From assembly GCF_016862175.1 (NCBI RefSeq), contig NZ_BOML01000014.1, positions 1 to 64,000 on the forward strand: a stretch of DNA of 64,000 nucleotides. Direction: 5' to 3'. The notes under the pieces are model-generated. The model was not told the DNA's origin, ran no database searches, and saw only the letters and a list, made by a program, of their open reading frames with translations. A program made the position numbers and the translations under genes. This document shows positions 1 to 64,000 of the stretch, one piece after another; positions within the stretch are counted from its first letter, which is position 1; every line of letters starts with the position of its first letter. This DNA comes from Paractinoplanes durhamensis (lineage in GTDB: Bacteria > Actinomycetota > Actinomycetes > Mycobacteriales > Micromonosporaceae).

Positions 1-222
1 CCCAGGGTGCCAGCCTGACCCAGGGTGCCAGCCTGACCCAGGGTGCCAGCCTGACCCGGGGTGCCAGCTTGGCTCGCAGTGCCAAGCTCGGCCCATAGGG
101 GCACAGCTCGCCCAGAGTGCCAGCACGGCCCGTGGTGCCAAGCTCGGCCCGCAGTGCCAGCTCGGCCCGGAGAGGCACAGCTAGCCCGCGGTGCCAGCTT
201 GACCCGCGGTGCCAGGTACCGG
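1..222. repeat. Degenerate 18-bp tandem repeat array (continues beyond the window edge)
   Basis: The window opens inside a tandem array with an 18-bp period. Three exact copies of CAGGGTGCCAGCCTGACC lie at 3-20, 21-38 and 39-56. They are followed by about eight or nine decayed copies that keep a GTGCCA core. The array lies downstream of the NicO gene on the minus strand. No convincing protein is encoded here; frames open across it are a by-product of base composition. Confidence 0.85.
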
Positions 223-223
223 C

Positions 224-254
224 TGGCCTGGTGCCATTGCCCGGCACCAGGCCA
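224..254 (-). terminator. Hairpin downstream of NicO operon
   Basis: Perfect 12-bp arms (224-235 and 243-254) with a 7-nt loop stand about 50 nt beyond the stop of the minus-strand NicO gene. No T-run follows, so it may be a U-less actinobacterial terminator or an mRNA-stabilising hairpin. Confidence 0.55.
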
Positions 255-301
255 ATGGCCGGACGAGCCGCGCGACCTTTCTTGGCCTGGCCCCGGCGCC
301 G

Positions 302-2179
302 TCACGAACTGCCGCTCAAGGTGCGGACGATCAGGCCGGCGCCGAGGAGGACCACCACCGCAGCGCTGATCGGCGGCAGGCAGGTCGCCCATCGGGTGGG
401 GAGGCGGCCGGTGCGGGAGGCGAAGCTGCGGGCTCGGACCAGCAGGATGCCGATGCCGATCAGGACCGCGGCCAGGCCCAGGCTGAACGAGACGATCAGG
501 AGCATGCCGACGGCGATGTGGCCGAGGCCGACCGCCAGGATCATCACGCCGAGGGCTTCCGGGCAGGGCACCAGGCCGCCGGAGATGCCGAGCGCCACGA
601 CGGCGCCGAGACCCGCCCGCCGGGCCGCCAGGCCGTGGTCAATGCCGTGGCCGTGGTCATGCCTGTGGTCAGTGCCGTGGCCGTGGTCATGCATGTGGTC
701 AAGGCCATGGTCCTGGTCATACCTGTGGTCAGTGCCGGCGCTGCGATCAGTCCCGGCGTCGCGGTCATGGTCGGCGCCGCGGTCAAAGCCGTGGCCGTGG
801 TCATGCCTGTGGTCAGTGCCGACGCTGCGATCAGTTGCGGCGCTGCGGCCGTGGTCGGCGCTGTGGGCGTGCGGGTGGGCGTGGTCGTGACTGTGGTTGT
901 GGTGGGTGGCGGGCATCCATGGGAGGGCTGCGCGGCGCTGCCACAGCAGGCGCAAGCCCAGGGCCAGGACCAAGGCGCCGGAGATCAACTCCAAGGCCGG
1001 GACCAGCACGTCCGGCAGGGCGAAACGGCTTGCCAGCAGCGCTACCGCGCCGATCGCCAGCACCGACGACGTGTGCGTGACCGTCACCGAGGCACCCAGG
1101 GCGAGGGCGTCCCGCAGCCGGCCGCCGCTGCCGACCAGGTAGGCCGCCATCATGGTCTTGCCGTGGCCGGGAGTCAGCGCGTGGAAGGCACCCAGCAGCA
1201 TGGCGAGCCCGAGCGCGCCGACCGTCAGCCAGACCGAGCGGGACGGGTCCGCCAGCATCGACAGCAGGCGCTCGACGCCCCAGCCGTCGTCGGCGGCCGC
1301 GGGGGCCGAGGCGACCGGTGCCGTGTCGCCGTGCACGGTGAACACCGTCTCCACCTGCCGCTGGTCCTCGTCGCGGTGTTGCACGCCGACCGTGATCGTC
1401 GACTTCTTCGGGGTCAGGACGGCCGACTCGAACTGCGGCTTCAACGGGGTGAAGTCGTTGCGGTAGAACAGCCGGTGGTCGCCGGCCGCCGAAGCCAGCG
1501 GGGCCGAGGCGGTGACGTGCAGGATGCCGTAGCCGGCCCGGGTCTGCACGAACGTGGGCAACTCCACCGACGACAGCGTGAGCGGCACCGCGACGTCGTC
1601 CACCCGCAGGGTCAGCTGCGCGAGCATCGCAGTGGCGTACGCCCGGCCCTCGGTCTCGCTGAAATTCTTGTCCCCGTCGGAGTCGAGAGCGGCGATGAAG
1701 TCGGGTGCGACCAGGACGCCGGCCGCCAGGTCGACCTCGACGGTCACGGCGTCGGCCGCGACGGTGACATACGAGGTCTGCCGGGAGATATCGAGCGGAT
1801 GCGCCAACGCCGAGACGGTCACGTAGGAGGCCTGCCGGGACACGTCGAGCCGATGCGCCAACGCCGAAACGATGACGTTGGAGGCCTGCCGGGAGACACC
1901 GAGCCGATGCGCCCGCGCCGAGACAATGACGCCGGAGGCCTGCCGGGACACGTCGAGCGGATGCGCCAACGCCGAGACAGTGACGTTGGAGGTCTGGCGG
2001 GAGGTGTCGAGCCGATGCGCTCGCGCCGAGACGGTCACGGAAGAGGTCTGGCGGGAGGTGTCGAGCGGGAGCGCCCACGCGGGAGCGCCGGACAGCAGCA
2101 GGGTGAGGGCCGTCGCCGCGAAGGGCGCCAGGAGCAGGACTGGCGCCCTCCACGGACGGCCCGGGGCCGTGAGCGTCAT
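302..2179 (-). CDS. NicO-family nickel/cobalt exporter with six-fold 18-residue repeat and His-rich linker
   Basis: Membrane protein of the NicO/RcnA/HupE-like type, expected to move Ni2+ or Co2+ across the cytoplasmic membrane. A signal peptide (about residues 1-36) is followed by six tandem copies of an 18-residue unit (about 37-144; pattern H-P/R-L-D-x-S-R-Q-x-S-x-V-x-V-S-A-x-A). Next come an EF-hand-like loop (about 166-177, D-x-D-x-D...S..E) and an extracytoplasmic beta-rich region. Then the transport core follows, with GAFHALTPGHGKT as the typical first metal-binding helix motif. A long linker of His, Asp and Gly (about 424-516) and a second membrane block with GISGGLVPCPEAL complete it. 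The ATG overlaps the stop of the upstream DUF3500 gene by 4 bp, so the two are translationally coupled. The repeat expansion is unusual: only the last copy runs directly into the conserved domain. Confidence 0.85.
   Translation of the reverse strand: MTLTAPGRPWRAPVLLLAPFAATALTLLLSGAPAWALPLDTSRQTSSVTVSARAHRLDTSRQTSNVTVSALAHPLDVSRQASGVIVSARAHRLGVSRQASNVIVSALAHRLDVSRQASYVTVSALAHPLDISRQTSYVTVAADAVTVEVDLAAGVLVAPDFIAALDSDGDKNFSETEGRAYATAMLAQLTLRVDDVAVPLTLSSVELPTFVQTRAGYGILHVTASAPLASAAGDHRLFYRNDFTPLKPQFESAVLTPKKSTITVGVQHRDEDQRQVETVFTVHGDTAPVASAPAAADDGWGVERLLSMLADPSRSVWLTVGALGLAMLLGAFHALTPGHGKTMMAAYLVGSGGRLRDALALGASVTVTHTSSVLAIGAVALLASRFALPDVLVPALELISGALVLALGLRLLWQRRAALPWMPATHHNHSHDHAHPHAHSADHGRSAATDRSVGTDHRHDHGHGFDRGADHDRDAGTDRSAGTDHRYDQDHGLDHMHDHGHGTDHRHDHGHGIDHGLAARRAGLGAVVALGISGGLVPCPEALGVMILAVGLGHIAVGMLLIVSFSLGLAAVLIGIGILLVRARSFASRTGRLPTRWATCLPPISAAVVVLLGAGLIVRTLSGSS
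630..905 (-). repeat. His-rich linker encoded by short DNA repeats inside NicO
   Basis: Inside the NicO gene the plus-strand text repeats variants of GTGGTCATGCCTGTGGTCAGTGCC. It encodes alternating His-Asp-His-Gly stretches. Such cytoplasmic His-rich loops are known metal buffers in nickel carriers; the repeated DNA suggests length variation by slippage. Confidence 0.7.
1748..2071 (-). repeat. Six tandem 54-bp units encoding the N-terminal 18-residue repeats of NicO
   Basis: Six in-frame 54-bp units, diverged from one another by point changes, encode residues 37-144 of the exporter. Each copy restates the sequence that in the last copy leads into the conserved extracytoplasmic domain. The expansion begins right after the predicted signal peptide, so all copies would lie outside the membrane. 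Confidence 0.9.
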
Positions 2180-3210
2180 CCGGTGATCGCTGCCCCGTAG
2201 TCGTTCTGCGGGTCGCGGTAGATGCCGTGGATGTGGTTGGCGGCGGTGCCACCCATCGCCTGCGGCGAGTACTCGATGATCACCCGCGGGCCGGTGACCC
2301 GGAAGTAGGCGTTGCCGGCGTTGGTGGTCGGCCCGTACCAGGCGAAATAGGTCTGGTCGAGGGTTGCCGAGATCTCCGTCAGGCGGGACGCGGCGTCCTC
2401 GGCGTTGGCCAGGTTGCCGTATTTGCTGATCAGGGTGAGCAGCGCCGTCTTCTGGGCGGCAGTGAGCGACGAGCCGGGAATGCCCTCAAAGGCGGGCGCC
2501 CGGCTGTCCTGACCCGGACCGTAGAGCAGATCGATGTAGGTGCTGCCGAGCACCGCGGCCGACTTCTGCGCCGTGGTCAACGAGCTGAGCAGGGCGTACG
2601 CCGAGGTCCAGATGTCGCCGAGCGGCTTCACCGTGGCGCCGCTGCTGGTGTAGGACGCCGGCTGCGCCCCGATGAAGCTGGGGTAGAGCGCGACCGAGCT
2701 GCCGGAAACGGTGGCGTTGACGGTGACGTGGTGGCCACCCCACTGCCACTGCCAGGGGGTGGTCGCCGAGGGGGTGCCGATGAGCGCGATCCAGTAGTAC
2801 TGCTGGCCGTACTGCAGGCCGCCGCCGCTGGCGAGCTGGTCGTCGGCCGCCCACTCCTGCCGGACCCGGGTGTAGCCCTCAGGGCTGAGGGTGACCTGCA
2901 TGACCGCGAGCCACGCGTTCTGCTGCGCGGTGGTGAGGTTGCCCCACATCAGGCCGGCCCGGGTGTAGAGCCCCTGCGGCAGGTTGGACCAGCGCTTCTT
3001 CTGGGTGGTGTTGGTCCAGGCGAACTGCACGGACGTCTTCTGCGCGGTGGTGAGGGTGGCGAGGAACGCGTTGGTGGCGGCGACGATGGCGGGGGTCGTG
3101 TCGGCGACCGCGGCGGCGGGGGTAGCGGCGTAGGAGGCGCCGGCGGTCGCGCCCCCGGCAACGAGCGCGAGGGTCACCCCGGCGGCGATGAGAGCGGATC
3201 TCGTTCGCAC
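2176..3210 (-). CDS. Secreted DUF3500 family protein
   Basis: A 344-residue exported protein with an Ala-rich signal peptide (about 1-29). The rest matches the DUF3500 pattern as I recall it: repeated 'LTTAQ(K/Q)' segments, a GGHHVTV motif in the middle, a late ANHIHGIYRDPQNDYG segment and many aromatic residues. Biochemical function is unknown. It is the first gene of a two-gene unit with the NicO exporter (4-bp overlap), which suggests an extracytoplasmic role linked to metal handling. The GTG start at 3210 has an AAGG-type ribosome site about 9 nt upstream. The conserved HH and HxH residues could bind metal, but this is inference. Confidence 0.8.
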   Translation of the reverse strand: MRTRSALIAAGVTLALVAGGATAGASYAATPAAAVADTTPAIVAATNAFLATLTTAQKTSVQFAWTNTTQKKRWSNLPQGLYTRAGLMWGNLTTAQQNAWLAVMQVTLSPEGYTRVRQEWAADDQLASGGGLQYGQQYYWIALIGTPSATTPWQWQWGGHHVTVNATVSGSSVALYPSFIGAQPASYTSSGATVKPLGDIWTSAYALLSSLTTAQKSAAVLGSTYIDLLYGPGQDSRAPAFEGIPGSSLTAAQKTALLTLISKYGNLANAEDAASRLTEISATLDQTYFAWYGPTTNAGNAYFRVTGPRVIIEYSPQAMGGTAANHIHGIYRDPQNDYGAAITG

Positions 3211-3579
3211 GTGGACAGCCTTTCCGGTGCATGAGGATGGATTCCACCCCAGAGATTCATGGGGGTGAATGTGACCGACAATATTCCATTCGGCCGCCCA
3301 CGCAAGTGCCGATGTGCATAGCGCCGACTACATAACCCGCCGGGATGTTTCCTGTGCACGAGCTGTGCTGACCTGCGGATACACACCAGAAAAGGCAAAA
3401 GAAGAATTGCACGGAAAACTATTGTGTACGCGTCGGCAGCGGCCCACATGAAATGGACCGAAGAATGCACCAAAATTGAACGGTAAACGATTGAGCGGGT
3501 CGCGACCTGCACGCATGCCCACGACCCCGCTTCCGGCGACCAGATTATTGACAATTTTGCCGACGCTTTGCGCGCCAAT
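3211..3579. other. Comparatively AT-rich intergenic region
   Basis: About 370 bp separate the DUF3500 start from the end of the AfsR-like gene. The part from about 3280 to 3560 is clearly poorer in G+C than the rest of the window and has no codon-position bias typical of real genes here. Apart from the inverted repeat at 3241-3270, I see no gene in it. A minus-strand frame of 64 codons exists but its composition is unconvincing. Confidence 0.6.
3241..3270. promoter_or_regulatory. Inverted repeat upstream of DUF3500-NicO unit
   Basis: ATTCCACCCC (3241-3250) and GGGGGTGAAT (3261-3270) form an inverted repeat with a 10-nt spacer and one offset base. It lies 31 bp before the DUF3500 start, a natural place for an operator, perhaps of a metal-responsive repressor. 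The regulator is unknown. Confidence 0.45.
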
Positions 3580-6435
3580 TCAGCGTGGCGGTTCGCGGTC
3601 CGCCGGAGACACCAGATGGGCGACGGCGGGAAGCACCATTTCGGCCTCCGCGGCCCGGGCCTCAGCCGTCGAGGCGTCGCCCGCGGCGGCGTGGACGCGA
3701 ACCAGTGCGTCCAGGGCGAGCAACTCCACCTCATGATCACCGGCAGCCCGGGCGGCCGTGAGGACCTCCGACAGCGCCACCAGGTCGTCGTCGAGCGAGG
3801 CGACCATCTGAGCGGAGAGAAGATCACCGTCCCCACCACCGGCCGTCGCGTACCAGTGCCGGGCCAGCCGCAGCTCGGCCCGGCACTCGTCGAGGCGACC
3901 GAGCGCCCGCAGCACCCGGGCCCGCCGGGTCCGGGCGAACGCGGCCCCGCGCAACTCCCCCACCGTCTGCGCGGTGACAGCCGCCCGGTCGAGGGTGTCG
4001 AGTGCCGCCGCCATCGCCCCGCTCTGCTGCTGCGCCCGCCCCAGGTTCGCCAAATGAAGCGCCTCGGCGGCGGCGAATCCCAGCCGGTGGGCGGCGTCCG
4101 CGGCCCGGGAAAGATGTGCGACGGCGACGTCGTACTGATGCGAGGCCTGGGCCAGCCCGCCCAGCAGCGCCTCGGCGTGCGCGAGGGCCCAGGCGTCCCC
4201 GAGCGGGGTAAGCAGAGCAAGGGCTTCGGTGCAGGCGGCCCCGGCCCGCCCGACCTCACCGAGCGCGGTGAGCGCCCAAGCTTCGAGGAGCCGGGCGGCA
4301 CCGGCCTCCCACCCGTCGGCGACCGACCGGAACTCGGCCAGCGCAGCGAGCGCCTCGACCGGCCGTCCTTGCTGACTGTGCAGGAAGGCCTGAAAGAGGA
4401 GAGTCCGGGGCAGCGGCGCGACGGCCCGGGCGGCGGCCACGTCGGCAAAGGCCCGGTCGAGGTCCCCACCGGAGGCCTCGAACCACCCGGCGAACAGCAG
4501 AGCGTCGGCCCGGTCGTGGTCCGCGGCAAGAGAACCCGCCGACGCGAGGACCGATCGGCTCCGGGCCGCGGCGTCCCGGCCCGCGCCGAGGAAGATCCAT
4601 GCCCAGCCGAGCCCGTTGACGATCCGCAGCGCCAGCAGCGGGTCATGGTCCTGTGCCCAGGCCAGGGCCGCGTCGATGTCGGCCCGCGAGCTACGCGCGA
4701 ACGCCAGATGCTCGGCCTGAGCGGCACCCCGCAGGCCGGCGGCGGCACGCACGGCCGCTTCGCCGTACCAGTGGGCGTGCGCCGCCGCGGCGACGTCGGT
4801 CAGACCGGCTTCGCCGAGGCGTTCCCGCCCGAAGGCACGGACGCTGTCCAGCAGCCGGTAACGGACACCGCCGGTGACGTCGGCGAACGCCAGCGACCGA
4901 TCCACCAGGCGGTCGAACACGTCGAGAGCCGCGGCCGGTGGCACGTCGAGCGCGCCCATGACCTGCTCGGCCGCGTCCAGCGGCGCACCCCCGGCGAAGA
5001 CCGACAGCGCCCACAGCCCGCGCTGATCGTCCGGGAACAGCAGCTCGTAGCTCCAGCCGATCGCCGCGTGCAGGGTGCGCTGCCGGGCCGGCCGCCGCCC
5101 GTGCGGATCGCGCAGCACGGTGAACCGGTCGTCGAGCCGCCGCGCGATCTCCGGCACCGACAGCGCTTTCGTCCGGGCCGCGGCGAGCTCGATGGCGAGC
5201 GGCAGCCCGTCCAGCCTGCGGATCACGTCGGTGACGTCCTCGTCGGCGGCGATGCGGCGATGCCGCCCCGCCCGCTGCCGGAAGAGGGTGGCGGCGGCGG
5301 GGAAGGGCAAGGGTTCCAGGGTGTACGTCATCTCGCCGTCCAGCCCCAGCGGAACCTGACTGGTCGCGAGCAGGGTGACCCCGGGCGCGGCGGCCAGGAT
5401 GCGTTGCACCACCGGCCCGAGCTCGTCGACCAGGTGTTCGCAGTTGTCCAGCACCACCAGGGCGTGCAGCCCGCGCAGCCGGTCGAGGACCATGGCCGGG
5501 GTCGCCTCGGCCATCCCGAACGCCTCCCCCGCGGTCGGCCACAGCGACCCGGCCGATTCGAGCCGGACCAGCCACCCACCGGGCTCCCGGGCGACCTCGA
5601 TCGCGAGCCGGGTCTTGCCGACCCCGGCCGGCCCGACGACGGTGACGAGCCGGCCGGCCGACAGCAGTTCACCCACCGCGGCCAGGTCGGCGTCGCGGCC
5701 GACGAGCGAGGCGGTCAGCGCCGGCAGGTTGCCGGTGACCGGGGCGAGGGCGGCGTCCTGCACGAGGATGCGCCGTTCGAGTTCGCGCAGCTCCGGGCCG
5801 GGATCGACGCCCAGCTCCGCGGCCAGGCCGGCCCGGGCCCGCCGGTACGCGTCGAGGGCGTCGCCCTGCCGCCCGTCCCGATAGAGGGCGGTGATCAGCA
5901 GCCGCCACAGCCCTTCGCGCAGCGGGTGGGCCTCGACCAGCGCCGACAGCTCCCCGACCAGCTCCCCCGCCGCGCCGCCGTCGAGCCGGGCGGCGAGGTG
6001 TGCCTCGGCGAGCCGCAGCCGGGCGTCGGCGAGCCGCGCCCGCCACGGCCCGAGCCAGGCGCCGTCGCCGGCATCCGGCAGGATCTCGTCGCCCCGGAAG
6101 AGATCCGCCGACGACGGCCGGGCCAGTCCGGCCTGCCGCAACGCCTCCAGGGCATCCACCGCCGCCGGGTCGACGTGCAGCGTGTAGCCGAGCGCGTCGC
6201 CGCTCACCAGGTCCGGGTCGCCGAGCACCCGGCGCAGCTTGGACACCTTGGCCTGCAACGCGTTCGGGGTGGCCGCGCCGTCCCACAGGTCGTCGATGAG
6301 CACGGCGGCGCGCACCGGCCGCCCGGCCTCCAGGGCGAGCCGGATCAGCACCTCGGTGGTCTTCCCGCCCGGCACGGCCAGCGGAACGCCGCCACGGCGC
6401 ACCGAAAGGGGTCCCAGCAGCGCAACCGTCAGCAC
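3580..6435 (-). CDS. AfsR/SARP-type regulator: winged helix, BTAD, STAND ATPase and TPR-like region
   Basis: Large transcriptional regulator of about 951 residues. It begins with an OmpR-type winged helix (V-L-T-V-A-L-L-G-P-L start, DDLWDG and KVSKLRRVLG motifs), then a bacterial transcriptional activation domain (about 95-240). A STAND ATPase follows, with P-loop GPAGVGKT (about 268-275) and Walker B ALVVLDNCEH, and then a long helical TPR-like region. I place the start at the GTG at 6435 because a TACGCT hexamer sits 6 nt before it and the family normally begins with this strand; an in-frame ATG at 6477 would add 14 residues. Divergent from the small protein and DUF4386-like membrane gene, which are plausible targets. 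Such regulators commonly activate secondary metabolism or stress genes; the ligand cannot be read from sequence. Confidence 0.85.
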   Translation of the reverse strand: MLTVALLGPLSVRRGGVPLAVPGGKTTEVLIRLALEAGRPVRAAVLIDDLWDGAATPNALQAKVSKLRRVLGDPDLVSGDALGYTLHVDPAAVDALEALRQAGLARPSSADLFRGDEILPDAGDGAWLGPWRARLADARLRLAEAHLAARLDGGAAGELVGELSALVEAHPLREGLWRLLITALYRDGRQGDALDAYRRARAGLAAELGVDPGPELRELERRILVQDAALAPVTGNLPALTASLVGRDADLAAVGELLSAGRLVTVVGPAGVGKTRLAIEVAREPGGWLVRLESAGSLWPTAGEAFGMAEATPAMVLDRLRGLHALVVLDNCEHLVDELGPVVQRILAAAPGVTLLATSQVPLGLDGEMTYTLEPLPFPAAATLFRQRAGRHRRIAADEDVTDVIRRLDGLPLAIELAAARTKALSVPEIARRLDDRFTVLRDPHGRRPARQRTLHAAIGWSYELLFPDDQRGLWALSVFAGGAPLDAAEQVMGALDVPPAAALDVFDRLVDRSLAFADVTGGVRYRLLDSVRAFGRERLGEAGLTDVAAAAHAHWYGEAAVRAAAGLRGAAQAEHLAFARSSRADIDAALAWAQDHDPLLALRIVNGLGWAWIFLGAGRDAAARSRSVLASAGSLAADHDRADALLFAGWFEASGGDLDRAFADVAAARAVAPLPRTLLFQAFLHSQQGRPVEALAALAEFRSVADGWEAGAARLLEAWALTALGEVGRAGAACTEALALLTPLGDAWALAHAEALLGGLAQASHQYDVAVAHLSRAADAAHRLGFAAAEALHLANLGRAQQQSGAMAAALDTLDRAAVTAQTVGELRGAAFARTRRARVLRALGRLDECRAELRLARHWYATAGGGDGDLLSAQMVASLDDDLVALSEVLTAARAAGDHEVELLALDALVRVHAAAGDASTAEARAAEAEMVLPAVAHLVSPADREPPR

Positions 6436-6441
6436 TGACGC

Positions 6442-6447
6442 AGCGTA
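6442..6447 (-). promoter_or_regulatory. -10 hexamer of AfsR-like gene (leaderless)
   Basis: Reading the minus strand, TACGCT stands 6 nt before the GTG start. GCGTCAGCC-type direct repeats fill the adjoining 60-bp divergent promoter gap and could be activator sites; this is inference. Confidence 0.45.
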
Positions 6448-6495
6448 GGTCGGCAGCGTCAGCCGCGCGTCAGCCATCGCGGCGAGAGTGCCCCC

Positions 6496-6738
6496 ATGAC
6501 CGAGGAAAACGACCCCGCCGCCCTGGTGGAAACCGCGTTGCGGCTGCTCAGCAGGGCCCGATCCGAGGCAGTGACGCCGCGGGCCAGGCAGACGGTCGCG
6601 ATCGCCGACGCGTTCCTGGCCGGCGACCTCGACCGGGTCGACGTGCTCGCCCGCGAACACCTCGCCGACCACCCCGACAACGACCTCGTCTCCCGCATCG
6701 CGGGCTGTGCCCGTACCCCCGGAAAGGAATTTCGATGA
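6496..6738 (+). CDS. Small hypothetical helical protein
   Basis: An 80-residue soluble, mostly helical protein with no family I recognise. The pattern 'ARQTVAIADAFLAGDLDRVDVLAREHLADHPDN' resembles a single TPR-like hairpin pair. It starts 60 bp from the divergent AfsR-like regulator. Its stop overlaps the ATG of the following membrane protein by 4 bp, which argues that the two are co-translated and act together. No signal peptide or membrane segment is visible. Confidence 0.7.
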   Translation: MTEENDPAALVETALRLLSRARSEAVTPRARQTVAIADAFLAGDLDRVDVLAREHLADHPDNDLVSRIAGCARTPGKEFR

Positions 6739-7409
6739 ACCGCAAGCTGACCGCCGCCCTGCTGATCACCGCCGCCGTCCTGACGAACGTCGCCTTCACC
6801 GCCCTGGGCAGCGTCTTCCATTACCCCGACATCCTCAAGGAGCCGACCGACACCATCCTGACCTCGTTCATCGCCAACGAGAGCGCGGTCGTCACCTGGT
6901 TCATCGTGCTCGCCGCCTCGGCCGCGCTGTTCGCCCCGATCGCCCTCGGCGTCGGCCGGCTGTCGGCGAACCGGCCGATGCGGATCGCTGTTCCGGTCGG
7001 CATCGCGGCCGCGGTGGTGCAGGTGGTGGGCCTGTCCCGCTGGGCAATCCTGGTTCCCGGGTACGCCGACCGCGGCGACCGGGACGCCTTCGAAACCGCG
7101 CACCACGTGCTCGGCACCCTGATCGGCGAGACGTTCGGCTACGCACTGACCGCCGCCTGGACGCTGCTCGTCCTGGCCGCCCTCGGCCGCGCGTTCACCG
7201 GCTGGTGGTTCCCGGCCCTGGGCGGGGTCTCGGCGATCCTGATCGCCACCGGCGTCGCCTCCCCGCTCGGCGTCCCCGGCGTCGACTTCCTCAACTTCAT
7301 CGGGTACGTCCTGTTCAGCGTGTGGCTGCTCGCCTTCGCCGCGCTCCTGCTCTTCCGCCGAACCCCGGCCACCTCCACGCCGGCTGTCCGGGCGGGAGCG
7401 GCAGCATGA
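6735..7409 (+). CDS. DUF4386-like integral membrane protein
   Basis: A 224-residue membrane protein with about six hydrophobic segments and a short Ala-rich tail. Its organisation (N-terminal segment, a 'FHYPDIL' loop, then helices with 'GLSRWAILVPGYA' and an 'FETAHHVLGTLIGE' segment) resembles DUF4386/DUF998-like small membrane proteins, whose role is unknown. Translationally coupled to the 80-residue protein before it. The pair is divergent from, and perhaps controlled by, the AfsR-like regulator. Confidence 0.7.
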   Translation: MNRKLTAALLITAAVLTNVAFTALGSVFHYPDILKEPTDTILTSFIANESAVVTWFIVLAASAALFAPIALGVGRLSANRPMRIAVPVGIAAAVVQVVGLSRWAILVPGYADRGDRDAFETAHHVLGTLIGETFGYALTAAWTLLVLAALGRAFTGWWFPALGGVSAILIATGVASPLGVPGVDFLNFIGYVLFSVWLLAFAALLLFRRTPATSTPAVRAGAAA

Positions 7410-7411
7410 CC

Positions 7412-7876
7412 GCCTGCACCGAGCGGCACCCGAACAGGTCACCGTGGTCAACCGGTCGGGTGCGGCACCCGTACCCCAAGGGGTCAAAGTAATCGGCGGC
7501 GACGCCAGCGACCAAGCCTTCACCGCACGGGTTGCCCGCGGCGCAGCCGTGGTTTACCAGACCCTCAACCCGGCCTACGACCGCTGGACCCAGGAGTTCC
7601 CGGGGTTGCAGGCGGGCGTGCTCGCCGCCGCCCGGGCGACCGGCGCACGCCTGGTGAGCTCGCCGCGATCGCGTTCCGGCTGGCCGGCCGGGAGAAGGCC
7701 CGGGTGCGGCAGGTGCCGGCCTGCTGATCCGGATGGCCATGCCGGAGCTGGCCGAGATGCGCTACCTGTTCGAGGAGCCGTTCCTGGTGGCGAGCAACAA
7801 GATCAACGAGAAGCTTGGGGTACGGGCGACGCCGCTCCCGCAAGCGCTGGCCGAGACCCTTGCCGGTTACCGGTGA
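7412..7876 (+). pseudogene. Remnant of an NAD(P)-binding SDR/epimerase-like gene
   Basis: Broken gene. One frame reads 'EQVTVVNRSGAAPVPQGVKVIGGDASD...VYQTLNPAYDRWTQEFPGLQAG', typical of the second strand and substrate region of NAD-dependent epimerase-like reductases. The N-terminal GxxGxxG segment is absent and a central block after 'ATGARLV' is missing. The C-terminal part resumes in other frames ('ELAAIAFRLAGREKARVRQVP', then after a stop and frameshift 'LLIRMAMPELAEMRYLFEEPFLV') and ends at a TGA at 7874-7876. I count a 5' truncation, an internal deletion and at least one frameshift. Confidence 0.75.
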
Positions 7877-7909
7877 ACCGTTGAATGTTCACCCCGCGAG
7901 CGCGGCGCC

Positions 7910-9355
7910 GTGAACCGGATCGGGTCGAGCCTGACGACCATGACTTTGAAGAGACGTGACGTTCTCGCCGCCGGCGGCCTCGTCGGCGGCGCTCTGGCCA
8001 GTGGTGTCCTGGCCGTCCCCGCCGGCGCCGTGGGTCGTTCCGGCGGCTCTTTTCGCGATGGCTACGGCCCCCTGAAGGCGGCCGGCAAGGAGCTGGCCCT
8101 GCCCGCCGGGTTCACCTATCGGACCTTCGGGGCGGCCGGCAGCCGGATGAGCGACGGCCTGCCGACTCCGGGTTGCCACGACGGCCAGGCGGTCTTCCCG
8201 GTCGGCCACGGCCGGGTCCGGGTGATCCGCAACCACGAGATCGACAGCGACACCCCCGGCATCGCGCGCCGCGCCCTGAGCAGCACCAACGCCTACGACC
8301 GTACGGGCCCGGCCGGGGTCACCTCGTCGCTGTACGACCTCGGCTCGGGCCGCCTGCTGGAGAGCTTCCTGGCCCTCAACGGAACCCTCTCCAACTGCGG
8401 CGGCGCCGCCACCCCCTGGGGTTCATGGCTGTCCTGCGAGGAGACCACCGAGGGCACCGGCGCCGGCTTCGAGAAACCGCACGGGTACGTCTTCGAGATC
8501 CCCGCCGCCGCCGGCGGCCCGGTCCAGCCGGTCCCGCTGACGGCGATGGGCCGTTTCGAGCACGAGACCGCCCCGGTCGACCCGAAGACCGGCATCGTCT
8601 ACATGACCGAGGACAACGGCGACCCCGGCGACGGCTTCTACCGGTTCGTCCCGCGCCGCCCCGGGCAGCTGGCGGCCGGCGGCAAGCTGCAGATGCTGGC
8701 GATCACCGGCGAGAAGGAGTACGACACCGCGACCGGCCAGCGGGTCGGCGAGGTCCTCGACGCGCACTGGGTCGACATCGACGAGCCCGACCCGACGGAT
8801 GCCGAGGACAACCCCGGCTCGGTCTACTCCCAGGGCCGGGCCAAGGGTGGCTGCCGGTTCCTCGGCCTGGAGGGCTCGGCCTGGGCCGACGGCGGCGTGA
8901 CGTTCGTGGCGAGCGAGGCCGGCGACGGCGAGAACGGCCAGGTCTGGCGGTACGTGCCGACCGGCCACGACACCGGCAAGCTGAAGCTGCTCTTCGAGTC
9001 CCCCAACCCGCGCACCCTGAACCAGCCGGACACCGTCGCCGTCGCCCCCGACGGCACGCTGCTGCTGGCCGAGGACGGCGACGGCGAGGACGAGGACGGC
9101 GGCGACAACTGGCTGCGCATCCTCACCCCGTCCGGCACGATCGCCAACCTGGCCAAGGTGATCGCCCCGCTCGACCTGCACTTCTGGAGCCCGGAGGACT
9201 TCCCGTCACCGGGCCCGACCGGCGCGAGCGAGCTGGCCGGCGCCGCCTTCACCCCCGACGGCGAGCACCTGTTCATCAACGTGCAGTACCCGGGCGTGAC
9301 CTGCGTGATCACCGGCCGGTGGCAGTCCCCGGCAGATATCGGCCGGTCAGGGTAG
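7910..9355 (+). CDS. PhoX-like (DUF839) secreted phosphatase
   Basis: Exported protein of the PhoX/DUF839 family, which includes Ca- and Fe-dependent alkaline phosphatases. A Tat-type signal (KRRDVLAAGG, followed by a hydrophobic Gly/Ala stretch) is visible near the N-terminus. Family segments follow: 'VIRNHEI', 'CGGAATPWGSWLSCEET', 'PHGYVFEI', 'FEHETAPVDPKTGIVYMTED' and 'DGFYRFVP'. The GTG at 7910 gives 481 residues; an ATG at 7940 lies closer to the twin-arginine motif and is an equally good start. The last 47 bp overlap the convergent nucleosidase gene. Expected to release phosphate from organic esters outside the membrane. Confidence 0.8.
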   Translation: MNRIGSSLTTMTLKRRDVLAAGGLVGGALASGVLAVPAGAVGRSGGSFRDGYGPLKAAGKELALPAGFTYRTFGAAGSRMSDGLPTPGCHDGQAVFPVGHGRVRVIRNHEIDSDTPGIARRALSSTNAYDRTGPAGVTSSLYDLGSGRLLESFLALNGTLSNCGGAATPWGSWLSCEETTEGTGAGFEKPHGYVFEIPAAAGGPVQPVPLTAMGRFEHETAPVDPKTGIVYMTEDNGDPGDGFYRFVPRRPGQLAAGGKLQMLAITGEKEYDTATGQRVGEVLDAHWVDIDEPDPTDAEDNPGSVYSQGRAKGGCRFLGLEGSAWADGGVTFVASEAGDGENGQVWRYVPTGHDTGKLKLLFESPNPRTLNQPDTVAVAPDGTLLLAEDGDGEDEDGGDNWLRILTPSGTIANLAKVIAPLDLHFWSPEDFPSPGPTGASELAGAAFTPDGEHLFINVQYPGVTCVITGRWQSPADIGRSG

Positions 9356-10562
9356 CGAGGTCGGGCCGGTCGATCTTGTCGAGCAGCTCCGGCAGCTCGG
9401 CGAGCCGGCCGCGCTCCTCCAGCCAGTCGAGCACCCGCCGCGGCTCGTCGCCGGCCGGGAAGCGGGCCCGGTCGTACCGGGGTACCTCGGCCAGGTCGGC
9501 CAGCTTCACCCAGTCGTCGACGAGCCGGTGGACGACGTCGAGCCGCACCGCCCCGGGAAGCTTCCCGGCGGGGCGCTCCGGCGGCCTGGCCGGCAGCAGA
9601 CGACCGAGAAGCGCGAAGAGCACTTCGGCCGAGGCCCGGGCGGCGAACTCCTTGAACCGGTCGTCCCGATCGGCCCCCGCGTGATCCATCACGCCCTTGG
9701 CGACCAGCCAGTGCGGCACGCCGAGCTCGTCGGCCGCCGCCGCCACGGTGGCCGCCTCCATCTCCATCCCGACGATCTTGCGTTCGCCCATCCGCCGCAG
9801 TTCGTCCCAGATCCCGTCCCACTCGACGACCGCGCTGCCGCTGGCCATCGCCCCGGCTAGCACCTTGAACGGGAGAGTCGCCGGCCCGTGCACGTCCTCG
9901 GCCCGCAGCCGGGCGATGTGCCGCCAGCCCGCCTCGGTGAGCACCCACCCGGCACCGTCCGGCGCGACCAGGCCGTCCGCGACCAGCCCGGCGACCCCGC
10001 CCGGCCAGTCGTCCCGCGAAAAGTAGCGATCGAACGCCGGATGCCGGCGCGGATCCTCGCCGCGATACAGCCGTTCCATGAACCAGACCCCGGCCTGCCC
10101 GGCCGAGGCCCGCCCGTAGCTGGGCAGCCCCTCCGGCCGGAAGTCCTGGGCGGCCCGCAGCCAGGCACCGGTCAGCCGGAACTTGTCGTGGTCGCCCCAG
10201 AACTCGGCACCGTTCCACTTGCCCTCGTCGTACTGGTAGGCGCGCTGCGCCACGATCACGTCACCGAGAACCGCGTCGCCCGGGCGGCCCGCGCACACGC
10301 CGCACATCGCCACGCAGATCGGGTTCAGCTTGCTGATCAGCGAGGTCAGGACCGGGGCGAGGGCGGTGCCCCCCATCCGGGCCGGCCGGGCGAGCGCGAT
10401 CGTGAGCGTGCCACCCGCCTCGGCCGCGAGCTGCCCGATCAGGTAGGGCATCCGGGCCCCGGAGTCGCACTCCCGCCACTCACGGACCCCGTTGCCGGCC
10501 CGGCGGGCCGCTTCCAGCTCTTCCGGCAGCGCCGTGATGATCAACCCATCGACGCGGTCCAC
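9309..10562 (-). CDS. Nucleoside phosphorylase/nucleosidase-fold protein with C-terminal effector-associated domain
   Basis: A 417-residue protein whose first 325 residues have the PNP/UDP phosphorylase fold: 'LIITALPEEL' first strand, 'MCGVCAGRPGD...LGDVIVA' glycine-rich phosphate/nucleoside region, 'GMEMEAA' catalytic glutamates (E267/E269) and 'KGVMDHA' (D293). An insertion near residues 200-240 ('GLVADGLV...GWVLTEAG') looks like a small winged helix. The C-terminus (about 339-405) is a compact all-helical domain ending 'RRVLDWLEERGRLAELPELLDKIDRPDL', like the effector-associated domains (EAD) of bacterial conflict systems. Start is the GTG at 10562 with a strong GGGGGAG ribosome site. No partner gene is adjacent. 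It could alternatively be a housekeeping nucleosidase, but the EAD-like tail argues against that. Confidence 0.75.
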   Translation of the reverse strand: MDRVDGLIITALPEELEAARRAGNGVREWRECDSGARMPYLIGQLAAEAGGTLTIALARPARMGGTALAPVLTSLISKLNPICVAMCGVCAGRPGDAVLGDVIVAQRAYQYDEGKWNGAEFWGDHDKFRLTGAWLRAAQDFRPEGLPSYGRASAGQAGVWFMERLYRGEDPRRHPAFDRYFSRDDWPGGVAGLVADGLVAPDGAGWVLTEAGWRHIARLRAEDVHGPATLPFKVLAGAMASGSAVVEWDGIWDELRRMGERKIVGMEMEAATVAAAADELGVPHWLVAKGVMDHAGADRDDRFKEFAARASAEVLFALLGRLLPARPPERPAGKLPGAVRLDVVHRLVDDWVKLADLAEVPRYDRARFPAGDEPRRVLDWLEERGRLAELPELLDKIDRPDLATLTGRYLPGTATGR

Positions 10563-10927
10563 TAGCTCCCCCGACCGGCAGCAAGAATTACTATTTTCCC
10601 CCACTTGCGCACGCAAGACCTCCCCATTATCAGTCCCCGACGGGAGTCTGACACGGATAGTTGATCTCGCGCATTCGGGATACCTTTCCGGAATGGCGCA
10701 ACAAAGCGTGTTGATCAAACTACTTCCAGGTCAACTTGACGCCAACCGCGCGCCGGAAGGAATTCGGTAGCCGACCGATCTAGCATCTCCTAGCCATTGG
10801 CAGTACGAATCAGAGACAATTGATCGGCGCGACTCCTATTCGACAGGCAACCGCCTTATCGATTACCGAAAGGGCGACCCGCCCAACCGACCGCGCGAGC
10901 CCGGACCGCCGAACTAGGCTGTAGATC
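10563..10927. other. Divergent promoter region with one imperfect palindrome
   Basis: This 365-bp gap is lower in G+C than its flanks and must hold the promoters of the nucleosidase (minus) and LLM gene (plus). An imperfect palindrome, ATTCGGGA...TCCGGAAT, lies near 10671-10696. A 25-codon plus-strand frame starting at 10693 has no support and I do not call it. Confidence 0.5.
10915..10920 (+). promoter_or_regulatory. -10 hexamer of LLM gene (leaderless)
   Basis: TAGGCT stands 7 nt before the ATG at 10928, so transcription would start at the start codon. No ribosome site is present. Confidence 0.5.
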
Positions 10928-11707
10928 ATGACTTCGAGGCCTGTCCGGATCGGTGTGCAGATCCAGCCGCAGCACGCCGACTACGCGACCATCCGCCGTG
11001 CCGCCGCCGAGGCGGAGGACATCGGTGCGGACATCCTGTTCAACTGGGACCACTTCTATCCGCTCTACGGCGAGCCGGACGGCCTGCACTTCGAGTGCTG
11101 GACGATGCTCGCCGCCTGGGCCGAGCAGACCACCCGGGCCGAGATCGGCGCCCTGGTCACCTGCAACAGCTACCGCAACCCGGAGTTGCTCGCCGACATG
11201 GCCCGCACCGTCGACCACATCGGCGGCGGCCGGCTCATCCTCGGCATCGGCTCCGGCTGGTTCGAGAAGGACTACGACGAGTACGGGTACGAGTTCGGCA
11301 CCGCCGGTGGGCGCCTCGACAAGCTGGCCGAGGACCTTCCGCGGATCGAGTCGCGGCTGTCGAAGCTCAACCCGGCGCCGACCCGCAAGATCCCCACGCT
11401 GATCGGCGGGGGCGGCGAGAAGAAGACGCTGAAGCTGGTGGCCAAGCACGCCGACATCTGGCACAGCTTCGGCGACGCCGAGACGGTCGAGCGCAAGACC
11501 GGCATCCTCCGCGAGCACTGCGCCACCGTGGGCCGCGACCCGTCGGAGATCGAGATCTCGGCCGGCGTCGGCGGCAAGCCGGCCGACAAGGGCCAGGCGC
11601 TGCTGGATCTGGGCGTCACCATGTTCACCGTCGGCACCGGCGGCCCGGACTACGACTTCAGTGAACTTCGTGATTGGGTCGCCTGGCGCGACCAGGTCAA
11701 CGGCTGA
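10928..11707 (+). CDS. LLM-class (F420-dependent type) oxidoreductase
   Basis: A 259-residue TIM-barrel oxidoreductase of the luciferase-like monooxygenase superfamily, short type common in actinobacteria and usually assigned to coenzyme F420. Visible segments are 'RIGVQIQPQHADYATIRRAAAEAEDIGAD', 'NWDHFYPL', 'LVTCNSYRNPELLADMARTVDHIGGGRLILGIGSGWFEKDY' and 'IPTLIGGGGEKKTLKLVAKHADIWH'. Substrate unknown. Transcribed alone: a leaderless promoter precedes it and a strong hairpin terminator follows. Confidence 0.85.
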   Translation: MTSRPVRIGVQIQPQHADYATIRRAAAEAEDIGADILFNWDHFYPLYGEPDGLHFECWTMLAAWAEQTTRAEIGALVTCNSYRNPELLADMARTVDHIGGGRLILGIGSGWFEKDYDEYGYEFGTAGGRLDKLAEDLPRIESRLSKLNPAPTRKIPTLIGGGGEKKTLKLVAKHADIWHSFGDAETVERKTGILREHCATVGRDPSEIEISAGVGGKPADKGQALLDLGVTMFTVGTGGPDYDFSELRDWVAWRDQVNG

Positions 11708-11714
11708 CCTCGAC

Positions 11715-11744
11715 GATGCCCCCGGCCCCGCGGCCGGGGGCATC
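11715..11744 (+). terminator. Rho-independent-type hairpin after LLM gene
   Basis: GATGCCCCCGGCC and its complement GGCCGGGGGCATC flank a tiny loop just after the LLM stop. The stem is nearly all G+C; only a short T-rich stretch follows (GGTGTTTC). Confidence 0.8.
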
Positions 11745-11758
11745 GGTGTTTCGATGAC

Positions 11759-11764
11759 TATGAT
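11759..11764 (+). promoter_or_regulatory. -10 hexamer of methyltransferase gene (leaderless)
   Basis: TATGAT lies 6 nt before the GTG start, a near-consensus -10 element. Confidence 0.5.
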
Positions 11765-11770
11765 CACGCC

Positions 11771-12568
11771 GTGGACGAACTCGACACGACGGTGGCGCAC
11801 CCGGCCCGGCGGTACAACTACTGGCTCGGCGGCAAGGACAACTTCGCGGCCGACCGGGAGTCCGGCGACCAGCTCGAGGCATTGTTCCCCAAGGTTCGGC
11901 TGGGCGCGCTCGCCAACCGTGCGCTGCTGCGCCGGGCCACCACGTTCCTCGCGGGCGAGGCCGGCATCCGGCAGTTCCTCGACATCGGCACCGGCCTGCC
12001 GACCGCCGACAACACCCACGAGGTCGCGCAGCGCATCGCCCCGGAGTCGCGGGTCGTCTACGTCGACAACGATCCGATGGTGATGGTCCACGCGCGAGCG
12101 TTGCTCACCAGCAGCGATGCGGGACGTACGGCGTACATCGAAGCCGATCTCCATGATCCGGCGTCCATCCTGGCCGATCCGGTCGTCGGTCAGACCCTCG
12201 ACCTGACCCGGCCGGTCGGCCTGATGCTGATCGCGGTGCTGCACTTCGTGCACGGGAACGGCGCCGCCAAGCCGATCGTCCAGGAGCTGATGGCCGCGCT
12301 GCCGCCGGGCAGTTTCCTGGTCGCCACCCACGCCACCTCGGATTTCGGCACCCCCGAGCAGCAGCGGCTCTACCAGCAGCTGATCGAGGAGGGCAAGTCC
12401 GACGTGTGGACCCGCCCGAAGGACGAGTTCACCGATCTCTTCGACGGCCTGGAGCTGGTCGAGCCGGGTGTCACCCCGGCCAGCGAGTGGCGGCCGGAGC
12501 CGGGCGCGGAGATCCCGGCCCGCTCGGACATCAACATCTGGACTGCGACCGCCCGCAAGCCGGGATAA
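11771..12568 (+). CDS. SAM-dependent methyltransferase, DUF574 (Methyltransf_19) family
   Basis: A 265-residue methyltransferase of the actinobacteria-specific DUF574 family. The family signature is clear: 'HPARRYNYWLGGKDNFAADRE' near the N-terminus, 'FLDIGTGLPTADNTHEVAQ' SAM-binding loop and 'VVYVDNDPMV', followed by 'FVHG' and 'RSDINIWTATARKPG' at the end. The acceptor is unknown. GTG start at 11771, with a TATGAT hexamer 6 nt before it and no ribosome site, so probably leaderless. Stands alone between two intergenic gaps. Confidence 0.9.
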   Translation: MDELDTTVAHPARRYNYWLGGKDNFAADRESGDQLEALFPKVRLGALANRALLRRATTFLAGEAGIRQFLDIGTGLPTADNTHEVAQRIAPESRVVYVDNDPMVMVHARALLTSSDAGRTAYIEADLHDPASILADPVVGQTLDLTRPVGLMLIAVLHFVHGNGAAKPIVQELMAALPPGSFLVATHATSDFGTPEQQRLYQQLIEEGKSDVWTRPKDEFTDLFDGLELVEPGVTPASEWRPEPGAEIPARSDINIWTATARKPG

Positions 12569-12687
12569 AACTCCCGTAGCAATCTGCTCACAGGTCCCTG
12601 ATGGATAGTTGACCGTCAATCAAACATCGCCTCCTAGGTTCATTTGCAGACGTCAATACGACGTCGGCAGACACCCCTGGAGGACCC

Positions 12688-13860
12688 ATGCGCTCCCCTC
12701 TCGCCGCCGCGGTTGCCGCCGGTGCGGCCCTCGCCCTCACCGTCTCGGCACCGGCCTTCGCCGCCGACCCGACCGGCACCGTCCTGCACGCCGGCAGCCC
12801 GGACGCCGTCGCCGGCAGCTACCTGGTGGTGCTCAAGGACGGCGCGCTCCCCCGCGCCGACCAGCTCACCCGGCACTACGGCGGCAGCGTCACCCGGGTG
12901 TTCGGGCACGCCGTCGAGGGCTACGCCGCCCGGCTGACCGCACGGCAGGCGGCCCGGCTCGCCGCCGACCCGTCGGTGGCCGGCGTCGAGGCCGACCAGA
13001 CCGTCCGGATCGCCGACACCCAGAGCTCCGCGCCGTGGGGCCTGGACCGGTCCGACCAGCGCGCCCTGCCGCTGAGCGACACCTACACGTACGGGCCGAG
13101 CAGCGGCGTCACCGTCTACGTGGTGGACACCGGCATCACCGTCACCCACCAGGACTTCGGCGGGCGGGCCGGTTACGGCTACGACGCGGTCGACGGCGAC
13201 AACGTGGCGCAGGACGGCAACGGGCACGGCACGTTCGTGGCCGGGGTCGCGGCCGGCAGCACGTACGGCGTCGCCAAGAGCGCGAACATCGTCGGCGTGC
13301 GGGTGCTCGACAACAACGGTTCCGGCACCACCGCCGGGGTGATCGCCGGCATCGACTGGGTCACCGCCAACGCGCGGGCCGGCTACTCGGTCGCCAACCT
13401 CAGCCTCGGCGGGGGCACCAGCACCACCCTCGACGCCGCGGTGCGCCGGTCGATCACGGCCGGCATCCCCTACGCGATCGCGGCCGGCAACTCCGGGGTC
13501 AACGCGAGCACCAGCTCCCCGGCCCGGGTCACCGAGGCGCTGACGGTCGGCGCGACCAGCAGCACCGACGCCAAGGCCTCCTGGTCCAACTACGGTTCGG
13601 TGCTGGACCTGTTCGCCCCGGGCGTCTCGATCACCTCGGACTGGCGGACCAGCAACACCGCGACGTACACCGGAAGTGGCACCTCGTTCTCCTCGCCGCA
13701 CGTGGCCGGCGCCGCCGCGCTCTACCTCGCCGCCCACCCGGGTGCGTCGGTGACCACGGTGAACGCGGCGATCGTCAACGCGGCCACCACCGGCGTGGTG
13801 ACCAGCGCGGGCAGCGGCTCGCCGAACCGCCTGCTCTACACGGCGACCCTGTCGAGCTGA
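12688..13860 (+). CDS. Secreted subtilisin-like serine protease (S8, proteinase K/aqualysin type)
   Basis: Exported 390-residue protease. A signal peptide ends near 'APAFAADP' (about 27). An inhibitor_I9 propeptide follows ('[22 protein letters not shown]', to about residue 110). The catalytic domain has the complete triad: Asp147 in VVDTG, His180 in NGHGTFVAG and Ser333 in [11 protein letters not shown], with the oxyanion Asn in 'AAGNSG'. Ends without the P-domain or CBM often seen in homologues. A TTGACC box at 12609 and a TAGGTT box at 12635 may form its promoter, though the 20-nt spacer is long. GGAGG precedes the ATG. Confidence 0.93.
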
Positions 13861-13866
13861 CCGGCG

Positions 13867-14481
13867 TCAGCTGCTCAGCCAGCGATCCAGCTCGCTGAGC
13901 ACGTGCTCGATCTCGGGGTAGAGCCCGGCGGAGATCTCCGCCGGGCTCTGCCCCGCCTTGGTGCGCCGGCCGGACTCGCGGATGACGATCTGGAAGACGC
14001 CGGCCAGCGCGATGCCCTGCAGGCGGGCGATCTCCGGGGCGACCGGGGTGGTGTCGGCGATCGCGGCGGCCAGGGCGGTGGCCAGCCGGTCGGTCATGTC
14101 CAGGGCGAGCCGGTTGACCGCCGGGCTGATCGCGGCCAGGTAGCCGAGGTTGCCGCGGGCGTTCTCGGCCGGCATGTCGCGGATCGCCGACACCGTCTCC
14201 AGCACGAAGTCGCGGATCGCCTCGGCCGGGCTCAGCCCGGCCGGCCGGGTGCGGATCAGCTCGCCCAGCTGCTCCTGTATCTGCTGCTCCCGGTCGGTGA
14301 CCAGCTGTTCCTTGGTCGGGAAGTAGTTGTAGAGCGTCTGCTCGGCCACCTCCGCCGCGCGCGCGATCTCGCTGACCGCCACCTGCTCGTAGCCCCGCTC
14401 GGCGAACAGCCGGGCCGCGGTCTCGGCGATCAGGCGCCGCGTGCGCGCCTTCTTCAGGTCACGAAGTCCGGGTTGAGCCAT
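13867..14481 (-). CDS. TetR-family repressor, probable regulator of adjacent MFS pump
   Basis: A 204-residue TetR protein: N-terminal helix-turn-helix with 'VSEIARAAEVAEQTLYNYFPTKEQLV' and a variable helical ligand domain. Its ATG is 70 bp from that of the divergent MFS transporter. Between them lies a perfect 14-bp palindrome that overlaps the transporter's -10 box, so repression of the pump is very likely. Its own start shows a TAGACT hexamer 6 nt upstream (plus-strand 14488-14493) and is probably leaderless. Stop is 6 bp from the end of the subtilase gene (convergent). Confidence 0.9.
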   Translation of the reverse strand: MAQPGLRDLKKARTRRLIAETAARLFAERGYEQVAVSEIARAAEVAEQTLYNYFPTKEQLVTDREQQIQEQLGELIRTRPAGLSPAEAIRDFVLETVSAIRDMPAENARGNLGYLAAISPAVNRLALDMTDRLATALAAAIADTTPVAPEIARLQGIALAGVFQIVIRESGRRTKAGQSPAEISAGLYPEIEHVLSELDRWLSS

Positions 14482-14525
14482 TCCCGGAGTCTATCCCGCC
14501 ACATTTTTATAGCTGGCGCAATTTC

Positions 14526-14539
14526 TAGAGTGCACTCTA
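14526..14539. promoter_or_regulatory. Perfect palindromic operator for TetR/MFS pair
   Basis: TAGAGTGCACTCTA is a perfect 14-bp palindrome between the divergent TetR and MFS genes. Its right end overlaps the TAAGCT hexamer (14538-14543) that is exactly 7 nt before the MFS ATG. A bound repressor would therefore block the transporter promoter. Confidence 0.85.
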
Positions 14540-14543
14540 AGCT
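14538..14543 (+). promoter_or_regulatory. -10 hexamer of MFS gene (leaderless)
   Basis: TAAGCT followed by 7 nt and the ATG at 14551. This spacing decides the start: the message would begin at the A of ATG. Confidence 0.6.
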
Positions 14544-14550
14544 TGTGCCC

Positions 14551-15987
14551 ATGACGACTCCGCAACCCCGATCGCTGCGCGAGGCCTGGATGGCCCTCGC
14601 CGGCCTGTCGGCCGTGTTCCTGTTCGAGATGCTCGACAACTCGATCCTCAACGTCGCGCTGCCCACCATCGGCCGTGAGCTGCACGCCTCGACGGTCGCC
14701 CTGCAGTGGGTGACCGGGGCGTACTCGGTGGTGTTCGGCGGCCTGATGCTGGCGTTCGGCACCCTCGCCGACCGGGTCGGCCGCCGCCGGATCATGCTGA
14801 TCGGCCTGGTGCTGCTCGGCGCGGCCAGCATGGCCACCGCGTTCGTCACCACCGCCGAGCAGCTGATCGCGGTCCGGGCGCTGATGGGCGTCGCCGCCGC
14901 GATGACCACGCCCGGGTCGATCGCGCTCGCCTTCCGGCTGTTCGCGGCGGACGGCCTGCGCCTGCGCGCGATCAACCTGATCTCCACGGTCGGCCTGATC
15001 GGGCTCGCGATCGGGCCGACGACCGGCGGTTTCGTGCTCGCGGTCGCCCCCTGGCAGGTCCTGCTGCTGGTCAACGTGCCGATCGCGGTGCTCGCGTTCC
15101 TCGGGGTGCGCTCCGGCATCGCCGCCGACGACCCGGCCGATCTGCACCGCGACCCGATCGACATCGCCGGCGCGCTGCTCGGCACGACGACGATCGTGCT
15201 CGCCCTGGTCGCCCCCACCCTGTTCGTGAACGAGGGCACCGGCTCGTGGGCGCCGTGGGCGGCCACCGCCGCGGCCGTCGCGGCCGCCGTCCTGTTCGTG
15301 CTGCGCGAGCGCTCGGCCCGCTACCCGCTCCTCGACCTGAAGCTCATCGCCCGCCCGCTGGTCGCCAGCGGCCTGGCCTACAAGATCGCCACCGGCCTGG
15401 CCATCGCCGGCATGGGCTACCTGGTGACCCTGGAGCTGCAGCTCGACTGGGGCTGGTCCCCGGCGCTCGCCGCGGCCGGCATGCTCCCGCAGGTCATCGT
15501 CCTGATCGCCGGCGGCCCGTTCGTCAACCGGTTCGTCGCGTGGGCCGGCCTCGACCGTGCCGCTTGGCTCAGCGCGTCCTCGGTGGTGGCCGGGCTGACC
15601 GTCTACGGCCTGCTGCACCGCTTCGGCTACGTCTGGATCGCGGTCGCCCTCGTCCTGGTCGCGGCCGGCATCCGGGTCAACGGCGTGGTCGCCGGCACCA
15701 ACGTGATGCGCGGCCTGCCGGAGAACCGCACCTCGATCGGCGCGGCCCTGGTCGACACCGCCTCCGAGGTCGCCACCGGCGTCAGCATCGCCGCCACCGG
15801 CACCGTCCTGGCCACCCTGGTCACCGGCACCCTGACCACCCCGGAGTGGAGCGCCCACCAGACCGCCCAGTTCCAGCTGGCGGTCACCGTCTCCGCCCTC
15901 GCCCTGGCCGCGGTGGCCGGCGCCCTGGTCGCCTGGGGCTTCCACCGCACCCGCAGCGCAGCCGAGGACCACGCCCTGGCCGGATAG
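14551..15987 (+). CDS. MFS drug efflux transporter, DHA2 (EmrB/QacA) type
   Basis: A 478-residue major-facilitator protein with about 14 hydrophobic segments. Typical DHA2 motifs: 'MLDNSILNVALPTIGRELHAS' in helix 1, 'ADRVGRRRIMLIGLVL' (motif A) and 'GPTTGGFVL' (motif C, antiporter signature). Expected to export hydrophobic drugs or dyes by proton antiport. Under control of the divergent TetR gene through the palindrome in the 69-bp gap. The start at 14551 is set by the leaderless promoter; longer reading frames upstream run through the operator and the TetR gene. Confidence 0.92.
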   Translation: MTTPQPRSLREAWMALAGLSAVFLFEMLDNSILNVALPTIGRELHASTVALQWVTGAYSVVFGGLMLAFGTLADRVGRRRIMLIGLVLLGAASMATAFVTTAEQLIAVRALMGVAAAMTTPGSIALAFRLFAADGLRLRAINLISTVGLIGLAIGPTTGGFVLAVAPWQVLLLVNVPIAVLAFLGVRSGIAADDPADLHRDPIDIAGALLGTTTIVLALVAPTLFVNEGTGSWAPWAATAAAVAAAVLFVLRERSARYPLLDLKLIARPLVASGLAYKIATGLAIAGMGYLVTLELQLDWGWSPALAAAGMLPQVIVLIAGGPFVNRFVAWAGLDRAAWLSASSVVAGLTVYGLLHRFGYVWIAVALVLVAAGIRVNGVVAGTNVMRGLPENRTSIGAALVDTASEVATGVSIAATGTVLATLVTGTLTTPEWSAHQTAQFQLAVTVSALALAAVAGALVAWGFHRTRSAAEDHALAG

Positions 15988-15988
15988 C

Positions 15989-16016
15989 GGGCCCGCCCGG
16001 GCGACCGGGCGGACCC
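15989..16016. terminator. Bidirectional hairpin between MFS and GH54 genes
   Basis: Arms GGGCCCGCCCGG and CCGGGCGGACCC (11 of 12 paired) with a GCGA loop sit between two convergent genes only 40 bp apart. Likely terminator for both. Confidence 0.65.
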
Positions 16017-16027
16017 TCGGCTACCGG

Positions 16028-17521
16028 TCAGGACGAGAAGGACCACAACTGGCAGGTGTTGTTCAGCCACATCCACAGCTGCGCCTTGGTGCCGTTGGCG
16101 GTGCCGCAGTTCTGGTTGTCCAGGACCATGCCGCTGTTCTCCACGACCAGCTCGTAGCGGCCGTTGCCGGCCGGAATGACCGCCCACTGCTGGCACAGGT
16201 TGCCCAGCGACGACCACAGGTCGACCGCCGTCCCGAGCGCCAGGCCGCAGTTGACCGCGTCGAGCACCTTGTTCGCGTTGGCGTTGGTGATCGTCCACTT
16301 GTTGGCGCCGACGTTGGTGAACTTCCACTGCTGGCAGGAGTTGCTGAGGTTCTGCCACTGGTCGATCGCGGTACCGTCGGCGGTGCCGCAGTTGACCGCG
16401 TCGAGCAGCTTGCCGCTCTGCAGGTTGGTCAGCCGGTACGTCGAGCCGCTCACCGGGAAGGTGACGCTCTTGGAGTAGCCGACCGCCACGATGTTGGCCT
16501 GCACCGAGTTCTCGGTGGCGTCGGTCGGGTAACCGCTGGTCATCACGCCCTCGAAGAACGAGCCGACCGAGCCGTTGCTGTTGTCGCCGCCGATGCCGAG
16601 GATGATCGCGCCCTGCTTGGTCATCGGGTTGTAGCCCGACTGGGTGGGCAGGGCACCGTTGTAGCGGGTGGCGAGGCTGCCCGACTGGGCGTTGCCGTCC
16701 TTGATGGCGTACGTCGACGTGCCGTTGTTCTTCACGACCGCGGTGACGAAGGCGCTGTTGCGGCCGGTGTTCGCGGTGTTCGAGCCGTTCCCGCCGGCGA
16801 ACAGGCCGTTCTCCAGGTCGGCCATCACCTTCGGGGTAGAGGTGTTGGCACACGGCGTGAACCAGCACAGGGTGCCGAAGTAGATGGCGTCCATGTCACC
16901 GTTGCCGGTGTCGTTGTTGCTGGTCTCGGCGTTGCCGTAGTCGAAGCAGCAGCGGTTGTTGACGTGCGTGCCCTCGGTGACCATGTAGAGGCCCTCGGGC
17001 GAGCTGCCGGTGGCGATGCCGTTGGTCGCGTTGTTGCGGTAGCCGTTGCCGGCCGAGATGTACACGCCGTACACCTTGTGCCCGCCCGCGGTGACCGGCA
17101 GCGCCGCCGCGTTCGAGCCCTGGTCGGCGGTCGGGTTGGCGCCGCCGCCGGGCGCGATCGTCAGGTCGTTGTGCCGGGTCGTCTGGTCGTAGATCTTGAC
17201 GATCGTGCAGTACGTGCCGGAGCAGAACGAGTCCTGGGTGGCCGCGTTGGCGTAGCCGCCGGCGCTGAGCACGCCGATGTTCGTGGTCGCACTGTCCGAC
17301 CAGCGTTTCACCTGGTAGAGCGAGCCAGAGTAGGCGCCGAACAGGGCCCGGGTGGTGCTGTGCGCGGCGACGCAGGGGGTGCCGCCGCTGGCGTAGATGT
17401 CGCAGGGGCCGGTGCCGGCGGCACTGGCGGTGCCGGTCGCGGCGAAGAAGGCCACGGCGGCGAGGACGGTGGCGGCGCCGACTGCGAGCGCCTTGCGCCA
17501 GGAGGGGGATTTCAAGCGCAT
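16028..17521 (-). CDS. Secreted alpha-L-arabinofuranosidase, GH54 catalytic domain plus ricin-type CBM13
   Basis: A 497-residue exported enzyme that should remove arabinofuranosyl side chains from arabinan or arabinoxylan. Signal peptide about 1-34. The catalytic domain (about 35-360) is of the ArafB/GH54 type; nucleophile Glu237 in 'DLENGLF' and acid/base Asp313 in 'GIGGDNSNG' are 76 residues apart, as in the fungal enzyme (E221, D297). The C-terminus holds three ricin-type repeats with QxW-like motifs ('CQQWKF', 'CQQWAV', 'CQLWSF'), i.e. a CBM13 beta-trefoil instead of the fungal CBM42. A LacI-type operator candidate lies 66 bp upstream. Confidence 0.92.
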   Translation of the reverse strand: MRLKSPSWRKALAVGAATVLAAVAFFAATGTASAAGTGPCDIYASGGTPCVAAHSTTRALFGAYSGSLYQVKRWSDSATTNIGVLSAGGYANAATQDSFCSGTYCTIVKIYDQTTRHNDLTIAPGGGANPTADQGSNAAALPVTAGGHKVYGVYISAGNGYRNNATNGIATGSSPEGLYMVTEGTHVNNRCCFDYGNAETSNNDTGNGDMDAIYFGTLCWFTPCANTSTPKVMADLENGLFAGGNGSNTANTGRNSAFVTAVVKNNGTSTYAIKDGNAQSGSLATRYNGALPTQSGYNPMTKQGAIILGIGGDNSNGSVGSFFEGVMTSGYPTDATENSVQANIVAVGYSKSVTFPVSGSTYRLTNLQSGKLLDAVNCGTADGTAIDQWQNLSNSCQQWKFTNVGANKWTITNANANKVLDAVNCGLALGTAVDLWSSLGNLCQQWAVIPAGNGRYELVVENSGMVLDNQNCGTANGTKAQLWMWLNNTCQLWSFSS

Positions 17522-17587
17522 GGGGTGCCTTTCGGGTGCAGGCGAACAGCGCCAGATCGGCTGGCCGCTGCTGGGGAGTCACCCGGA

Positions 17588-17601
17588 TGTGAACGTTAAC
17601 A
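17588..17601 (-). promoter_or_regulatory. LacI-family operator candidate upstream of arabinofuranosidase
   Basis: TGTGAACGTTAACA is a 14-bp near-palindrome (12 of 14 symmetric) with the central CG typical of LacI/GalR operators. It lies between the GH54 start and the alcohol dehydrogenase gene, well placed for sugar-responsive repression of the arabinofuranosidase. Confidence 0.55.
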
Positions 17602-17739
17602 AGACATTGCCCGGCAGTTTCACACTTGTCAATAGGTGCCCGCCGGAGGGGCTTCCGCCGCCCGTTGACGGTCCAACGGCCCTGCCCGCGCGCAATCACC
17701 CCGGCAGACGCTGTACGCAGCGCAGAAAGGGGTCACGCC

Positions 17740-18750
17740 ATGCGTGCAGCCGTCGTCACCAGCTTCACCGCACCTCTCGTGGTCAAGGAGGTGCCCATCC
17801 CCGAGCCCGGCGAGAACCAGATTCAGGTACGCATCGAGGCGAGCGGCCTCTGCCACACCGACATCCATGCCGCCCGCGGCGAATGGCCGGTCAAGCCGAA
17901 TCCGCCGTTCATTCCCGGCCACGAGGGCGTCGGCATCGTGTCCCGGGTCGGCCCGGGTGTTACCGCGCACCGGGTCGGCGACCGGGTCGCCATCCCGTGG
18001 CTCGGCACGGCTTGCGGCGCCTGCGAGTACTGCGTCTCCGGCTGGGAGACGCTCTGCGAGGCGCAGCAGAACACCGGCTACTCGATCGACGGCGGGCACG
18101 CCGAGTACGTGGTCGCCGACGCCCGCTACGCCGTGGCCGTGCCGGACGGCATCGAACCGGCCGCCGCGGCCCCGCTGACCTGCGCCGGCGTCACCACCTA
18201 CAAGGCCGTCAAGGTCGGTGGGGTGGCCCCCGGCGACCGGGTGGCGATCTTCGGCATCGGCGGGCTCGGGCACCTGGCCCAGCAGTACGCGCAGATCTTC
18301 GGCGGCGAGACCGTCGCGGTCGACGTGACCGAGGAGAAGCTGGCCCTGGCCAAGGAGCTGGGCGCGGCGCACGTGGTCAACGCGGCCACCAGCGACCCGG
18401 TCGCCGAGATCGAGAAGCTCGGCGGCGCCGACGTGGCCGTGGTGCTGGCCGCCCACCCGAGGGTGCTCGAGCAGGCGCACGCGTCGCTGCGCCGCGGCGG
18501 CCGCCTGGTGCTGGTGTCGCTGCCCGCCGACAACGCGATGTCGCTGCCGATCTTCCAGACCGTGCTCAAGGGCATCCGGGTGATCGGCTCGATCGTCGGC
18601 ACCCGCGCCGACCTGGCCGAGGTGTTCCGGCTGCACGCGGCCGGCCGCACCCGGGTCATCTACGAGACCCGCCGCCTCGAACAGGTCAACGAGTCCATCG
18701 AGGACGTCCTGGCCGGCCGGGTCGCGGCCCGGTTGGTGCTCCTGCCCTAG
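17740..18750 (+). CDS. adhP: Zinc-dependent alcohol dehydrogenase (AdhP type)
   Basis: A 336-residue medium-chain alcohol dehydrogenase. Catalytic zinc ligands lie in 'GLCHTDIHAARGEW' and 'GHEGVG'. Of the four structural-zinc cysteines, the segment 'GTACGACEYCVSGWETLCEAQ' provides all positions. The Rossmann motif is 'VAIFGIGGLGHLA'. It should oxidise primary alcohols or reduce aldehydes with NAD(H), restoring redox balance under low oxygen. I choose the ATG at 17740, with a GAAAGGGG ribosome site; upstream in-frame codons lack homology. First gene of the stress island; the nitroreductase follows after 28 bp, probably in one operon. Confidence 0.93.
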   Translation: MRAAVVTSFTAPLVVKEVPIPEPGENQIQVRIEASGLCHTDIHAARGEWPVKPNPPFIPGHEGVGIVSRVGPGVTAHRVGDRVAIPWLGTACGACEYCVSGWETLCEAQQNTGYSIDGGHAEYVVADARYAVAVPDGIEPAAAAPLTCAGVTTYKAVKVGGVAPGDRVAIFGIGGLGHLAQQYAQIFGGETVAVDVTEEKLALAKELGAAHVVNAATSDPVAEIEKLGGADVAVVLAAHPRVLEQAHASLRRGGRLVLVSLPADNAMSLPIFQTVLKGIRVIGSIVGTRADLAEVFRLHAAGRTRVIYETRRLEQVNESIEDVLAGRVAARLVLLP

Positions 18751-18778
18751 CTCGTTCCGGCCTCAGGAAGGCTTCGCC

Positions 18779-19756
18779 ATGCACTGCCCGACAACCATCA
18801 TGATCGGCTCGGCGTACGGCGAAGCCGCCCTGCGGTTAGCGGCCGAGGCCGGTATCCAGGCGCCGTCCATGCACAATATCCAGCCCTGGCTGTTCGGGCT
18901 GCGCGACGGCGCCGTCGAGGTCCGCGTCGACCCGGCCCGGCGGCTCGCCACCGGCCGGGGTGGCTGGGCGGCCCGGATCGCCTGCGGCGCGGCCGCCCTC
19001 AATGCCCGGCTCGCGCTCGCCGCGGCCGGGCAGCACGCCCTGGTCGCGCTGCATCCCGACCCGGCCGACCGGAACCTGGTGGCCCGGCTCATGCCGGGCC
19101 GCGCCCGGCCGGCCACCCCGGGCGAGGCGGAGCTGCACGGAGCGATCGGCCGCCGCTACAGCAACCGCGGGCCGTTCTGGCCGGCGCCGGTCCCGACCGC
19201 GGTGCGGGCCGCCCTCATCGAGGCGGCCCGGCTCGAAGGGGCCTGGCTCGACCTGCTGGTCGGCACGACCGCCATCGCCGCGTTCAGCGAGATCGCGCAG
19301 AGCGCCGACCGGGTTCTCCGGCGCGACGAGCGCTACCAGGCCGAACTGGCCGGGTGGACGCACGCCGACACGGCACCGGACGGGGTTCCGGTCACCGCCG
19401 GTGCGCCGTTCGCCGAACCGCAGGACGTGCTGCCGCAGCGGCTGTTCGCCGACCGGCGGCGCACCCCCGGGCACGACTACGAGCCGGAGCCGCTGATCGG
19501 CGTCCTCGGGGTGCCCGGTGACCGGCCGGTCGACCAGACCGCGGCCGGTGTCGCCATGCAGAAGGTGCTGCTCACCGCGACCGCGGCCGGGCTGGACACC
19601 TCGATGATCAGCCAGCCGATCGAGGTGCCGGCGGCGTGCGAGATGCTGCGCCGGGCGCTCGGCCGCACCGGGCAGCCGCAGATCGTGATCCGTTTCGGTT
19701 ACGGCACGCCCGGGCACCCGACGCGGCGGCGCGCCGTCGACGACGTACTCATCTGA
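18779..19756 (+). CDS. Acg-type nitroreductase family protein
   Basis: A 325-residue protein of the Acg/Rv2032-like nitroreductase group: two nitroreductase-fold halves, with 'AGIQAPSMHNIQPWLFGL' near the N-terminus, 'RYSNRGPFW' in the middle and 'LLTATAAGLDTSMISQPIEVPAACEMLRRAL' near the end. Mycobacterial members belong to the DosR dormancy regulon and are thought to bind or store flavin rather than reduce nitro compounds. AGGAAGG ribosome site 8 nt upstream. Sits in an operon-like position behind the alcohol dehydrogenase. Confidence 0.88.
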   Translation: MHCPTTIMIGSAYGEAALRLAAEAGIQAPSMHNIQPWLFGLRDGAVEVRVDPARRLATGRGGWAARIACGAAALNARLALAAAGQHALVALHPDPADRNLVARLMPGRARPATPGEAELHGAIGRRYSNRGPFWPAPVPTAVRAALIEAARLEGAWLDLLVGTTAIAAFSEIAQSADRVLRRDERYQAELAGWTHADTAPDGVPVTAGAPFAEPQDVLPQRLFADRRRTPGHDYEPEPLIGVLGVPGDRPVDQTAAGVAMQKVLLTATAAGLDTSMISQPIEVPAACEMLRRALGRTGQPQIVIRFGYGTPGHPTRRRAVDDVLI

Positions 19757-19773
19757 CGTTCTTGCCCATAGAG

Positions 19774-19801
19774 AGGCGGCCCGGCTTACGCCGGGCCGCC
19801 T
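19774..19801. terminator. Bidirectional terminator between nitroreductase and USP genes
   Basis: Perfect 12-bp stem (AGGCGGCCCGGC and complement) with a TTAC loop, followed by TTTCG. It lies between two convergent genes. Confidence 0.85.
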
Positions 19802-19806
19802 TTCGT

Positions 19807-20724
19807 TCAGGAGAAGCGGGCACCGACCCGGGCGTGCCCGCCATCGGGGTGGACCGGCCAGCCCGCCGGGACCAGCAGCGCCGGGCAGGTCGATGAACGC
19901 AGGCCGACCGGGACCGGGCCGACCGAGCCGTAGAGCAGCTCGGAGAAGCGGCCGGTCTCGCCGATGCCGGCGACCAGCAGCCGGCTGCGCACCGAGGCCC
20001 GCTCGATCGTGTAGGGAAGATCCAGATCGGACACCAGGAGCTGCTCGACCGGGACGTCCGGGAACTGGCCGGACCACCGCTCCAGGGCCTCCCGCAACCG
20101 ATGGGCGGCCTCGCCGCGCTCGGCCGCGTAACCGCCGGCCCGGACCACCGGGACGGCGCCGTCGGCGCCGCCGGGGCGGGCCCACATGTGCACGGCCACC
20201 AGGCGGGAGCCGCGGAGGGCGGCCTCGGTGAACGCGTACCCCAGGGTGGCGGAACCGGACCGCCGGGCCGATGAAGCGACAACGACCGGGCCGTCGTGCG
20301 CGACGCCCCGGTTGACCAGCAGCGGCGAGGCGCTGTGGTGGGCGAGGTAGGCGGCGGTGGAGCCCCAGCTGGGCCGGGTGAACGGGTTGTCCCGGTGCCC
20401 GACCACCAGCAGCTCCGCCTCTTCCGAGCACTGGGCCAGGACGTTCGCGGCGCCGCCCTCGCGGAGCTCGGTGGTGATCGGCAGATCCGGTGCGGCCAGT
20501 TCCGCCCGGCGGGCGGTCACCTCCAGCAACCGTTTCGCGTCGGCCGGGGTCGGCACCGCGGTGCGGCCCTTGAAGACCCCCGTGTACCGGCCCGGCCACA
20601 CGTGCACTATCCGGAGCGGCGCCCGATGCCGGATCGCTTCCGCGACGGCCAGGTCCACCGTGGCGGGCGTGCTGCGGGAACCGTCGACACCGACCACCAC
20701 GGGCCGGACTGCTTCGCTACCCAT
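19807..20724 (-). CDS. Universal stress protein, two USP domains
   Basis: A 305-residue tandem-USP protein. The first domain starts 'PVVVGVDGSRSTPATVDLAVAEA' and continues to 'LLVVGHRDNPF'. The second starts 'PVVVASSARRSGSATLGYAFTEAAL' and ends 'CPALLVPAGWPV'. The ATP-binding G-2x-G-9x-G motif is not clearly complete, so it may be a non-ATP-binding type. Actinobacterial double-USP proteins are typical members of hypoxia regulons. ATG at 20724 with a TAGCGT hexamer 6 nt upstream (probably leaderless). A DosR-like box lies about 60 bp upstream. Confidence 0.9.
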   Translation of the reverse strand: MGSEAVRPVVVGVDGSRSTPATVDLAVAEAIRHRAPLRIVHVWPGRYTGVFKGRTAVPTPADAKRLLEVTARRAELAAPDLPITTELREGGAANVLAQCSEEAELLVVGHRDNPFTRPSWGSTAAYLAHHSASPLLVNRGVAHDGPVVVASSARRSGSATLGYAFTEAALRGSRLVAVHMWARPGGADGAVPVVRAGGYAAERGEAAHRLREALERWSGQFPDVPVEQLLVSDLDLPYTIERASVRSRLLVAGIGETGRFSELLYGSVGPVPVGLRSSTCPALLVPAGWPVHPDGGHARVGARFS

Positions 20725-20781
20725 ACCCGAACGCTAGGCGCGTACGGTGCGGCCCGGCACCGCCCATGGACCGGTCGGGCC

Positions 20782-20795
20782 GGGCCTTTGGTCCT
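20782..20795 (-). promoter_or_regulatory. DosR-like box upstream of USP gene
   Basis: GGGCCTTTGGTCCT matches the DosR/DevR core GGGACTWWAGTCCC at 11 of 14 positions. Almost the same sequence occurs at 25926-25939 before another USP gene in the same orientation. Centre about 64 bp before the start codon. Confidence 0.5.
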
Positions 20796-21093
20796 ACGCG
20801 TTTTCCGGCGGGACAGCCATGGGGTGCCGGTCGTCGTCACGGGCGGCGAGCCCTTCGACGGCGCGGCGGTACTGCCCGGCGCTGATCTGCCCGGCCATCA
20901 ACTGGGTGACCAGAACGCCCTCCAGGCTCGGCGGGGCCGCTTCCGGTTCTGACTTCGACTTCGCATCCGCCTCCGGCTTCGGCTCCTTCTTGGCGTCCTG
21001 CGCCTCCTGGGCCAGCTCCGGCCAGGTCCACGCGCTTATCGCCAGCACCGTGATCACGATCGCGCTGAAAATGATCAGGAAAAACATCCTCAT
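20794..21093 (-). CDS. Small membrane-anchored protein with SHOCT-like tail
   Basis: A 99-residue protein: one N-terminal membrane helix (MRMFFLIIFSAIVITVLAISAW), an acidic/Lys-rich linker (about 30-55) and a C-terminal helical segment 'LEGVLVTQLMAGQISAGQYRRAVEGLAARD' like the SHOCT motif, which often mediates oligomerisation. GGGAGG precedes the start; a second ATG two codons later is possible. Divergent from a USP gene across a DosR-like box, so it may be co-regulated with the stress island. Function unknown. Confidence 0.7.
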   Translation of the reverse strand: MRMFFLIIFSAIVITVLAISAWTWPELAQEAQDAKKEPKPEADAKSKSEPEAAPPSLEGVLVTQLMAGQISAGQYRRAVEGLAARDDDRHPMAVPPENA

Positions 21094-21136
21094 CGCCTCC
21101 CACCGTCATGCTTGTCACTGCGCGCCACGAACGGCA

Positions 21137-21150
21137 GGGACTTCCGTCCC
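21137..21150. promoter_or_regulatory. DosR-like box between SHOCT-like gene and USP gene
   Basis: GGGACTTCCGTCCC matches GGGACTWWAGTCCC at 12 of 14 positions, the best match in the window. It lies in the divergent promoter region and could serve both genes. Confidence 0.65.
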
Positions 21151-21197
21151 GCCCAGGCAGGACCTGCCGCCCTGACCGACCCGGCCGGCCGCGTTCC

Positions 21198-21986
21198 ATG
21201 CTCGAAGACATGACCATCCTCGTCGGCACGGACGGCACCGGGCAGAGCATGGCGGCGGTCGAATGGGCCGCCGCCGAGGCCCGGCGCCGGGACACCGGCC
21301 TGCGGATCGTGTACGCCTTCGACTGGGACTGGCGCGGCTATCCCGACTTCGTCGACATGGCCCATTCCCTCGCCGAGGCGGTCACCACCGCGGCCGAGGA
21401 CCTCGCCCGCACCACCGCCCCGGGCCTCCCGGTCACGTCCGCCACCACCATCGGGCACGCCGTCCCCCAGCTCCTCGATGCGGCCCGGGACGCGGAGCTG
21501 CTGGTGGTGGGAAACCGGGGCCGCGGCGGCTTCGCCGGCCTGATGCTCGGCTCGGTGAGCCACCGGATGGCCACCCACGCGCCGTGCCCGGTCGTCGTCG
21601 TGCGCGGCCGGGAGACCCCGGACGGCCCGGTCATCGCCGGCGTGGACGACTCGCCGGCCGCCGGTGAGGTCCTCGACGCCGCCTTCGACGCCGCCGCCCG
21701 GCGCGGCGGCGGACTGATCGTGCTGCGTTCGGGCGGGGCCGGTCCCGACGACGTGCTGACGCCATGGCGCACCAAATATCCCGAAGTCCGGGTCGAGACG
21801 GTGCGGACGACGACGGCTGCCGCTGAAGCGCTGGTCAGTGGCTCGCACAACGCCGAGCTGGTCATAGTCGGCTCGCGCGGGCACGGCACGATCGCCGGCA
21901 CCCTGCTCGGCTCGGTCGGCCTGCAACTGCTGCACCACGCGGACTGCCCGGTCCAGATCGTCCGGGACCACCTCAGCCGATCTTGA
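21198..21986 (+). CDS. Universal stress protein, two USP domains
   Basis: A 262-residue tandem-USP protein. The first domain reads 'MTILVGTDGTGQSMAAVEWAAAEA' and ends with the classic ATP-binding signature 'VVGNRGRGGFAGLMLGSVSHRMATHAPCPVVVV'. The second domain ends with 'VIVGSRGHGTIAGTLLGSVGLQLLHHADCPVQIV'. Both have G-2x-G-9x-G-S motifs, so ATP binding is likely in both. ATG at 21198 or at 21210 (the latter gives the usual N-terminus). The best DosR-like box of the window lies about 50-60 bp upstream. Its end is 13 nt past the convergent CBS gene end. Confidence 0.92.
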   Translation: MLEDMTILVGTDGTGQSMAAVEWAAAEARRRDTGLRIVYAFDWDWRGYPDFVDMAHSLAEAVTTAAEDLARTTAPGLPVTSATTIGHAVPQLLDAARDAELLVVGNRGRGGFAGLMLGSVSHRMATHAPCPVVVVRGRETPDGPVIAGVDDSPAAGEVLDAAFDAAARRGGGLIVLRSGGAGPDDVLTPWRTKYPEVRVETVRTTTAAAEALVSGSHNAELVIVGSRGHGTIAGTLLGSVGLQLLHHADCPVQIVRDHLSRS

Positions 21987-22572
21987 CGGCCACGACACCG
22001 GGCACCGTCCGGGCCAGCACCAGCACTATCCCCTGCTCGGTGTCGTCCTCGAAGACCCCGCTGACCTGCACGACACCCGCCTCGGCCACGGCCGTCCAGC
22101 GCCGGCGGTTGCCGGCGTACTCATCGAGCCGGTGCTGCACCTCGGCGGTCAGCACCCCGTCGCCGCGCACCATGGCCCGGAGGATGTCGCGGCGGCTGAC
22201 GATGCCGACCACCGCGCCGTCCTCGACCACCGGCATACTGCGCACATCGTGCGCCAGCATCGTCTCGGCCACGTCGGCGACGTCGGCGTCCGGCCGGGTG
22301 GTGATCGGGTCGAGCGACATGACCTCGACGACCAGGCCCGGCCGGTCGGCCGGGTCGGCCTCCGGGCGCCGCCGGATGTGCGCGGTCGGATCGACCGGCA
22401 CCCGGTGCCACAGCAGATCGCTCTCGCTGACCATACCGACCAGGGCGCCGCCGGCGTCCAGGACCGGCAGCGCCGTCACCGCCTTCACGGTGATCAGCTG
22501 GGCGGCGCTGTCCACCGACGCGGTCTGCGTCACGGTGTGCACCGGACTGCTCATGATGTCCCGCACGCGCAT
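21973..22572 (-). CDS. CBS-domain pair protein with BON-like tail
   Basis: A 199-residue protein with two CBS domains ('MRVRDIMSSPVHTVTQTASVDSAAQLI...LPVLDAGGALVGMVSESDLLW' and 'VMSLDPITTRPDADVADVAETMLAHDVRSMPVVEDGAVVGIVSRRDIL'). A BON-like stretch follows ('VQHRLDEYAGNRRRWTAVAEAGVVQVSGVFEDDTEQ...VPGVVAV'). CBS pairs sense adenine nucleotides; Hrp1 of the DosR regulon is a related short form. I start at the ATG at 22572 because GAGG lies 8 nt before it. A GTG at 22581 overlaps the nitroreductase stop but has no spaced ribosome site. Cotranscribed with the nitroreductase. Confidence 0.88.
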   Translation of the reverse strand: MRVRDIMSSPVHTVTQTASVDSAAQLITVKAVTALPVLDAGGALVGMVSESDLLWHRVPVDPTAHIRRRPEADPADRPGLVVEVMSLDPITTRPDADVADVAETMLAHDVRSMPVVEDGAVVGIVSRRDILRAMVRGDGVLTAEVQHRLDEYAGNRRRWTAVAEAGVVQVSGVFEDDTEQGIVLVLARTVPGVVAVKIG

Positions 22573-22577
22573 GGCCG

Positions 22578-23663
22578 TCACCTCGGCTGCGTCTGCGGGC
22601 GAGGAGCCGGACCGAGTACTTCGGAGAGCGCGCGACGAGGAGACGCGGCCGCGACCCGGCGCCCGTATCCGACTCGCAGCACCATCTGCGCGAAGCGGCC
22701 GGCCTCCGGGGCGGCAAGCACCTGCCGGACCGCGGGAACCTCGACCGGTTGGCTGATCGGGGTGGTGGCCAGGTTGAGCCAGGTGGCGGTCAGCAGCGCC
22801 CGCTGGAGCGCCTGCCCGGCGCGCACCCAGTCGGCCGGTTCGTCACTGTGCGTGGCAAGAACCAGCAGCGTCGGGTACGGCTCGAACTTCTCGCTCCGCC
22901 GCGGCATCCCCGACAACTCCCCGAAATCGCGCACCGGCATCGACTCCAGCGCGTCCCACGGCCCGGCCGCCCGGGACGGCACACCGTCGCCGCGCACCGC
23001 CCCGGTCCAGCGGGCCAGCTCCTGTTGATATCCGGGCAGCTCGTGCAGCCGCCGGTCCGCCTCCTGGGCCAGCCCCAGAATCGCGTCCCGGGCGGTCGCC
23101 CCGGCCACGGTCAGGGTCGCCCCTTCCCGGCGTGCGGCTTCGGCGAGGTGCCCGAGGGCGTCGGCCGGAATCGCGGTCTGCGCGAACGGCCACCGGTTCG
23201 TGTGCCGATGCGGGATCGCCGCGAAGAGCGCCTCCACCGCCGGATTCGACGAGGCCGGCTGAGCCGCCGTCACCCGCGCGACCAGATCGGGCCGCCCCGG
23301 CTCCGGGAACAGCGCCAGCTCACTGCGGTAGCCGGCCTGCCGGATCGCGAGCCGCAGCGTGAACACCGCGGCGCCGACGCTGATCAGCTGCTCCCGGCCC
23401 ATCGGATCGATGACCTGCAGGCGGCGCACCTGGTCGGCGTACACGTCGGTGACGGGCTCGTCGATCCGGAACCGCCAGGGCTGGCTGTTGTGCAGCGAGG
23501 GCGCCAAGGTCGCCGCCCGGACGCAGTCGGCAAGCACCTGCCGGGACGGCCGAACGATGGAACCTTCGTCGACGTAGCCCGGGCGGCCGCGGCCGTCGCC
23601 GATCGTCGCAGCTGGGACTTCGGGCCCGTCGCCAGGCTGAAAGAGGTCCACTGACCTGGTCAT
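22578..23663 (-). CDS. Acg-type nitroreductase family protein (second copy)
   Basis: A 361-residue protein related to the one at 18779: 'LADCVRAATLAPSLHNSQPWRFRI', 'GREQLISVGAAVFTLRLAIRQAGYRSEL', 'IPHRHTNRWPF', 'LATHSDEPADWVRAGQALQRALLTATWLNLATTPISQPVEVPAVRQVL' and 'MVLRVGYG'. This is the Acg/Rv3131 arrangement of the DosR regulon. The N-terminal 60 residues are less conserved; the ATG at 23663 has a good AGGAG ribosome site. The stop is adjacent to the CBS gene start, so the two form one operon. Confidence 0.88.
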   Translation of the reverse strand: MTRSVDLFQPGDGPEVPAATIGDGRGRPGYVDEGSIVRPSRQVLADCVRAATLAPSLHNSQPWRFRIDEPVTDVYADQVRRLQVIDPMGREQLISVGAAVFTLRLAIRQAGYRSELALFPEPGRPDLVARVTAAQPASSNPAVEALFAAIPHRHTNRWPFAQTAIPADALGHLAEAARREGATLTVAGATARDAILGLAQEADRRLHELPGYQQELARWTGAVRGDGVPSRAAGPWDALESMPVRDFGELSGMPRRSEKFEPYPTLLVLATHSDEPADWVRAGQALQRALLTATWLNLATTPISQPVEVPAVRQVLAAPEAGRFAQMVLRVGYGRRVAAASPRRALSEVLGPAPRPQTQPR

Positions 23664-23701
23664 CGCTACTCCTGTCCATTGACGGTCTTCCAGGATGCGT
23701 G

Positions 23702-24340
23702 TCACACGAGAAGTGAATCCGCCCCCGGTGCGTTCCATTCGGCCCGTGACTTGATGCCCAGCAGCATCCGCCGCTCCATGACGAGGCTGCCCGGTTCCAT
23801 GACGACCCGATTTGCGGTACGCCGCAGCCAGCCGTCCGGCATCGCGATCCGGTTCCGGCTGAGAAGCCGCGTGCCCAGCCAGTAGCTGCTCAGGTGAAGA
23901 CTCCAGACCCAGTCACCGGCAGTCGAGCGAAACACCAGTGCCCGCTCCGGGTCACAGAGCTCCACCCGCATGCCCGGCACCGCCTGCCCGACCGGCAGAA
24001 CGTCCCCGACCGCCAGGTGCTGATATTCGGGCAGGATGTCGTCGGCACTGTGCATGTCGAGCCCACGAAGGTTCTCGATCCAGTCGTACGAGTAGGCGCC
24101 GGCCCGCCCGCTGCCCATCTGCACCAGCCAGGGCCAGACCGTCGCGGGCGCGGCCGTGATCGTCACGGCCCGGGTGGAGAGCAGGGCGGGCGCGGGCATC
24201 AGCTCGTCGCCGGGCAGATCGCGGGCGGCTTCCTCGGCGGTGGCGCCGTAGGTCAGATAGCGCCGCCGAGCCGGTGGGGAACATGCCACCGCGGCTGCCA
24301 AGACAGCCCCGCCGATGGCCTGCCAGGCCGCGGGCTTCAT
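23702..24340 (-). CDS. SRPBCC-type lipid-binding-fold protein
   Basis: A 212-residue protein with a hydrophobic N-terminal segment (possible signal or anchor, 'AIGGAVLAAAVACSPPARRR') and a START-like SRPBCC domain: 'TRAVTITAAPATVWPWLVQMGSGRAGAYSYDWIENLRGLDM', 'QHLAVGDVLP' and 'DWVWSLHLS'. Such proteins bind hydrophobic ligands; the ligand is unknown. Its ATG overlaps the stop of the upstream flavin-binding protein by 4 bp, so they are coupled. The final Leu-Leu-Val is 38 bp from the nitroreductase start. Confidence 0.8.
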   Translation of the reverse strand: MKPAAWQAIGGAVLAAAVACSPPARRRYLTYGATAEEAARDLPGDELMPAPALLSTRAVTITAAPATVWPWLVQMGSGRAGAYSYDWIENLRGLDMHSADDILPEYQHLAVGDVLPVGQAVPGMRVELCDPERALVFRSTAGDWVWSLHLSSYWLGTRLLSRNRIAMPDGWLRRTANRVVMEPGSLVMERRMLLGIKSRAEWNAPGADSLLV

Positions 24341-24846
24341 GACCGCACCAACGGCACGCGGGCCCGGGACGCCGCCTGGTCGCGCATCCGCAGCAGCGGG
24401 ATGCCGACGCCGTACGTCACGAAGTGGCCGGCCGGCGTGATCTCCACGACCGCGAACTCGGCGCGCCGCTCCGGCGGAGCGAGGCGGGCCAGCTCCGGCC
24501 GATCGGCCAGCGCGCTGCCCGGATGCACGGCTGCGACCGCGGGAAAACTCACCGTGGCCGGCGGGATGTGCACCAGCAGCGACATGACACCGCCCCGCCG
24601 GATCGGCACGGTCACCGCCACCGAACCGTTGGCGGCGATGTGCCGTGCCTTCCAGCTGTCCTTGGCGACCACCACGTACATCCGCCCGCCGGACATCGTG
24701 TAGACGACGCCGCTGGACCGTGGCTCACCGCCCGGCGTGACGTGGCTGAGCACGGCGAACGACGCGTGCGACAGCGCGTGCCAGACTTCCTCGACGGTCA
24801 GTTGCCGCACCACACCACGGCCGGCCGGATGGCTGGAGTTCGACAT
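24337..24846 (-). CDS. Pyridoxamine-5'-phosphate oxidase-like flavin-binding protein
   Basis: A 169-residue split-barrel protein: 'LTVEEVWHALSHASFAVLSHVTPGGEPRSSGVVYTMSGGRMYVVVAKDSWKARHIAANGSVAVTVPIRRG' is the typical PNPOx-like half, which binds FMN, F420 or haem. It could be a reductase using either cofactor. First gene of a coupled pair with the SRPBCC protein. A hairpin terminator of the upstream USP gene ends about 80 bp before it. Confidence 0.85.
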   Translation of the reverse strand: MSNSSHPAGRGVVRQLTVEEVWHALSHASFAVLSHVTPGGEPRSSGVVYTMSGGRMYVVVAKDSWKARHIAANGSVAVTVPIRRGGVMSLLVHIPPATVSFPAVAAVHPGSALADRPELARLAPPERRAEFAVVEITPAGHFVTYGVGIPLLRMRDQAASRARVPLVRS

Positions 24847-24925
24847 GGTCGCCCTCTCCGCCCACAGAAACCACCGCCTATCACCGCGGCGCCCTGGGGC
24901 TCGTCATTACGGGGACGGAAGAACG

Positions 24926-24956
24926 GGTCCGGGCCCGCCCGCAGCGGGCCCGGACC
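24926..24956 (-). terminator. Terminator after USP gene
   Basis: Perfect 13-bp stem (GGTCCGGGCCCGC and complement) with a CCGCA loop, 12 nt beyond the stop of the minus-strand USP gene. Confidence 0.8.
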
Positions 24957-24967
24957 GCTCCGGGGAA

Positions 24968-25849
24968 TCAGCTCCGGTGGTCCGACGGGTGCCGGACGAT
25001 GTAGACCGGGCACTCGGCGTGGTGCAGCAGTTGCAGGCCGGTGGAGCCGAGCAGCGTGCCGGTGATCATGCCGCGGCCGCGGCTGCCGACGATCACGAGC
25101 TGGGCCTTGGCGGACGCCGCGACCAGCTCGGACGCGATGCTCTCGTGGGTGAGGACCACCTCGACCGGCACCAGCGGGTATTTGTCGCGCCACGGCGCCA
25201 GCTGCTCGGTGAGCCGGGCCTGTTCCTCTTCGTCCATCGCCGGCGCCGGAACGTCGACGGCGGCGAGCCCGCTGACCCACAGCGGAACCGGCGGCAGGTA
25301 GGCGTGCACCACCCGCAGCGCGCTCCCCCGCCCGGCGGCCAGATCGAACGCCGTCGCCAGCACCGTCTCGGCGGCCGGCGAGTCGTCGACACCGACGACG
25401 ATCGGCCCGGCGGCCTCGGCACCGCGCCCGCGGATCACGACCACCGAGCACTTGGCGTGGGTGGCCACCCGCTGGCTGACCGAGCCGAGCAGCAGACTTC
25501 CGAACCCGCCGCGCCCGCGGCTGCCCAGCACCACCAGCTCGGCCGACTCACTGTCGGCCAGCAGCCGCGGCGCCGGGCTGCCGACCACCGGGTCACCTTC
25601 GACCTGCAGGTCGCGGTCCACCGAGTGCGCCTCGTAGACGGCGTTGGCGGTGATCCCCTCGGCCATCTTGCGGGCCGCGTCGAGGTAGTCGTTACTCATG
25701 TCGTAGCGGGCCTCGCGCCACTCCCAGTCGAAGGCGTGGGTGACCCGAAGCGGCAGTCCGAGCCGGCGCGCCTCGCGCGCGGCCCACCGCACCGCCGCCT
25801 TGCTGTGGTCGGTGCCGTCGGCGCCGACGATGACCGGATTGACTCTCAT
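24968..25849 (-). CDS. Universal stress protein, two USP domains
   Basis: A 293-residue tandem-USP protein. Domain 1: 'NPVIVGADGTDHSKAAVRWAAREA' to 'LVVLGSRGRGGFGSLLLGSVSQRVATHAKCSVVVI'. Domain 2: 'PIVVGVDDSPAAETVLATAFDLAA' to 'LVIVGSRGRGMITGTLLGSTGLQLLHHAECPVYIV'. Both ATP-binding signatures are intact. AGGAG ribosome site 6 nt before the ATG. A DosR-like box lies about 80 bp upstream, inside the end of the acyltransferase gene. Confidence 0.93.
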   Translation of the reverse strand: MRVNPVIVGADGTDHSKAAVRWAAREARRLGLPLRVTHAFDWEWREARYDMSNDYLDAARKMAEGITANAVYEAHSVDRDLQVEGDPVVGSPAPRLLADSESAELVVLGSRGRGGFGSLLLGSVSQRVATHAKCSVVVIRGRGAEAAGPIVVGVDDSPAAETVLATAFDLAAGRGSALRVVHAYLPPVPLWVSGLAAVDVPAPAMDEEEQARLTEQLAPWRDKYPLVPVEVVLTHESIASELVAASAKAQLVIVGSRGRGMITGTLLGSTGLQLLHHAECPVYIVRHPSDHRS

Positions 25850-25918
25850 GACCCGCTCCTTTGCGTCTCCCTTGAGCCTTCGCCGACGTGCCGGAAGGCG
25901 GCAGGGCGCAGAGTCCCG

Positions 25919-27172
25919 TCAGGACGGACCTTTGGTCCCGAGAAGGTCGCCCAGCAGCACACCGAGCCGGTCGAGGTCCGGGCACCGATCAGGGTCGGCG
26001 ACGACGGTGACGACAAGTTCGCCACCATAGGAGAGCGCAACGAAGGTGACGGTCAGATTGGTCGACCCACCCACCGACATCGGCATCATCCCGCGCACCC
26101 GGACACCGCCGACCGACACGGCATCCACCGGCCCGCGAACGTTGCTGACGAGCGTGTGCATCCGCCGCTGCCGCCGCATGTACCAGCGATAACCCCCAGC
26201 AGCGGCAAACCCCCGAAACCATTTCCCGAGTACGGCGACAGGCGGCGGCCCGTCCGCATCAGCACGCCGCCGCCGAACTTCGCCCGCGACCCGCGAGATC
26301 CGATCAGCCCCGGCCGGCACCGCCACCACCAGCGGACTACCGGCATTCCCGGCCGTGCCACCGTCCGTCCGCGCCACCCCGACCGGAACCGCGATCGACA
26401 CCGCCCCGACCGTCTCGCCCCGCTCACCGAGCAGCCCCCGCAGCGCATCGGCCACCACCACGAGCAGAACGGTGTTGACGCCGGCCCCGTGCCGATGCGC
26501 GACCACCCGCAACGCATCCAGCGGAATCCGGACCACGACCGCCCGGCGCCGCCCACCGGTGGGCGCCAGCAGCGAGGAAGGCGCGACCCGCGCGACCCGG
26601 CTCGCCCGCATAGCGGCCCGCAGCCGACCGATCCGCCGCGGCGCACCTCCCCCGGCCGGCCCGAAAGTGCCGGCCGCCGACTCGACGGTGCGCCCCACCG
26701 GAACATCGGCACCGTCGACGAGGCGAGCGAGGGCGGCCAGACCACCCATGCCGTCGCTGAGCGCGTGGTGAGCGACCAGGACCAGCGCCGATCCGCCGCC
26801 AGAGATGCCGGTGAGCAGCACGGCCCGCCAGAGCGGCCGGTCCCGCGGCAGGGGAGCAAGCAGATACGGCATCGCCGCGTCGAGCAGCGCCCGCTCGTCA
26901 CCGGGCGACGGACATGCGGCCGTGCTGAGGTGCCGCCGCACGTCGAACCCGGTGTCGCCGGCCCACACCGCCGGTCCACCCCCGAACCGCGGACGGACCA
27001 ACCGCTGCCGCAGCCGGGGCACCCCCGCGGTCCGCGCGGCGAGCAGATCCGCGCACGCCTCGACGGTGAGCCCCGGTTCCAGCACGAGCACCACGCCCAG
27101 CTGTTCCGGAACCGGCCCCCGATCGATCGCGAGAAAGGCCAGGTCAGCATCCCCGGCCCGGTCCACGCTCAT
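25919..27172 (-). CDS. Wax ester synthase/diacylglycerol acyltransferase (WS/DGAT)
   Basis: A 417-residue acyltransferase that should esterify diacylglycerol or fatty alcohols with acyl-CoA to make storage lipid. The catalytic motif HHxxxDG is present (His135-His136-Ala-Leu-Ser-Asp140-Gly141, followed by MGG). The family's 'NVRGP' segment and 'SYGG' near the C-terminus are visible. Homologue class of mycobacterial Tgs1, a DosR target. Start at 27172 is supported by GGGAGGC. A DosR-like box lies 38 bp upstream. Slightly short compared with the usual 440-470 residues. Confidence 0.9.
   Translation of the reverse strand: MSVDRAGDADLAFLAIDRGPVPEQLGVVLVLEPGLTVEACADLLAARTAGVPRLRQRLVRPRFGGGPAVWAGDTGFDVRRHLSTAACPSPGDERALLDAAMPYLLAPLPRDRPLWRAVLLTGISGGGSALVLVAHHALSDGMGGLAALARLVDGADVPVGRTVESAAGTFGPAGGGAPRRIGRLRAAMRASRVARVAPSSLLAPTGGRRRAVVVRIPLDALRVVAHRHGAGVNTVLLVVVADALRGLLGERGETVGAVSIAVPVGVARTDGGTAGNAGSPLVVAVPAGADRISRVAGEVRRRRADADGPPPVAVLGKWFRGFAAAGGYRWYMRRQRRMHTLVSNVRGPVDAVSVGGVRVRGMMPMSVGGSTNLTVTFVALSYGGELVVTVVADPDRCPDLDRLGVLLGDLLGTKGPS
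25926..25939 (-). promoter_or_regulatory. DosR-like box upstream of USP gene, inside the acyltransferase 3' end
   Basis: GGACCTTTGGTCCC shares the GGRCCTTTGGTCC core with the box at 20782-20795. It overlaps the last codons of the acyltransferase gene, which may explain the unusual placement of the promoter. Confidence 0.5.
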
Positions 27173-27209
27173 GCCTCCCAGCCTCGGCCCGGCCGCCCCG
27201 GCCGGAACA

Positions 27210-27223
27210 GGGCCGTCCGGCCC
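27210..27223 (-). promoter_or_regulatory. DosR-like box upstream of WS/DGAT
   Basis: GGGCCGTCCGGCCC keeps the GGG-N-C...G-N-CCC frame of the DosR box and is itself nearly symmetric. It is centred about 45 bp before the start codon. In this G+C-rich DNA such a match can arise by chance. Confidence 0.35.
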
Positions 27224-27293
27224 GCGCCGACGAGGGAGCCCGCACCAAAGAGGGAGAGCCGTGGCCCGAGAGGGTGATTCCGGCAGGTCAGCC

Positions 27294-27545
27294 TTCTGCG
27301 GCCAGTGGCCCGCAGCTACTTTCGAGGTGCTGGGTCGAGTCTGCAGCCCGAGCCCGAGAAGGAGCCCGAACCACCCAGGTCCGAGCCTCCGATCAGGAGA
27401 GACTCTCAGCTCTGGATCGTTGTCAGCACCGCGAGCGCCGTCGTTCGCTCGGCCGTGACCGGCGGTGTCAGCACGTGTCGGCATGCGAGAAACAGCTGAA
27501 AAGCGCGAACCTCCGGGTGCGACTCCCGTCGCCCCGGAGTTTTCG
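27294..27545 (+). ncRNA. Candidate small RNA in the WS/DGAT-SnoaL gap
   Basis: A 486-bp gap (27173-27658) has no convincing gene. It does have, on the plus strand, a possible promoter (TTCTGC at 27294, 17-nt spacer, TACTTT at 27317) and about 210 nt later a strong terminator hairpin with TTTT. A transcript of about 215 nt would carry no protein. Alternatively the hairpin is an attenuator in the leader of the SnoaL-like gene. Confidence 0.35.
27511..27543 (+). terminator. Intrinsic terminator without an upstream plus-strand gene
   Basis: CTCCGGG-T-GCGAC and GTCGC-CCCGGAG pair over 12 bp with a TCCC loop and one bulged T, followed by TTTTCG. No protein-coding gene on the plus strand precedes it. 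Confidence 0.75.
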
Positions 27546-27658
27546 TCTCCCCGGCCCGGCGCCGAAAGCTTCCCTGGCCGGCCCCCGAATTCGGATGCGC
27601 GAAGACCGGCAGGGTGAGATGCTGCGGCCTCAACTCGGGGGACGAAGGGCAATACATC

Positions 27659-28024
27659 GTGGATTTCGCAACGGCGGTCGACCGGCATCTGGCCGCTGTC
27701 ACCGATCGTGACCTGGACACCTATCTGAAAACCGTGCACGAGGACGTGTCACTGGTGCTGCTCGACGGCCGGCTGGTCGAGGGCCGCACGGCGGTCGGCG
27801 ACCTGCACCGCGACTGGTTCAGCGACCCGGACTGGAGCTGGCACCTGACCCAGCTGCGGAGCAGCGAACAGGGCGACACCGGCATTGCGCTGTTCGCCGT
27901 CGACTACGACGACGTCGACGCGAACGGCAAGCCCTACACCTCGCGCTACCTGCTCGGCCTGACGTTCGCCCGGTGCGGGGGCGACTGGCTTCTGATCCAC
28001 GACCAGAACACCCCCACACCCTGA
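27659..28024 (+). CDS. SnoaL-like NTF2-fold protein
   Basis: A 121-residue alpha+beta-barrel protein: 'VDFATAVDRHLAAVTDRDLDTYLKTVHEDVSLVLLDGRLVEGRTAVGDLHRDWFSDPDW' and 'SRYLLGLTFARCGGDWLLIHDQNTP' are typical of SnoaL/DUF4440-like small enzymes or binding proteins. I favour the GTG at 27659 (AAGGG about 10 nt upstream); an ATG at 27614 would add 15 residues unlike the family. Function unknown. Convergent with the PhnB-like gene, 8 bp apart. Confidence 0.75.
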   Translation: MDFATAVDRHLAAVTDRDLDTYLKTVHEDVSLVLLDGRLVEGRTAVGDLHRDWFSDPDWSWHLTQLRSSEQGDTGIALFAVDYDDVDANGKPYTSRYLLGLTFARCGGDWLLIHDQNTPTP

Positions 28025-28032
28025 GCCGTGGA

Positions 28033-28446
28033 TTACTGCGGGGCGACCACGTCGACCATCCAGGGGATGCCGAACCTGTCGATCAGCTGGCCGTAGAGGT
28101 CGCCCCACATCTGCTTCTCGAAGGGCATGGTGACGGTGCCGCCGTCGGCGAGCTTCTCCCACGCCTCTTCGAGGCCCTCGCCCGGGTCGCCGCTGAGGCT
28201 CACCGTCATCGCGTCGCCGGCCTTGGCGGTGCCCATGCCGGGCGCGGTGTCGGAGGCGAACAGGATGTAGCCCTGGGGGGTCTTGAGGGCCGCGTGCATG
28301 ACCTTGTCGGCGAGCGCCGGGTCGGGCGCGCCGAAGTCACCGAACGTGTTGATGGTCAGGTCGCCGCCGAAGACCGACCGGTAGAACTCCATCGCCTCGC
28401 GGGCGTTTCCGTTGAAGGTCAGGTAGGGGTTGAGCTGGGACGCCAT
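28033..28446 (-). CDS. PhnB-like VOC (glyoxalase) family protein
   Basis: A 137-residue protein of the PhnB/3-demethylubiquinone-methyltransferase-like VOC group: 'LNPYLTFNGNAREAMEFYRSVFGG', 'HAALKTPQGYILFASD', 'ISLSG'-like segment 'TVSLSGDPGEGLEEAWEKLADGGTVTMPFEKQMWGDLYGQLIDRFGIPWMV'. Substrate unknown. AAAGGAG ribosome site 6 nt before the ATG. Upstream is the terminator of the PPDK gene, so it has its own promoter. Confidence 0.88.
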   Translation of the reverse strand: MASQLNPYLTFNGNAREAMEFYRSVFGGDLTINTFGDFGAPDPALADKVMHAALKTPQGYILFASDTAPGMGTAKAGDAMTVSLSGDPGEGLEEAWEKLADGGTVTMPFEKQMWGDLYGQLIDRFGIPWMVDVVAPQ

Positions 28447-28509
28447 CGCAGACTCCTTTGGCTGTGTCGAGCTGTCACGCCGACGCTAGCCCCACCCACC
28501 GACAAAATT

Positions 28510-28543
28510 GAGCCCTCCGGGGAGAACATCCCCCGGAGGGCTC
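28510..28543 (-). terminator. Rho-independent terminator of ppdK
   Basis: Perfect 13-bp stem (GAGCCCTCCGGGG and complement, 8-nt loop) followed on the minus strand by CAATTTTG. Confidence 0.88.
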
Positions 28544-28557
28544 GGGTCAGCAATCCG

Positions 28558-31239
<2,682 letters not shown>

Positions 31240-31415
31240 GCCAGCCACCTCCGGTTTCGATTCCGCGGCTGAACTGGTTTCTGCCCCGAGATTCGTAAGG
31301 CTAAGCAGACATTGGCCGAATAGTTAACCTGTAGGTGGGGTTTTCCACAGGCCTGCGCCGCTCCATGTTCGGGAAGCGCTCTCTTCGCGCAGTTCCGCGC
31401 AAACGGAACCCCGGG

Positions 31416-31421
31416 TAACCT
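31416..31421 (+). promoter_or_regulatory. -10 hexamer of ImmA/IrrE gene (leaderless)
   Basis: TAACCT followed by 7 nt and ATG at 31429. No ribosome site. Confidence 0.5.
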
Positions 31422-31428
31422 GGCGGCG

Positions 31429-31899
31429 ATGAAGGGTTTGCGGCAGCGGAGCGAACAGCGCCTGCGAGGCATCCGGGTCCCCGTGCCCTTCGACCTCGAT
31501 GCATTCTGCGGCGAGGTGGCCGCCCGCCGCGGGCGCCCGCTGATCCGCCGGCCGGTCCCCGGGCTGAGCGCCGAGGCACCCTGCGGGCTGTGGATCGCCA
31601 CCGATCAGGCCGACCACGTCTTCTACGATCCGGGCACGTCGCCGCTGCACGCCGAGCACATCGTGCTGCACGAGCTCGCGCACATCCTGAGCGGTCATAC
31701 CGGCATCAACGGCTCGGCCGCCCAGCTCTTCCCCGACATCGACCCGGCCACCGTGCGCCGGGTGCTGGGCCGGGTCAACTACACCACCGCCCAGGAGCGG
31801 GAGGCCGAGATGATGGCCTCGCTGATCCGCGGCCGCCCGTCGCCGCGCCCGCACACCACCCTCGCCCGGGTCGCCGACGCCTTCGGCTTCGTCGAGTAA
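31429..31899 (+). CDS. ImmA/IrrE-type zinc peptidase
   Basis: A 156-residue protein with the ImmA/IrrE metallopeptidase core: HELAH at residues 81-85 (preceded by 'AEHIVL') and a downstream 'EREAEMMAS' supplying the third ligand. Such peptidases cleave or inactivate XRE-type repressors. Here the MAB_1171c-like membrane protein starts 3 bp after the stop, and an XRE gene faces it beyond that. Leaderless start: TAACCT 7 nt before the ATG. The likely target is the XRE protein of the same cassette (inference). Confidence 0.85.
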   Translation: MKGLRQRSEQRLRGIRVPVPFDLDAFCGEVAARRGRPLIRRPVPGLSAEAPCGLWIATDQADHVFYDPGTSPLHAEHIVLHELAHILSGHTGINGSAAQLFPDIDPATVRRVLGRVNYTTAQEREAEMMASLIRGRPSPRPHTTLARVADAFGFVE

Positions 31900-31902
31900 G
31901 CA

Positions 31903-32979
31903 ATGATCCTGAGCGTCACGCTGCTCGGCCTGCTCTGGGGCGTGGTGGTGGCGCGGGTGCCGACCCTCTGGCGCGATCCCCGGCAGCGCGCGTTCTGGGC
32001 GGTCGTCGTCCTCCTCGCCCTGATCAAGACGGTCGTGCTGCTGCCGCACCCGGCGATCCTGCCCAACCTGCTCGGCGTGCTCACGGCGTACTTCCTGCTG
32101 CGTTTTCTGTCGTTGCTGACCGGCCGGGGCACCCAGCGGTGGCATCTCGCGCTGACCGCCGCCGTGCTCGCCGCGCTGCTCGTGCTGGCGGCACTGACCG
32201 ACGACGTCACGCTGACCGGGGACCTGTCGGCGCTGACCGTCGCGTACTGGATCGTGCTCGAAGGTTTTCTGGGCGCGGTGCTGGTCACCACGGCCCGGAT
32301 GTTCTGGGCGGTCGCCCCGGACGCCCCGGCCGGTCTCCCCCGCCTCGGGCTGCGCGCGATCGCCACCGGCTGCGCGCTGGTCGCGCTCTACGCGGCGATC
32401 AAGACCGGGCTGATCGTCGCGCGCGGCACCGGGCTCGCGCACATCGACTTCGCCGAGTTCAAGCGGTACGCGATGCACCTGCAGGGCGGCGGCATCCTGA
32501 TCGCGGTGGCCGGGGCGTGCGTGCCGGCCGCCCGCCGGTCCCGGGACATCATCGGCGCATACTGGTCGCTGCTCGTGCTGCGGCCGCTCTGGAAGGCGAT
32601 GCGGGACGCGTTCCCCGAGGTCATTCTCTTCTCGCCGCGCCGGGCGGTGTTCGAGCTGGCCGGCGTCGACGACGTGCAGCTGCGCCTCTACCGGCGGGTG
32701 ATCGAGATCCGGGACGGGATGCTGGCGCTGCGCCCCTACCTGCCGGAGACGCCGCCGCACTCGCCGGACCCGGCCGACGCCGAGGCGGCGGCGATCGTGC
32801 AGGCGCTGCGCCGCCGCGCCGACGGGCTGGCGGCGGCCGAGCACCCGGCCGCCTTCGCCGGGGTGGGGCCGGAGATGGCGGACGAGGTGGCCTGGCTGAG
32901 CCGGGTGAGCCGCGCCTACCGGCACGGGCCGGTCACGGCCGCTGCTCGGACTCCCAGACCTTCCGGATCAGCTCGCTGA
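31903..32979 (+). CDS. MAB_1171c-type membrane protein
   Basis: A 358-residue protein with about seven N-terminal hydrophobic helices (about 1-215) and a soluble helical C-terminus. The join 'WSLLVLRPLWKAMRDAFPEVIL' and the following 'LRLYRRVIEIRDGMLALRPYLP' are the hallmark of the actinobacterial MAB_1171c group, annotated as putative transporters without experimental proof. Located 3 bp after the ImmA/IrrE gene, surely co-transcribed. Its last 47 bp overlap the convergent XRE gene. Confidence 0.8.
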   Translation: MILSVTLLGLLWGVVVARVPTLWRDPRQRAFWAVVVLLALIKTVVLLPHPAILPNLLGVLTAYFLLRFLSLLTGRGTQRWHLALTAAVLAALLVLAALTDDVTLTGDLSALTVAYWIVLEGFLGAVLVTTARMFWAVAPDAPAGLPRLGLRAIATGCALVALYAAIKTGLIVARGTGLAHIDFAEFKRYAMHLQGGGILIAVAGACVPAARRSRDIIGAYWSLLVLRPLWKAMRDAFPEVILFSPRRAVFELAGVDDVQLRLYRRVIEIRDGMLALRPYLPETPPHSPDPADAEAAAIVQALRRRADGLAAAEHPAAFAGVGPEMADEVAWLSRVSRAYRHGPVTAAARTPRPSGSAR

Positions 32980-33337
32980 TCGTCTCCCGGCCGCGCGGTG
33001 ACACGTCGGCCGCGCGCAGCGCGATCTCGGTGACGCCGGCGTCGCGGATGGTGCGCAGCAGCTCGAGCTGGGCGTCGACCCGGCGGGTCTGCTCGTCGTC
33101 CAGGAAATAGGCGACCGGGACACCGAAGTAGGTGGCCAGGGCGGTCAGGTGCGCGACCGTCGGGTTGTCCCGCCGGCCGGTGCGCAGCTGCCAGATGTAG
33201 GTGTGTGAGATCGGCACACCCTGCTGCGCGCGGATGGCCTCGGAAACCGCCATGTAGCTCGGCTCCGCCTGGCCCGCGGCGCGGACCTGGCGGAACAGGT
33301 GATCGAGCTTTTCGGCGATGGAGAAGGCGCCCATCAC
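32933..33337 (-). CDS. XRE-family transcriptional regulator
   Basis: A 134-residue helix-turn-helix protein. The XRE domain spans about 8-80 ('AEKLDHLFRQVRAAGQAEPSYMAVSEAIRAQQGVPISHTYIWQLRTGRRDNPTVAHLTALATYFGVPVAYFLDDE') and is followed by a short helical region. 'ISHTYIWQLRTGRRDNPT' is typical of XRE regulators paired with ImmA/IrrE proteins in actinobacteria. GGGAGG ribosome site. Probably controls itself and the P450/peptidase cassette through the repeats in the 33338-33521 gap. Overlaps the MAB_1171c gene by 47 bp. Confidence 0.88.
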   Translation of the reverse strand: MMGAFSIAEKLDHLFRQVRAAGQAEPSYMAVSEAIRAQQGVPISHTYIWQLRTGRRDNPTVAHLTALATYFGVPVAYFLDDEQTRRVDAQLELLRTIRDAGVTEIALRAADVSPRGRETISELIRKVWESEQRP

Positions 33338-33377
33338 GCCCTCCTCCCGGTGATATTCGAAAAAGGTGGTTCATTGT

Positions 33378-33439
33378 GACGCCCATGAGCAGGAACGCGC
33401 GACCCCGCGTTCATGCACATCCCCCGATGTAGGGCGTCA
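33378..33439. promoter_or_regulatory. Inverted pair of TGACGCCC elements in XRE/P450 promoter gap
   Basis: TGACGCCC at 33378-33385 and its complement GGGCGTCA at 33432-33439, with 46 bp between, lie in the divergent gap. In context the arms read WTGTGACGCCC and TTATGACGCCC. They are candidate binding sites of the XRE protein. Confidence 0.4.
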
Positions 33440-33460
33440 TAAACTGTGGTTGATGAGACC

Positions 33461-33498
33461 GGGTTGAGCCTATGGGAAGCGTTCTCCCGGCTCAACCC
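33461..33498 (+). promoter_or_regulatory. Stem-loop 5' to the P450 promoter
   Basis: GGGTTGAGCC (33461-33470) and GGCTCAACCC (33489-33498) pair perfectly, with an inner GGGA/TCCC stem. It ends 10 nt before the -10 hexamer, where an operator over the -35 region would lie. Confidence 0.5.
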
Positions 33499-33508
33499 CC
33501 CTTCTGGG

Positions 33509-33514
33509 TAAGCT
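33509..33514 (+). promoter_or_regulatory. -10 hexamer of P450 gene (leaderless)
   Basis: TAAGCT followed by 7 nt and the GTG at 33522. Confidence 0.5.
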
Positions 33515-33521
33515 CGGCCAG

Positions 33522-34730
33522 GTGGTGGACATTGTGGATGGACCTGAGGTCTCTGCCCTGCTCGGTGAGCTGACCACGCTGGTCGGCCGCGACGATCCGT
33601 ACCCTCGATACCGGCGCCTGCGGGAGATCTCCCCGGTGGTCCGCGCCGACGACAATGCCCTGGTGGTGACCAGGCACGCGGACTGCGCGGCGGTGGCCCG
33701 GGACGCCCGGCTGGGGCACATGCCGTCGAACATGCTGGCCTTCCTCGGCCTGCCCGACTGGGAGCAGCACCCGGCCCTGCATCTGCTGTTCACCAGCATC
33801 CTGGCGATCAACCCGCCCGATCACACCCGGCTGCGGCGGCTCGTCAGCTCAGCTTTCACGCCCCGCCGGGTCGTCGCGCTGCGGCCGGCCATCGAGCGGA
33901 TGGTCGACGATCTGCTCGACCGGGTGGACGGCGAGGCCGACTTCATCGAGGCGTTCGCCTTCCCGCTGCCGGTGAACGTGATCGGCGAGCTGCTCGGGGT
34001 GCCGGAGCCGGACCGCGCCCAGTTCCAGACCCTGGTGCGGGACTGGTCGCAGCTGCTCGACACGATCACGCCGGAGGTGATCGCGAAGGCCGACCCGGCC
34101 GCCGAGACGATGCGCGCCTACCTGGCCGGCCTGGCCGCCGAGCGTCGCAAGAATCCGCAGGACGACCTGCTCAGCGCGCTGGTCGCGGCCGAGGAGGAGG
34201 GCGACCGGCTGACCGAGGACGAGCTGCTGACGATGGCGGCGCTGCTGTTCGGGGCCGGTTTCGAGACCACCACCAACCTCCTGGCGAACGGCCTGGTCGC
34301 GCTGCTCGGCAACCCCGGCCAGGTCCCTGCACTGCTCGCCGACCCGGTCGCCGCGGCCGAGGAGCTGCTGCGGTTCGACTCACCGGTGCAGCTGATCGCC
34401 CGGGTGGCGTGGGAGGAGACCACGATCGGCGGGGTGCGGCTGGAGCCGGGTGACCGGGTGGTCGCCTACCTGGGGGCCGGCAACCGCGATCCGGAACGCT
34501 TCGACCAGCCGGAACGGCTCGATCTGTCCAGGAAGGACAACGCTCCGCTGTCCTTCGGCGGCGGCATCCACTACTGCCTCGGCGCGCCGCTGGCGCGGCT
34601 GGAGGCCCAGGTGGCTTTTCCGGCGGTCATGTCCCGCTTCCCTGGTGTACGCCTGGATGGTGCGCCGGAGAGGCGGAACAGCCTCACGATCCGGGGCTAC
34701 AACAGTCTGCCCGTGCACATGGGCAAATAA
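33522..34730 (+). CDS. Cytochrome P450 (class I, bacterial)
   Basis: A 402-residue soluble haem monooxygenase. I-helix oxygen-binding motif 'GAGFETT' (about 246-252), K-helix ExxR in 'AAEELLRFDSPVQ', and the haem loop 'FGGGIHYCLGAPLARLE' with Cys352 as thiolate ligand are all intact. Substrate cannot be predicted; bacterial P450s of this shape hydroxylate terpenes, macrolides or xenobiotics. No ferredoxin gene is adjacent. Likely regulated with the divergent XRE gene. GTG start set by the leaderless promoter. Confidence 0.93.
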   Translation: MVDIVDGPEVSALLGELTTLVGRDDPYPRYRRLREISPVVRADDNALVVTRHADCAAVARDARLGHMPSNMLAFLGLPDWEQHPALHLLFTSILAINPPDHTRLRRLVSSAFTPRRVVALRPAIERMVDDLLDRVDGEADFIEAFAFPLPVNVIGELLGVPEPDRAQFQTLVRDWSQLLDTITPEVIAKADPAAETMRAYLAGLAAERRKNPQDDLLSALVAAEEEGDRLTEDELLTMAALLFGAGFETTTNLLANGLVALLGNPGQVPALLADPVAAAEELLRFDSPVQLIARVAWEETTIGGVRLEPGDRVVAYLGAGNRDPERFDQPERLDLSRKDNAPLSFGGGIHYCLGAPLARLEAQVAFPAVMSRFPGVRLDGAPERRNSLTIRGYNSLPVHMGK

Positions 34731-34807
34731 GGGCGCCGCTGCGAATTCCACGGGGGAAGAACTCGCAACGGCGCATGCCGAACATTAGACGAACGCACGG
34801 CGGCTGT

Positions 34808-35500
34808 CTATCCCACGCGCTGCACGACCGTGCCAACCAGTTTCTTCCAGTCCGCGTCGAACTGGGATCCGCTGCTCGCGTTGCTCAGCTGATAGATCGC
34901 GTACGCGTCGACGAGCACCACGTTCACCCGCTGCACGATCGTCACCGCGACGTCGGCGGTGCCCGGGTGCGTCTTCTCGTACTCCTTGTGCCGGATCACC
35001 GTGAACCCGCTCCAGGTCTCGTCCTCGAGGGGCTGCACCCGGACGGTCTCGGTGTAGGCGGGCTCGTTGCGCGTGTCGTTGTCGACGGCGGCCACCGACA
35101 GGTTGGCCGGGCAGCCGTCGGCGATCGCCTTCAGCCCGGCCAGGGCCGCGTCGGCGCCCGACTTGTCGCCGTAGACGAGGGCGATCTGCTCGAGCGTCTG
35201 CGCCCCCTTCTCCCCCTCGTCGGCCAGCGGCGACGCGACGACCTGCCCGCCCGGCGGCACCTCGGGCGGCGCGGTGGTGCCGCCGCAGATGCTGACCAGC
35301 TGGTTGGGGTCGGCGCTCTCCTCGGGCGCCGCCCAGGTCGGGCCGATCTCGGCGGCCTGCAACAGCGCGCCCCGCATGGTGGTCACGGAGATGTTCGACG
35401 TGTCCGGCTTCTCGCCGTCGTCGGAGCTGCAGCCGGCGGCCACCGCGAGGGCGCAGAGGGCGGTGACGGCGGTGCGAGCGACTCTCCCGGTCACAAACAT
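34808..35500 (-). CDS. Lipoprotein with PknH-like sensor domain
   Basis: A 230-residue exported lipoprotein. The signal peptide ends in the lipobox 'LAVAAGC', giving a lipidated Cys near residue 24. The remainder resembles the extracytoplasmic sensor domain seen in mycobacterial PknH and related actinobacterial proteins: 'LLQAAEIGPTW', two Cys residues ('SICGG', 'DGCP') able to form a disulphide, and 'YAIYQLSNASS...WKKLVGTVVQRVG' at the end. No kinase is fused. Function unknown. Confidence 0.8.
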   Translation of the reverse strand: MFVTGRVARTAVTALCALAVAAGCSSDDGEKPDTSNISVTTMRGALLQAAEIGPTWAAPEESADPNQLVSICGGTTAPPEVPPGGQVVASPLADEGEKGAQTLEQIALVYGDKSGADAALAGLKAIADGCPANLSVAAVDNDTRNEPAYTETVRVQPLEDETWSGFTVIRHKEYEKTHPGTADVAVTIVQRVNVVLVDAYAIYQLSNASSGSQFDADWKKLVGTVVQRVG

Positions 35501-35609
35501 CGGGCCATCCTTGCAGAAGATCGAAGCATCGCCGACTGGCGTACGCAGCGTGACCTGATGACCGGCGGACCGTCAGCGATTAGGTTGATAGAGACGCTAG
35601 GAGGCCGCG

Positions 35610-37058
35610 GTGACCAAGATCGAAGAACGGCTCCGGCGTGAGCTGGGCCCGGAACGGGTGATCACCGACCGGCAGGAGCTGCGGACGTACGAGTGCGACG
35701 GCCTCGCCCACCACAAGGTCATCCCGGCCGTGGTCGTGCTGGCCCGCACCACCGCCGAGGTCGCCGCGACGGTCCGCGCCTGCGCCGACGAGCGGGTCCC
35801 GTTCGTGGCCCGCGGCTCCGGCACCGGCCTGTCCGGCGGCGCCCTCCCGCACGCCGACGGGGTGCTGATCGTGACCGCCCAGATGCGCGAGATCCGGGAG
35901 ATCTCCGCCGCCGACGAGCGGGCGGTGGTCCAGCCCGGCGTGATCAACCTGCAGCTGACCAGGGCGTCGACCCCGGACGGCTACTACTACGCGCCCGACC
36001 CCTCCAGCCAGCAGATCTGCTCGATCGGCGGCAACGTCGCGGAGAATTCCGGCGGCGCGCACTGCCTGAAATACGGCTTCACCGTCAACCATGTGACCGG
36101 CCTGGAGGTGGTCACTCCCGACGGCGAGACGGTCAAGCTCGGCGGGAAGGCCCTGGAACCGCCCGGCTACGACCTGATCGGCGCGTTCGTCGGCTCGGAG
36201 GGCACGCTCGGCGTCGCCACCGAGGTCACCGTGCGGCTGACCAGGCTGCCGGAGACCGTCCGCACCCTCCTGGCAGCGTTCCACGGCATCGACCGGGCCG
36301 GCGCCGCCACCAGCGCGATCATCGCGGCCGGGGTGGTGCCGGCCGCGATCGAGATGATGGACGCCCTCGCGATCGAGGCCGCCGAGGCCGCCGTCGCGTG
36401 CGGCTATCCACCCGGCGCCGACGCGGTGCTGATCGTCGAGCTGGACGGCCCGGCCGCCGAGGTGGCCGCGCAGTTCGACGAGGTCAACCGGCTCTGCGAG
36501 GCGAACGGCGCGTTCGAGATCCGGATCGCCGCCGACGACGCCGAGCGGGCACTGTTCTGGAAGGGCCGCAAGTCGGCGTTCGCCGCGGTCGGCCGGATCA
36601 GCCCCGACTACATCGTCCAGGACGGCGTGATCCCGCGAACGGCCCTGGGCGAGGTGCTGCGCCGCATCGACGACCTGGCCACCGGCAACGGCGTACGCGT
36701 GGCAAATGTCTTTCATGCCGGCGACGGCAACCTTCACCCGCTGGTGCTGTTCGACGACGCGGTGCCGGGCGAGGCCGAGCGGGCCGAGAACACGTCCGGC
36801 GCGATCATCGACCTGTGCATCGAGTACGGCGGCTCGATCACCGGCGAGCACGGCGTCGGCGCCGACAAGGCGAAATACATGCCGCGGATGTTCACCGACG
36901 ACGACCTCGACACCATGCAGCTGCTGCGCTGCGCCTTCGACCCGGACGGCATCGCCAACCCCGGCAAGATCTATCCGACGCCACGGCTGTGCGGCGAACG
37001 CCCCGGCAAGCACCGGGCCGGCGAGACCGCCGACCGGGACGGCGCGGAGGTCTTCTGA
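35610..37058 (+). CDS. glcD: Glycolate oxidase, FAD-linked subunit GlcD
   Basis: A 482-residue flavoprotein that oxidises glycolate (or D-lactate) to glyoxylate. The PCMH FAD domain covers about 30-210 ('FVARGSGTGLSGGALPHADGVLI', 'GGNVAENSGGAHCLKYG', 'GSEGTLGVATEVTVRL'); the FAD-oxidase C-terminal domain ends with 'FHAGDGNLHPL' and 'GEHGVGADKAKYM'. GTG start with AGGAGG. TAGGTT 25 nt upstream may be its -10. Stop overlaps the glcE ATG (TGATG), so the three genes form one operon. Confidence 0.95.
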   Translation: MTKIEERLRRELGPERVITDRQELRTYECDGLAHHKVIPAVVVLARTTAEVAATVRACADERVPFVARGSGTGLSGGALPHADGVLIVTAQMREIREISAADERAVVQPGVINLQLTRASTPDGYYYAPDPSSQQICSIGGNVAENSGGAHCLKYGFTVNHVTGLEVVTPDGETVKLGGKALEPPGYDLIGAFVGSEGTLGVATEVTVRLTRLPETVRTLLAAFHGIDRAGAATSAIIAAGVVPAAIEMMDALAIEAAEAAVACGYPPGADAVLIVELDGPAAEVAAQFDEVNRLCEANGAFEIRIAADDAERALFWKGRKSAFAAVGRISPDYIVQDGVIPRTALGEVLRRIDDLATGNGVRVANVFHAGDGNLHPLVLFDDAVPGEAERAENTSGAIIDLCIEYGGSITGEHGVGADKAKYMPRMFTDDDLDTMQLLRCAFDPDGIANPGKIYPTPRLCGERPGKHRAGETADRDGAEVF

Positions 37059-38167
37059 TGCCCGACCTGACCCGCCCGGCCGGCGACGAGGACGTGATCG
37101 GCGGCGTCCAGGCCCGCCTGGTCGCCGCGCCACGCACGACGGCGGAGGCGGCCGAGCTGCTGGCCGCCACCCGGGGCCTGACCGTCGTGGTCCGGGGCGC
37201 CGGCACCAAGATCGACTGGGGTCCCCCGCCGCGTTCCCTCGACCTGATCATCGACACGAGCAACCTGACCGGCGTCGTCGAACACGCGGCCGGCGACCTG
37301 ATCACCATCGTCCGGGCCGGCACCCCGCTGCGCTCCCTCGACCTGGGCGATCAGCTCCTCGCCCTGGACGGGCCCGCGGGGGCCACCATCGGCGGGACGG
37401 TCGCGACCGGGACCAGCGGGCCGCGACGGCTGCATTACGGCGGCGTGCGCGACCTGCTCATCGGGATCACCGTGGTCCGGGCCGACGGGAAGATCGCCAA
37501 GGCCGGGGGCAAGGTCGTGAAGAACGTCGCCGGGTACGACCTGGGCAAGCTCTACACCGGCTCCTACGGCACGCTCGGGTTGATCACCGAGTGCGCGTTC
37601 CGGCTGCACCCCAAGCCGCAGCACGCGTTGTTCGTGCGCACGTCCGCGCCGCCCGCCGACGCCGCCAAGGTGCGGGCCGCGGCGGTGGCTCCCGCGGCGG
37701 TCGAGATCGACTCGGCGTCCGGCGAGCTCGCGGTGCTGCTCGAGGGCACGGCCGAAGGCGTACGGGAAAGGGCTGGTCTGGTGGGAAAACTGCTCGGCGG
37801 GGACATCTCCGACGAAGCGCCCGCGTGGTGGGGTGAAGATCCGTGGGCGCCGGGTGAGATCGGGGTCAAGCTCTCCGTGCCGCTGTCGGCGGTGCCGACG
37901 CTGGCACAAGGCCCTGATTTCGTACGAGGTTCAGCCGGCACCGGCCTGCTCTCCGCGGCTGCGGCCGGCATCACCGAGGTGGAGCGGTTGCGCGCGACCT
38001 GCGTACGCCTCGGCGGCCACGCGGTCGTCCTCACCGCCCCACCCGAGATACGCGACATCCTGGACATGTGGGGCCCGGTGCCCGGCTTGTCGCTGATGCG
38101 CCGGGTGAAGAACCAGTTCGACCCGGACCACCGTTTCGCACCCGGCCGTTTCGTGGGAGGCATCTAG
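37058..38167 (+). CDS. glcE: Glycolate oxidase, FAD-binding subunit GlcE
   Basis: A 369-residue FAD-binding subunit of glycolate oxidase. It has a PCMH-like domain with 'VVVRGAGTKIDWG', 'AGATIGGTVATGTSGPRRLHYGGVRDLLIG', 'GKVVKNVAGYDLGKLYTGSYGTLGLITE', and a C-terminal 'MRRVKNQFDPDHRFAPGRFVGG'. Works with GlcD and the iron-sulphur subunit GlcF to pass electrons to the respiratory chain. Translationally coupled to glcD (1-bp overlap); glcF begins on the next base after its stop. Confidence 0.95.
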   Translation: MPDLTRPAGDEDVIGGVQARLVAAPRTTAEAAELLAATRGLTVVVRGAGTKIDWGPPPRSLDLIIDTSNLTGVVEHAAGDLITIVRAGTPLRSLDLGDQLLALDGPAGATIGGTVATGTSGPRRLHYGGVRDLLIGITVVRADGKIAKAGGKVVKNVAGYDLGKLYTGSYGTLGLITECAFRLHPKPQHALFVRTSAPPADAAKVRAAAVAPAAVEIDSASGELAVLLEGTAEGVRERAGLVGKLLGGDISDEAPAWWGEDPWAPGEIGVKLSVPLSAVPTLAQGPDFVRGSAGTGLLSAAAAGITEVERLRATCVRLGGHAVVLTAPPEIRDILDMWGPVPGLSLMRRVKNQFDPDHRFAPGRFVGGI

Positions 38168-39535
38168 ATGGTCGACGCGACCTGGGGCACCGGCGAGCCC
38201 CCACGCGACGTGCTCGGCCCGGTCTCCGGCGCCCCCGCGTTCGACGACGACCACCCGCCGGCGAAGGACCTGATCGCCGACTGCGTGCACTGCGGTTTCT
38301 GCCTGCCCACCTGCCCGACGTACGTGCTGTGGGGCGCCGAGGCGGATTCCCCGCGAGGCCGCATCTACTTGATGAACGAGGGCGTCAACGGCGAGCCGCT
38401 GAGCGACTCCATGGTGGAACACTTCGACAATTGCCTGGGCTGCATGTCGTGCGTGACGGCGTGTCCGTCCGGCGTGCAATACGACCGCCTGATCGAGGAC
38501 ACCCGGGCCCAGATCGAGCGCCGCCACCCCCGCACGCCAAGGGAGAAGGCGCTGCGCTCGGCGATCTTCGCCCTGTTCCCGTACCCCCGCCGGCTTCGGC
38601 TGCTGCGCGTCCCGCTACGGGCGTACCAAAGCTCCGGCCTGCAAAAACTCGTGGCCCGCAGCGGCCTCCTGCAGCGTTTGGCCCCCACGCTCGCGACCCT
38701 GGAATCGCTGGCCCCGCGGCTGCGCAGCGTGCCGCGCCCGCCGCGCCGCGTCGCGGCGAAGGGTCAACAACGGGCCGTCGTGGGCATGCTCACCGGTTGC
38801 GTGCAGAGCGCGTTCTTCCCCGACGTCAATTCCGCGACCGTACGGGTCCTCGCGGCCGAGGGCTGCGAGGTGCTGATCCCGCCGTCGCAGGGTTGTTGCG
38901 GCGCCCTGAGCGTGCACAACGGCCGCCGGGCGGAGGCGCAGCGCTTCGCCCGCAAACTGATCGACACGTTCGAGTCGACCGGCATGGACTACTTCGTGGT
39001 CAACGCGGCCGGCTGCGGTTCGTCCCTGAAGGAGTACGACGCCCTGCTGGCCGACGACCCGGCGTATGCGGGGCGGGCGGCGGCGTTCACCGCGAAGGTC
39101 CGCGACCTGGCCGAGCTGCTGCACGAGCTGGGCCCGGTGGCGAAGCGCCACCCCCTGGACCTGACGGTCGCCTATCACGACGCCTGCCATCTTGGTCACG
39201 CCCAGGGCATCCGCACCCAGCCCCGATCACTGCTGCGCGACATCCCCGCCCTGACCCTGCGCGAGATCACCGACCCGGAGATCTGCTGCGGTTCGGCCGG
39301 CATCTGGAACGTCCTGAACCCGGAGCCGGCCGCCGCCCTGGGCGACCTGAAGGCCAAAAACGTCCTGGCCACCGGCGCATCACTGCTGGTCACGGCAAAC
39401 CCGGGCTGCCTGATGCAAATCGCAGCCGCAGCCCAACGCCAGGGCGGCCAGATAGCCCTGGCCCACACCGCCCAGGTCCTGGACGCCTCAATCCGAAACC
39501 TGGGCGCCCCGGCCCTGCTCAGCCCGCCCGGTTAA
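38168..39535 (+). CDS. glcF: Glycolate oxidase, iron-sulphur subunit GlcF
   Basis: A 455-residue subunit with two N-terminal [4Fe-4S] motifs ('DCVHCGFCLPTCPTY' and 'NCLGCMSCVTACPSGV') and two CCG domains ('GCCGALSVHNGR', 'ICCGSAGIWN'). It carries electrons from the flavin subunits to quinone. It starts on the base following the glcE stop, with GGAGG upstream. The last 4 bp overlap the convergent MBL-fold gene. With glcDE it allows growth on, or detoxification of, two-carbon acids. Confidence 0.95.
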   Translation: MVDATWGTGEPPRDVLGPVSGAPAFDDDHPPAKDLIADCVHCGFCLPTCPTYVLWGAEADSPRGRIYLMNEGVNGEPLSDSMVEHFDNCLGCMSCVTACPSGVQYDRLIEDTRAQIERRHPRTPREKALRSAIFALFPYPRRLRLLRVPLRAYQSSGLQKLVARSGLLQRLAPTLATLESLAPRLRSVPRPPRRVAAKGQQRAVVGMLTGCVQSAFFPDVNSATVRVLAAEGCEVLIPPSQGCCGALSVHNGRRAEAQRFARKLIDTFESTGMDYFVVNAAGCGSSLKEYDALLADDPAYAGRAAAFTAKVRDLAELLHELGPVAKRHPLDLTVAYHDACHLGHAQGIRTQPRSLLRDIPALTLREITDPEICCGSAGIWNVLNPEPAAALGDLKAKNVLATGASLLVTANPGCLMQIAAAAQRQGGQIALAHTAQVLDASIRNLGAPALLSPPG

Positions 39536-40344
39536 CGGCCGGCGAGCCGCCCGGCCTGCCCGTCGTGAATACCGCTGACCCACTCCCAGCCAGGCGCGGC
39601 CGCCGCCCCGATCCGCGGGTCATCGGGAGTCTCGCCGTCCCGAAGGGCAAGCACGTAGGCCCGGTCCAGCGCGATCCGCGCACGTACCTGCCCGGCGCCC
39701 CCCACCGACCCGTGCCCCGGCACGACGACGTGCGCACCGTCCGCCATGCTCTCGAGAAGCCGCAGCGCGGCGAGGTAGTCCTCGATCGGATCAGCGGTCC
39801 CGTCGAGATCGAGCATCGGGATCAGCACGTCGGAGAGCATGTCCCCGGCAAGAAGAACCCCGCTCTCCTCGACGAACAGCGCCGCGTGCCCCGGCGCATG
39901 CGCCCGATGCTCAAGGATGCGAACGGCAGGCCCACCCCAGGGAACGCTCTCCGCCCCCGGAGGCAGCCCAGTGATCAGCCCGAACAGATCCAGCGAGACC
40001 CGATCGGCGATCCCGGCCGGTTCCAGGTGCTCGGTGACCCGGGCCTTGATGTCCGGATCGGACAGCAACTCCGCAACGGCAGCCGCACAGCGGGCCGTGC
40101 CGTAGCGCGGAACATCCCCGAGCCGCCCGTCCCAGAGCAGATGGTCCCAGTCCGGATGAGTGGAGAACCCGGCCACCACGACCGACCCCGCCGCACTCAG
40201 GTCACCGGCAAGGCAAGCCAGCTCGTCATCCTGAAGCCCGGCATCGACCAGCAGCACGCCACCATCCCCGCGCACGACAACGGCATTGCTCTGCAGAAAC
40301 GCGCTCTGATGCACCAGCACGCCGTCAGCGACCTGCGTAAGCAT
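39532..40344 (-). CDS. MBL-fold metallo-hydrolase
   Basis: A 270-residue metallo-beta-lactamase-fold protein. Metal-binding motif 'THPDWDHLLW' replaces the usual HxHxDH, as in the subgroup with STHPDWDH; further metal ligands are His in 'APGHAAL', Asp in 'LAGDMLSD' and His in 'VPGHGSV'. Function may be glyoxalase II-like or quorum-signal hydrolase-like. Start at 40344 is supported by a GAGGG ribosome site; a longer frame would run into the palindrome. The promoter region contains a perfect 37-bp dyad. Confidence 0.85.
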   Translation of the reverse strand: MLTQVADGVLVHQSAFLQSNAVVVRGDGGVLLVDAGLQDDELACLAGDLSAAGSVVVAGFSTHPDWDHLLWDGRLGDVPRYGTARCAAAVAELLSDPDIKARVTEHLEPAGIADRVSLDLFGLITGLPPGAESVPWGGPAVRILEHRAHAPGHAALFVEESGVLLAGDMLSDVLIPMLDLDGTADPIEDYLAALRLLESMADGAHVVVPGHGSVGGAGQVRARIALDRAYVLALRDGETPDDPRIGAAAAPGWEWVSGIHDGQAGRLAGR

Positions 40345-40354
40345 CGTCCCTCTT

Positions 40355-40391
40355 CCCCTAGAGTGGTTGCGATCTGCAACCACTCTAGGGG
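40355..40391. promoter_or_regulatory. Perfect 16-bp inverted repeat over the MBL promoter
   Basis: CCCCTAGAGTGGTTGC (40355-40370), loop GATCT, then the exact complement (40376-40391). The inner TTGC...GCAA core resembles MarR-family operators. It begins 11 nt before the MBL start and ends 19 nt from the rhamnogalacturonan lyase stop. An alternative role as terminator of that lyase gene is possible, but no T-run follows. Confidence 0.7.
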
Positions 40392-40410
40392 ACGCCTGCC
40401 GCAAGAACCG

Positions 40411-42609
40411 CTACTGAATAGCGAAAGAGGGATGCGGCGGCTGGTTGTAGGCGGTGTTCTGCCAGGCGATCGCCTCGCGGTACTGGACGTCGTGCAGCAG
40501 CGTCACGACCCGCCGGTCGGTGGCCGTCGGCGTCGAGTAGATCCGCAGGGCGTTGTTGGCGGTGGTCGGCCAGATCACCTCTTCGCGCCAGTCCCCCAAC
40601 AGGTCGCCGGAGAGCGACGGCGTCGACTTCGTGCTGTTGTTGGAGTGCACGTCGGCGGCGGTCAGCAACCGGGTGTCGCTCGACGTCCCGTACTTGTCGA
40701 TGTGCGTCCCGTCGAGCAGCTCCCGGGTCGCGTCGCCGTCCCACCAGACCACGAAGTTGGTCGACCCGGGCTTACGGCTGGACACCACCGCGCCGGACGG
40801 ACTGCGCACCCCGTCGACCGCGGAGGACCAGGACTCGGCGCCCGGGCTGCCGGCCCAGATGTCGGCCGAGACGCCGCGGCCGTTGTCGCCGTTGGCCGGC
40901 GTGGACCAGATGATCTGGCCGGTCTTGGCGTCGGCGAACCACGAGGAAGGCTTCGTGCCGTCCTCGTCGACCTTGAACTCCTCCAGGCCCGGCCGGGACG
41001 GGTCGAGGTCACCGACGTGCATGGTGTCGCCGTGGCCGTTGCCGGTGTTCCACAGCTTGCCGCCGTTGTCGTCGATCGCCATCGAGCCGTAGATGATCTC
41101 GTCCTTGCCGTCCTGGTCGACGTCCGCGATGGACAGCTGGTGGTTGCCCTGTCCGGCGTACGCGCTGTTGCCGCTCGTGGTGGAGTCGAACGTCCAGCGG
41201 CGGGTCAGCGCACCGTTGCGGAAGTCCCAGGCCACGATCACCGAGCGGGTGTAGTAGCCGCGCGCCATCACCAGGCTGGGCCGGCTGCCGTCGAGATAGG
41301 CCGTGCCGGCCAGGAACCGATCAACCCGATTGCCGTACGAGTCACCCCAGCTGGACACCGTTCCGCGGGCCGGCTCGTAGTTGACGGTCGACACGGCGGC
41401 CCCGGTGCGGCCGTCGAACATCGTCAGGAACTCCGGGCCGGTCAGGATGTAGCCGGACGAGTTGCGGTAGTCGGCGTTCGCGTCGCCGATCACCGTGCCG
41501 ACCCCGTCCACGGTCGCGTCGGCGGTCTTCATCGCCACTTCGGCATCGCCGTCGCCGTCGTAGTCGTACACCTGGAACTGGGTGTAATGCGCGCCCGCCC
41601 GGATGTTGCGTCCGAGATTGATCCGCCAGAGGCGGGTCCCGTCGAGTTTGTAGCCGTCGATGTAGACCGGGTCGGTGACCCCGGACTGCGAGTTGTCCTT
41701 GGAGTTCGTCGGGTCCCATTTGAGAACGATGTCGAGCTTGCCGTCGCCGTCGAGGTCCCCGGTGCTGGCGTCGTTGGCGACGTACAGCGCGCTGTTCGGG
41801 TTCTGGATCGGCACGTCGAGATAGCCGTTGGCGAAGTTGAGAGCCGGACCCTCCGCGGCCTGCTCAACCCCATTCAAAACCGGCTTGACGGTGTACGTCT
41901 GACCTGCGGCCGCCCCCGAGTCGAGGTAATTCGTCGACGTCGTCAGCGGGCTCGCGGTCAGCTTGGTGGTGCCGCGATAGACGTTGAACGCCACTCCGCT
42001 CGGGTCGGTGCCGAGCAGCCGCCAGCTGACCAGGTTCCCGCTGCCGGAGTGCACGCTGATCACGCCGCGGTCGAGTTTTTCGACCTGCTTGCCGTTGACC
42101 GTAGAGGTCCCTCCGGCCGGCGGAGGGGTGGTCGTAGGCGGAACGGTCGTCGGGGCGGTGGTCGGCGGGGCGGTGGTCGGCGTGCTGGTGGTGGGACTCG
42201 TGGGCGTAGTACCACCGGTGCACGCGGTGCCGTTGAGGCTGAACGACGCGGGCGTGGCCGACGCGCCGGTGCCGTTGAAGCCGAAGCTGGTCGTCGCGTT
42301 GGTGCCGAGCGCCGCGTTGTAGCCGGCGTCCGTCACCGACACGGTCGCCCCGGACTGGGTGACCACCCCGTTCCAGAGCTGGGAGATGGTCTGGTCGCCG
42401 GGGAAGGCGAAGGTCAGCGTCCAGCCGTTGATCGCGTCGCCGAGGTTGGTGACGTCCACGGCGACGCCGAACCCACCCGGCCACGTACTGCTCACGGTGT
42501 ATTTGACCTGGCAGCCCGCGGCCGCATCCGCGCGCGCCGCGACCGCCAGGAGCCCCGCGCCGACGGTGGCGACGGCGAGGGCGGCGGCAATCTTCTTCCT
42601 GCTGGCCAC
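40411..42609 (-). CDS. Secreted rhamnogalacturonan lyase, PL11, with N-terminal CBM2
   Basis: A 732-residue exported pectinase. Signal peptide about 1-30. A CBM2 cellulose/xylan-binding domain covers about 31-130 ('CQVKYTVSSTWPGGFGVAVDVTNLGDAINGWTL', 'SQLWNGVVTQSG'). A Thr/Pro linker follows (about 137-168). The PL11 catalytic beta-propeller fills the rest: 'RGVISVHSGSGNLVSWRLLGTDP', 'DLDGDGKLDIVLKWDP', 'GNHQLSIADVDQDGKDEI' and 'SLSGDLLGDWREEV', with Asp-rich Ca-binding loops. It cleaves the rhamnogalacturonan I backbone. GTG at 42609 with AAGGGG upstream. A perfect CebR-type box lies between it and the divergent SGNH gene. Confidence 0.93.
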   Translation of the reverse strand: MASRKKIAAALAVATVGAGLLAVAARADAAAGCQVKYTVSSTWPGGFGVAVDVTNLGDAINGWTLTFAFPGDQTISQLWNGVVTQSGATVSVTDAGYNAALGTNATTSFGFNGTGASATPASFSLNGTACTGGTTPTSPTTSTPTTAPPTTAPTTVPPTTTPPPAGGTSTVNGKQVEKLDRGVISVHSGSGNLVSWRLLGTDPSGVAFNVYRGTTKLTASPLTTSTNYLDSGAAAGQTYTVKPVLNGVEQAAEGPALNFANGYLDVPIQNPNSALYVANDASTGDLDGDGKLDIVLKWDPTNSKDNSQSGVTDPVYIDGYKLDGTRLWRINLGRNIRAGAHYTQFQVYDYDGDGDAEVAMKTADATVDGVGTVIGDANADYRNSSGYILTGPEFLTMFDGRTGAAVSTVNYEPARGTVSSWGDSYGNRVDRFLAGTAYLDGSRPSLVMARGYYTRSVIVAWDFRNGALTRRWTFDSTTSGNSAYAGQGNHQLSIADVDQDGKDEIIYGSMAIDDNGGKLWNTGNGHGDTMHVGDLDPSRPGLEEFKVDEDGTKPSSWFADAKTGQIIWSTPANGDNGRGVSADIWAGSPGAESWSSAVDGVRSPSGAVVSSRKPGSTNFVVWWDGDATRELLDGTHIDKYGTSSDTRLLTAADVHSNNSTKSTPSLSGDLLGDWREEVIWPTTANNALRIYSTPTATDRRVVTLLHDVQYREAIAWQNTAYNQPPHPSFAIQ

Positions 42610-42639
42610 GTAAGGCCCCTTAGATTTACAGTCATGGAT

Positions 42640-42653
42640 TGGGAGCGCTCCCA
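42640..42653. promoter_or_regulatory. Perfect CebR/CelR-type operator
   Basis: TGGGAGCGCTCCCA is a perfect 14-bp palindrome identical to the operator of CebR/CelR, the cellobiose-responsive LacI-family repressor of Streptomyces and Thermobifida. It lies between the divergent PL11 and SGNH esterase genes and should control both. Confidence 0.9.
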
Positions 42654-42728
42654 GACTGAGGCGTGCCACCACGTTCGTCAAGGCTCCCGTTCCCCACCCA
42701 TATCCCGCGTCCTCCGGGAAGGAACCCC

Positions 42729-43844
42729 ATGCACCGACGAACATTCGCTCTGCTCACCGCCACGGCCACCGCCCTGGCCTCGGTCGCGGTGATCACCGCG
42801 AGCCGGGCCGACGCCGCCGCCGGCTGCCAGGTGAAATACACCGTCTCCAGCCAGTGGCCGGGTGGCTTCGGCGCCGCGGTCGACGTCACCAACCTCGGCG
42901 ACGCGACCAACGGCTGGACGCTGGCGTTCAGCTTCGCCGCCGGCCAGACCATCACCCAGCTGTGGAACGGCTCGGTGACCCAGTCCGGCGCTGCGGTCAC
43001 CGTCAAGAACGCCGCCTGGAACCCGGTGATCGCCACCGGCGGCACCGCATCGTTCGGCTTCAACGGCTCGTGGACCGGCAGCAACCCCGTGCCCACCTCG
43101 TTCACCTTCAACGGGGTGACCTGCACCGGCGCGGTCACCACCACCGCCCCGACGACCACCCCGGCCACCACCACCCCGACCTCGACCCCCACCACCCAGC
43201 CGACGACCGCGCCGCCCACGACGACCCCGCCGGCCGGCACCCCGGTCAAGGTGATGGCGCTGGGTGACTCGATCACCGGCTCCCCCGGCTGCTGGCGGGC
43301 CCTGCTCTGGCAGAAGCTCCCGGCCGCCAAGGTCGACTTCGTCGGCACCCTGCCCGGCCAGGGCTGCGGCTTCACCTACGACGGCGAGAACGAGGGCCAC
43401 GGCGGCTACCTGGCCACCAACGTCGCCAACCAGGACCTGCTCGTCGGCTGGCTGGCCGCGACCACCCCGGACGTCGTGATCATGCACTTCGGCACCAACG
43501 ACGTCTGGTCGAGCCTGTCCACCGACACGGTCCTCGCCGCGTACACCCGGATGGTCACCCAGATGCGCGCCTCCAACCCGCGGATGAAGATCGGCGTCGC
43601 CCAGATCATCCCGATGAACCCGAGCACCTGCACCGAGTGCGCGGCCCGGGTGGTCGCCCTGAACGCGGCGATTCCGGCCTGGGCGGCCGGCCAGACCACG
43701 ACCGCCTCCCCCATCACGGTGATCGACCAGTGGACCGGCTTCAGCACGGCCACCGACACCTACGACGGCGTACACCCGAACGACGCCGGCAACGTGAAGA
43801 TCGCCGACCGCTGGTACCCGTACGTGTCGGCCGCCATCTCCTGA
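42729..43844 (+). CDS. Secreted SGNH-type esterase (CE3-like) with N-terminal CBM2
   Basis: A 371-residue exported esterase. Signal peptide about 1-31. A CBM2 (about 32-130) is nearly identical in start to that of the divergent lyase, suggesting shuffling or duplication. A Thr/Pro linker (about 138-172) precedes the SGNH hydrolase: Ser181 in 'LGDSITGSPGCWRALLW', Gly/Asn in 'HFGTNDVW' and Asp346/His349 in 'DGVHPNDAG'. 'GDSITGSPGCWR' is typical of CE3 acetyl xylan esterases. Likely removes acetyl groups from hemicellulose or pectin. AAGGA ribosome site. Shares the CebR-type box with the lyase. Confidence 0.92.
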   Translation: MHRRTFALLTATATALASVAVITASRADAAAGCQVKYTVSSQWPGGFGAAVDVTNLGDATNGWTLAFSFAAGQTITQLWNGSVTQSGAAVTVKNAAWNPVIATGGTASFGFNGSWTGSNPVPTSFTFNGVTCTGAVTTTAPTTTPATTTPTSTPTTQPTTAPPTTTPPAGTPVKVMALGDSITGSPGCWRALLWQKLPAAKVDFVGTLPGQGCGFTYDGENEGHGGYLATNVANQDLLVGWLAATTPDVVIMHFGTNDVWSSLSTDTVLAAYTRMVTQMRASNPRMKIGVAQIIPMNPSTCTECAARVVALNAAIPAWAAGQTTTASPITVIDQWTGFSTATDTYDGVHPNDAGNVKIADRWYPYVSAAIS

Positions 43845-43852
43845 CCCGACAA

Positions 43853-43891
43853 CGACGGCGGCCCGAATTCGTCAGATCAGGGCCGCCGTCG
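43853..43891 (+). terminator. Hairpin after the SGNH esterase gene
   Basis: Perfect 12-bp arms (CGACGGCGGCCC at 43853 and its complement at 43880) with a 15-nt loop, 8 nt after the stop. Confidence 0.7.
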
Positions 43892-43952
43892 CCGATCTCC
43901 ATCAGGTCCCGAGCTATCCGGTTCAGCCGCCGGATCGGACTGGAGATCCTTC

Positions 43953-46214
43953 ATGCCCGCATCACCAGGTGACCAGCTCACCGCGGCACGCCCCAGCCGG
44001 GTGTGGTTGTGGTTCCTGCTGGCCGGCACGGTCGTGGCGGTCGCCTACATCCTGTTGCCCCAGAACCAGGTGACCAACTGGATCTTCCCGGTGGTCAACA
44101 CCAGCGGCGCGATCGCGGCGCTGATCGGCGTGCACCGGAACCGGCCGCGCAACAAGCCGGCCTGGACCATGCTGGCCGTCGCGCTGTCGCTGTCCGCCGC
44201 CGGCGACATCATCTTCGCCGGGTACGACCTGTTCAACGCGGATGCGCCGTTCCCCTCGGTGGCCGACATCCTCTACATCGCCGCGCACCTGCTCGCCGCG
44301 GCCGCCGTGGTCCGGCTGAGTCACCACGCCGGCCGGGACAGCATGCTCGAAGCGGGCGTTTTGACCGTCCCGCTCGCCCTGCAGTACTGGATCCACATCA
44401 TCAGCCCGATCCTCAAGGACGGCGGCACCACCCTCGCCATCCTGGTCGCCGTGGTCACCCCGGTCGGCACCCTGATCGTGCTGTTCGGCGCCCTGCGCGC
44501 CGGCCTCAGCATGGAGATGCGCAAGTGGCCGGCCCGGCTGCTGGTGGCCGGCATGGTGTGCTGGTTCGTCCCGGACGCCTACTACGCCACCGCCAGCCTC
44601 AACGGCAGCTACCAGGCCGGCGGCTGGATGGACCTGGGCTGGATGCTGATGCCGCTGCTGCTCGGCGCGGCCGCCCTGCACCCGCAGATGCCGCAGCTCA
44701 ACGTCCCGCTGCACGTCTCCACCAACATCCTCAGCGTCCGCCGCTACCTGGTGGTGATCGCCGGCGTGCTGGCCCTGGACGCGTACGCCGCGGTCACCAC
44801 GCACGGCCCGCACCGGCTGGTCTCGATCGCCGTGCTGATCTCCGGCACGCTGGCCGCCGTCCGCATCCGCCGCCCGCTCAAGGACATGGGCCGGCGGGCC
44901 ACCCGGGACGGGCTGACCGGCCTGCCCAACCGCACCGAGCTGATCCGCCGGCTGACCTTCGCGCTGGCCGAGCTGCCGGCCGACGGCAGCAGCAAGGTCG
45001 CCCTGCTCTTCTGCGACCTGGACCGGTTCAAGGACGTCAACGACAGCCTCGGCCACGCGGCCGGCGACCGGATGCTCATCACGATCGCCCAGCGGATCTC
45101 CGCGTCGGTCCGCGACGACCGCGACGTGGTGGCCCGGCTCGGCGGCGACGAGTTCGTGATCCTCATGCCGGACGCCACCGACGAGGCCACCGACCGGGTC
45201 GCCGAGCGCCTGGTCACCTCGTTCACCGACCCGATCGACATCGACGGGGTCGAGGTCTACCCGTCGGTCTCGGTCGGCGTGCGCACCACCGACGACTTCA
45301 AGGCCGAACCGGCCGCGCTGCTGCGCGACGCGGACGCCGCGATGTACCGGGCGAAGAGCAGCGGGCGCGGGCGCGCCGAGCGGTTCGACGACCGGTACGC
45401 GGCCGAGGCGAGTGCCCGCCTGCGCCTGGACGCCGAGCTGCGGCACGCTCTGGCCAACGACGAGCTGATCTGCGTCTACCACCCGGAGATCGACCTGGCC
45501 GGCGGCGGCCTGTACGCCCTCGAGGCGCTGGTCCGCTGGCAGCACCCGTCCCGCGGCCTGCTCTCCCCGGACGACTTCGTGCCGCACGCCGAGACGGTCG
45601 GCCTGATCGGCATCCTGTTCGAGCAGGTCCTCGACCAGGTGCTGACCGCCCAGGACAAGTGGGAGACCGAGTTCGGCTGGCGCCCCACCGTCGCGGTCAA
45701 CGTGTCCCCCCGGCAGCTCACCGACAGCCGCCTGGTCAAGGTGGTGCTGGCCGCGCTGGAGGCGCACGACGCCCCGGCGTCGGCCCTGATCCTCGAGGTC
45801 ACCGAGACCGCCCTGGTGGACGACTCGGTGATGACCGGCACCCTGGCCGAGCTGCGCCGGCACGGGGTGGCGGTGGCCGTCGACGACTTCGGCACCGGCT
45901 ACTCGTCGGTCTCCCGGCTGGCCGACCGGCACTGGGACGCCCTGAAGATAGACCGCAGCTTCGTCTCCGGCATCACCGAGGACCCGGCCCGTGAGGGTGT
46001 CGTGCACGCGATGATCGCCCTGGCCCACGCACTGCAGCTGCGGGCGATCGCCGAGGGCGTCGAGGACGAGCCGACCCTGGCGAAGCTGCGCGAGTTGGGT
46101 TGCGATGCTGCCCAGGGCTACCTCTACACCCGCCCGGTCGACGCCGCCGAGATCAGCAAGATGATCATCCGCTCCCCGCAGTGGAACCCGGCCACGATCA
46201 CGACCGCCGCCTGA
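43953..46214 (+). CDS. Membrane-bound GGDEF-EAL cyclic-di-GMP enzyme
   Basis: A 753-residue protein. About ten hydrophobic helices occupy residues 15-300. The GGDEF domain follows (about 312-470, with intact GGDEF at 397-401 and 'DLDRFKDVNDSLGH'), then an EAL domain (about 485-745). The EAL has Glu524 in 'EALVRW', Asn in 'VNVSPRQL', Glu in 'EVTETAL', the DDFGTGYSS loop, Lys in 'LKIDRSF', Glu in 'AEGVE' and Gln in 'AAQGY'. Both activities therefore look catalytically possible. The last 17 bp overlap the convergent TetR gene. Should tune c-di-GMP, which affects development in mycelial actinomycetes. Confidence 0.93.
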   Translation: MPASPGDQLTAARPSRVWLWFLLAGTVVAVAYILLPQNQVTNWIFPVVNTSGAIAALIGVHRNRPRNKPAWTMLAVALSLSAAGDIIFAGYDLFNADAPFPSVADILYIAAHLLAAAAVVRLSHHAGRDSMLEAGVLTVPLALQYWIHIISPILKDGGTTLAILVAVVTPVGTLIVLFGALRAGLSMEMRKWPARLLVAGMVCWFVPDAYYATASLNGSYQAGGWMDLGWMLMPLLLGAAALHPQMPQLNVPLHVSTNILSVRRYLVVIAGVLALDAYAAVTTHGPHRLVSIAVLISGTLAAVRIRRPLKDMGRRATRDGLTGLPNRTELIRRLTFALAELPADGSSKVALLFCDLDRFKDVNDSLGHAAGDRMLITIAQRISASVRDDRDVVARLGGDEFVILMPDATDEATDRVAERLVTSFTDPIDIDGVEVYPSVSVGVRTTDDFKAEPAALLRDADAAMYRAKSSGRGRAERFDDRYAAEASARLRLDAELRHALANDELICVYHPEIDLAGGGLYALEALVRWQHPSRGLLSPDDFVPHAETVGLIGILFEQVLDQVLTAQDKWETEFGWRPTVAVNVSPRQLTDSRLVKVVLAALEAHDAPASALILEVTETALVDDSVMTGTLAELRRHGVAVAVDDFGTGYSSVSRLADRHWDALKIDRSFVSGITEDPAREGVVHAMIALAHALQLRAIAEGVEDEPTLAKLRELGCDAAQGYLYTRPVDAAEISKMIIRSPQWNPATITTAA

Positions 46215-46764
46215 TCCCCTCCAGCAGGACGGTCAGGTAGTGGCGGGCGGTCGCCGCCCGTTCCGCGGTGGTGGCCGCGGGGTGCACCCCGGCCGCGAAG
46301 ATCACCCCGCACATCAGCGGCATCAGGTCGGCGGCGGTCACCGCCGGGTCGACGGCGCCGGCCGCGTGCGCCCGGCCGAGCAACTCGCCGAACCGCCCGA
46401 CCAGCCGCCGCTTCAGTTCGGTGGTGCGGGGCAGCGCGTCGACCGGCGCGGCGAACACCGGCGCCAGGGCCCGGTCGGTGATCTGGGCGTCGACCCCGGC
46501 GTACAGGAGGTCGCGCAACGCGGGCCACGGGTCGCCGGCGGCGAAAGCGCGCTCGACGAGGGCTTCGAGGCCGTCGACCGCGAGGGTCTCCAGCAGCGCC
46601 TCCGGGGTCGGGAAGTGCCGGTAGACGGTGGCCACCCCGACCTCGGCCGCCCGCGCGACGTCGTTGAGCTGGATCGGCGTGCCCTCGTCGACCATCCGCC
46701 GGCCCACCTCGACGATGCGGTGCCAGTTGCGGGCGGCGTCCTTGCGCAGCGGGGCGGTGGTCAT
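46198..46764 (-). CDS. TetR-family repressor of the adjacent esterase gene
   Basis: A 188-residue TetR protein with helix-turn-helix 'IQLNDVARAAEVGVATVYRHFPTPEALLE' and a helical ligand domain. The start at 46764 has TATGCT 6 nt upstream (leaderless). A matched pair of 14-bp repeats in the gap before the divergent esterase gene is probably its operator. Overlaps the GGDEF-EAL gene by 17 bp. Confidence 0.9.
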   Translation of the reverse strand: MTTAPLRKDAARNWHRIVEVGRRMVDEGTPIQLNDVARAAEVGVATVYRHFPTPEALLETLAVDGLEALVERAFAAGDPWPALRDLLYAGVDAQITDRALAPVFAAPVDALPRTTELKRRLVGRFGELLGRAHAAGAVDPAVTAADLMPLMCGVIFAAGVHPAATTAERAATARHYLTVLLEGIRRRS

Positions 46765-46778
46765 GCCCACAGCATAAC

Positions 46779-46825
46779 CGGATAGCTCATCCGCTTATGT
46801 TAGCTTGAAATGGATGAGCTATCCG
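46779..46825. promoter_or_regulatory. Double operator between TetR and esterase genes
   Basis: CGGATAGCTCATCC (46779-46792) and its exact complement GGATGAGCTATCCG (46812-46825). Each arm is also a GGAT-N5-ATCC dyad. The left arm lies near the divergent promoters and the right arm at the predicted start of transcription of the esterase. Confidence 0.8.
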
Positions 46826-46842
46826 TTTTCGAGGAGGACCAG

Positions 46843-47679
46843 ATGACGAGCGACAGCGTCGAGGTGGGCGGCCGGACCCGCACCTTCACCGTGGTCGGGA
46901 CACCGGGTGAGAAGACCGACCTGATCCTGGTGTTCCACGGGTCGAAGCAGAACGGGCGCAAGCACCGTGCCTTCACCGGCGGGATGTTCGACGCCCTCGC
47001 CACCGCCGGCACCGCCGCGGTCGTCTACCTGGACGGCTACCGGGGCAACTGGAACGACGCCCGCCGGCAGAGCGCGTTCCCGGCCCGCCGGGACGACATC
47101 GACGACGTCGGCTTCGTCCGCGCGGTGATCGACAGGCTCGGCGCGGCCCGGGTCTTCGCGGTCGGCTACTCCAACGGCGGCCAGATGGTGATGCGCCTGG
47201 CCCACGAGACGCCGGCCCTGATCGCCGGCGCGACGGTGCTCGCCGCGACCATGCCGGCGCCCGGCAACTTCCTGCTGGCCGAATCGGGCTACGCGCCGAT
47301 GCCGGTCCTGCTCATCCACGGCACCAGGGACCCGATCGTCAGCTACCGCGGCGGCGAGATGAGCTGGTGGGCGCGGGCGCTGTTCAAGGTCGGCGGCCGC
47401 ACCCTGTCGATGCCGGAAACCGCTGCCTACTTCGCGGCCCGCAACGGCATCACCGCCGAGCCGGCCGGCACCCGGACCGGCGACACCGAGCGCACCGACT
47501 ACCGGCAGGACGGCCGCCCGCCGGTCACCCTGCTCACCGTGCACGGCGGCGGCCACACCATCCCCGGCCCGCACAAGGCCCCCGCCGTCCTCGGCCGGAC
47601 CAGCACCAAGGTGAACACCGCCGACCTGATCGGCGAGTTCTTCGGCCTGGCCGGCCACGCCGCCGACGCGCACGGCTGA
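46843..47679 (+). CDS. Alpha/beta-hydrolase, LpqC/PHB depolymerase-like (CE1)
   Basis: A 278-residue esterase of the LpqC/feruloyl esterase group: 'DLILVFHGSKQNGRKHRAFTGGMFDALA' (oxyanion region), nucleophile Ser in GYSNGG ('VFAVGYSNGGQMVMRLAHE'), acid in 'LLIHGTRDPIVSYRGG' and catalytic His in 'VHGGGHTIPGP'. I start at the ATG at 46843 with GAGGAGG; an earlier ATG at 46810 lies before the operator arm and lacks a ribosome site. No signal peptide is evident, so likely cytoplasmic. Controlled by the divergent TetR. Confidence 0.88.
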   Translation: MTSDSVEVGGRTRTFTVVGTPGEKTDLILVFHGSKQNGRKHRAFTGGMFDALATAGTAAVVYLDGYRGNWNDARRQSAFPARRDDIDDVGFVRAVIDRLGAARVFAVGYSNGGQMVMRLAHETPALIAGATVLAATMPAPGNFLLAESGYAPMPVLLIHGTRDPIVSYRGGEMSWWARALFKVGGRTLSMPETAAYFAARNGITAEPAGTRTGDTERTDYRQDGRPPVTLLTVHGGGHTIPGPHKAPAVLGRTSTKVNTADLIGEFFGLAGHAADAHG

Positions 47680-47681
47680 GC

Positions 47682-47808
47682 GCACCGCGCCGCGCTCACC
47701 CCGCCGCGCTCACCCCGCCGCGCCGCGTCCACCCCGCCGCGCTCACCGCGCCACGCCCACCCCACCGCGCCCGCCGCGCCGCGCCCGCCGCGCCGCGCTC
47801 ACCCCGGA
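47682..47808. repeat. G+C-rich low-complexity repeat after the esterase gene
   Basis: Degenerate tandem units of the type CCGCGCTCACCC / CCGCGCCGCGCC fill the gap to the monooxygenase gene. No conserved gene is present; apparent frames come from composition. Confidence 0.7.
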
Positions 47809-47868
47809 GGGGAGGGAAGATGAACCAGATATCCAGCCGATTTCCGGCAGCGCGAAAGGCGGACCGCG

Positions 47869-48192
47869 ATGATCTTCATTACCGCAAAGTTCCTGATCAA
47901 GCCCGAGCATGCCGAGGCGTGGGCGGAGCTCGCCGGCCCGTTCACCCGGGCCACCCGCGGCGAAGCCGGCTGCCTCTGGTTCGACTGGTCGCGCAGCCTC
48001 GACAACCCCCACGAGTACGTGCTGGTGGAGGCGTTCCGCGACGGCGACGCCGGTGCGGCCCACGTCGGGTCGGCGCACTTCAAGCAGGCGCAGCAGGACC
48101 TCCCGCAGTACCTGGTGGCCACCCCGAAGATCGTCAGCCAGTCGGTCGACCAGGACGACTGGTCCGAGCTGGGCGAGCTCGCCGTCAAGTGA
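47869..48192 (+). CDS. Antibiotic biosynthesis monooxygenase (ABM) family protein
   Basis: A 107-residue ferredoxin-like ABM-fold protein: 'MIFITAKFLIKPEHAEAWAELAGPFTRATRGEAGCLWFDWSRSLDNPHEYVLVEAFRDGDAGAAHVGSAHFK'. Members oxidise quinones or polyketides without cofactor, or act as haem-degrading enzymes; the role here is unknown. The ATG has AAAGGCGG upstream. No polyketide genes are near. Confidence 0.85.
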   Translation: MIFITAKFLIKPEHAEAWAELAGPFTRATRGEAGCLWFDWSRSLDNPHEYVLVEAFRDGDAGAAHVGSAHFKQAQQDLPQYLVATPKIVSQSVDQDDWSELGELAVK

Positions 48193-48322
48193 CCCGGACG
48201 GCGGGCCGCGATGGCGGCCCGCCGTCGGCGGTCGATGAACCTTTTTCAACCGGGCATCGGGCCTGCGGTTCCGGCGCGATGACCGGCGCCGGGCGCTGCG
48301 GCCCTGGCCACGTCGAAAAGGT

Positions 48323-50442
48323 TCAGTGGGTGAGCTCGGGCTCCGACGACACCGGCGTCTCCGGCTCCCGGTCGCCCACTTCGTCCGGGACGTGCGTCAG
48401 CTTGCTGGGCCACCACATCCACCGGCCGATGTCCAGGTTGAGCGCCGTCACCAGCACCGACCGGACGATCAGCGTGTCGAGCAGGACACCGAACGCCACC
48501 GCGAACCCGATCTCCGCGAACGCCACCAGCGGCAGGCTGGCCAGCGCCGCGAACGTGCCGGCCAGCACGATGCCGGCCGAGGTGATCACACCGCCGGTGG
48601 CACCGAGGCCGATCAGCGCGCCGCGCCGGGTGCCGTGCGTGGCCGCCTCCTCGCGCACCCGGGTCATCAGGAAGATGTTGTAGTCGATGCCCAGCGCGAC
48701 CAGGAACACGAAGACGAACAGCGGGAACGACGTGTCCTCGCCGGGCCAGCCGAACACGTGCCGGAACACCAGCGCGCTGACCCCGAGCGCCGCGGCGAAG
48801 GACAGCACCACGGTGCCGATCAGGATCACCGGCGCCACGATCGCCCGCAGCAGCAGCCCGAGGATGACCAGCACGACCAGCAGCACCAGCGGGATGATCA
48901 GCCGGTTGTCGTGCCGGTTGGCGACGTTGATGTCGACCAGCATCGCGGACGCTCCACCCACCTTGGCGTCCGCGCCGGGCACCGCGTGCACGGCAGCGCG
49001 CACCCGGTCCACGGTGGCCTGCGCGGCCTTGCTGTCGGGGGCGTCGGTGAGCGTGCCGTCCAGCTGGACCAGGCCGTTCTTGGCGACCGGGTCGGCGACC
49101 GCACTGATCCCCTTCACCCCGGCGAACACCGACCGCACCTGGTCGGCCTGATCGGCCTTGGCGATCACGGTGACCGGCTGGCCGCCGCCGGCCGGGAAGT
49201 GCCGGGCGAGCGCCTCCTCACCGGTGACCGACGGCTGCTTGGTGGTGAAGCTGTCGGCCGTGGACAGGCCGTCCGCCTTGAGCTGCACCAGGCCGATCGC
49301 CATCACGCCGAGCGCGACGGCGGTGCCGATCCAGACGATCCGCGGCCGCTTGGCGATCCGGCCGCCGAGCCGCGCCCAGAAGCCGGTGGCGGTCGGCTCG
49401 GCCGTGCCGAAGCGCGGCTTCACCGGCCAGAACAGCCACCGGCCGCAGATCACCAGCAGAGCGGGCAGCAGCGTCACCATGGCGGCCAGGCCGACCACGA
49501 TGCCGAGCGCGGCGACCGGGCCGAGGCCGCTTGTCGAGTTGAGGTCGGCGAGGGTGAGGCAGGACATGCCGATCGCGACGGTGGCGGCGCTCGCGATGAT
49601 CGCCGGGCCGGACCGGTGCAGGGCGAACATCATCGCCTCGTGCCGGTCCTCGTGCCGGCGCAGCTCTTCGCGATATCGGGCGACCAGCAGCAGCGCGTAG
49701 TCGGTGCCCGCGCCGAACACCAGCACCGTGAGGATGCCGGCGCTCTGCCCGTTGACCACCAGCCCGCCGTTCTTGGCGAGCAGGTAGATGACCGCCTGCG
49801 CGCTGGTCAGCGCGAAGCCCGCGGTGAGGATCGGGAACAACCACAGAATCGGGCTTCGGTACGTGATGAGCAGGATCACCGCCACCACGATCAGGGTCGT
49901 GTAGAGCAGGGTCCCGTCGATACCCTCGAACGCCCCGGCCGAGTCCGCCGCGTTGCCGGCCGGCCCGGTCAGGTAGACCGACAGCCCGCTCTCCCCGGCC
50001 CGGCCGCCGCCTTGAGGTCGTCGACGACGGTGGCGATCTTCTCCCAGCCATTCGCATCGATCTTGATCGGCACGATGGTGGACAGGGCGGCCTTGTCCTC
50101 CGCCGGGATCGGCCCGGTGATCTGCCCGGACACGCCGGGCACCTTGGCGAACGCGGCTGCGTCGGCGGTGGCCTTCGCCTGATCGGCGGCGGTGATGCCG
50201 CCGCTGCGCTCGTAGACGATGATGGCCGGCGCGATGTCGTCCGGCGAGAACTGTTTCTGCAGGTCGGCAACCTGGGTCGCCTCGGCGCCGCTGGGCAGCC
50301 AGGCGGAGTTGTCGTTCTTCTCGACGCCGGTCAGCTTTCCGGCCAGCGGCACCGCCAGCACGAGCACCACGACCCACAGGCCAAGAACGATCCATTTGGA
50401 CCATCGCCCGCAGACCAGTCGCGCTATCCCACCCGTACCCAT
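48323..50442 (-). pseudogene. MMPL-family transporter with one-base frameshift
   Basis: About 706 codons of an MMPL (RND-type) exporter, as in mycobacterial lipid and drug exporters. The N-terminal part ('GGIARLVCGRWSKWIVLGLWVVVL' to 'IATVVDDLKAAAG') starts at 50442. The rest continues in another frame from about 49990 ('GESGLSVYLTGPAGNAADSAGAFEGID...') through two sets of six helices. Restoring one base near 49993-50008, inside a run of G and C, rebuilds a complete protein. It is either a recent mutation or a sequencing error in a homopolymeric region; the remainder shows no other damage. Confidence 0.8.
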
Positions 50443-50599
50443 CTCTGTCTCCCCCCGAAGACCGCACCCGTCGCGCGAAGGCTATGCCGGGAGGGTCTTA
50501 TGGCCCAACCCTGATATCCGACAACTCAGGGTCTTCTCAGGGTTCGGCGGGTCCACAGTGAATGGCCGGTTCCGGACAGCACACCCGCGCGGGTGACGG

Positions 50600-50605
50600 C
50601 ATAAT
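50600..50605 (+). promoter_or_regulatory. -10 hexamer of small gene (leaderless)
   Basis: CATAAT, close to TATAAT, stands exactly 7 nt before the GTG at 50613. Confidence 0.5.
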
Positions 50606-50612
50606 CAATCGG

Positions 50613-50876
50613 GTGACCAATTGGGAATTTGCGCGGCTGGAGTACCGCGCGGCGGGCACCCTCGGCACGGACCGCTTCATGGACTGGACAGCCACTTTCC
50701 ATCATCCGGGCGGCGTGCTGCGCTGGGGCACCGATGAGCGCTTCGACGATCTCCGGCACCTCAACCGGGCCGGCGCCGCGGGCTGGCAGGCCTACGACCG
50801 GGCCGCCATCCACGTGCACAACGAGCCGCACCGGCTGAGCAGCGTCACGTACTCGATGCGCAGGCCGGTCCCGTAA
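50613..50876 (+). CDS. Small conserved-looking hypothetical protein
   Basis: An 87-residue protein: '[64 protein letters not shown]'. The pattern (aromatic start, '[17 protein letters not shown]', '[15 protein letters not shown]') resembles DUF4177-like small proteins of actinobacteria; I cannot assign a function. I favour the leaderless GTG at 50613; an ATG at 50562 would add 17 residues without similarity. Its stop codon doubles as the -10 box of smpB. Confidence 0.65.
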
Positions 50877-50879
50877 CCT
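50874..50879 (+). promoter_or_regulatory. -10 hexamer of smpB (leaderless), overlapping a stop codon
   Basis: TAACCT, whose TAA is the stop of the small upstream gene, lies 7 nt before the smpB GTG. Confidence 0.5.
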
Positions 50880-50886
50880 CGGAACC

Positions 50887-51366
50887 GTGGCGAAAGAGAC
50901 CGGCCGGAAGCTGATCGCGTCGAACAAGAAGGCGCGGCACGACTACGAGATCCTCAAGACCTACGAGGCGGGTCTCGTGCTGGCCGGCACCGAGGTGAAG
51001 TCGCTGCGCGAGGGCCGCGCGTCGCTGGTCGACGCGTTCGCGCAGGAGCACGAGGGCGAGATCATGCTGTACGGATTGCACATCGCCGAGTACGGCTACG
51101 GCAGCTGGACCAACCACGTGCCCCGCCGCACCCGCAAGCTGCTCCTGCACCGCGTCGAGATCGCCAAGATCCTGGGCCAGCTGCGCGACGGCAACGGCCT
51201 GACCCTGGTGCCGTTGTCGATGTATTTCAACAACGGCTGGGCAAAGGTCGAGCTGGGCATGGCCCGCGGCCTCAAGTCGTACGACAAGAGGCAGGTCCTG
51301 GCCGCGCGGGACGCCCAGAAGGAGATCGCCCGGGAGATGGGCCGCCGCCTGAAAGGCGGCCGGTAA
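50887..51366 (+). CDS. smpB: SsrA-binding protein SmpB
   Basis: A 159-residue trans-translation factor that escorts tmRNA to stalled ribosomes. Family motifs are clear: '[41 protein letters not shown]', '[16 protein letters not shown]' and the C-terminal basic tail '[30 protein letters not shown]', which enters the mRNA channel. GTG start. The usual neighbours (ftsEX upstream, ssrA downstream) are absent here: the next gene begins 10 bp later. Confidence 0.97.
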
Positions 51367-51369
51367 GGT
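51364..51369 (+). promoter_or_regulatory. -10 hexamer of LLM gene (leaderless)
   Basis: TAAGGT, overlapping the smpB stop codon, lies 7 nt before the GTG at 51377. Confidence 0.5.
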
Positions 51370-51376
51370 TGATCTT

Positions 51377-52405
51377 GTGATATTCGGACTTGACACCTTC
51401 GGCGACGTCACCACCGGCAGTGACGGCAAGCGGCTTCCCTATGCCCAGGTCATCCGCAACCTGGTCGATCAGGCGGTGCTGGCCGAGAAGGTCGGCGTCG
51501 ACGCGTTCAGCGTCGGTGAGCACCACCGCGACGACTTCGCCGTCTCGGCGCCGGAGATCGTGCTGGCCGCGATCGCCGCGCGCACCTCGACGATGACGCT
51601 GGGCACCGCGGTCACCGTGCTCAGCTCGGACGACCCGGTGCGGGTCTTCGAGCGCTTCGCCACCCTCGACGCCGTCTCCGGCGGCCGCGCCGAGATCACC
51701 CTCGGCCGCGGGTCGTTCACCGAGTCGTTCCCGCTGTTCGGCTTCGAGCTGACCGACTACGACCGGCTCTTCGAGGAGAAGGCCGAGCTGATGGCGGAGC
51801 TGCTGACCGAGGGGCCGGTGACCTGGGCGGGCACGGTCCGGGCGGCGCTGAAGGACCAGCAGGTCTACCCGAAGACCGAGAAGGGCCGCATCCCCACCTG
51901 GATCGGGGTGGGTGGCAGCCCGGAGTCGGTGATCCGCGCCGCGTCGTACGGTTTCCCGCTGGTCCTGGCCATCATCGGCGGCGCCCCGGCCCGCTTCGCG
52001 CCGTATGTCGAGCTGTACCACCGCGCCCTGAAGGAGCTCGGCAAGCCCGAGGACCTGCCGGTCGCCGCGCACTGCCCCGGTTTCGTCGCGGAGACCGACG
52101 AGGAGGCGGCCGAGCTGCTGTGGCCGCACGTGCGGGTGATGATGAACCGGATCGGCCGCGAGCGTGGTTGGCCGCCGCTGACCCGCGACCGGTTCGAGGC
52201 CGACATCCACGAGGGCGCCTGGCACGCCGGCTCCCCCGAGACGGTCGCCCAGAAGATCGCCCAGACCGTCAAGGACCTGGGCATCCAGCGCTTCGACATG
52301 AAGTACTCGGCGGGCACGCTGCCGCACGAGGCGATGATGAAGGCCATCGAGCTGTACGGCACCGTGGTCCTCCCCCGCGTCCGGGAGCTCCTGGCCGCCG
52401 AATAA
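51377..52405 (+). CDS. LLM-class flavin-dependent oxidoreductase
   Basis: A 342-residue luciferase-like oxidoreductase of the long type: 'GLDTFGDVTTGSDGKRLPYAQVIRNLVDQAVLAEKVGVDAFSVGEHHRDDFAVSAPEIVLAAIAARTSTMTLGTAVTVLSSDDPVRVFERFATLDAVSGGRAEITLGRGSFTESFPLFG'. This 'GEHHRDDFA' group is usually FMN-dependent. Substrate unknown. The start lies 10 bp after smpB, with its own leaderless promoter; read-through from smpB is also possible. Confidence 0.9.
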   Translation: MIFGLDTFGDVTTGSDGKRLPYAQVIRNLVDQAVLAEKVGVDAFSVGEHHRDDFAVSAPEIVLAAIAARTSTMTLGTAVTVLSSDDPVRVFERFATLDAVSGGRAEITLGRGSFTESFPLFGFELTDYDRLFEEKAELMAELLTEGPVTWAGTVRAALKDQQVYPKTEKGRIPTWIGVGGSPESVIRAASYGFPLVLAIIGGAPARFAPYVELYHRALKELGKPEDLPVAAHCPGFVAETDEEAAELLWPHVRVMMNRIGRERGWPPLTRDRFEADIHEGAWHAGSPETVAQKIAQTVKDLGIQRFDMKYSAGTLPHEAMMKAIELYGTVVLPRVRELLAAE

Positions 52406-53197
52406 CTAGCGGCTCGGCGGCGCGCCGCTGGGTGCGCCGTCGCCGCCGGCCGGCGCGTTGCCGCCGGTCGGCGTGGTCGTGGTGTCCACGCCCGCGGTCA
52501 GCGACACGGCGTAGCCCTTGGTCACGTCCCCGGTCACGGTGGCCAACTGCAGGACGCCGGAGTCGTCGCCGAAGACGTTGTCGGAGGCGAGCGACACCTG
52601 CGCCAGGTTGCTGACCGAGGCCGAGTAACCGGTGGTGGCGTACACCGTGTCGCAGTCGCTCTTCGGCATCGCGACCTGGGACGTGGCGATGGCGTTCGAC
52701 GCGCTGGTGATGCTCGCCTGGTCCGGGTAGACCTCGAAGTGGATGTGCGGCCACCGGCCGGAGTAGCAGGCCGGGAAGATGCTGGTGAACGTCACCTGCC
52801 CGGCGCTGTCGGCGATCTGCACCCCGCGCAGGTAGTTCTCGCCGGTGATGCCGGTGGAGTACATCGAGTACTCGCCGGAGCGGGTGCAGTGCCAGACGTA
52901 CACCGCGACGCCGGCGTAGGCGGCGCCGGCGTCGGCCAGGTCCTTGATCGTCAGGGTCAGCGTCATCGGGACGCCCTCGGCCTTGCCGCTCGCGTCGCCG
53001 AAGCTGGACGTGATGTCGCTGCGGACGATGCCGCTCTCGGTGAGAACGTTCGGTCCGTTCGAGCCGTCGCCGGGGTAGGGCCCGGCGGTCTCGTCCGGGA
53101 TCTCCCCGGTGGACGACGAGGCCGACGCGGAGGTGGAGGCGGACGGCGTGGCCGACGAGGTGGCGGCCAGGCGGATAGCCGCCTGGCCTCCGGTCAC
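52406..53197 (-). pseudogene. Intradiol dioxygenase-like gene, probably 5'-truncated
   Basis: About 263 codons read from a GTG at 53197. The body is clearly an intradiol ring-cleavage dioxygenase-like secreted protein: 'DETAGPYPGDGSNGPNVL', 'GVAVYVWHCTRSGEYSMYS', 'FTSIFPACYSGRWPHIHFEVYPD', then a Gly/Pro/Thr tail. The metal ligands His (WHCTR), Tyr (YSMYS, ACYSGR) and His (HIHFEV) can be matched. The expected Tat or lipoprotein signal is missing; the first codons instead lie in a hairpin just after the binding-protein gene. The open frame may be untranslated or mislocalised. It remains possible that it is expressed as part of the upstream operon. Confidence 0.6.
53165..53188 (-). terminator. 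Hairpin directly after the xylose-type binding protein gene
   Basis: GGCCAGGCGG and its exact complement (10-bp stem, 4-nt loop) lie 17 nt beyond the binding-protein stop and inside the first codons of the dioxygenase frame. Hairpins in this place typically limit read-through in sugar ABC operons. Confidence 0.7.
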
Positions 53198-53204
53198 ACC
53201 GCTG

Positions 53205-54356
53205 TCACTTGTCGTCGGTGTCGGCGCTCGCGCTCGGGGCCACGCCCACGCCGTACGTGTTGCACAGCTTGGCGTACTTGCCGGTGCAGAGCTGCTTCTT
53301 CGTGACGAAGCCGTCCGCCACCACGTCCTTGACCTTGAACTTGTCGATCTGCACCGGCTCCAGGCTCACGAAGGGGACGTAGCCGCCCGACTCCGGGTCC
53401 TTGATCTGGCCGGGTGTGGTCGGCTTGTCGCCCTTGAACAGCTTCACGGCGAGGCCGGCCGCGGCCTCCGCCTCCCGCTGCACCTTCTTGTAGATCGTCA
53501 CGCACTGCTCGCCGGTCAGGAGGTTCTGCAGGCCCTGCAGGGTGGCGTCCTGGCCGGTGACCGGAACCTTGCCGCTGAGCCCCTTCTTGCGGAGTACCTG
53601 GATGACCGCGTTGCCGAGGCCGTCGTTGGCGGCGAGCACCCCGCCGATCTTCGGCTGCTGCGCCAGCATCTGCTCGAAGATCTTGCCGGCCTCCTCGCTG
53701 TCCCAGTCGGGGACGAACTGGTCGGGGCCCTTGGTGTACTCGGCGCTGTCGTACTTGACGTCGAGCTGACCGTCGTAGCCGTCCTTGAACAGCGCCGAGT
53801 TGTTGTCGGTGGACGAGCCGTTGAGCTCCGCGATGATCGGGTTCTTCACCTTCTTCTCGCTGAGGCAGCTGATCAGCCCGTACGCCTGGTAGCGGCCGAC
53901 CGCCTCGTTGTCGAAGCTGACGTAGTAGTCGGCGCCGCCGTTGAGGGTGAGCCGGTCGTAGTCGATGACCGGGATCTTCTTCTCCTTGGCGAGGTCGATG
54001 ACGGCCTTGCCGGAGTCGGCGTCGAGGTTCGCGATGATCAGCACCTTCACGCCCCCGTTGAGCATGTCGGTGCCGATCTTCACGAAGTTCGCCCGGTCAC
54101 CCTGGGCGTTCTGGATCTCGACCGGGACGTTGGCCGCGTCGAACGCCGCCTTGAGGAACTTCGGATCGTCCGTGCTCCAGCGCTGGGAGCTCTTGGTGTC
54201 GGGCATGATCACGCCGACGCGCGCCTTGCCCGAACTGGCACCGCTGCTGTCGCTGCCACTACTCGTATCACTCGATTGGTCCGAGTCGTCACACGCTGTA
54301 ATGGTGACTGTCGCCAGCAGCCCGACCGTCATGAGCGCCAGCAGCTTCTTGCGCAT
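53205..54356 (-). CDS. Xylose-type ABC transporter substrate-binding lipoprotein (XylF-like)
   Basis: A 383-residue exported sugar-binding protein. The signal peptide ends in a lipobox ('LATVTITACDD', Cys about 22), followed by a Ser/Asp linker. The periplasmic-binding fold reads 'VGVIMPDTKSSQRWSTDDPKFLKAAFDAANVPVEIQNAQGDRANFVKIGTDMLNGGVKVLIIANLDADSG', 'VLAANDGLGNAVIQVLRKKGLSGKVPVTGQDATLQGLQNLLTGEQCVTIYK', typical of D-xylose-binding XylF. The ATPase (XylG) and permease (XylH) genes that normally follow are absent. AGAGGAATTC upstream of ATG provides the ribosome site. Confidence 0.92.
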   Translation of the reverse strand: MRKKLLALMTVGLLATVTITACDDSDQSSDTSSGSDSSGASSGKARVGVIMPDTKSSQRWSTDDPKFLKAAFDAANVPVEIQNAQGDRANFVKIGTDMLNGGVKVLIIANLDADSGKAVIDLAKEKKIPVIDYDRLTLNGGADYYVSFDNEAVGRYQAYGLISCLSEKKVKNPIIAELNGSSTDNNSALFKDGYDGQLDVKYDSAEYTKGPDQFVPDWDSEEAGKIFEQMLAQQPKIGGVLAANDGLGNAVIQVLRKKGLSGKVPVTGQDATLQGLQNLLTGEQCVTIYKKVQREAEAAAGLAVKLFKGDKPTTPGQIKDPESGGYVPFVSLEPVQIDKFKVKDVVADGFVTKKQLCTGKYAKLCNTYGVGVAPSASADTDDK

Positions 54357-54522
54357 TTCCGAGAATTCCTCTCAGGTGGTTCCCGACCTGTGTGGTCCGG
54401 CCAACGTCGACCCAGTATCGGGCAGTCTGCACCACGCCCGACAAGGGGTACGGCGCTGGGGAGAAAAATAGTTCATCTCCCGAGCAGTTACGTCAGCCGG
54501 TTACCCACAGTGCCCTCGCACG

Positions 54523-55545
54523 CTACGCCACCCGGCGCCGAATCCACCAGAAGCAGAAGATCGCCAGGAGCGACGAAGCTACCAGCAGGACCCCGGTTTC
54601 CCGCCACTGCAGGGCCCAGAACTTGTCGTTCGCGATGTACGTGACCTTTTGGTGCAGATTCTGCGAAGTCAGCCAGTCCCGGCACCCCTTCGGCCCGCTA
54701 CCGCCCTTGGTGGCGTTCGGCCCGCAATAGTCGGGGTCGTACGGCCCGCGGTACTCGGCGCCGGCCGAGTTGAGGATCTTGTTGGTGAGAACCCAGGTGG
54801 CCACCTCCGGCGGCCCGACCTCGAGCCGGATCGCGTGATTCGGGTCGTCCGGGCTGAGGCTGATGCCGCCGTCCCAGTCGGCCGGGAGCGCCTCCTGGTA
54901 CGTACTGTGCGCGACCAACTGCTCACGGAAGAAGACGCCGCCGACCATCGCGGCGATGACGACCACCAGGGTCACCGCCATCGCCGCCACCGTCCGGCGC
55001 AACAGCATGCCGATGGTCACCCCGACGACGAACCCGAGGACGGCGTAGCCCGCCGGCACGATGCCGCGGGCCGCGTAGGTCAGCGGGACCACCCAGCCGT
55101 CGACCTCGTCGAGCGGGCTGGCCCACGCGGTGATCGCCCAGCTGGACAGGCCGGCGACCGCGGCGGTGGCCAGGCCGATGCCGCCGAGCTTCACGCCGAG
55201 CCAGCGGTTGCGGCTGATCGACTGGTTCCAGACCAGCCGGTGGGTGCCGCTCTCCAGCTCGCGGGAGACCAGCGGCGCCCCCCAGAACAGCCCGATCAGG
55301 GCCGGGAGCAGTATCAACAGGAGGGCACCGGCCTGGTAGAGCTGCCCGAGGTACCCGGTACGCGCGGTCTGCACGAACTGCTGGGCGAGCTTTCCGCAGT
55401 CGGCGGTGCAGGCCGCGTAGCCGGTGTCCCGGGCGATGTCGAGCAGGGTCGACCGGGTGCTCAGGTAGACCGCGGCGACCGCGATCACCAGGGCCAGGCC
55501 GACTGCGGCCTGGGTGCGGAACTGACGCCACGTGAGCCAGATCAT
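54523..55545 (-). CDS. ABC-2 type transporter permease
   Basis: A 340-residue integral membrane protein: 'MIWLTWRQFRTQAAVGLALVIAVAAVYL' start, a cytoplasmic/extracytoplasmic loop with two Cys, then 'LPALIGLFWGAPLVSRELESGTHRLVWNQSISRNRWLGVKLGGIGLA' and further helices, ending in a membrane helix 'VLLVASSLLAIFCFWWIRRR'. It is the membrane partner of the ATPase gene that overlaps it by 4 bp. YtrA-type ABC systems are often controlled by GntR repressors and respond to cell-envelope stress or antibiotics. Confidence 0.88.
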   Translation of the reverse strand: MIWLTWRQFRTQAAVGLALVIAVAAVYLSTRSTLLDIARDTGYAACTADCGKLAQQFVQTARTGYLGQLYQAGALLLILLPALIGLFWGAPLVSRELESGTHRLVWNQSISRNRWLGVKLGGIGLATAAVAGLSSWAITAWASPLDEVDGWVVPLTYAARGIVPAGYAVLGFVVGVTIGMLLRRTVAAMAVTLVVVIAAMVGGVFFREQLVAHSTYQEALPADWDGGISLSPDDPNHAIRLEVGPPEVATWVLTNKILNSAGAEYRGPYDPDYCGPNATKGGSGPKGCRDWLTSQNLHQKVTYIANDKFWALQWRETGVLLVASSLLAIFCFWWIRRRVA

Positions 55546-56421
55546 CGCTGCTTCTCCAGGATGCGATCGCGGCCGTTGCCGGCCTCGGACATGTATGCCA
55601 GGACGAGGTCCTCCAGGTCGATGCCGTCGACGGTGAACGCCGGGTCCTCGATCGGCGCGGTGCTGCGCACCACGAGGCTGGACTGCACGTCGGTGTGCCG
55701 GGCCTGCACCACGGTGCGGCCGGGACCGAGCTTCTCCGGGTCCACCCGCGCCCCCGTGACGCGGTGGTGGGAGGCGAGGAGTTCCTCGACCTCCCCGGTG
55801 ACTCGGACCTTGGACTTGACCAGCACGATCAGGTAGTCGCAGACGCGTTCGAGGTCGGCGACCAGGTGTGAGGACATGACCACGCTGGTGCCGGTCTCGG
55901 CGACGTACTCCATGAGGCCCTGCAGGAACTCACGGCGGGCGAGCGGGTCGAGCGCGGCCACCGGCTCGTCGAGAAGCAGCAGCTCGGGCCGCTTGGCGAT
56001 GGCGAGGGTCAGGGCGAGCTGGGCGCGCTGGCCGCCGGAGAGCTTGCCGGCCTTCTGCTTCGGGTCGAGGTCGAGCCGCTCGATCCGCTCCCGCGCCAGA
56101 TCGTCGTCCCATGAGGGGTTGAGGTGCCGGCCGAGGCGAAGATGGTCCTCGATCGACAGGTTGCCGTAGACCGGGGTGTCCTGGGCGACGAACCCGATCC
56201 GCGGCGAGCCGGTGACCGGCGGGCCGTCCAGCACCGTGAGGCTGCCCGCGGTCGGCGCGAGCTGCCCGCAGATCAGCTGGAGCAGGGTGGACTTGCCGGC
56301 CCCGTTCGGCCCGACCAGGCCGACGACGTGGCCGGCCGGGATGTCCAGGGAACAGTCGGCGAGGGCGGTCTTCCGCCCGTACCTCTTAGTCAGATTCTTG
56401 GTTATCGCGGCGCTGGTCATC
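55542..56421 (-). CDS. ABC transporter ATP-binding protein
   Basis: A 292-residue ABC ATPase: Walker A 'GLVGPNGAGKSTLL', Q-loop 'GFVAQDTPVYGNLSIEDHLRLG', signature 'KLSGGQRAQLALTLAIAKRPELLLLDEPVAALDPLAR' with Walker B, and switch His in 'VVMSSHLVADLE'. I start at the ATG at 56421 with GGAGAGG 6 nt before it. The GntR gene stops one base before; the permease overlaps by 4 bp. Together they form a three-gene GntR-ATPase-permease operon. Confidence 0.95.
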
Positions 56422-56422
56422 G

Positions 56423-56827
56423 TCATCCTCTCCGAGCCGCTCGCTCTGCCGAAAAATGGCGAAATGTGTTCACGAACAGCGCCTCGATGCTCTCGTCGTC
56501 GAGGCCCGCGTCCCGGGCCTTGGCGAGCCAGCCCTCGAGGTCGCGGCGCAGCGGCTCGTGGGCGGCGCGGTCGTCCTCGCTGCCGAGCGTGCGGGTGACG
56601 AAGGTGCCGAGGCCGGGCCGGGGCTGGACCAGCCCCTCGTACTCCAATTCGCGGTAGGCCTTCAGCACCGTGTTCGGGTTGATCGCGACTCGCGCCACCA
56701 CGTCCTTGACGGTGGGCAGCTTGTCGCCCTCCTTGAGCAGGCCGAGCCGCATCGCGTGCCGGACCTGCTGGATGAGCTGCATGTAGGGCGCGACGCCCGA
56801 CCGGGCTTCCAGATGGAACTCGATCAT
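56423..56827 (-). CDS. GntR-family (YtrA type) regulator
   Basis: A 134-residue repressor with an N-terminal GntR winged helix ('GVAPYMQLIQQVRHAMRLGLLKEGDKLPTVKDVVARVAINPNTVLKAYRELEYEGLVQPRPGLGTFV') and only a short C-terminal helical part, the mark of the YtrA subfamily. First gene of the ABC operon it should autoregulate. I choose the ATG at 56827; a GTG at 56845 is possible. The palindrome TGCTAGCA (56851-56858) in its promoter is a candidate binding site. Confidence 0.88.
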   Translation of the reverse strand: MIEFHLEARSGVAPYMQLIQQVRHAMRLGLLKEGDKLPTVKDVVARVAINPNTVLKAYRELEYEGLVQPRPGLGTFVTRTLGSEDDRAAHEPLRRDLEGWLAKARDAGLDDESIEALFVNTFRHFSAERAARRG

Positions 56828-56844
56828 CCGTAACCACCATTCCA

Positions 56845-56870
56845 CTAGGTTGCTAGCACAATAGCAGTAT
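56845..56870 (-). promoter_or_regulatory. Promoter/operator region of GntR-ABC operon
   Basis: CTAGGTTGCTAGCACAATAG contains the 8-bp palindrome TGCTAGCA and repeated CTAG elements directly before the GntR start. The sequence is much richer in A+T than its surroundings. Confidence 0.45.
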
Positions 56871-56871
56871 G

Positions 56872-56899
56872 AAAAAGGCCGGAGGCAATGCCTCCGGCC
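56872..56899 (-). terminator. Rho-independent terminator of the aldehyde dehydrogenase gene
   Basis: GGCCGGAGGC and its complement (10-bp stem, AAT loop) followed on the minus strand by TTTTT. Confidence 0.9.
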
Positions 56900-56913
56900 T
56901 ATCTCTCAGCGAG

Positions 56914-58341
56914 TTACCAGTTGACCGCGATGTATTTCGACTCCAGGTATTCGAGGAGACCCTCGTGGCCGCCCTCGCGCCCGATGCCCGACTGCTTGAC
57001 CCCGCCGAACGGCGCGGCCGGGTCGCTGACCAGGCCACGGTTGAGGCCGACCATGCCGGCCTCGATCGCCTCGCTCACCCGCAGGCCGCGAGCCAGATCC
57101 TGGGTGAAGACGTAGGCGACCAGGCCGAACTCGGTGTCGTTGGCGTAGCGGACCGCCTCGTCCTCGCTGGTGAAGGTGACGATCGGGGCGACCGGCCCGA
57201 AGATCTCCTCCTTGAGGATCGGCGCGTCGCCCGCGATGCCGGTCAGCACGGTCGGCGGGTAGTAGAAACCCGGCCCGTCCGGCCGGGTGCCGCCGGTGAC
57301 GGCCGTCGCCCCCGCGGTCACCGCGTCGCGGACGAGACTGTCCACCTTGGCCACGGTGTCCTCGTTGACCAGCGGCCCGACCTGGGTGTTCGCGTCGGTG
57401 CCCGGGCCGACCCGCAGGCCGGCCATCCGCTCGGCCAGCCGCCGCGAGAATTCATCGGCGACCGAGGCCTCGACGTAGAACCGGTTGGCCGCGGTGCACG
57501 CCTCGCCGCCGTTGCGCATCTTGGCGATCATCGCGCCGTCCAGCGCCGCGTCGAGGTCGGCGTCCGCGAACACCAGGAACGGCGCGTTGCCGCCCAGCTC
57601 CATCGACGTGTTGATGACATTTTCCGCGGCCTGGGCGAGCAGGATCCGGCCGACCTCGGTCGACCCGGTGAACGACACCTTGCGCACCCGCGGGTCGGCC
57701 AGCATCTTCGAGACGACCTTGCCCGAACTGCGCGACGGCAGCACGTTGACGACGCCCGCGGGCACGCCCGCCTCGGCCAGGATCGCCGCCATGGCGAGGG
57801 CGGTCAACGGGGTGTCGCTGGCCGGCTTGAGGACGACGGTGCAGCCTGCGGCAAGCGCCGGCCCGATCTTGCGGGTGGCCATCGCCGCCGGAAAATTCCA
57901 GGGCGTGACGAGTACGCACACCCCGACCGGCTGCCGCACCACCAGGATCCGGTTGGCCCCGCTCGGCGCGGTGTTCACGATGCCCTCGCCGCGGACGGCC
58001 TCCTCGGCGAACCACCGGAAGAACTCGGCCGCGTACGTCACCTCGCCCTTCGCGTCGACCAGGGCCTTGCCGTTCTCCAGCGAGATCAGCCTGGCCAACT
58101 CGTCGGCGCGCGCACTCATCAGCTCGAACGCCCGGCGCAGATGCTCACCGCGGACCCGCGGAGGCGTCGCCGCCCAGGCCGCAGCCGCCTCCGCCGCCGC
58201 GTCGACCGCCGCGACCGCGTCGGCCTCACTGCCGTCCGCGACGGTGGCGATGACGTCGCCGGTCGCCGGGTCGAGCACATCGAAACGATTCCCCGAGGAC
58301 GCGGGGACCCACTTACCACCGATGAAGAGTTCAGTTTCCAC
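56914..58341 (-). CDS. NAD(P)-dependent aldehyde dehydrogenase, succinate-semialdehyde type
   Basis: A 475-residue aldehyde dehydrogenase that oxidises an aldehyde to the acid with NAD(P)+. 'TPWNFPAAMATRKIGPALAAGCTVVLKPAS' cofactor region, Glu248 in 'MELGGNAPFLVF', catalytic Cys282 in 'NGGEACTAANRFYV' and 'EEIFGPVAPI' are intact. 'GVVNVLPSRSSGKVVSKML' and 'PFGGVKQSGIGREGG' favour the succinate-semialdehyde dehydrogenase (GabD) group. GTG start at 58341. Monocistronic, ended by a strong terminator. Confidence 0.92.
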   Translation of the reverse strand: METELFIGGKWVPASSGNRFDVLDPATGDVIATVADGSEADAVAAVDAAAEAAAAWAATPPRVRGEHLRRAFELMSARADELARLISLENGKALVDAKGEVTYAAEFFRWFAEEAVRGEGIVNTAPSGANRILVVRQPVGVCVLVTPWNFPAAMATRKIGPALAAGCTVVLKPASDTPLTALAMAAILAEAGVPAGVVNVLPSRSSGKVVSKMLADPRVRKVSFTGSTEVGRILLAQAAENVINTSMELGGNAPFLVFADADLDAALDGAMIAKMRNGGEACTAANRFYVEASVADEFSRRLAERMAGLRVGPGTDANTQVGPLVNEDTVAKVDSLVRDAVTAGATAVTGGTRPDGPGFYYPPTVLTGIAGDAPILKEEIFGPVAPIVTFTSEDEAVRYANDTEFGLVAYVFTQDLARGLRVSEAIEAGMVGLNRGLVSDPAAPFGGVKQSGIGREGGHEGLLEYLESKYIAVNW

Positions 58342-58393
58342 AACCCCAGCATGGTCCTGCTCCGGCGCTCCCGCCACGCTTCGTGCCAGGTGT

Positions 58394-58399
58394 TACCGT
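58394..58399 (+). promoter_or_regulatory. -10 hexamer of NACHT gene (leaderless)
   Basis: TACCGT exactly 7 nt before the ATG at 58407. Confidence 0.5.
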
Positions 58400-58406
58400 C
58401 CGCCGC

Positions 58407-61400
58407 ATGAGGTCCCGGGGGATGTCCTTCGCCGACGCGGTCCGCCTGCTCGACGGGGATTCGGAGATCGTCGATCGACTCGGCTCACTGGCCGGGATAG
58501 CCGCCGGGACGGCGACGGTGGCCAGCAAGGGCACCGTCGACTACTTCGCGCTGCGGGATCAACTGATGCGGTGGGGACACCGCCTGGTCGGTTCCTGGCA
58601 GGAGCGGGTGCGCGGGCTGGGCCGGTTCGACCGGACCGACCGGATCCTCGCCGCGCACAGCGTCCTGGTGATCATCTCCTTCGACGAGGCCCTCGACGAC
58701 TGGTTCAAGCACCGTGGTCACGACCTCGCCTCGGCCGAGCTGACCAGGGCCGAACAGGCAGCCATCGCCGCGGGTGGCCCGCTCGCCGATTCCTACGCCG
58801 GCATGATCGCCGGCCTGCTGGATCGCCCGCCGCCCTACCCGGAGCCGACCGTGCCCTTCGAGGACGTCCGGGCGGAACTGCACCGCTACTTCCTCGACTG
58901 CACAGGGCGCACCGCGCTCTTTCTCGACGGCCTGAAGGCCTTCGAGCGCGAGCTGCCCGCAATCAAGGGCCCGGCCGTCGCCAAACGCGCGATGCGGCGG
59001 TACGAGGAGTCGTACCGGCGGCTGGCCGCCGAGATCCCGGAGTTCCGGCTGTGGTCGGCGATGATCGACGCGCAGGCCACCCGAGAGCTGATCCGCACGG
59101 CCATCGACGCCCTGGGCGATCGGCGGGAGCCGGTGGACGAGGTACCGGCCGGGCTCGTCCGGCGATACCAGGCCCGGCTGGAGAAACCGATCCTCAGCAA
59201 CGCCGGCGCGGCCGGTGACCTGGTGCTGCCGACGCTGCGCGAGGGCTATCGCGAACCGGCCGGGACGGTCGTGTCGACCACCCCGACCTCGCTACCGGCC
59301 GTCGACGGCTGGTGGGCCGAGCACGGCACGCCGACCGCCGACGTCCAGGACTTCCTGTTCGCCGCGCTCACCGGGCCCGGCGCCGGCGAGGGCCCGATCG
59401 TCGTGCTCGGCCACCCGGGGTCGGGCAAGTCGGTGCTCACCCGGGTGCTGGCGGCCCGGCTGTCCGGCGCCGGCTTTCTTCCGGTACGCGTCGAGCTGCG
59501 CAACGTGCGCGCCGACTCGCCGGTGCAGCGGCAGATCGAGGAGGGCCTCTACCTGATGCTCGGCGAGCAGGTCCGCTGGCCCGAGCTGGTCCGCCGGGCG
59601 GGCGACGCGCTGCCGGTGGTGATGATGGACGGCTTCGACGAGCTGCTGCAGGCCACCGGCCAGAACTGGGCCGACTACCTGGAACAGCTGCAGGAGTTCC
59701 AGGAACGGGAGGCCGAGCTCGGCCGCCCGCTGGCCGTGGTGGTGACCAGCCGGACCGTGGTCGCCGACCGGGCCCGCTTCCCCACCGGCACCACCGTCGT
59801 ACGGCTCGACCCGTTCAGCGACGAGCAGGTCGCCGACTGGCTGGCGGTGTGGAACGCCAAGAACGCGGCCGGGCTGGCCGCCCGAGGCCTGCGACCGCTC
59901 CCGGCCCGGGTGGCGCTGGCCCATCGCGAGCTGGCCGGCCAGCCCCTCCTGCTGCTGATGCTGGCCCTCTACGACGGCCGCGAGAACCAGCTGCAGCGCA
60001 GCGGTGGCACGCTGCGCCGGATCGAACTGTACGAGCGGCTGTTCCAGGATTTCTTCGTGCGCGAGGTGGACAAGCTCGGCGAGGACCGGGACACCGCGGT
60101 GGCCACCGAGTGGCGGCGGCTCGGCGCGGTGGCGGTGGCCATGCACAACCGCGGCCGCGACGTGATCCTCGAGCCGGAGCTGGAGGACGACCTCCGGCAC
60201 CTGCTCAGCATCGAGGACCGGACGCCCCGGCCGGCCGCACACCGGCCGCTGACCGCCGGACAGCTGCTGGTCGGCCGGTTCTTCTTCGTGCACGAGTCGA
60301 AGGCCAGCCAGGACACCGGTGGCGCGCAGCGCAGCTTCGAGTTCCTGCACGCCACCTTCGGCGAGTTCCTGGCCGCCCGGCAGATCATCACGGCCCTGGT
60401 GGACCTGGCCGAGGACCGGGCCCGGCTGCGCCGGACCGCCACCCTCGACGCCGGCTACTTCCACGCCCTGACGTCGTTCACCACCCTGACCCGGCGGGCC
60501 CCGCTGTGGGAGTTCGGCCAGGGCATGATCGCCGGGCTGACCGCGGAGGAGCGGGCGCAGTGCCGCGATCTCGTCATGGAGCTGCTGCCGGAGGCCGGCT
60601 ACCCGCATCCGCGCTGGACCTTCGCCGAGTACGAGCCGGATCGGCGCACCGTCGCCCAGCGGCAGGCGGCGTTCTCGGCCAACCTGGTGAGCTTCGCGGT
60701 GCTGCTCAGCGACGGCCCGGTCGACGTCACCTCGCTGGTCGGCGAGCCGGTGGCGGTCAACTGGCGGCAACTCGCACTGCTCTGGATGAGCCAGCTGGAG
60801 CCGGAGGACGGCCGGCGGCTGTGGCAGGCGTTCCGGGTGGAGTGGGATCTGACCGCCGCGCCGACCCAGCTCCGGATCCGGGTCGAGGACGGCACCGACG
60901 TCCCGGTCGTGCCGTCCCTGCCGTGGCCGCCGGAGGGCCGGCCGCCGACCCAGGACGGCCTCCCGCCCGGCCGGGACCTGGCCATGCCCGCCGAGTCGGA
61001 CACCGGGCGGCAGCTGCGGAAGTCCGCGTTCGCCCAGACCGCTATCGACAACCGCGAGTTCGTCTACGCGCTGATGCCGTTCTGGCGCGAGTTCGGGGAC
61101 ATCGAATACCGGGGCGACCACACGAAGAACGAGTCGAGCGCCTGGCTGGTCCTCGAGTTGGCGGTCGGCAGCTACGCGACCGGGACGATCGGCTCGCGGA
61201 CCGACGTCTACGTGGACGCGTTGTCCCGGCCGATTCCGCGCCTCCAGCAGAACGCCATGGACCGCTTCGTCCAGGAATGCCGAGCCGTCGACCTGACGGT
61301 GCTCGAAGAGCTATACCTCCGCGAGCACATCGCGCGGGTCCGGGCGGCCGCGGCCGCGACGCAGCACGCCGCCGCCGACGACTTCCGGTACACGGTCGGC

Positions 61401-61439
61401 GCCGTGTTCGAGCTCCGCACCGGCCGGCGGCTCGCCTAA
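58407..61439 (+). CDS. NACHT-family STAND NTPase with N-terminal helical (NNH) domain
   Basis: A 1010-residue protein. N-terminal helical region, about 1-300: 'SFADAVRLLDGDSEIVDRLGS', 'LVGSWQERVRGLGRFDRTDRILAAHSVLVIISFDEALDD', like NNH domains that accompany bacterial NACHT modules (I suspect NNH7). NACHT domain: P-loop 'LGHPGSGKSVLTR' near 335-342, Walker B 'VVMMDGFDELLQ' near 402-413, sensor 'VVVTSRTVV', and a winged/helical extension with 'FEFLHATFGEFLAARQI', typical of NACHT ATPases. The C-terminal 350 residues have no LRR, TPR or WD repeats that I can see. Bacterial NACHT proteins protect against phages. Stands alone; overlaps the thioesterase gene by 4 bp. Start at 58407 by leaderless promoter; ATG at 58422 (GGGGG before it) is an alternative. 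Confidence 0.85.
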   Translation: MRSRGMSFADAVRLLDGDSEIVDRLGSLAGIAAGTATVASKGTVDYFALRDQLMRWGHRLVGSWQERVRGLGRFDRTDRILAAHSVLVIISFDEALDDWFKHRGHDLASAELTRAEQAAIAAGGPLADSYAGMIAGLLDRPPPYPEPTVPFEDVRAELHRYFLDCTGRTALFLDGLKAFERELPAIKGPAVAKRAMRRYEESYRRLAAEIPEFRLWSAMIDAQATRELIRTAIDALGDRREPVDEVPAGLVRRYQARLEKPILSNAGAAGDLVLPTLREGYREPAGTVVSTTPTSLPAVDGWWAEHGTPTADVQDFLFAALTGPGAGEGPIVVLGHPGSGKSVLTRVLAARLSGAGFLPVRVELRNVRADSPVQRQIEEGLYLMLGEQVRWPELVRRAGDALPVVMMDGFDELLQATGQNWADYLEQLQEFQEREAELGRPLAVVVTSRTVVADRARFPTGTTVVRLDPFSDEQVADWLAVWNAKNAAGLAARGLRPLPARVALAHRELAGQPLLLLMLALYDGRENQLQRSGGTLRRIELYERLFQDFFVREVDKLGEDRDTAVATEWRRLGAVAVAMHNRGRDVILEPELEDDLRHLLSIEDRTPRPAAHRPLTAGQLLVGRFFFVHESKASQDTGGAQRSFEFLHATFGEFLAARQIITALVDLAEDRARLRRTATLDAGYFHALTSFTTLTRRAPLWEFGQGMIAGLTAEERAQCRDLVMELLPEAGYPHPRWTFAEYEPDRRTVAQRQAAFSANLVSFAVLLSDGPVDVTSLVGEPVAVNWRQLALLWMSQLEPEDGRRLWQAFRVEWDLTAAPTQLRIRVEDGTDVPVVPSLPWPPEGRPPTQDGLPPGRDLAMPAESDTGRQLRKSAFAQTAIDNREFVYALMPFWREFGDIEYRGDHTKNESSAWLVLELAVGSYATGTIGSRTDVYVDALSRPIPRLQQNAMDRFVQECRAVDLTVLEELYLREHIARVRAAAAATQHAAADDFRYTVGAVFELRTGRRLA

Positions 61440-62206
61440 CCCAGCGGCCGGACGGTGAGGATCTGCTGGGCGGAGCCGACCGGGCCGTGGACGTCGTGCA
61501 GGATCGTGCTGGTCAGACCCTGGCCGGTCGGGCCGAACGTCACCGACGTGTCCAGGCCGGTCCAGCGACCCTCGGGCTGCCGGTGCAGGTGGACGGTCAG
61601 GTCGACGTTGGGGAACATCCACTCGGTCGGCTCCTGCCGCACCGCGATGCCGTTGGCCGTGTCGACCAGCGCCAGGTAGGTGGCGAGCGGGCCGACCGGC
61701 TCCCCCGCCACCAGGTCGAGCTCGCTGGTGATCCAGGCCGACGTGCGGCCGGGCACCGCATCGGCCGGCCGCCGCACCTCGATCGACGCGATGTAGCCGC
61801 CGGTCCACAGCTCGGCCATCGGCCACGGTTCGACCGACTCCGGCGGGGGCAGCCGGTCGATCGGCGTGCCCGCCACCGCGGTGGTGTCGTGGGCGGCCAG
61901 GAACCATGCCCGGGCCCGGGTCACCGCGCGGCCGGCGATGGTGACGGTCGCTTCGAGCAACTCGATGGTGCGGCCCGGACGGATCGTCTCGACGGTGATC
62001 TCGCACTCGTCCAAGGCGATCTTGCCGAGGATGTCGTAGCTGATCCGGGCCAGGACGAGGCCGTCGGACCGGTGCCGGTCGATCGCGTGCGCGATCAGGC
62101 CGCCGAGCGGGCTGAAATGCTGCTCGTCGGTGCGCCAGGCGCCGCCGACGTGGGCGGTGGGCTTGTAGCTGTGCTCGCCGACCCGCTCGAAGTAGCTTTC
62201 CCTCAT
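61436..62206 (-). CDS. Acyl-CoA thioesterase-like (double hot-dog) protein
   Basis: A 256-residue protein resembling TesB-like thioesterases: 'RTDEQHFSPLGGLIAHAIDR', 'VLARISYDILGKIALDECEITVETIRPGRTIELLEATVTIAGRAVTRARAWFLA' (first hot-dog), and 'AWITSELDLVAGEPVGPLATYLALVDTANGIAVRQEPTEWMFPNVDLTVHLHRQPEGRWTGLDTSVTFGPTGQGLTSTILHDVHGPVGSAQQILTVRP' (second, with 'FPNVDLTVHLHR' catalytic-type segment). Substrate unknown. Lies 10 bp after the TetR gene and shares its operon. Confidence 0.85.
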   Translation of the reverse strand: MRESYFERVGEHSYKPTAHVGGAWRTDEQHFSPLGGLIAHAIDRHRSDGLVLARISYDILGKIALDECEITVETIRPGRTIELLEATVTIAGRAVTRARAWFLAAHDTTAVAGTPIDRLPPPESVEPWPMAELWTGGYIASIEVRRPADAVPGRTSAWITSELDLVAGEPVGPLATYLALVDTANGIAVRQEPTEWMFPNVDLTVHLHRQPEGRWTGLDTSVTFGPTGQGLTSTILHDVHGPVGSAQQILTVRPLG

Positions 62207-62216
62207 GCCTCCGACC

Positions 62217-62846
62217 TTAACGGTCGGTCAGGTTGATCTCCGGGCAGTCCAGGGCGGCGGCCAGCCAGGCCCGGGTGATCTCCCCCGCCCGCTCCCAGTC
62301 GACCCCCGGGCGGCGCAGCGCGATCTGGATGCCGAGGCCGTCGGCGATCGCGCAGGCGCCCTGGGCCACCCGGTCGAGGTCGGCGGGCGGATTGATGAGG
62401 CCGGCCCGCACCGCGGCCTCGACCGCGTCGCGGACCAACTGCAGCCAGCCGTCGTAGGCGACGATCGACTCGGCGGCCAGCTCCTCGTCACGCAGGGCGG
62501 TCCGCCAATATTCCACCCAGAGCATCCACTCGGCGCGGGCCGCCTCCGGCTCGCCGTCGTGCGCGGCCAGGTGACCGGCCACCCAGCGCAGCCGTTCCAG
62601 GGGGTCGGCGATCTCGGCGGAACGCCGCCGGGCTTCCTCCAGGAGGTACGCGCTTCGCGCGCGCAACGCCTGCACGACCAGGTCCTCGCGATTGCCGAAC
62701 AGGTACTGCAACGTGCTGACCGAGGTGCCCGCGTGCCCGGCCACGTCGGAGAACCGGGTGTTCTCGAAACCGCGGGCGGCGACCACGTCGCCCGCCTTCA
62801 TCAGGATGTCGTTCTTGTTCCGCGAGGCGCGGCGCACGCTGGCCAA
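62217..62846 (-). CDS. TetR-family regulator, TTG start
   Basis: A 209-residue TetR protein: '[44 protein letters not shown]' is the DNA-binding domain, followed by a helical ligand domain with '[37 protein letters not shown]'. I set the start at TTG 62846 because GGAGG lies 8 nt before it; a GTG at 62837 is 17 nt from that site. Divergent from the amine oxidase gene and co-transcribed with the thioesterase gene, so it may control both units. Confidence 0.85.
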
Positions 62847-62859
62847 GATCAGGACCTCC

Positions 62860-62898
62860 GTCGTACGGTATGGCTCACTGGTATGCCCGTACCATATA
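62860..62898. promoter_or_regulatory. Repeat-rich divergent promoter of TetR and amine oxidase genes
   Basis: The 64-bp gap holds imperfect inverted and direct copies of GTACGGTAT/GGTATGCCCGTACC (for example GGTA-N6-TACC near 62881-62894). This is a plausible TetR operator, though symmetry is only partial. Confidence 0.4.
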
Positions 62899-62910
62899 GC
62901 GGAGGCTTGC

Positions 62911-64000
62911 ATGGACGTCGTCGTGGTCGGAGCCGGCCTGGCCGGACTGGTGGCGGCACGGGAGCTGCGCGCGGCCGGGCTGGACGTGGTGCTGCTCGAA
63001 GCCCGCGACCGGGTCGGCGGCCGCACCTGGACCGCGCCGTTCCCGGCGGCCGGCGTCCGGGTCGACCTCGGCGCGGAATGGCTGTCCCCGGAGTCGCACA
63101 CCGCCTTGACCACCGAGCTGACCCGCTACGGCCTGACCACCACCCAGCCACCGGCCGCCCACCACGGGGGCGAGATCTCGGCGGCGGCCGGGCCGGTTCT
63201 TGATCGGATGGACGTCGACGCCGGGCGTCTCGACTTCGACGACCCCGGCTGGCATCGGGCGGCGGGCGACCTCGACGTGTCGTTCGCCGCCTACCTCGAC
63301 GCGATCTGCTCCGATCCGGACGCTCGCGCGCAGCTGCTGGCCTCGGCGTTTGCGCTGATGGGCGCGGACGAAACCGAGTACAGCGCGCTGCATCTGCTGC
63401 ATGAGTTCGCCGGGTTCGGCTCGGCCCGGGCGGCCTTCGAGAACGAGTCGCACCGGGTCGCCGGCGGCACCGACACGCTGGCCAAGGCGATCGCCGCCGA
63501 GCTGGGCGACACCGTCGCGCTCGGGCAGGCGGTCGCCTCGATCGCCGCGGACGGCACGGTCACCACCACGACCGGCGCATCGCACTCGGCGCGCGCCGCG
63601 GTGGTGGCGGTTCCGGTGAACTGCCTGGCCGGCATCGCCTTCCCGGCCGGCATGCCGCTGCCGGACCCGCACGTCGGCCGGGCCGCGAAGATCTGGACCC
63701 GGGTGTCGGGCATCCCCGCGGGCACGACGTCCACGAGCTGGCCGTCGCTGATCGAGACGTATGCGGTGGACGGCGCGGTCGCCGCCTTCGATCTCCGCCG
63801 GGGCCCCGCGGCCGGCCAACGGGAAGCAACCGCGGCCGGCCTCGAAGCCCGCTACCCGGACGCCGAGCTCGGCGAGCAGTTCTGGCACGACTGGACCGCC
63901 GACCCGCACGCCCTCGGCACCTGGTGCGCGGCCGCCCCCGGCCAGCTCGGCGCCCTCCAGACCCTGGCCGACCATCCCGGCCCGCTCTTCTTCGCCGGCG
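62911..64000 (+). CDS. Flavin monoamine oxidase family protein (3' end outside window)
   Basis: Partial gene; 363 codons are visible and the frame is open at the window edge. N-terminal FAD motif '[37 protein letters not shown]' followed by '[11 protein letters not shown]' is typical of the amine oxidase/flavin monoamine oxidase family, which oxidises amines or related compounds with O2. GGAGG ribosome site 5 nt before the ATG. Full family length is usually 430-460 residues, so about 80-100 residues are missing. Divergent from the TetR gene, which may regulate it. Confidence 0.9.

What the first reader, a model, noticed from the sequence alone, without database searches (positions are those of the whole stretch)
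58407..61439. Solitary NACHT/NLR-like protein with a helical N-terminal domain and unrecognised C-terminal sensor
Seen: intact Walker motifs, NACHT-type Walker B (DGFDE), an NNH-like N-terminus and a 350-residue C-terminus without known repeats. Known: bacterial NACHT proteins protect against phages. Inference: the N-terminal helical domain is the output and the C-terminus a new type of sensor. Leaderless, constitutive-looking promoter and lack of partner genes fit a single-gene defence system.
Basis: partly seen in the sequence, partly recalled or inferred. Interest (0 to 1): 0.65.

Follow-up and report, generated by a model that had tools for sequence, protein, structure and literature searches.

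The report
Bacterial NLR-like receptor with variable tail
The gene encodes a bacterial relative of animal NLR immune receptors, one of several copies per genome in Actinoplanes-like soil bacteria, with a conserved switch and a fast-changing tail that probably senses invaders; the kind is known, but what this one detects and how it acts are not.

Summary
The observation largely holds. Window 58407-61439 (+) encodes an intact 1010-residue protein. Residues 4-220 match Pfam NNH7 (E 3e-55). The rough model's best PDB matches are NOD2, NLRC4 and NLRP9 (E 1e-6 to 1e-4), mainly over 261-812. The main NACHT residues are invariant in 40 of 40 homologues. So it is an NNH7-NACHT (NLR-type) protein.

Corrections: the proposed 350-residue sensor starts too early; the variable part is about 812-1010. 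The gene is solitary at its locus but has five copies in the genome, one frame-broken, and homologues in 33 of 36 genus genomes. Its neighbours are mostly metabolic; it is not in a recognisable defence island. It is not core: a relative has an empty site.

New evidence: in 15 of 16 non-overlapping homologue pairs the region from residue 801 is the least conserved, with pN/pS 1.5-3.9 times that of NACHT. Two close orthologues fall to 43-70% nucleotide identity there. This supports a diversifying sensor; relaxed constraint is not excluded.

How NNH7 acts is unresolved; a membrane-disturbing bundle is a weakly supported first guess. New member of a known kind; antiphage function is inferred.

The parts
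58407..61439 (+). NNH7-NACHT (NLR-type STAND) gene, 1010 aa
   Evidence: open frame; NNH7 and NACHT matches; NLR folds
58394..58399 (+). TACCGT, -10-like hexamer 7 nt before the ATG; no Shine-Dalgarno-like sequence follows
   Evidence: TACCGT/TACCTT at 6-7 nt also in G008, G012, G019 and G047 homologues
58416..59066 (+). NNH7 domain, residues 4-220: putative output domain
   Evidence: PF22738, E 3e-55
59397..59843 (+). NACHT nucleotide-binding region, residues 331-479
   Evidence: PF05729 below cut-off; NLR folds
59409..59432 (+). Walker A GHPGSGKS, residues 335-342
   Evidence: sequence; invariant positions in 40 of 40
59616..59645 (+). Walker B VVMMDGFDEL, residues 404-413
   Evidence: sequence; D408, G409, D411, E412 invariant in 40 of 40
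59844..60836 (+). helical remainder of the NLR switch (HD1/WHD/HD2-like), about residues 480-810; boundaries approximate
   Evidence: fold match spanning 261-812 in a fifth or more of the rows
60339..60371 (+). EFLHATFGEFL, residues 645-655, with invariant H648 (WHD histidine of NLRs, role recalled)
   Evidence: invariant in 40 of 40
60840..61436 (+). fast-diverging C-terminal segment, residues 812-1010: candidate sensor
56914..58377 (-). flanking aldehyde dehydrogenase; left edge of the insertion site
   Evidence: PF00171; synteny
61436..62206 (-). flanking acyl-CoA thioesterase; right edge of the insertion site
   Evidence: PF20789/PF13622; synteny

Best explanation
The gene encodes an intracellular NLR-type STAND receptor. 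At rest it is a monomer with ADP in the NACHT pocket. The fast-diverging C-terminal segment (about 812-1010) binds a ligand, most likely a protein of an invader; NACHT exchanges ADP for ATP, the protein oligomerises through its NACHT/WHD/HD2 module, and the clustered NNH7 domains act as the output that kills or arrests the infected cell. Shown here: domain order, intact switch residues, multi-copy and variable distribution, tail hypervariability. Inferred from what is known of NLR/STAND proteins: ADP/ATP switch, oligomerisation, invader sensing, cell arrest. Guessed: that NNH7 works by disturbing the membrane (about 0.4, given the rest) rather than as an adaptor or a nuclease.
For: NNH7 match; eight best Foldseek matches to the model are NLR chains; switch residues invariant in 40 of 40; five copies in the genome, 33 of 36 genus genomes, empty site in a relative; region from 801 least conserved in 15 of 16 pairs with pN/pS 1.5-3.9 times that of NACHT; close orthologues G476 and G008 drop to 43-70% nucleotide identity there. 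Papers: STAND antiviral proteins use variable C-terminal sensors and N-terminal effectors (PMC10907252, passages); bacterial NACHT proteins protect against phages (PMC12169576, passages).
Against: No phage test. No PADLOC or NCBIfam model matches beyond the P-loop. Neighbours are mostly metabolic. The structure model is rough (mean pLDDT 54.3; query TM-scores 0.16-0.26 for the eight NLR rows; Z 6.9 at best and tied with clamp loaders). Tail pN/pS rarely exceeds 1. The NNH7 hydrophobic segment is not unusual by shuffling in 34 of 39 members.
Confidence: 0.55

Rival explanations
1. The tail is not a ligand-binding surface but a weakly constrained end that drifts; sensing is done by another part or by a host protein.
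For: Tail pN/pS is mostly below 1 (0.31-1.04 in 16 pairs); pS also rises in the tail; tails are shorter in two orthologues (972 and 963 aa), and the G047 copy's tail match lies in another frame. bNACHT25 senses phage through host DnaJ (PMC12169576, title and passages).
Against: 36 of 40 tails have a significant relative within the set; W840 and P891 are 90% or more conserved; the identity drop starts near residue 812 and ends at the stop codon.
Confidence: 0.2
2. NNH7 is an adaptor: on oligomerisation it recruits an effector encoded elsewhere in the genome.
For: No enzyme signature was found in NNH7; metazoan NLRs use helical Death-like adaptors, and helical adaptors occur in bacterial conflict systems (PMC8195603, passages).
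Against: No partner gene next to the copies examined; homologues live in other families and genera, so a partner elsewhere would have to travel separately.
Confidence: 0.2
3. NNH7 is a HEPN-like RNase activated by clustering (R79-x4-H84).
For: R79 is present in every covered row and H84 in 37 of 40 rows, at the start of a predicted helix.
Against: H84 is replaced by Ser in two paralogues and by Tyr in a same-locus orthologue; no HEPN family matched.
Confidence: 0.08
4. It is a STAND regulator of metabolism or development rather than an immune receptor.
For: Neighbours are mostly metabolic; actinomycetes use STAND proteins such as AfsR as regulators (PMC10936776, search listing only).
Against: No DNA-binding domain matched; presence varies and neighbours differ between copies; the tail diverges quickly.
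Confidence: 0.15

Closest known systems
Pfam NNH7 (PF22738), NACHT N-terminal Helical domain 7
   Same: N-terminal domain over 4-220 with 188 bits against a cut-off of 27; followed by NACHT as the family's name says
   Different: Nothing in the region examined; the family has no function that I found in print
Bacterial NACHT (bNACHT) antiphage proteins such as bNACHT02/12 and bNACHT25/32
   Same: Central NACHT switch; single protein; in bNACHT02/12 no readily discernible effector domain (PMC12169576, passages)
   Different: bNACHT25/32 carry a nuclease effector and NCH1, bNACHT02/12 a short C-terminal SNaCT domain; these were not compared residue by residue here, and activity of the window protein is untested
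Animal NLRs (NOD2, NLRC4, NLRP9)
   Same: Best fold matches of the switch
   Different: No leucine-rich repeats found; the N-terminus is NNH7, not CARD or PYD
Avs and other PADLOC defence proteins
   Same: STAND-type single-gene architecture (recalled); Avs4 appears as a weak fold match (E 0.033)
   Different: No PADLOC model beyond weak P-loop matches
BELL / HeLo-type cell-death domains
   Same: Helical domain tied to NLRs in filamentous bacteria, with a hydrophobic helix in BELL (PMC7889193, passages)
   Different: BELL sits on a separate neighbouring protein linked by amyloid motifs; here NNH7 is fused to the receptor, and no homology was shown

Membership tests
NNH7 (PF22738) | Match over the curated cut-off | tested here: met
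   188.3 bits against 27; 39 of 40 homologues match at E 0.01 or better
NACHT / NLR-type STAND | Pfam NACHT (PF05729) over its cut-off | tested here: inconclusive
   23.1 against 26.7 bits, E 7.5e-5; 31 of 40 homologues match at E 0.01 or better, best 3.6e-7
NACHT / NLR-type STAND | Intact Walker A and NACHT-type Walker B (DGxDE) | tested here: met
   invariant in 40 of 40
NACHT / NLR-type STAND | NLR-like NBD-HD1-WHD-HD2 fold | tested here: met
   eight best Foldseek matches are NLR chains, E 1.1e-6 to 1.1e-4, with low TM-scores; VIA Z under 8 and tied with clamp loaders, but NLR rows align more residues
NACHT / NLR-type STAND | ATP-dependent oligomerisation | not testable with these tools
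   needs protein
Antiphage defence protein | Protects against phage | not testable with these tools
   needs a phage challenge
Antiphage defence protein | Lies among defence genes | tested here: not met
   62 flanking genes of 16 loci: commonest Pfam families mostly metabolic (25 of 82 families shown); PADLOC families shown (25 of 42) each match 2 of 62
Named PADLOC system (Avs and others) | Match to a system's model beyond the P-loop | tested here: not met
   only mad8 at E 0.0033 over residues 328-360 for the window protein; mad8 in 11 of 40 homologues at E 0.01 or better
EruA (NF058535) | NCBIfam equivalog cut-off | tested here: not met
   17.4 bits against 1000, residues 328-354 only
BELL / HeLo | Membrane-type hydrophobic N-terminal helix on a helical bundle | tested here: inconclusive
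   longest uncharged run starts at 20-50 in 34 of 39 members, but only 5 of 39 have p under 0.05 by shuffling and 10 of 39 reach mean hydropathy 1.6 there, against 12 of 39 after residue 300
HEPN RNase | Invariant R-x4-6-H (motif recalled) | tested here: not met
   H84 replaced in 3 of 40 rows, one of them a same-locus orthologue

The most novel reading that the evidence does not exclude
NNH7-NACHT proteins form an NLR repertoire expanded and diversified within one bacterial genus: near-universal, up to about six loci per genome, the window's copy a single-gene indel between housekeeping genes and others likewise outside recognisable defence islands, with one homologous C-terminal sensor that diverges much faster than the switch. 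That would be a bacterial counterpart of plant and fungal NLR repertoires, with sensors diversified in place rather than swapped, of a kind that searches by neighbouring defence genes miss.
Probability: 0.4. Interest if true: 0.65.

Novelty: new member of a known kind. Interest (0 to 1): 0.42.

Why it matters
It gives an NLR subfamily without a published function a concrete anatomy: which 200 residues to exchange to test ligand specificity, and which orthologue pair (nearly identical switch, different tail, same locus: G476 and G008) makes the experiment clean. It also shows NLR-type genes sitting as single genes among metabolic genes, where defence-island searches do not look.

Tried and rejected
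Rejected: the C-terminal 350 residues as one sensor (the fold match reaches about 812-830). Wholesale domain swapping of tails: 36 of 40 tails (from residue 841) have a significant relative in the set; the nearest tail belongs to the same protein as the nearest core in 19 of those 36, so some exchange is possible but no clear case was seen. A shared regulon from the CCATNATGG motif seen before many homologues' starts: in the own genome the pattern before ATG occurs 8 times against 3 for the reversed control, at none of the five NLR starts; 4 of the 8 following frames are under 50 codons and the other 4 were not examined further. Carriage by phages: no match in the phage records and none of 230 candidate stretches in one of eight allowed viral-contig scans. 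Defence islands: the 25 of 42 PADLOC families shown each match 2 of 62 neighbours; I take these for the two protein kinases, which is an inference. Tail profiles against PDB: the window's group gave one match at E 0.95; 25 paralogues gave TAL effectors at E 0.0014 and 0.0068 and designed helical repeats from 0.033, which hints at helical repeats in paralogues but may be composition. The N-terminal structure job (mean pLDDT 54.6, residues 1-75 under 50) was too poor to use; no match at E 0.001 or better, no Z of 5 or more; HEPN and HeLo folds were not recognised among the rows shown, which carries little weight. Strict TANNNT before the start is not enriched (8 of 40 against 39 of 316). Papers: no held paper contains 'NNH7' or 'NACHT N-terminal helical'; the 2023 Cell paper on bacterial NLR-related proteins (recalled) is not held.

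Limits of the counts: match numbers include pieces of one gene, and at most 13 candidates per genome were scored; by position G008 and G028 have about six loci each. The synteny check used 30 of the 47 ALDH matches, with up to 1,500 bp on each side. The neighbour scan used 62 of 78 listed flanking genes: those of L035, L050, L051 and L054 were dropped as near-duplicates of other loci, after L036, L040 and L046 were left out when the list was made. The 40-protein set keeps distinct open frames of at least 800 aa and leaves out shorter or broken copies, but one member (L005/L044) lacks its NNH7 part because of the frame break. The 16 pairs share no protein but do share ancestry. The upstream octamer was found in the same data in which it was counted.

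Full report
What is there. The ORF at 58407-61439 (+) is intact and 1010 residues long. Its N-terminus is Pfam NNH7 (E 3e-55, residues 4-220), and a NACHT match below the curated cut-off covers 331-479. In 40 aligned homologues the main P-loop and Walker B residues and H648 of EFLHATF never vary. That this histidine is the NLR winged-helix histidine that contacts ADP is recalled, not tested. AlphaFold2 with the four sequences allowed gave mean pLDDT 54.3, best in parts of the NACHT, WHD and HD2 regions and under 50 throughout 837-1010. Foldseek's eight best PDB matches to that model are NOD2, NLRC4, NAIP/NLRC4 and NLRP9 chains, E 1.1e-6 to 1.1e-4, with low TM-scores (query-normalised 0.16-0.26); the next is Cdc6 at 9.4e-4. 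VIA-align gives Z 6.9 at best, with clamp loaders tied; the NLR rows align about 300-390 residues against about 200-215 for the clamp loaders, and a fifth or more of the rows span 261-812. So residues up to about 810-830 are output domain plus NLR switch, and about 200 residues remain as candidate sensor.

Where it occurs. The genome (10.5 Mb) has five copies. One, on contig C36 near 168-170 kb, is frame-broken: its NNH7 match lies in another frame from the rest. Of 36 genomes of the genus, own included, 33 have a match; 2 of 24 genomes from the rest of the order do. NNH7 passes its cut-off in 3 of 396 genomes drawn from the phylum, own included, and in none of 14 control genomes. The genus contains Actinoplanes subtropicus and Paractinoplanes rishiriensis: their contigs have the same lengths as contigs of G012 and G460 (inference from length). 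Four plasmid-collection records carry relatives, three of Streptomyces (annotated hypothetical protein) and one of Nonomuraea, the last being chromosome-sized; phage records have none.

The locus. ALDH and the NLR gene stand side by side in 5 of 30 ALDH loci examined, own included. In G008 and G476 the thioesterase follows, as in the window; in the two named relatives no thioesterase was found in the flank. In G453 the ALDH and thioesterase matches lie 68 bp apart with no NLR gene. The gene therefore behaves as a one-gene indel. Among 62 flanking genes of 16 loci the commonest Pfam families shown are glycosyl hydrolase 31, ALDH, DUF3500, DNA alkylation repair and protein kinase, each in 2-3 genes (25 of 82 families shown). 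PADLOC matches concern 2 of 62 genes in every family shown and include kinase models (25 of 42 shown). No defence island is recognisable, and the gene is not core.

Start of the gene. TACCGT lies 7 nt before the ATG and no Shine-Dalgarno is visible; similar hexamers stand at 6-7 nt in the G008, G012, G019 and G047 homologues, two of them at other loci. Across the family SD-like sequence occurs at 2 of 40 starts against 104 of 316 other called genes (Fisher p 8e-5). TANNNT alone is not enriched (8 of 40 against 39 of 316, p 0.21). Many paralogues carry instead CATN[AG]TGG 3-10 nt upstream (18 of 40 against 0 of 316, pattern chosen after looking). Leaderless transcription is likely; constitutive expression is not something the sequence shows.

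The variable tail. Same-locus orthologues show a conserved switch between two faster ends. For G476 against G008, pN is 0.02 in NACHT, 0.10 in NNH7, 0.21 in 801-900 and 0.49 in 901-1010; pS rises too, from 0.19 in NACHT to 0.50 and 0.44 in the tail, so replacement by recombination is possible as well as rapid substitution. On the nucleotide level identity in 120-base windows is 82-96% up to residue ~810, apart from one window of 76% in NNH7, falls to 43-70% up to the stop codon, and returns to 88-91% just after it; the thioesterase itself has one window of 72.5%. Among 83 pairs with NACHT identity above 72%, 16 non-overlapping pairs were taken; in 15 the region from 801 on is the least conserved, the exception being a pair whose linker is lower. 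Its pN/pS (0.31-1.04) is 1.5-3.9 times that of NACHT (0.20-0.49) in all 16; one of these pairs rests on a short tail. ALDH and thioesterase beside the gene give 0.10-0.13 and 0.26-0.42. This is what a recognition surface under pressure would show; relaxed constraint is not excluded.

The output domain. R73, R76 and R79 are present in all 39 covered rows; H84 is replaced in 3 of 40, which speaks against an R-x4-H nuclease. The longest uncharged run starts at residues 20-50 in 34 of 39 members, but only 5 of 39 are unusual by shuffling (the window's own has p 0.126), and 10 of 39 reach a membrane-like mean hydropathy of 1.6 there, against 12 of 39 somewhere after residue 300. I rank a membrane-disturbing bundle first because NLR-linked helical bundles with a hydrophobic helix are known in filamentous bacteria (BELL; PMC7889193 and PMC9815663, passages read) and no enzyme family matched, but this is a guess.

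Judgement. It is a new member of a known kind, in a subfamily without a published function that I could find (the library holds open-licence PMC papers only).

Noticed in passing
upstream of homologue starts, e.g. L014, L020, L053, L029, L030: A near-palindromic CATN[AG]TGG, often CCATNATGG, stands 3-10 nt before the start in 18 of 40 homologues and 0 of 316 other genes (pattern chosen after looking), with no conservation further upstream; it may be an unusual leaderless -10 or an operator. The window gene itself has TACCGT instead.
   Followed up: partly
G000 contig C36 near 167978-170216 (L044/L005): Fifth copy in the own genome is frame-broken: NNH7 and the rest lie in different frames. Assembly error not excluded.
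   Followed up: no
L053 (G035) and L054 (G009): Two NLR genes stand in tandem on one strand, about 50-75 bp apart, in both genomes.
   Followed up: no
L048 (G047) and other genomes: Homologues with pieces in different frames or with stops, such as G047 (tail piece in another frame) and G033 (two TAG), which suggests birth and death of copies.
   Followed up: no
L038 (Stenomitos frigidus), L039 (Synechococcales MAG): Cyanobacterial sequences match only the NACHT part (residues 313-660, 26% identity), so the switch is shared more widely than NNH7.
   Followed up: no
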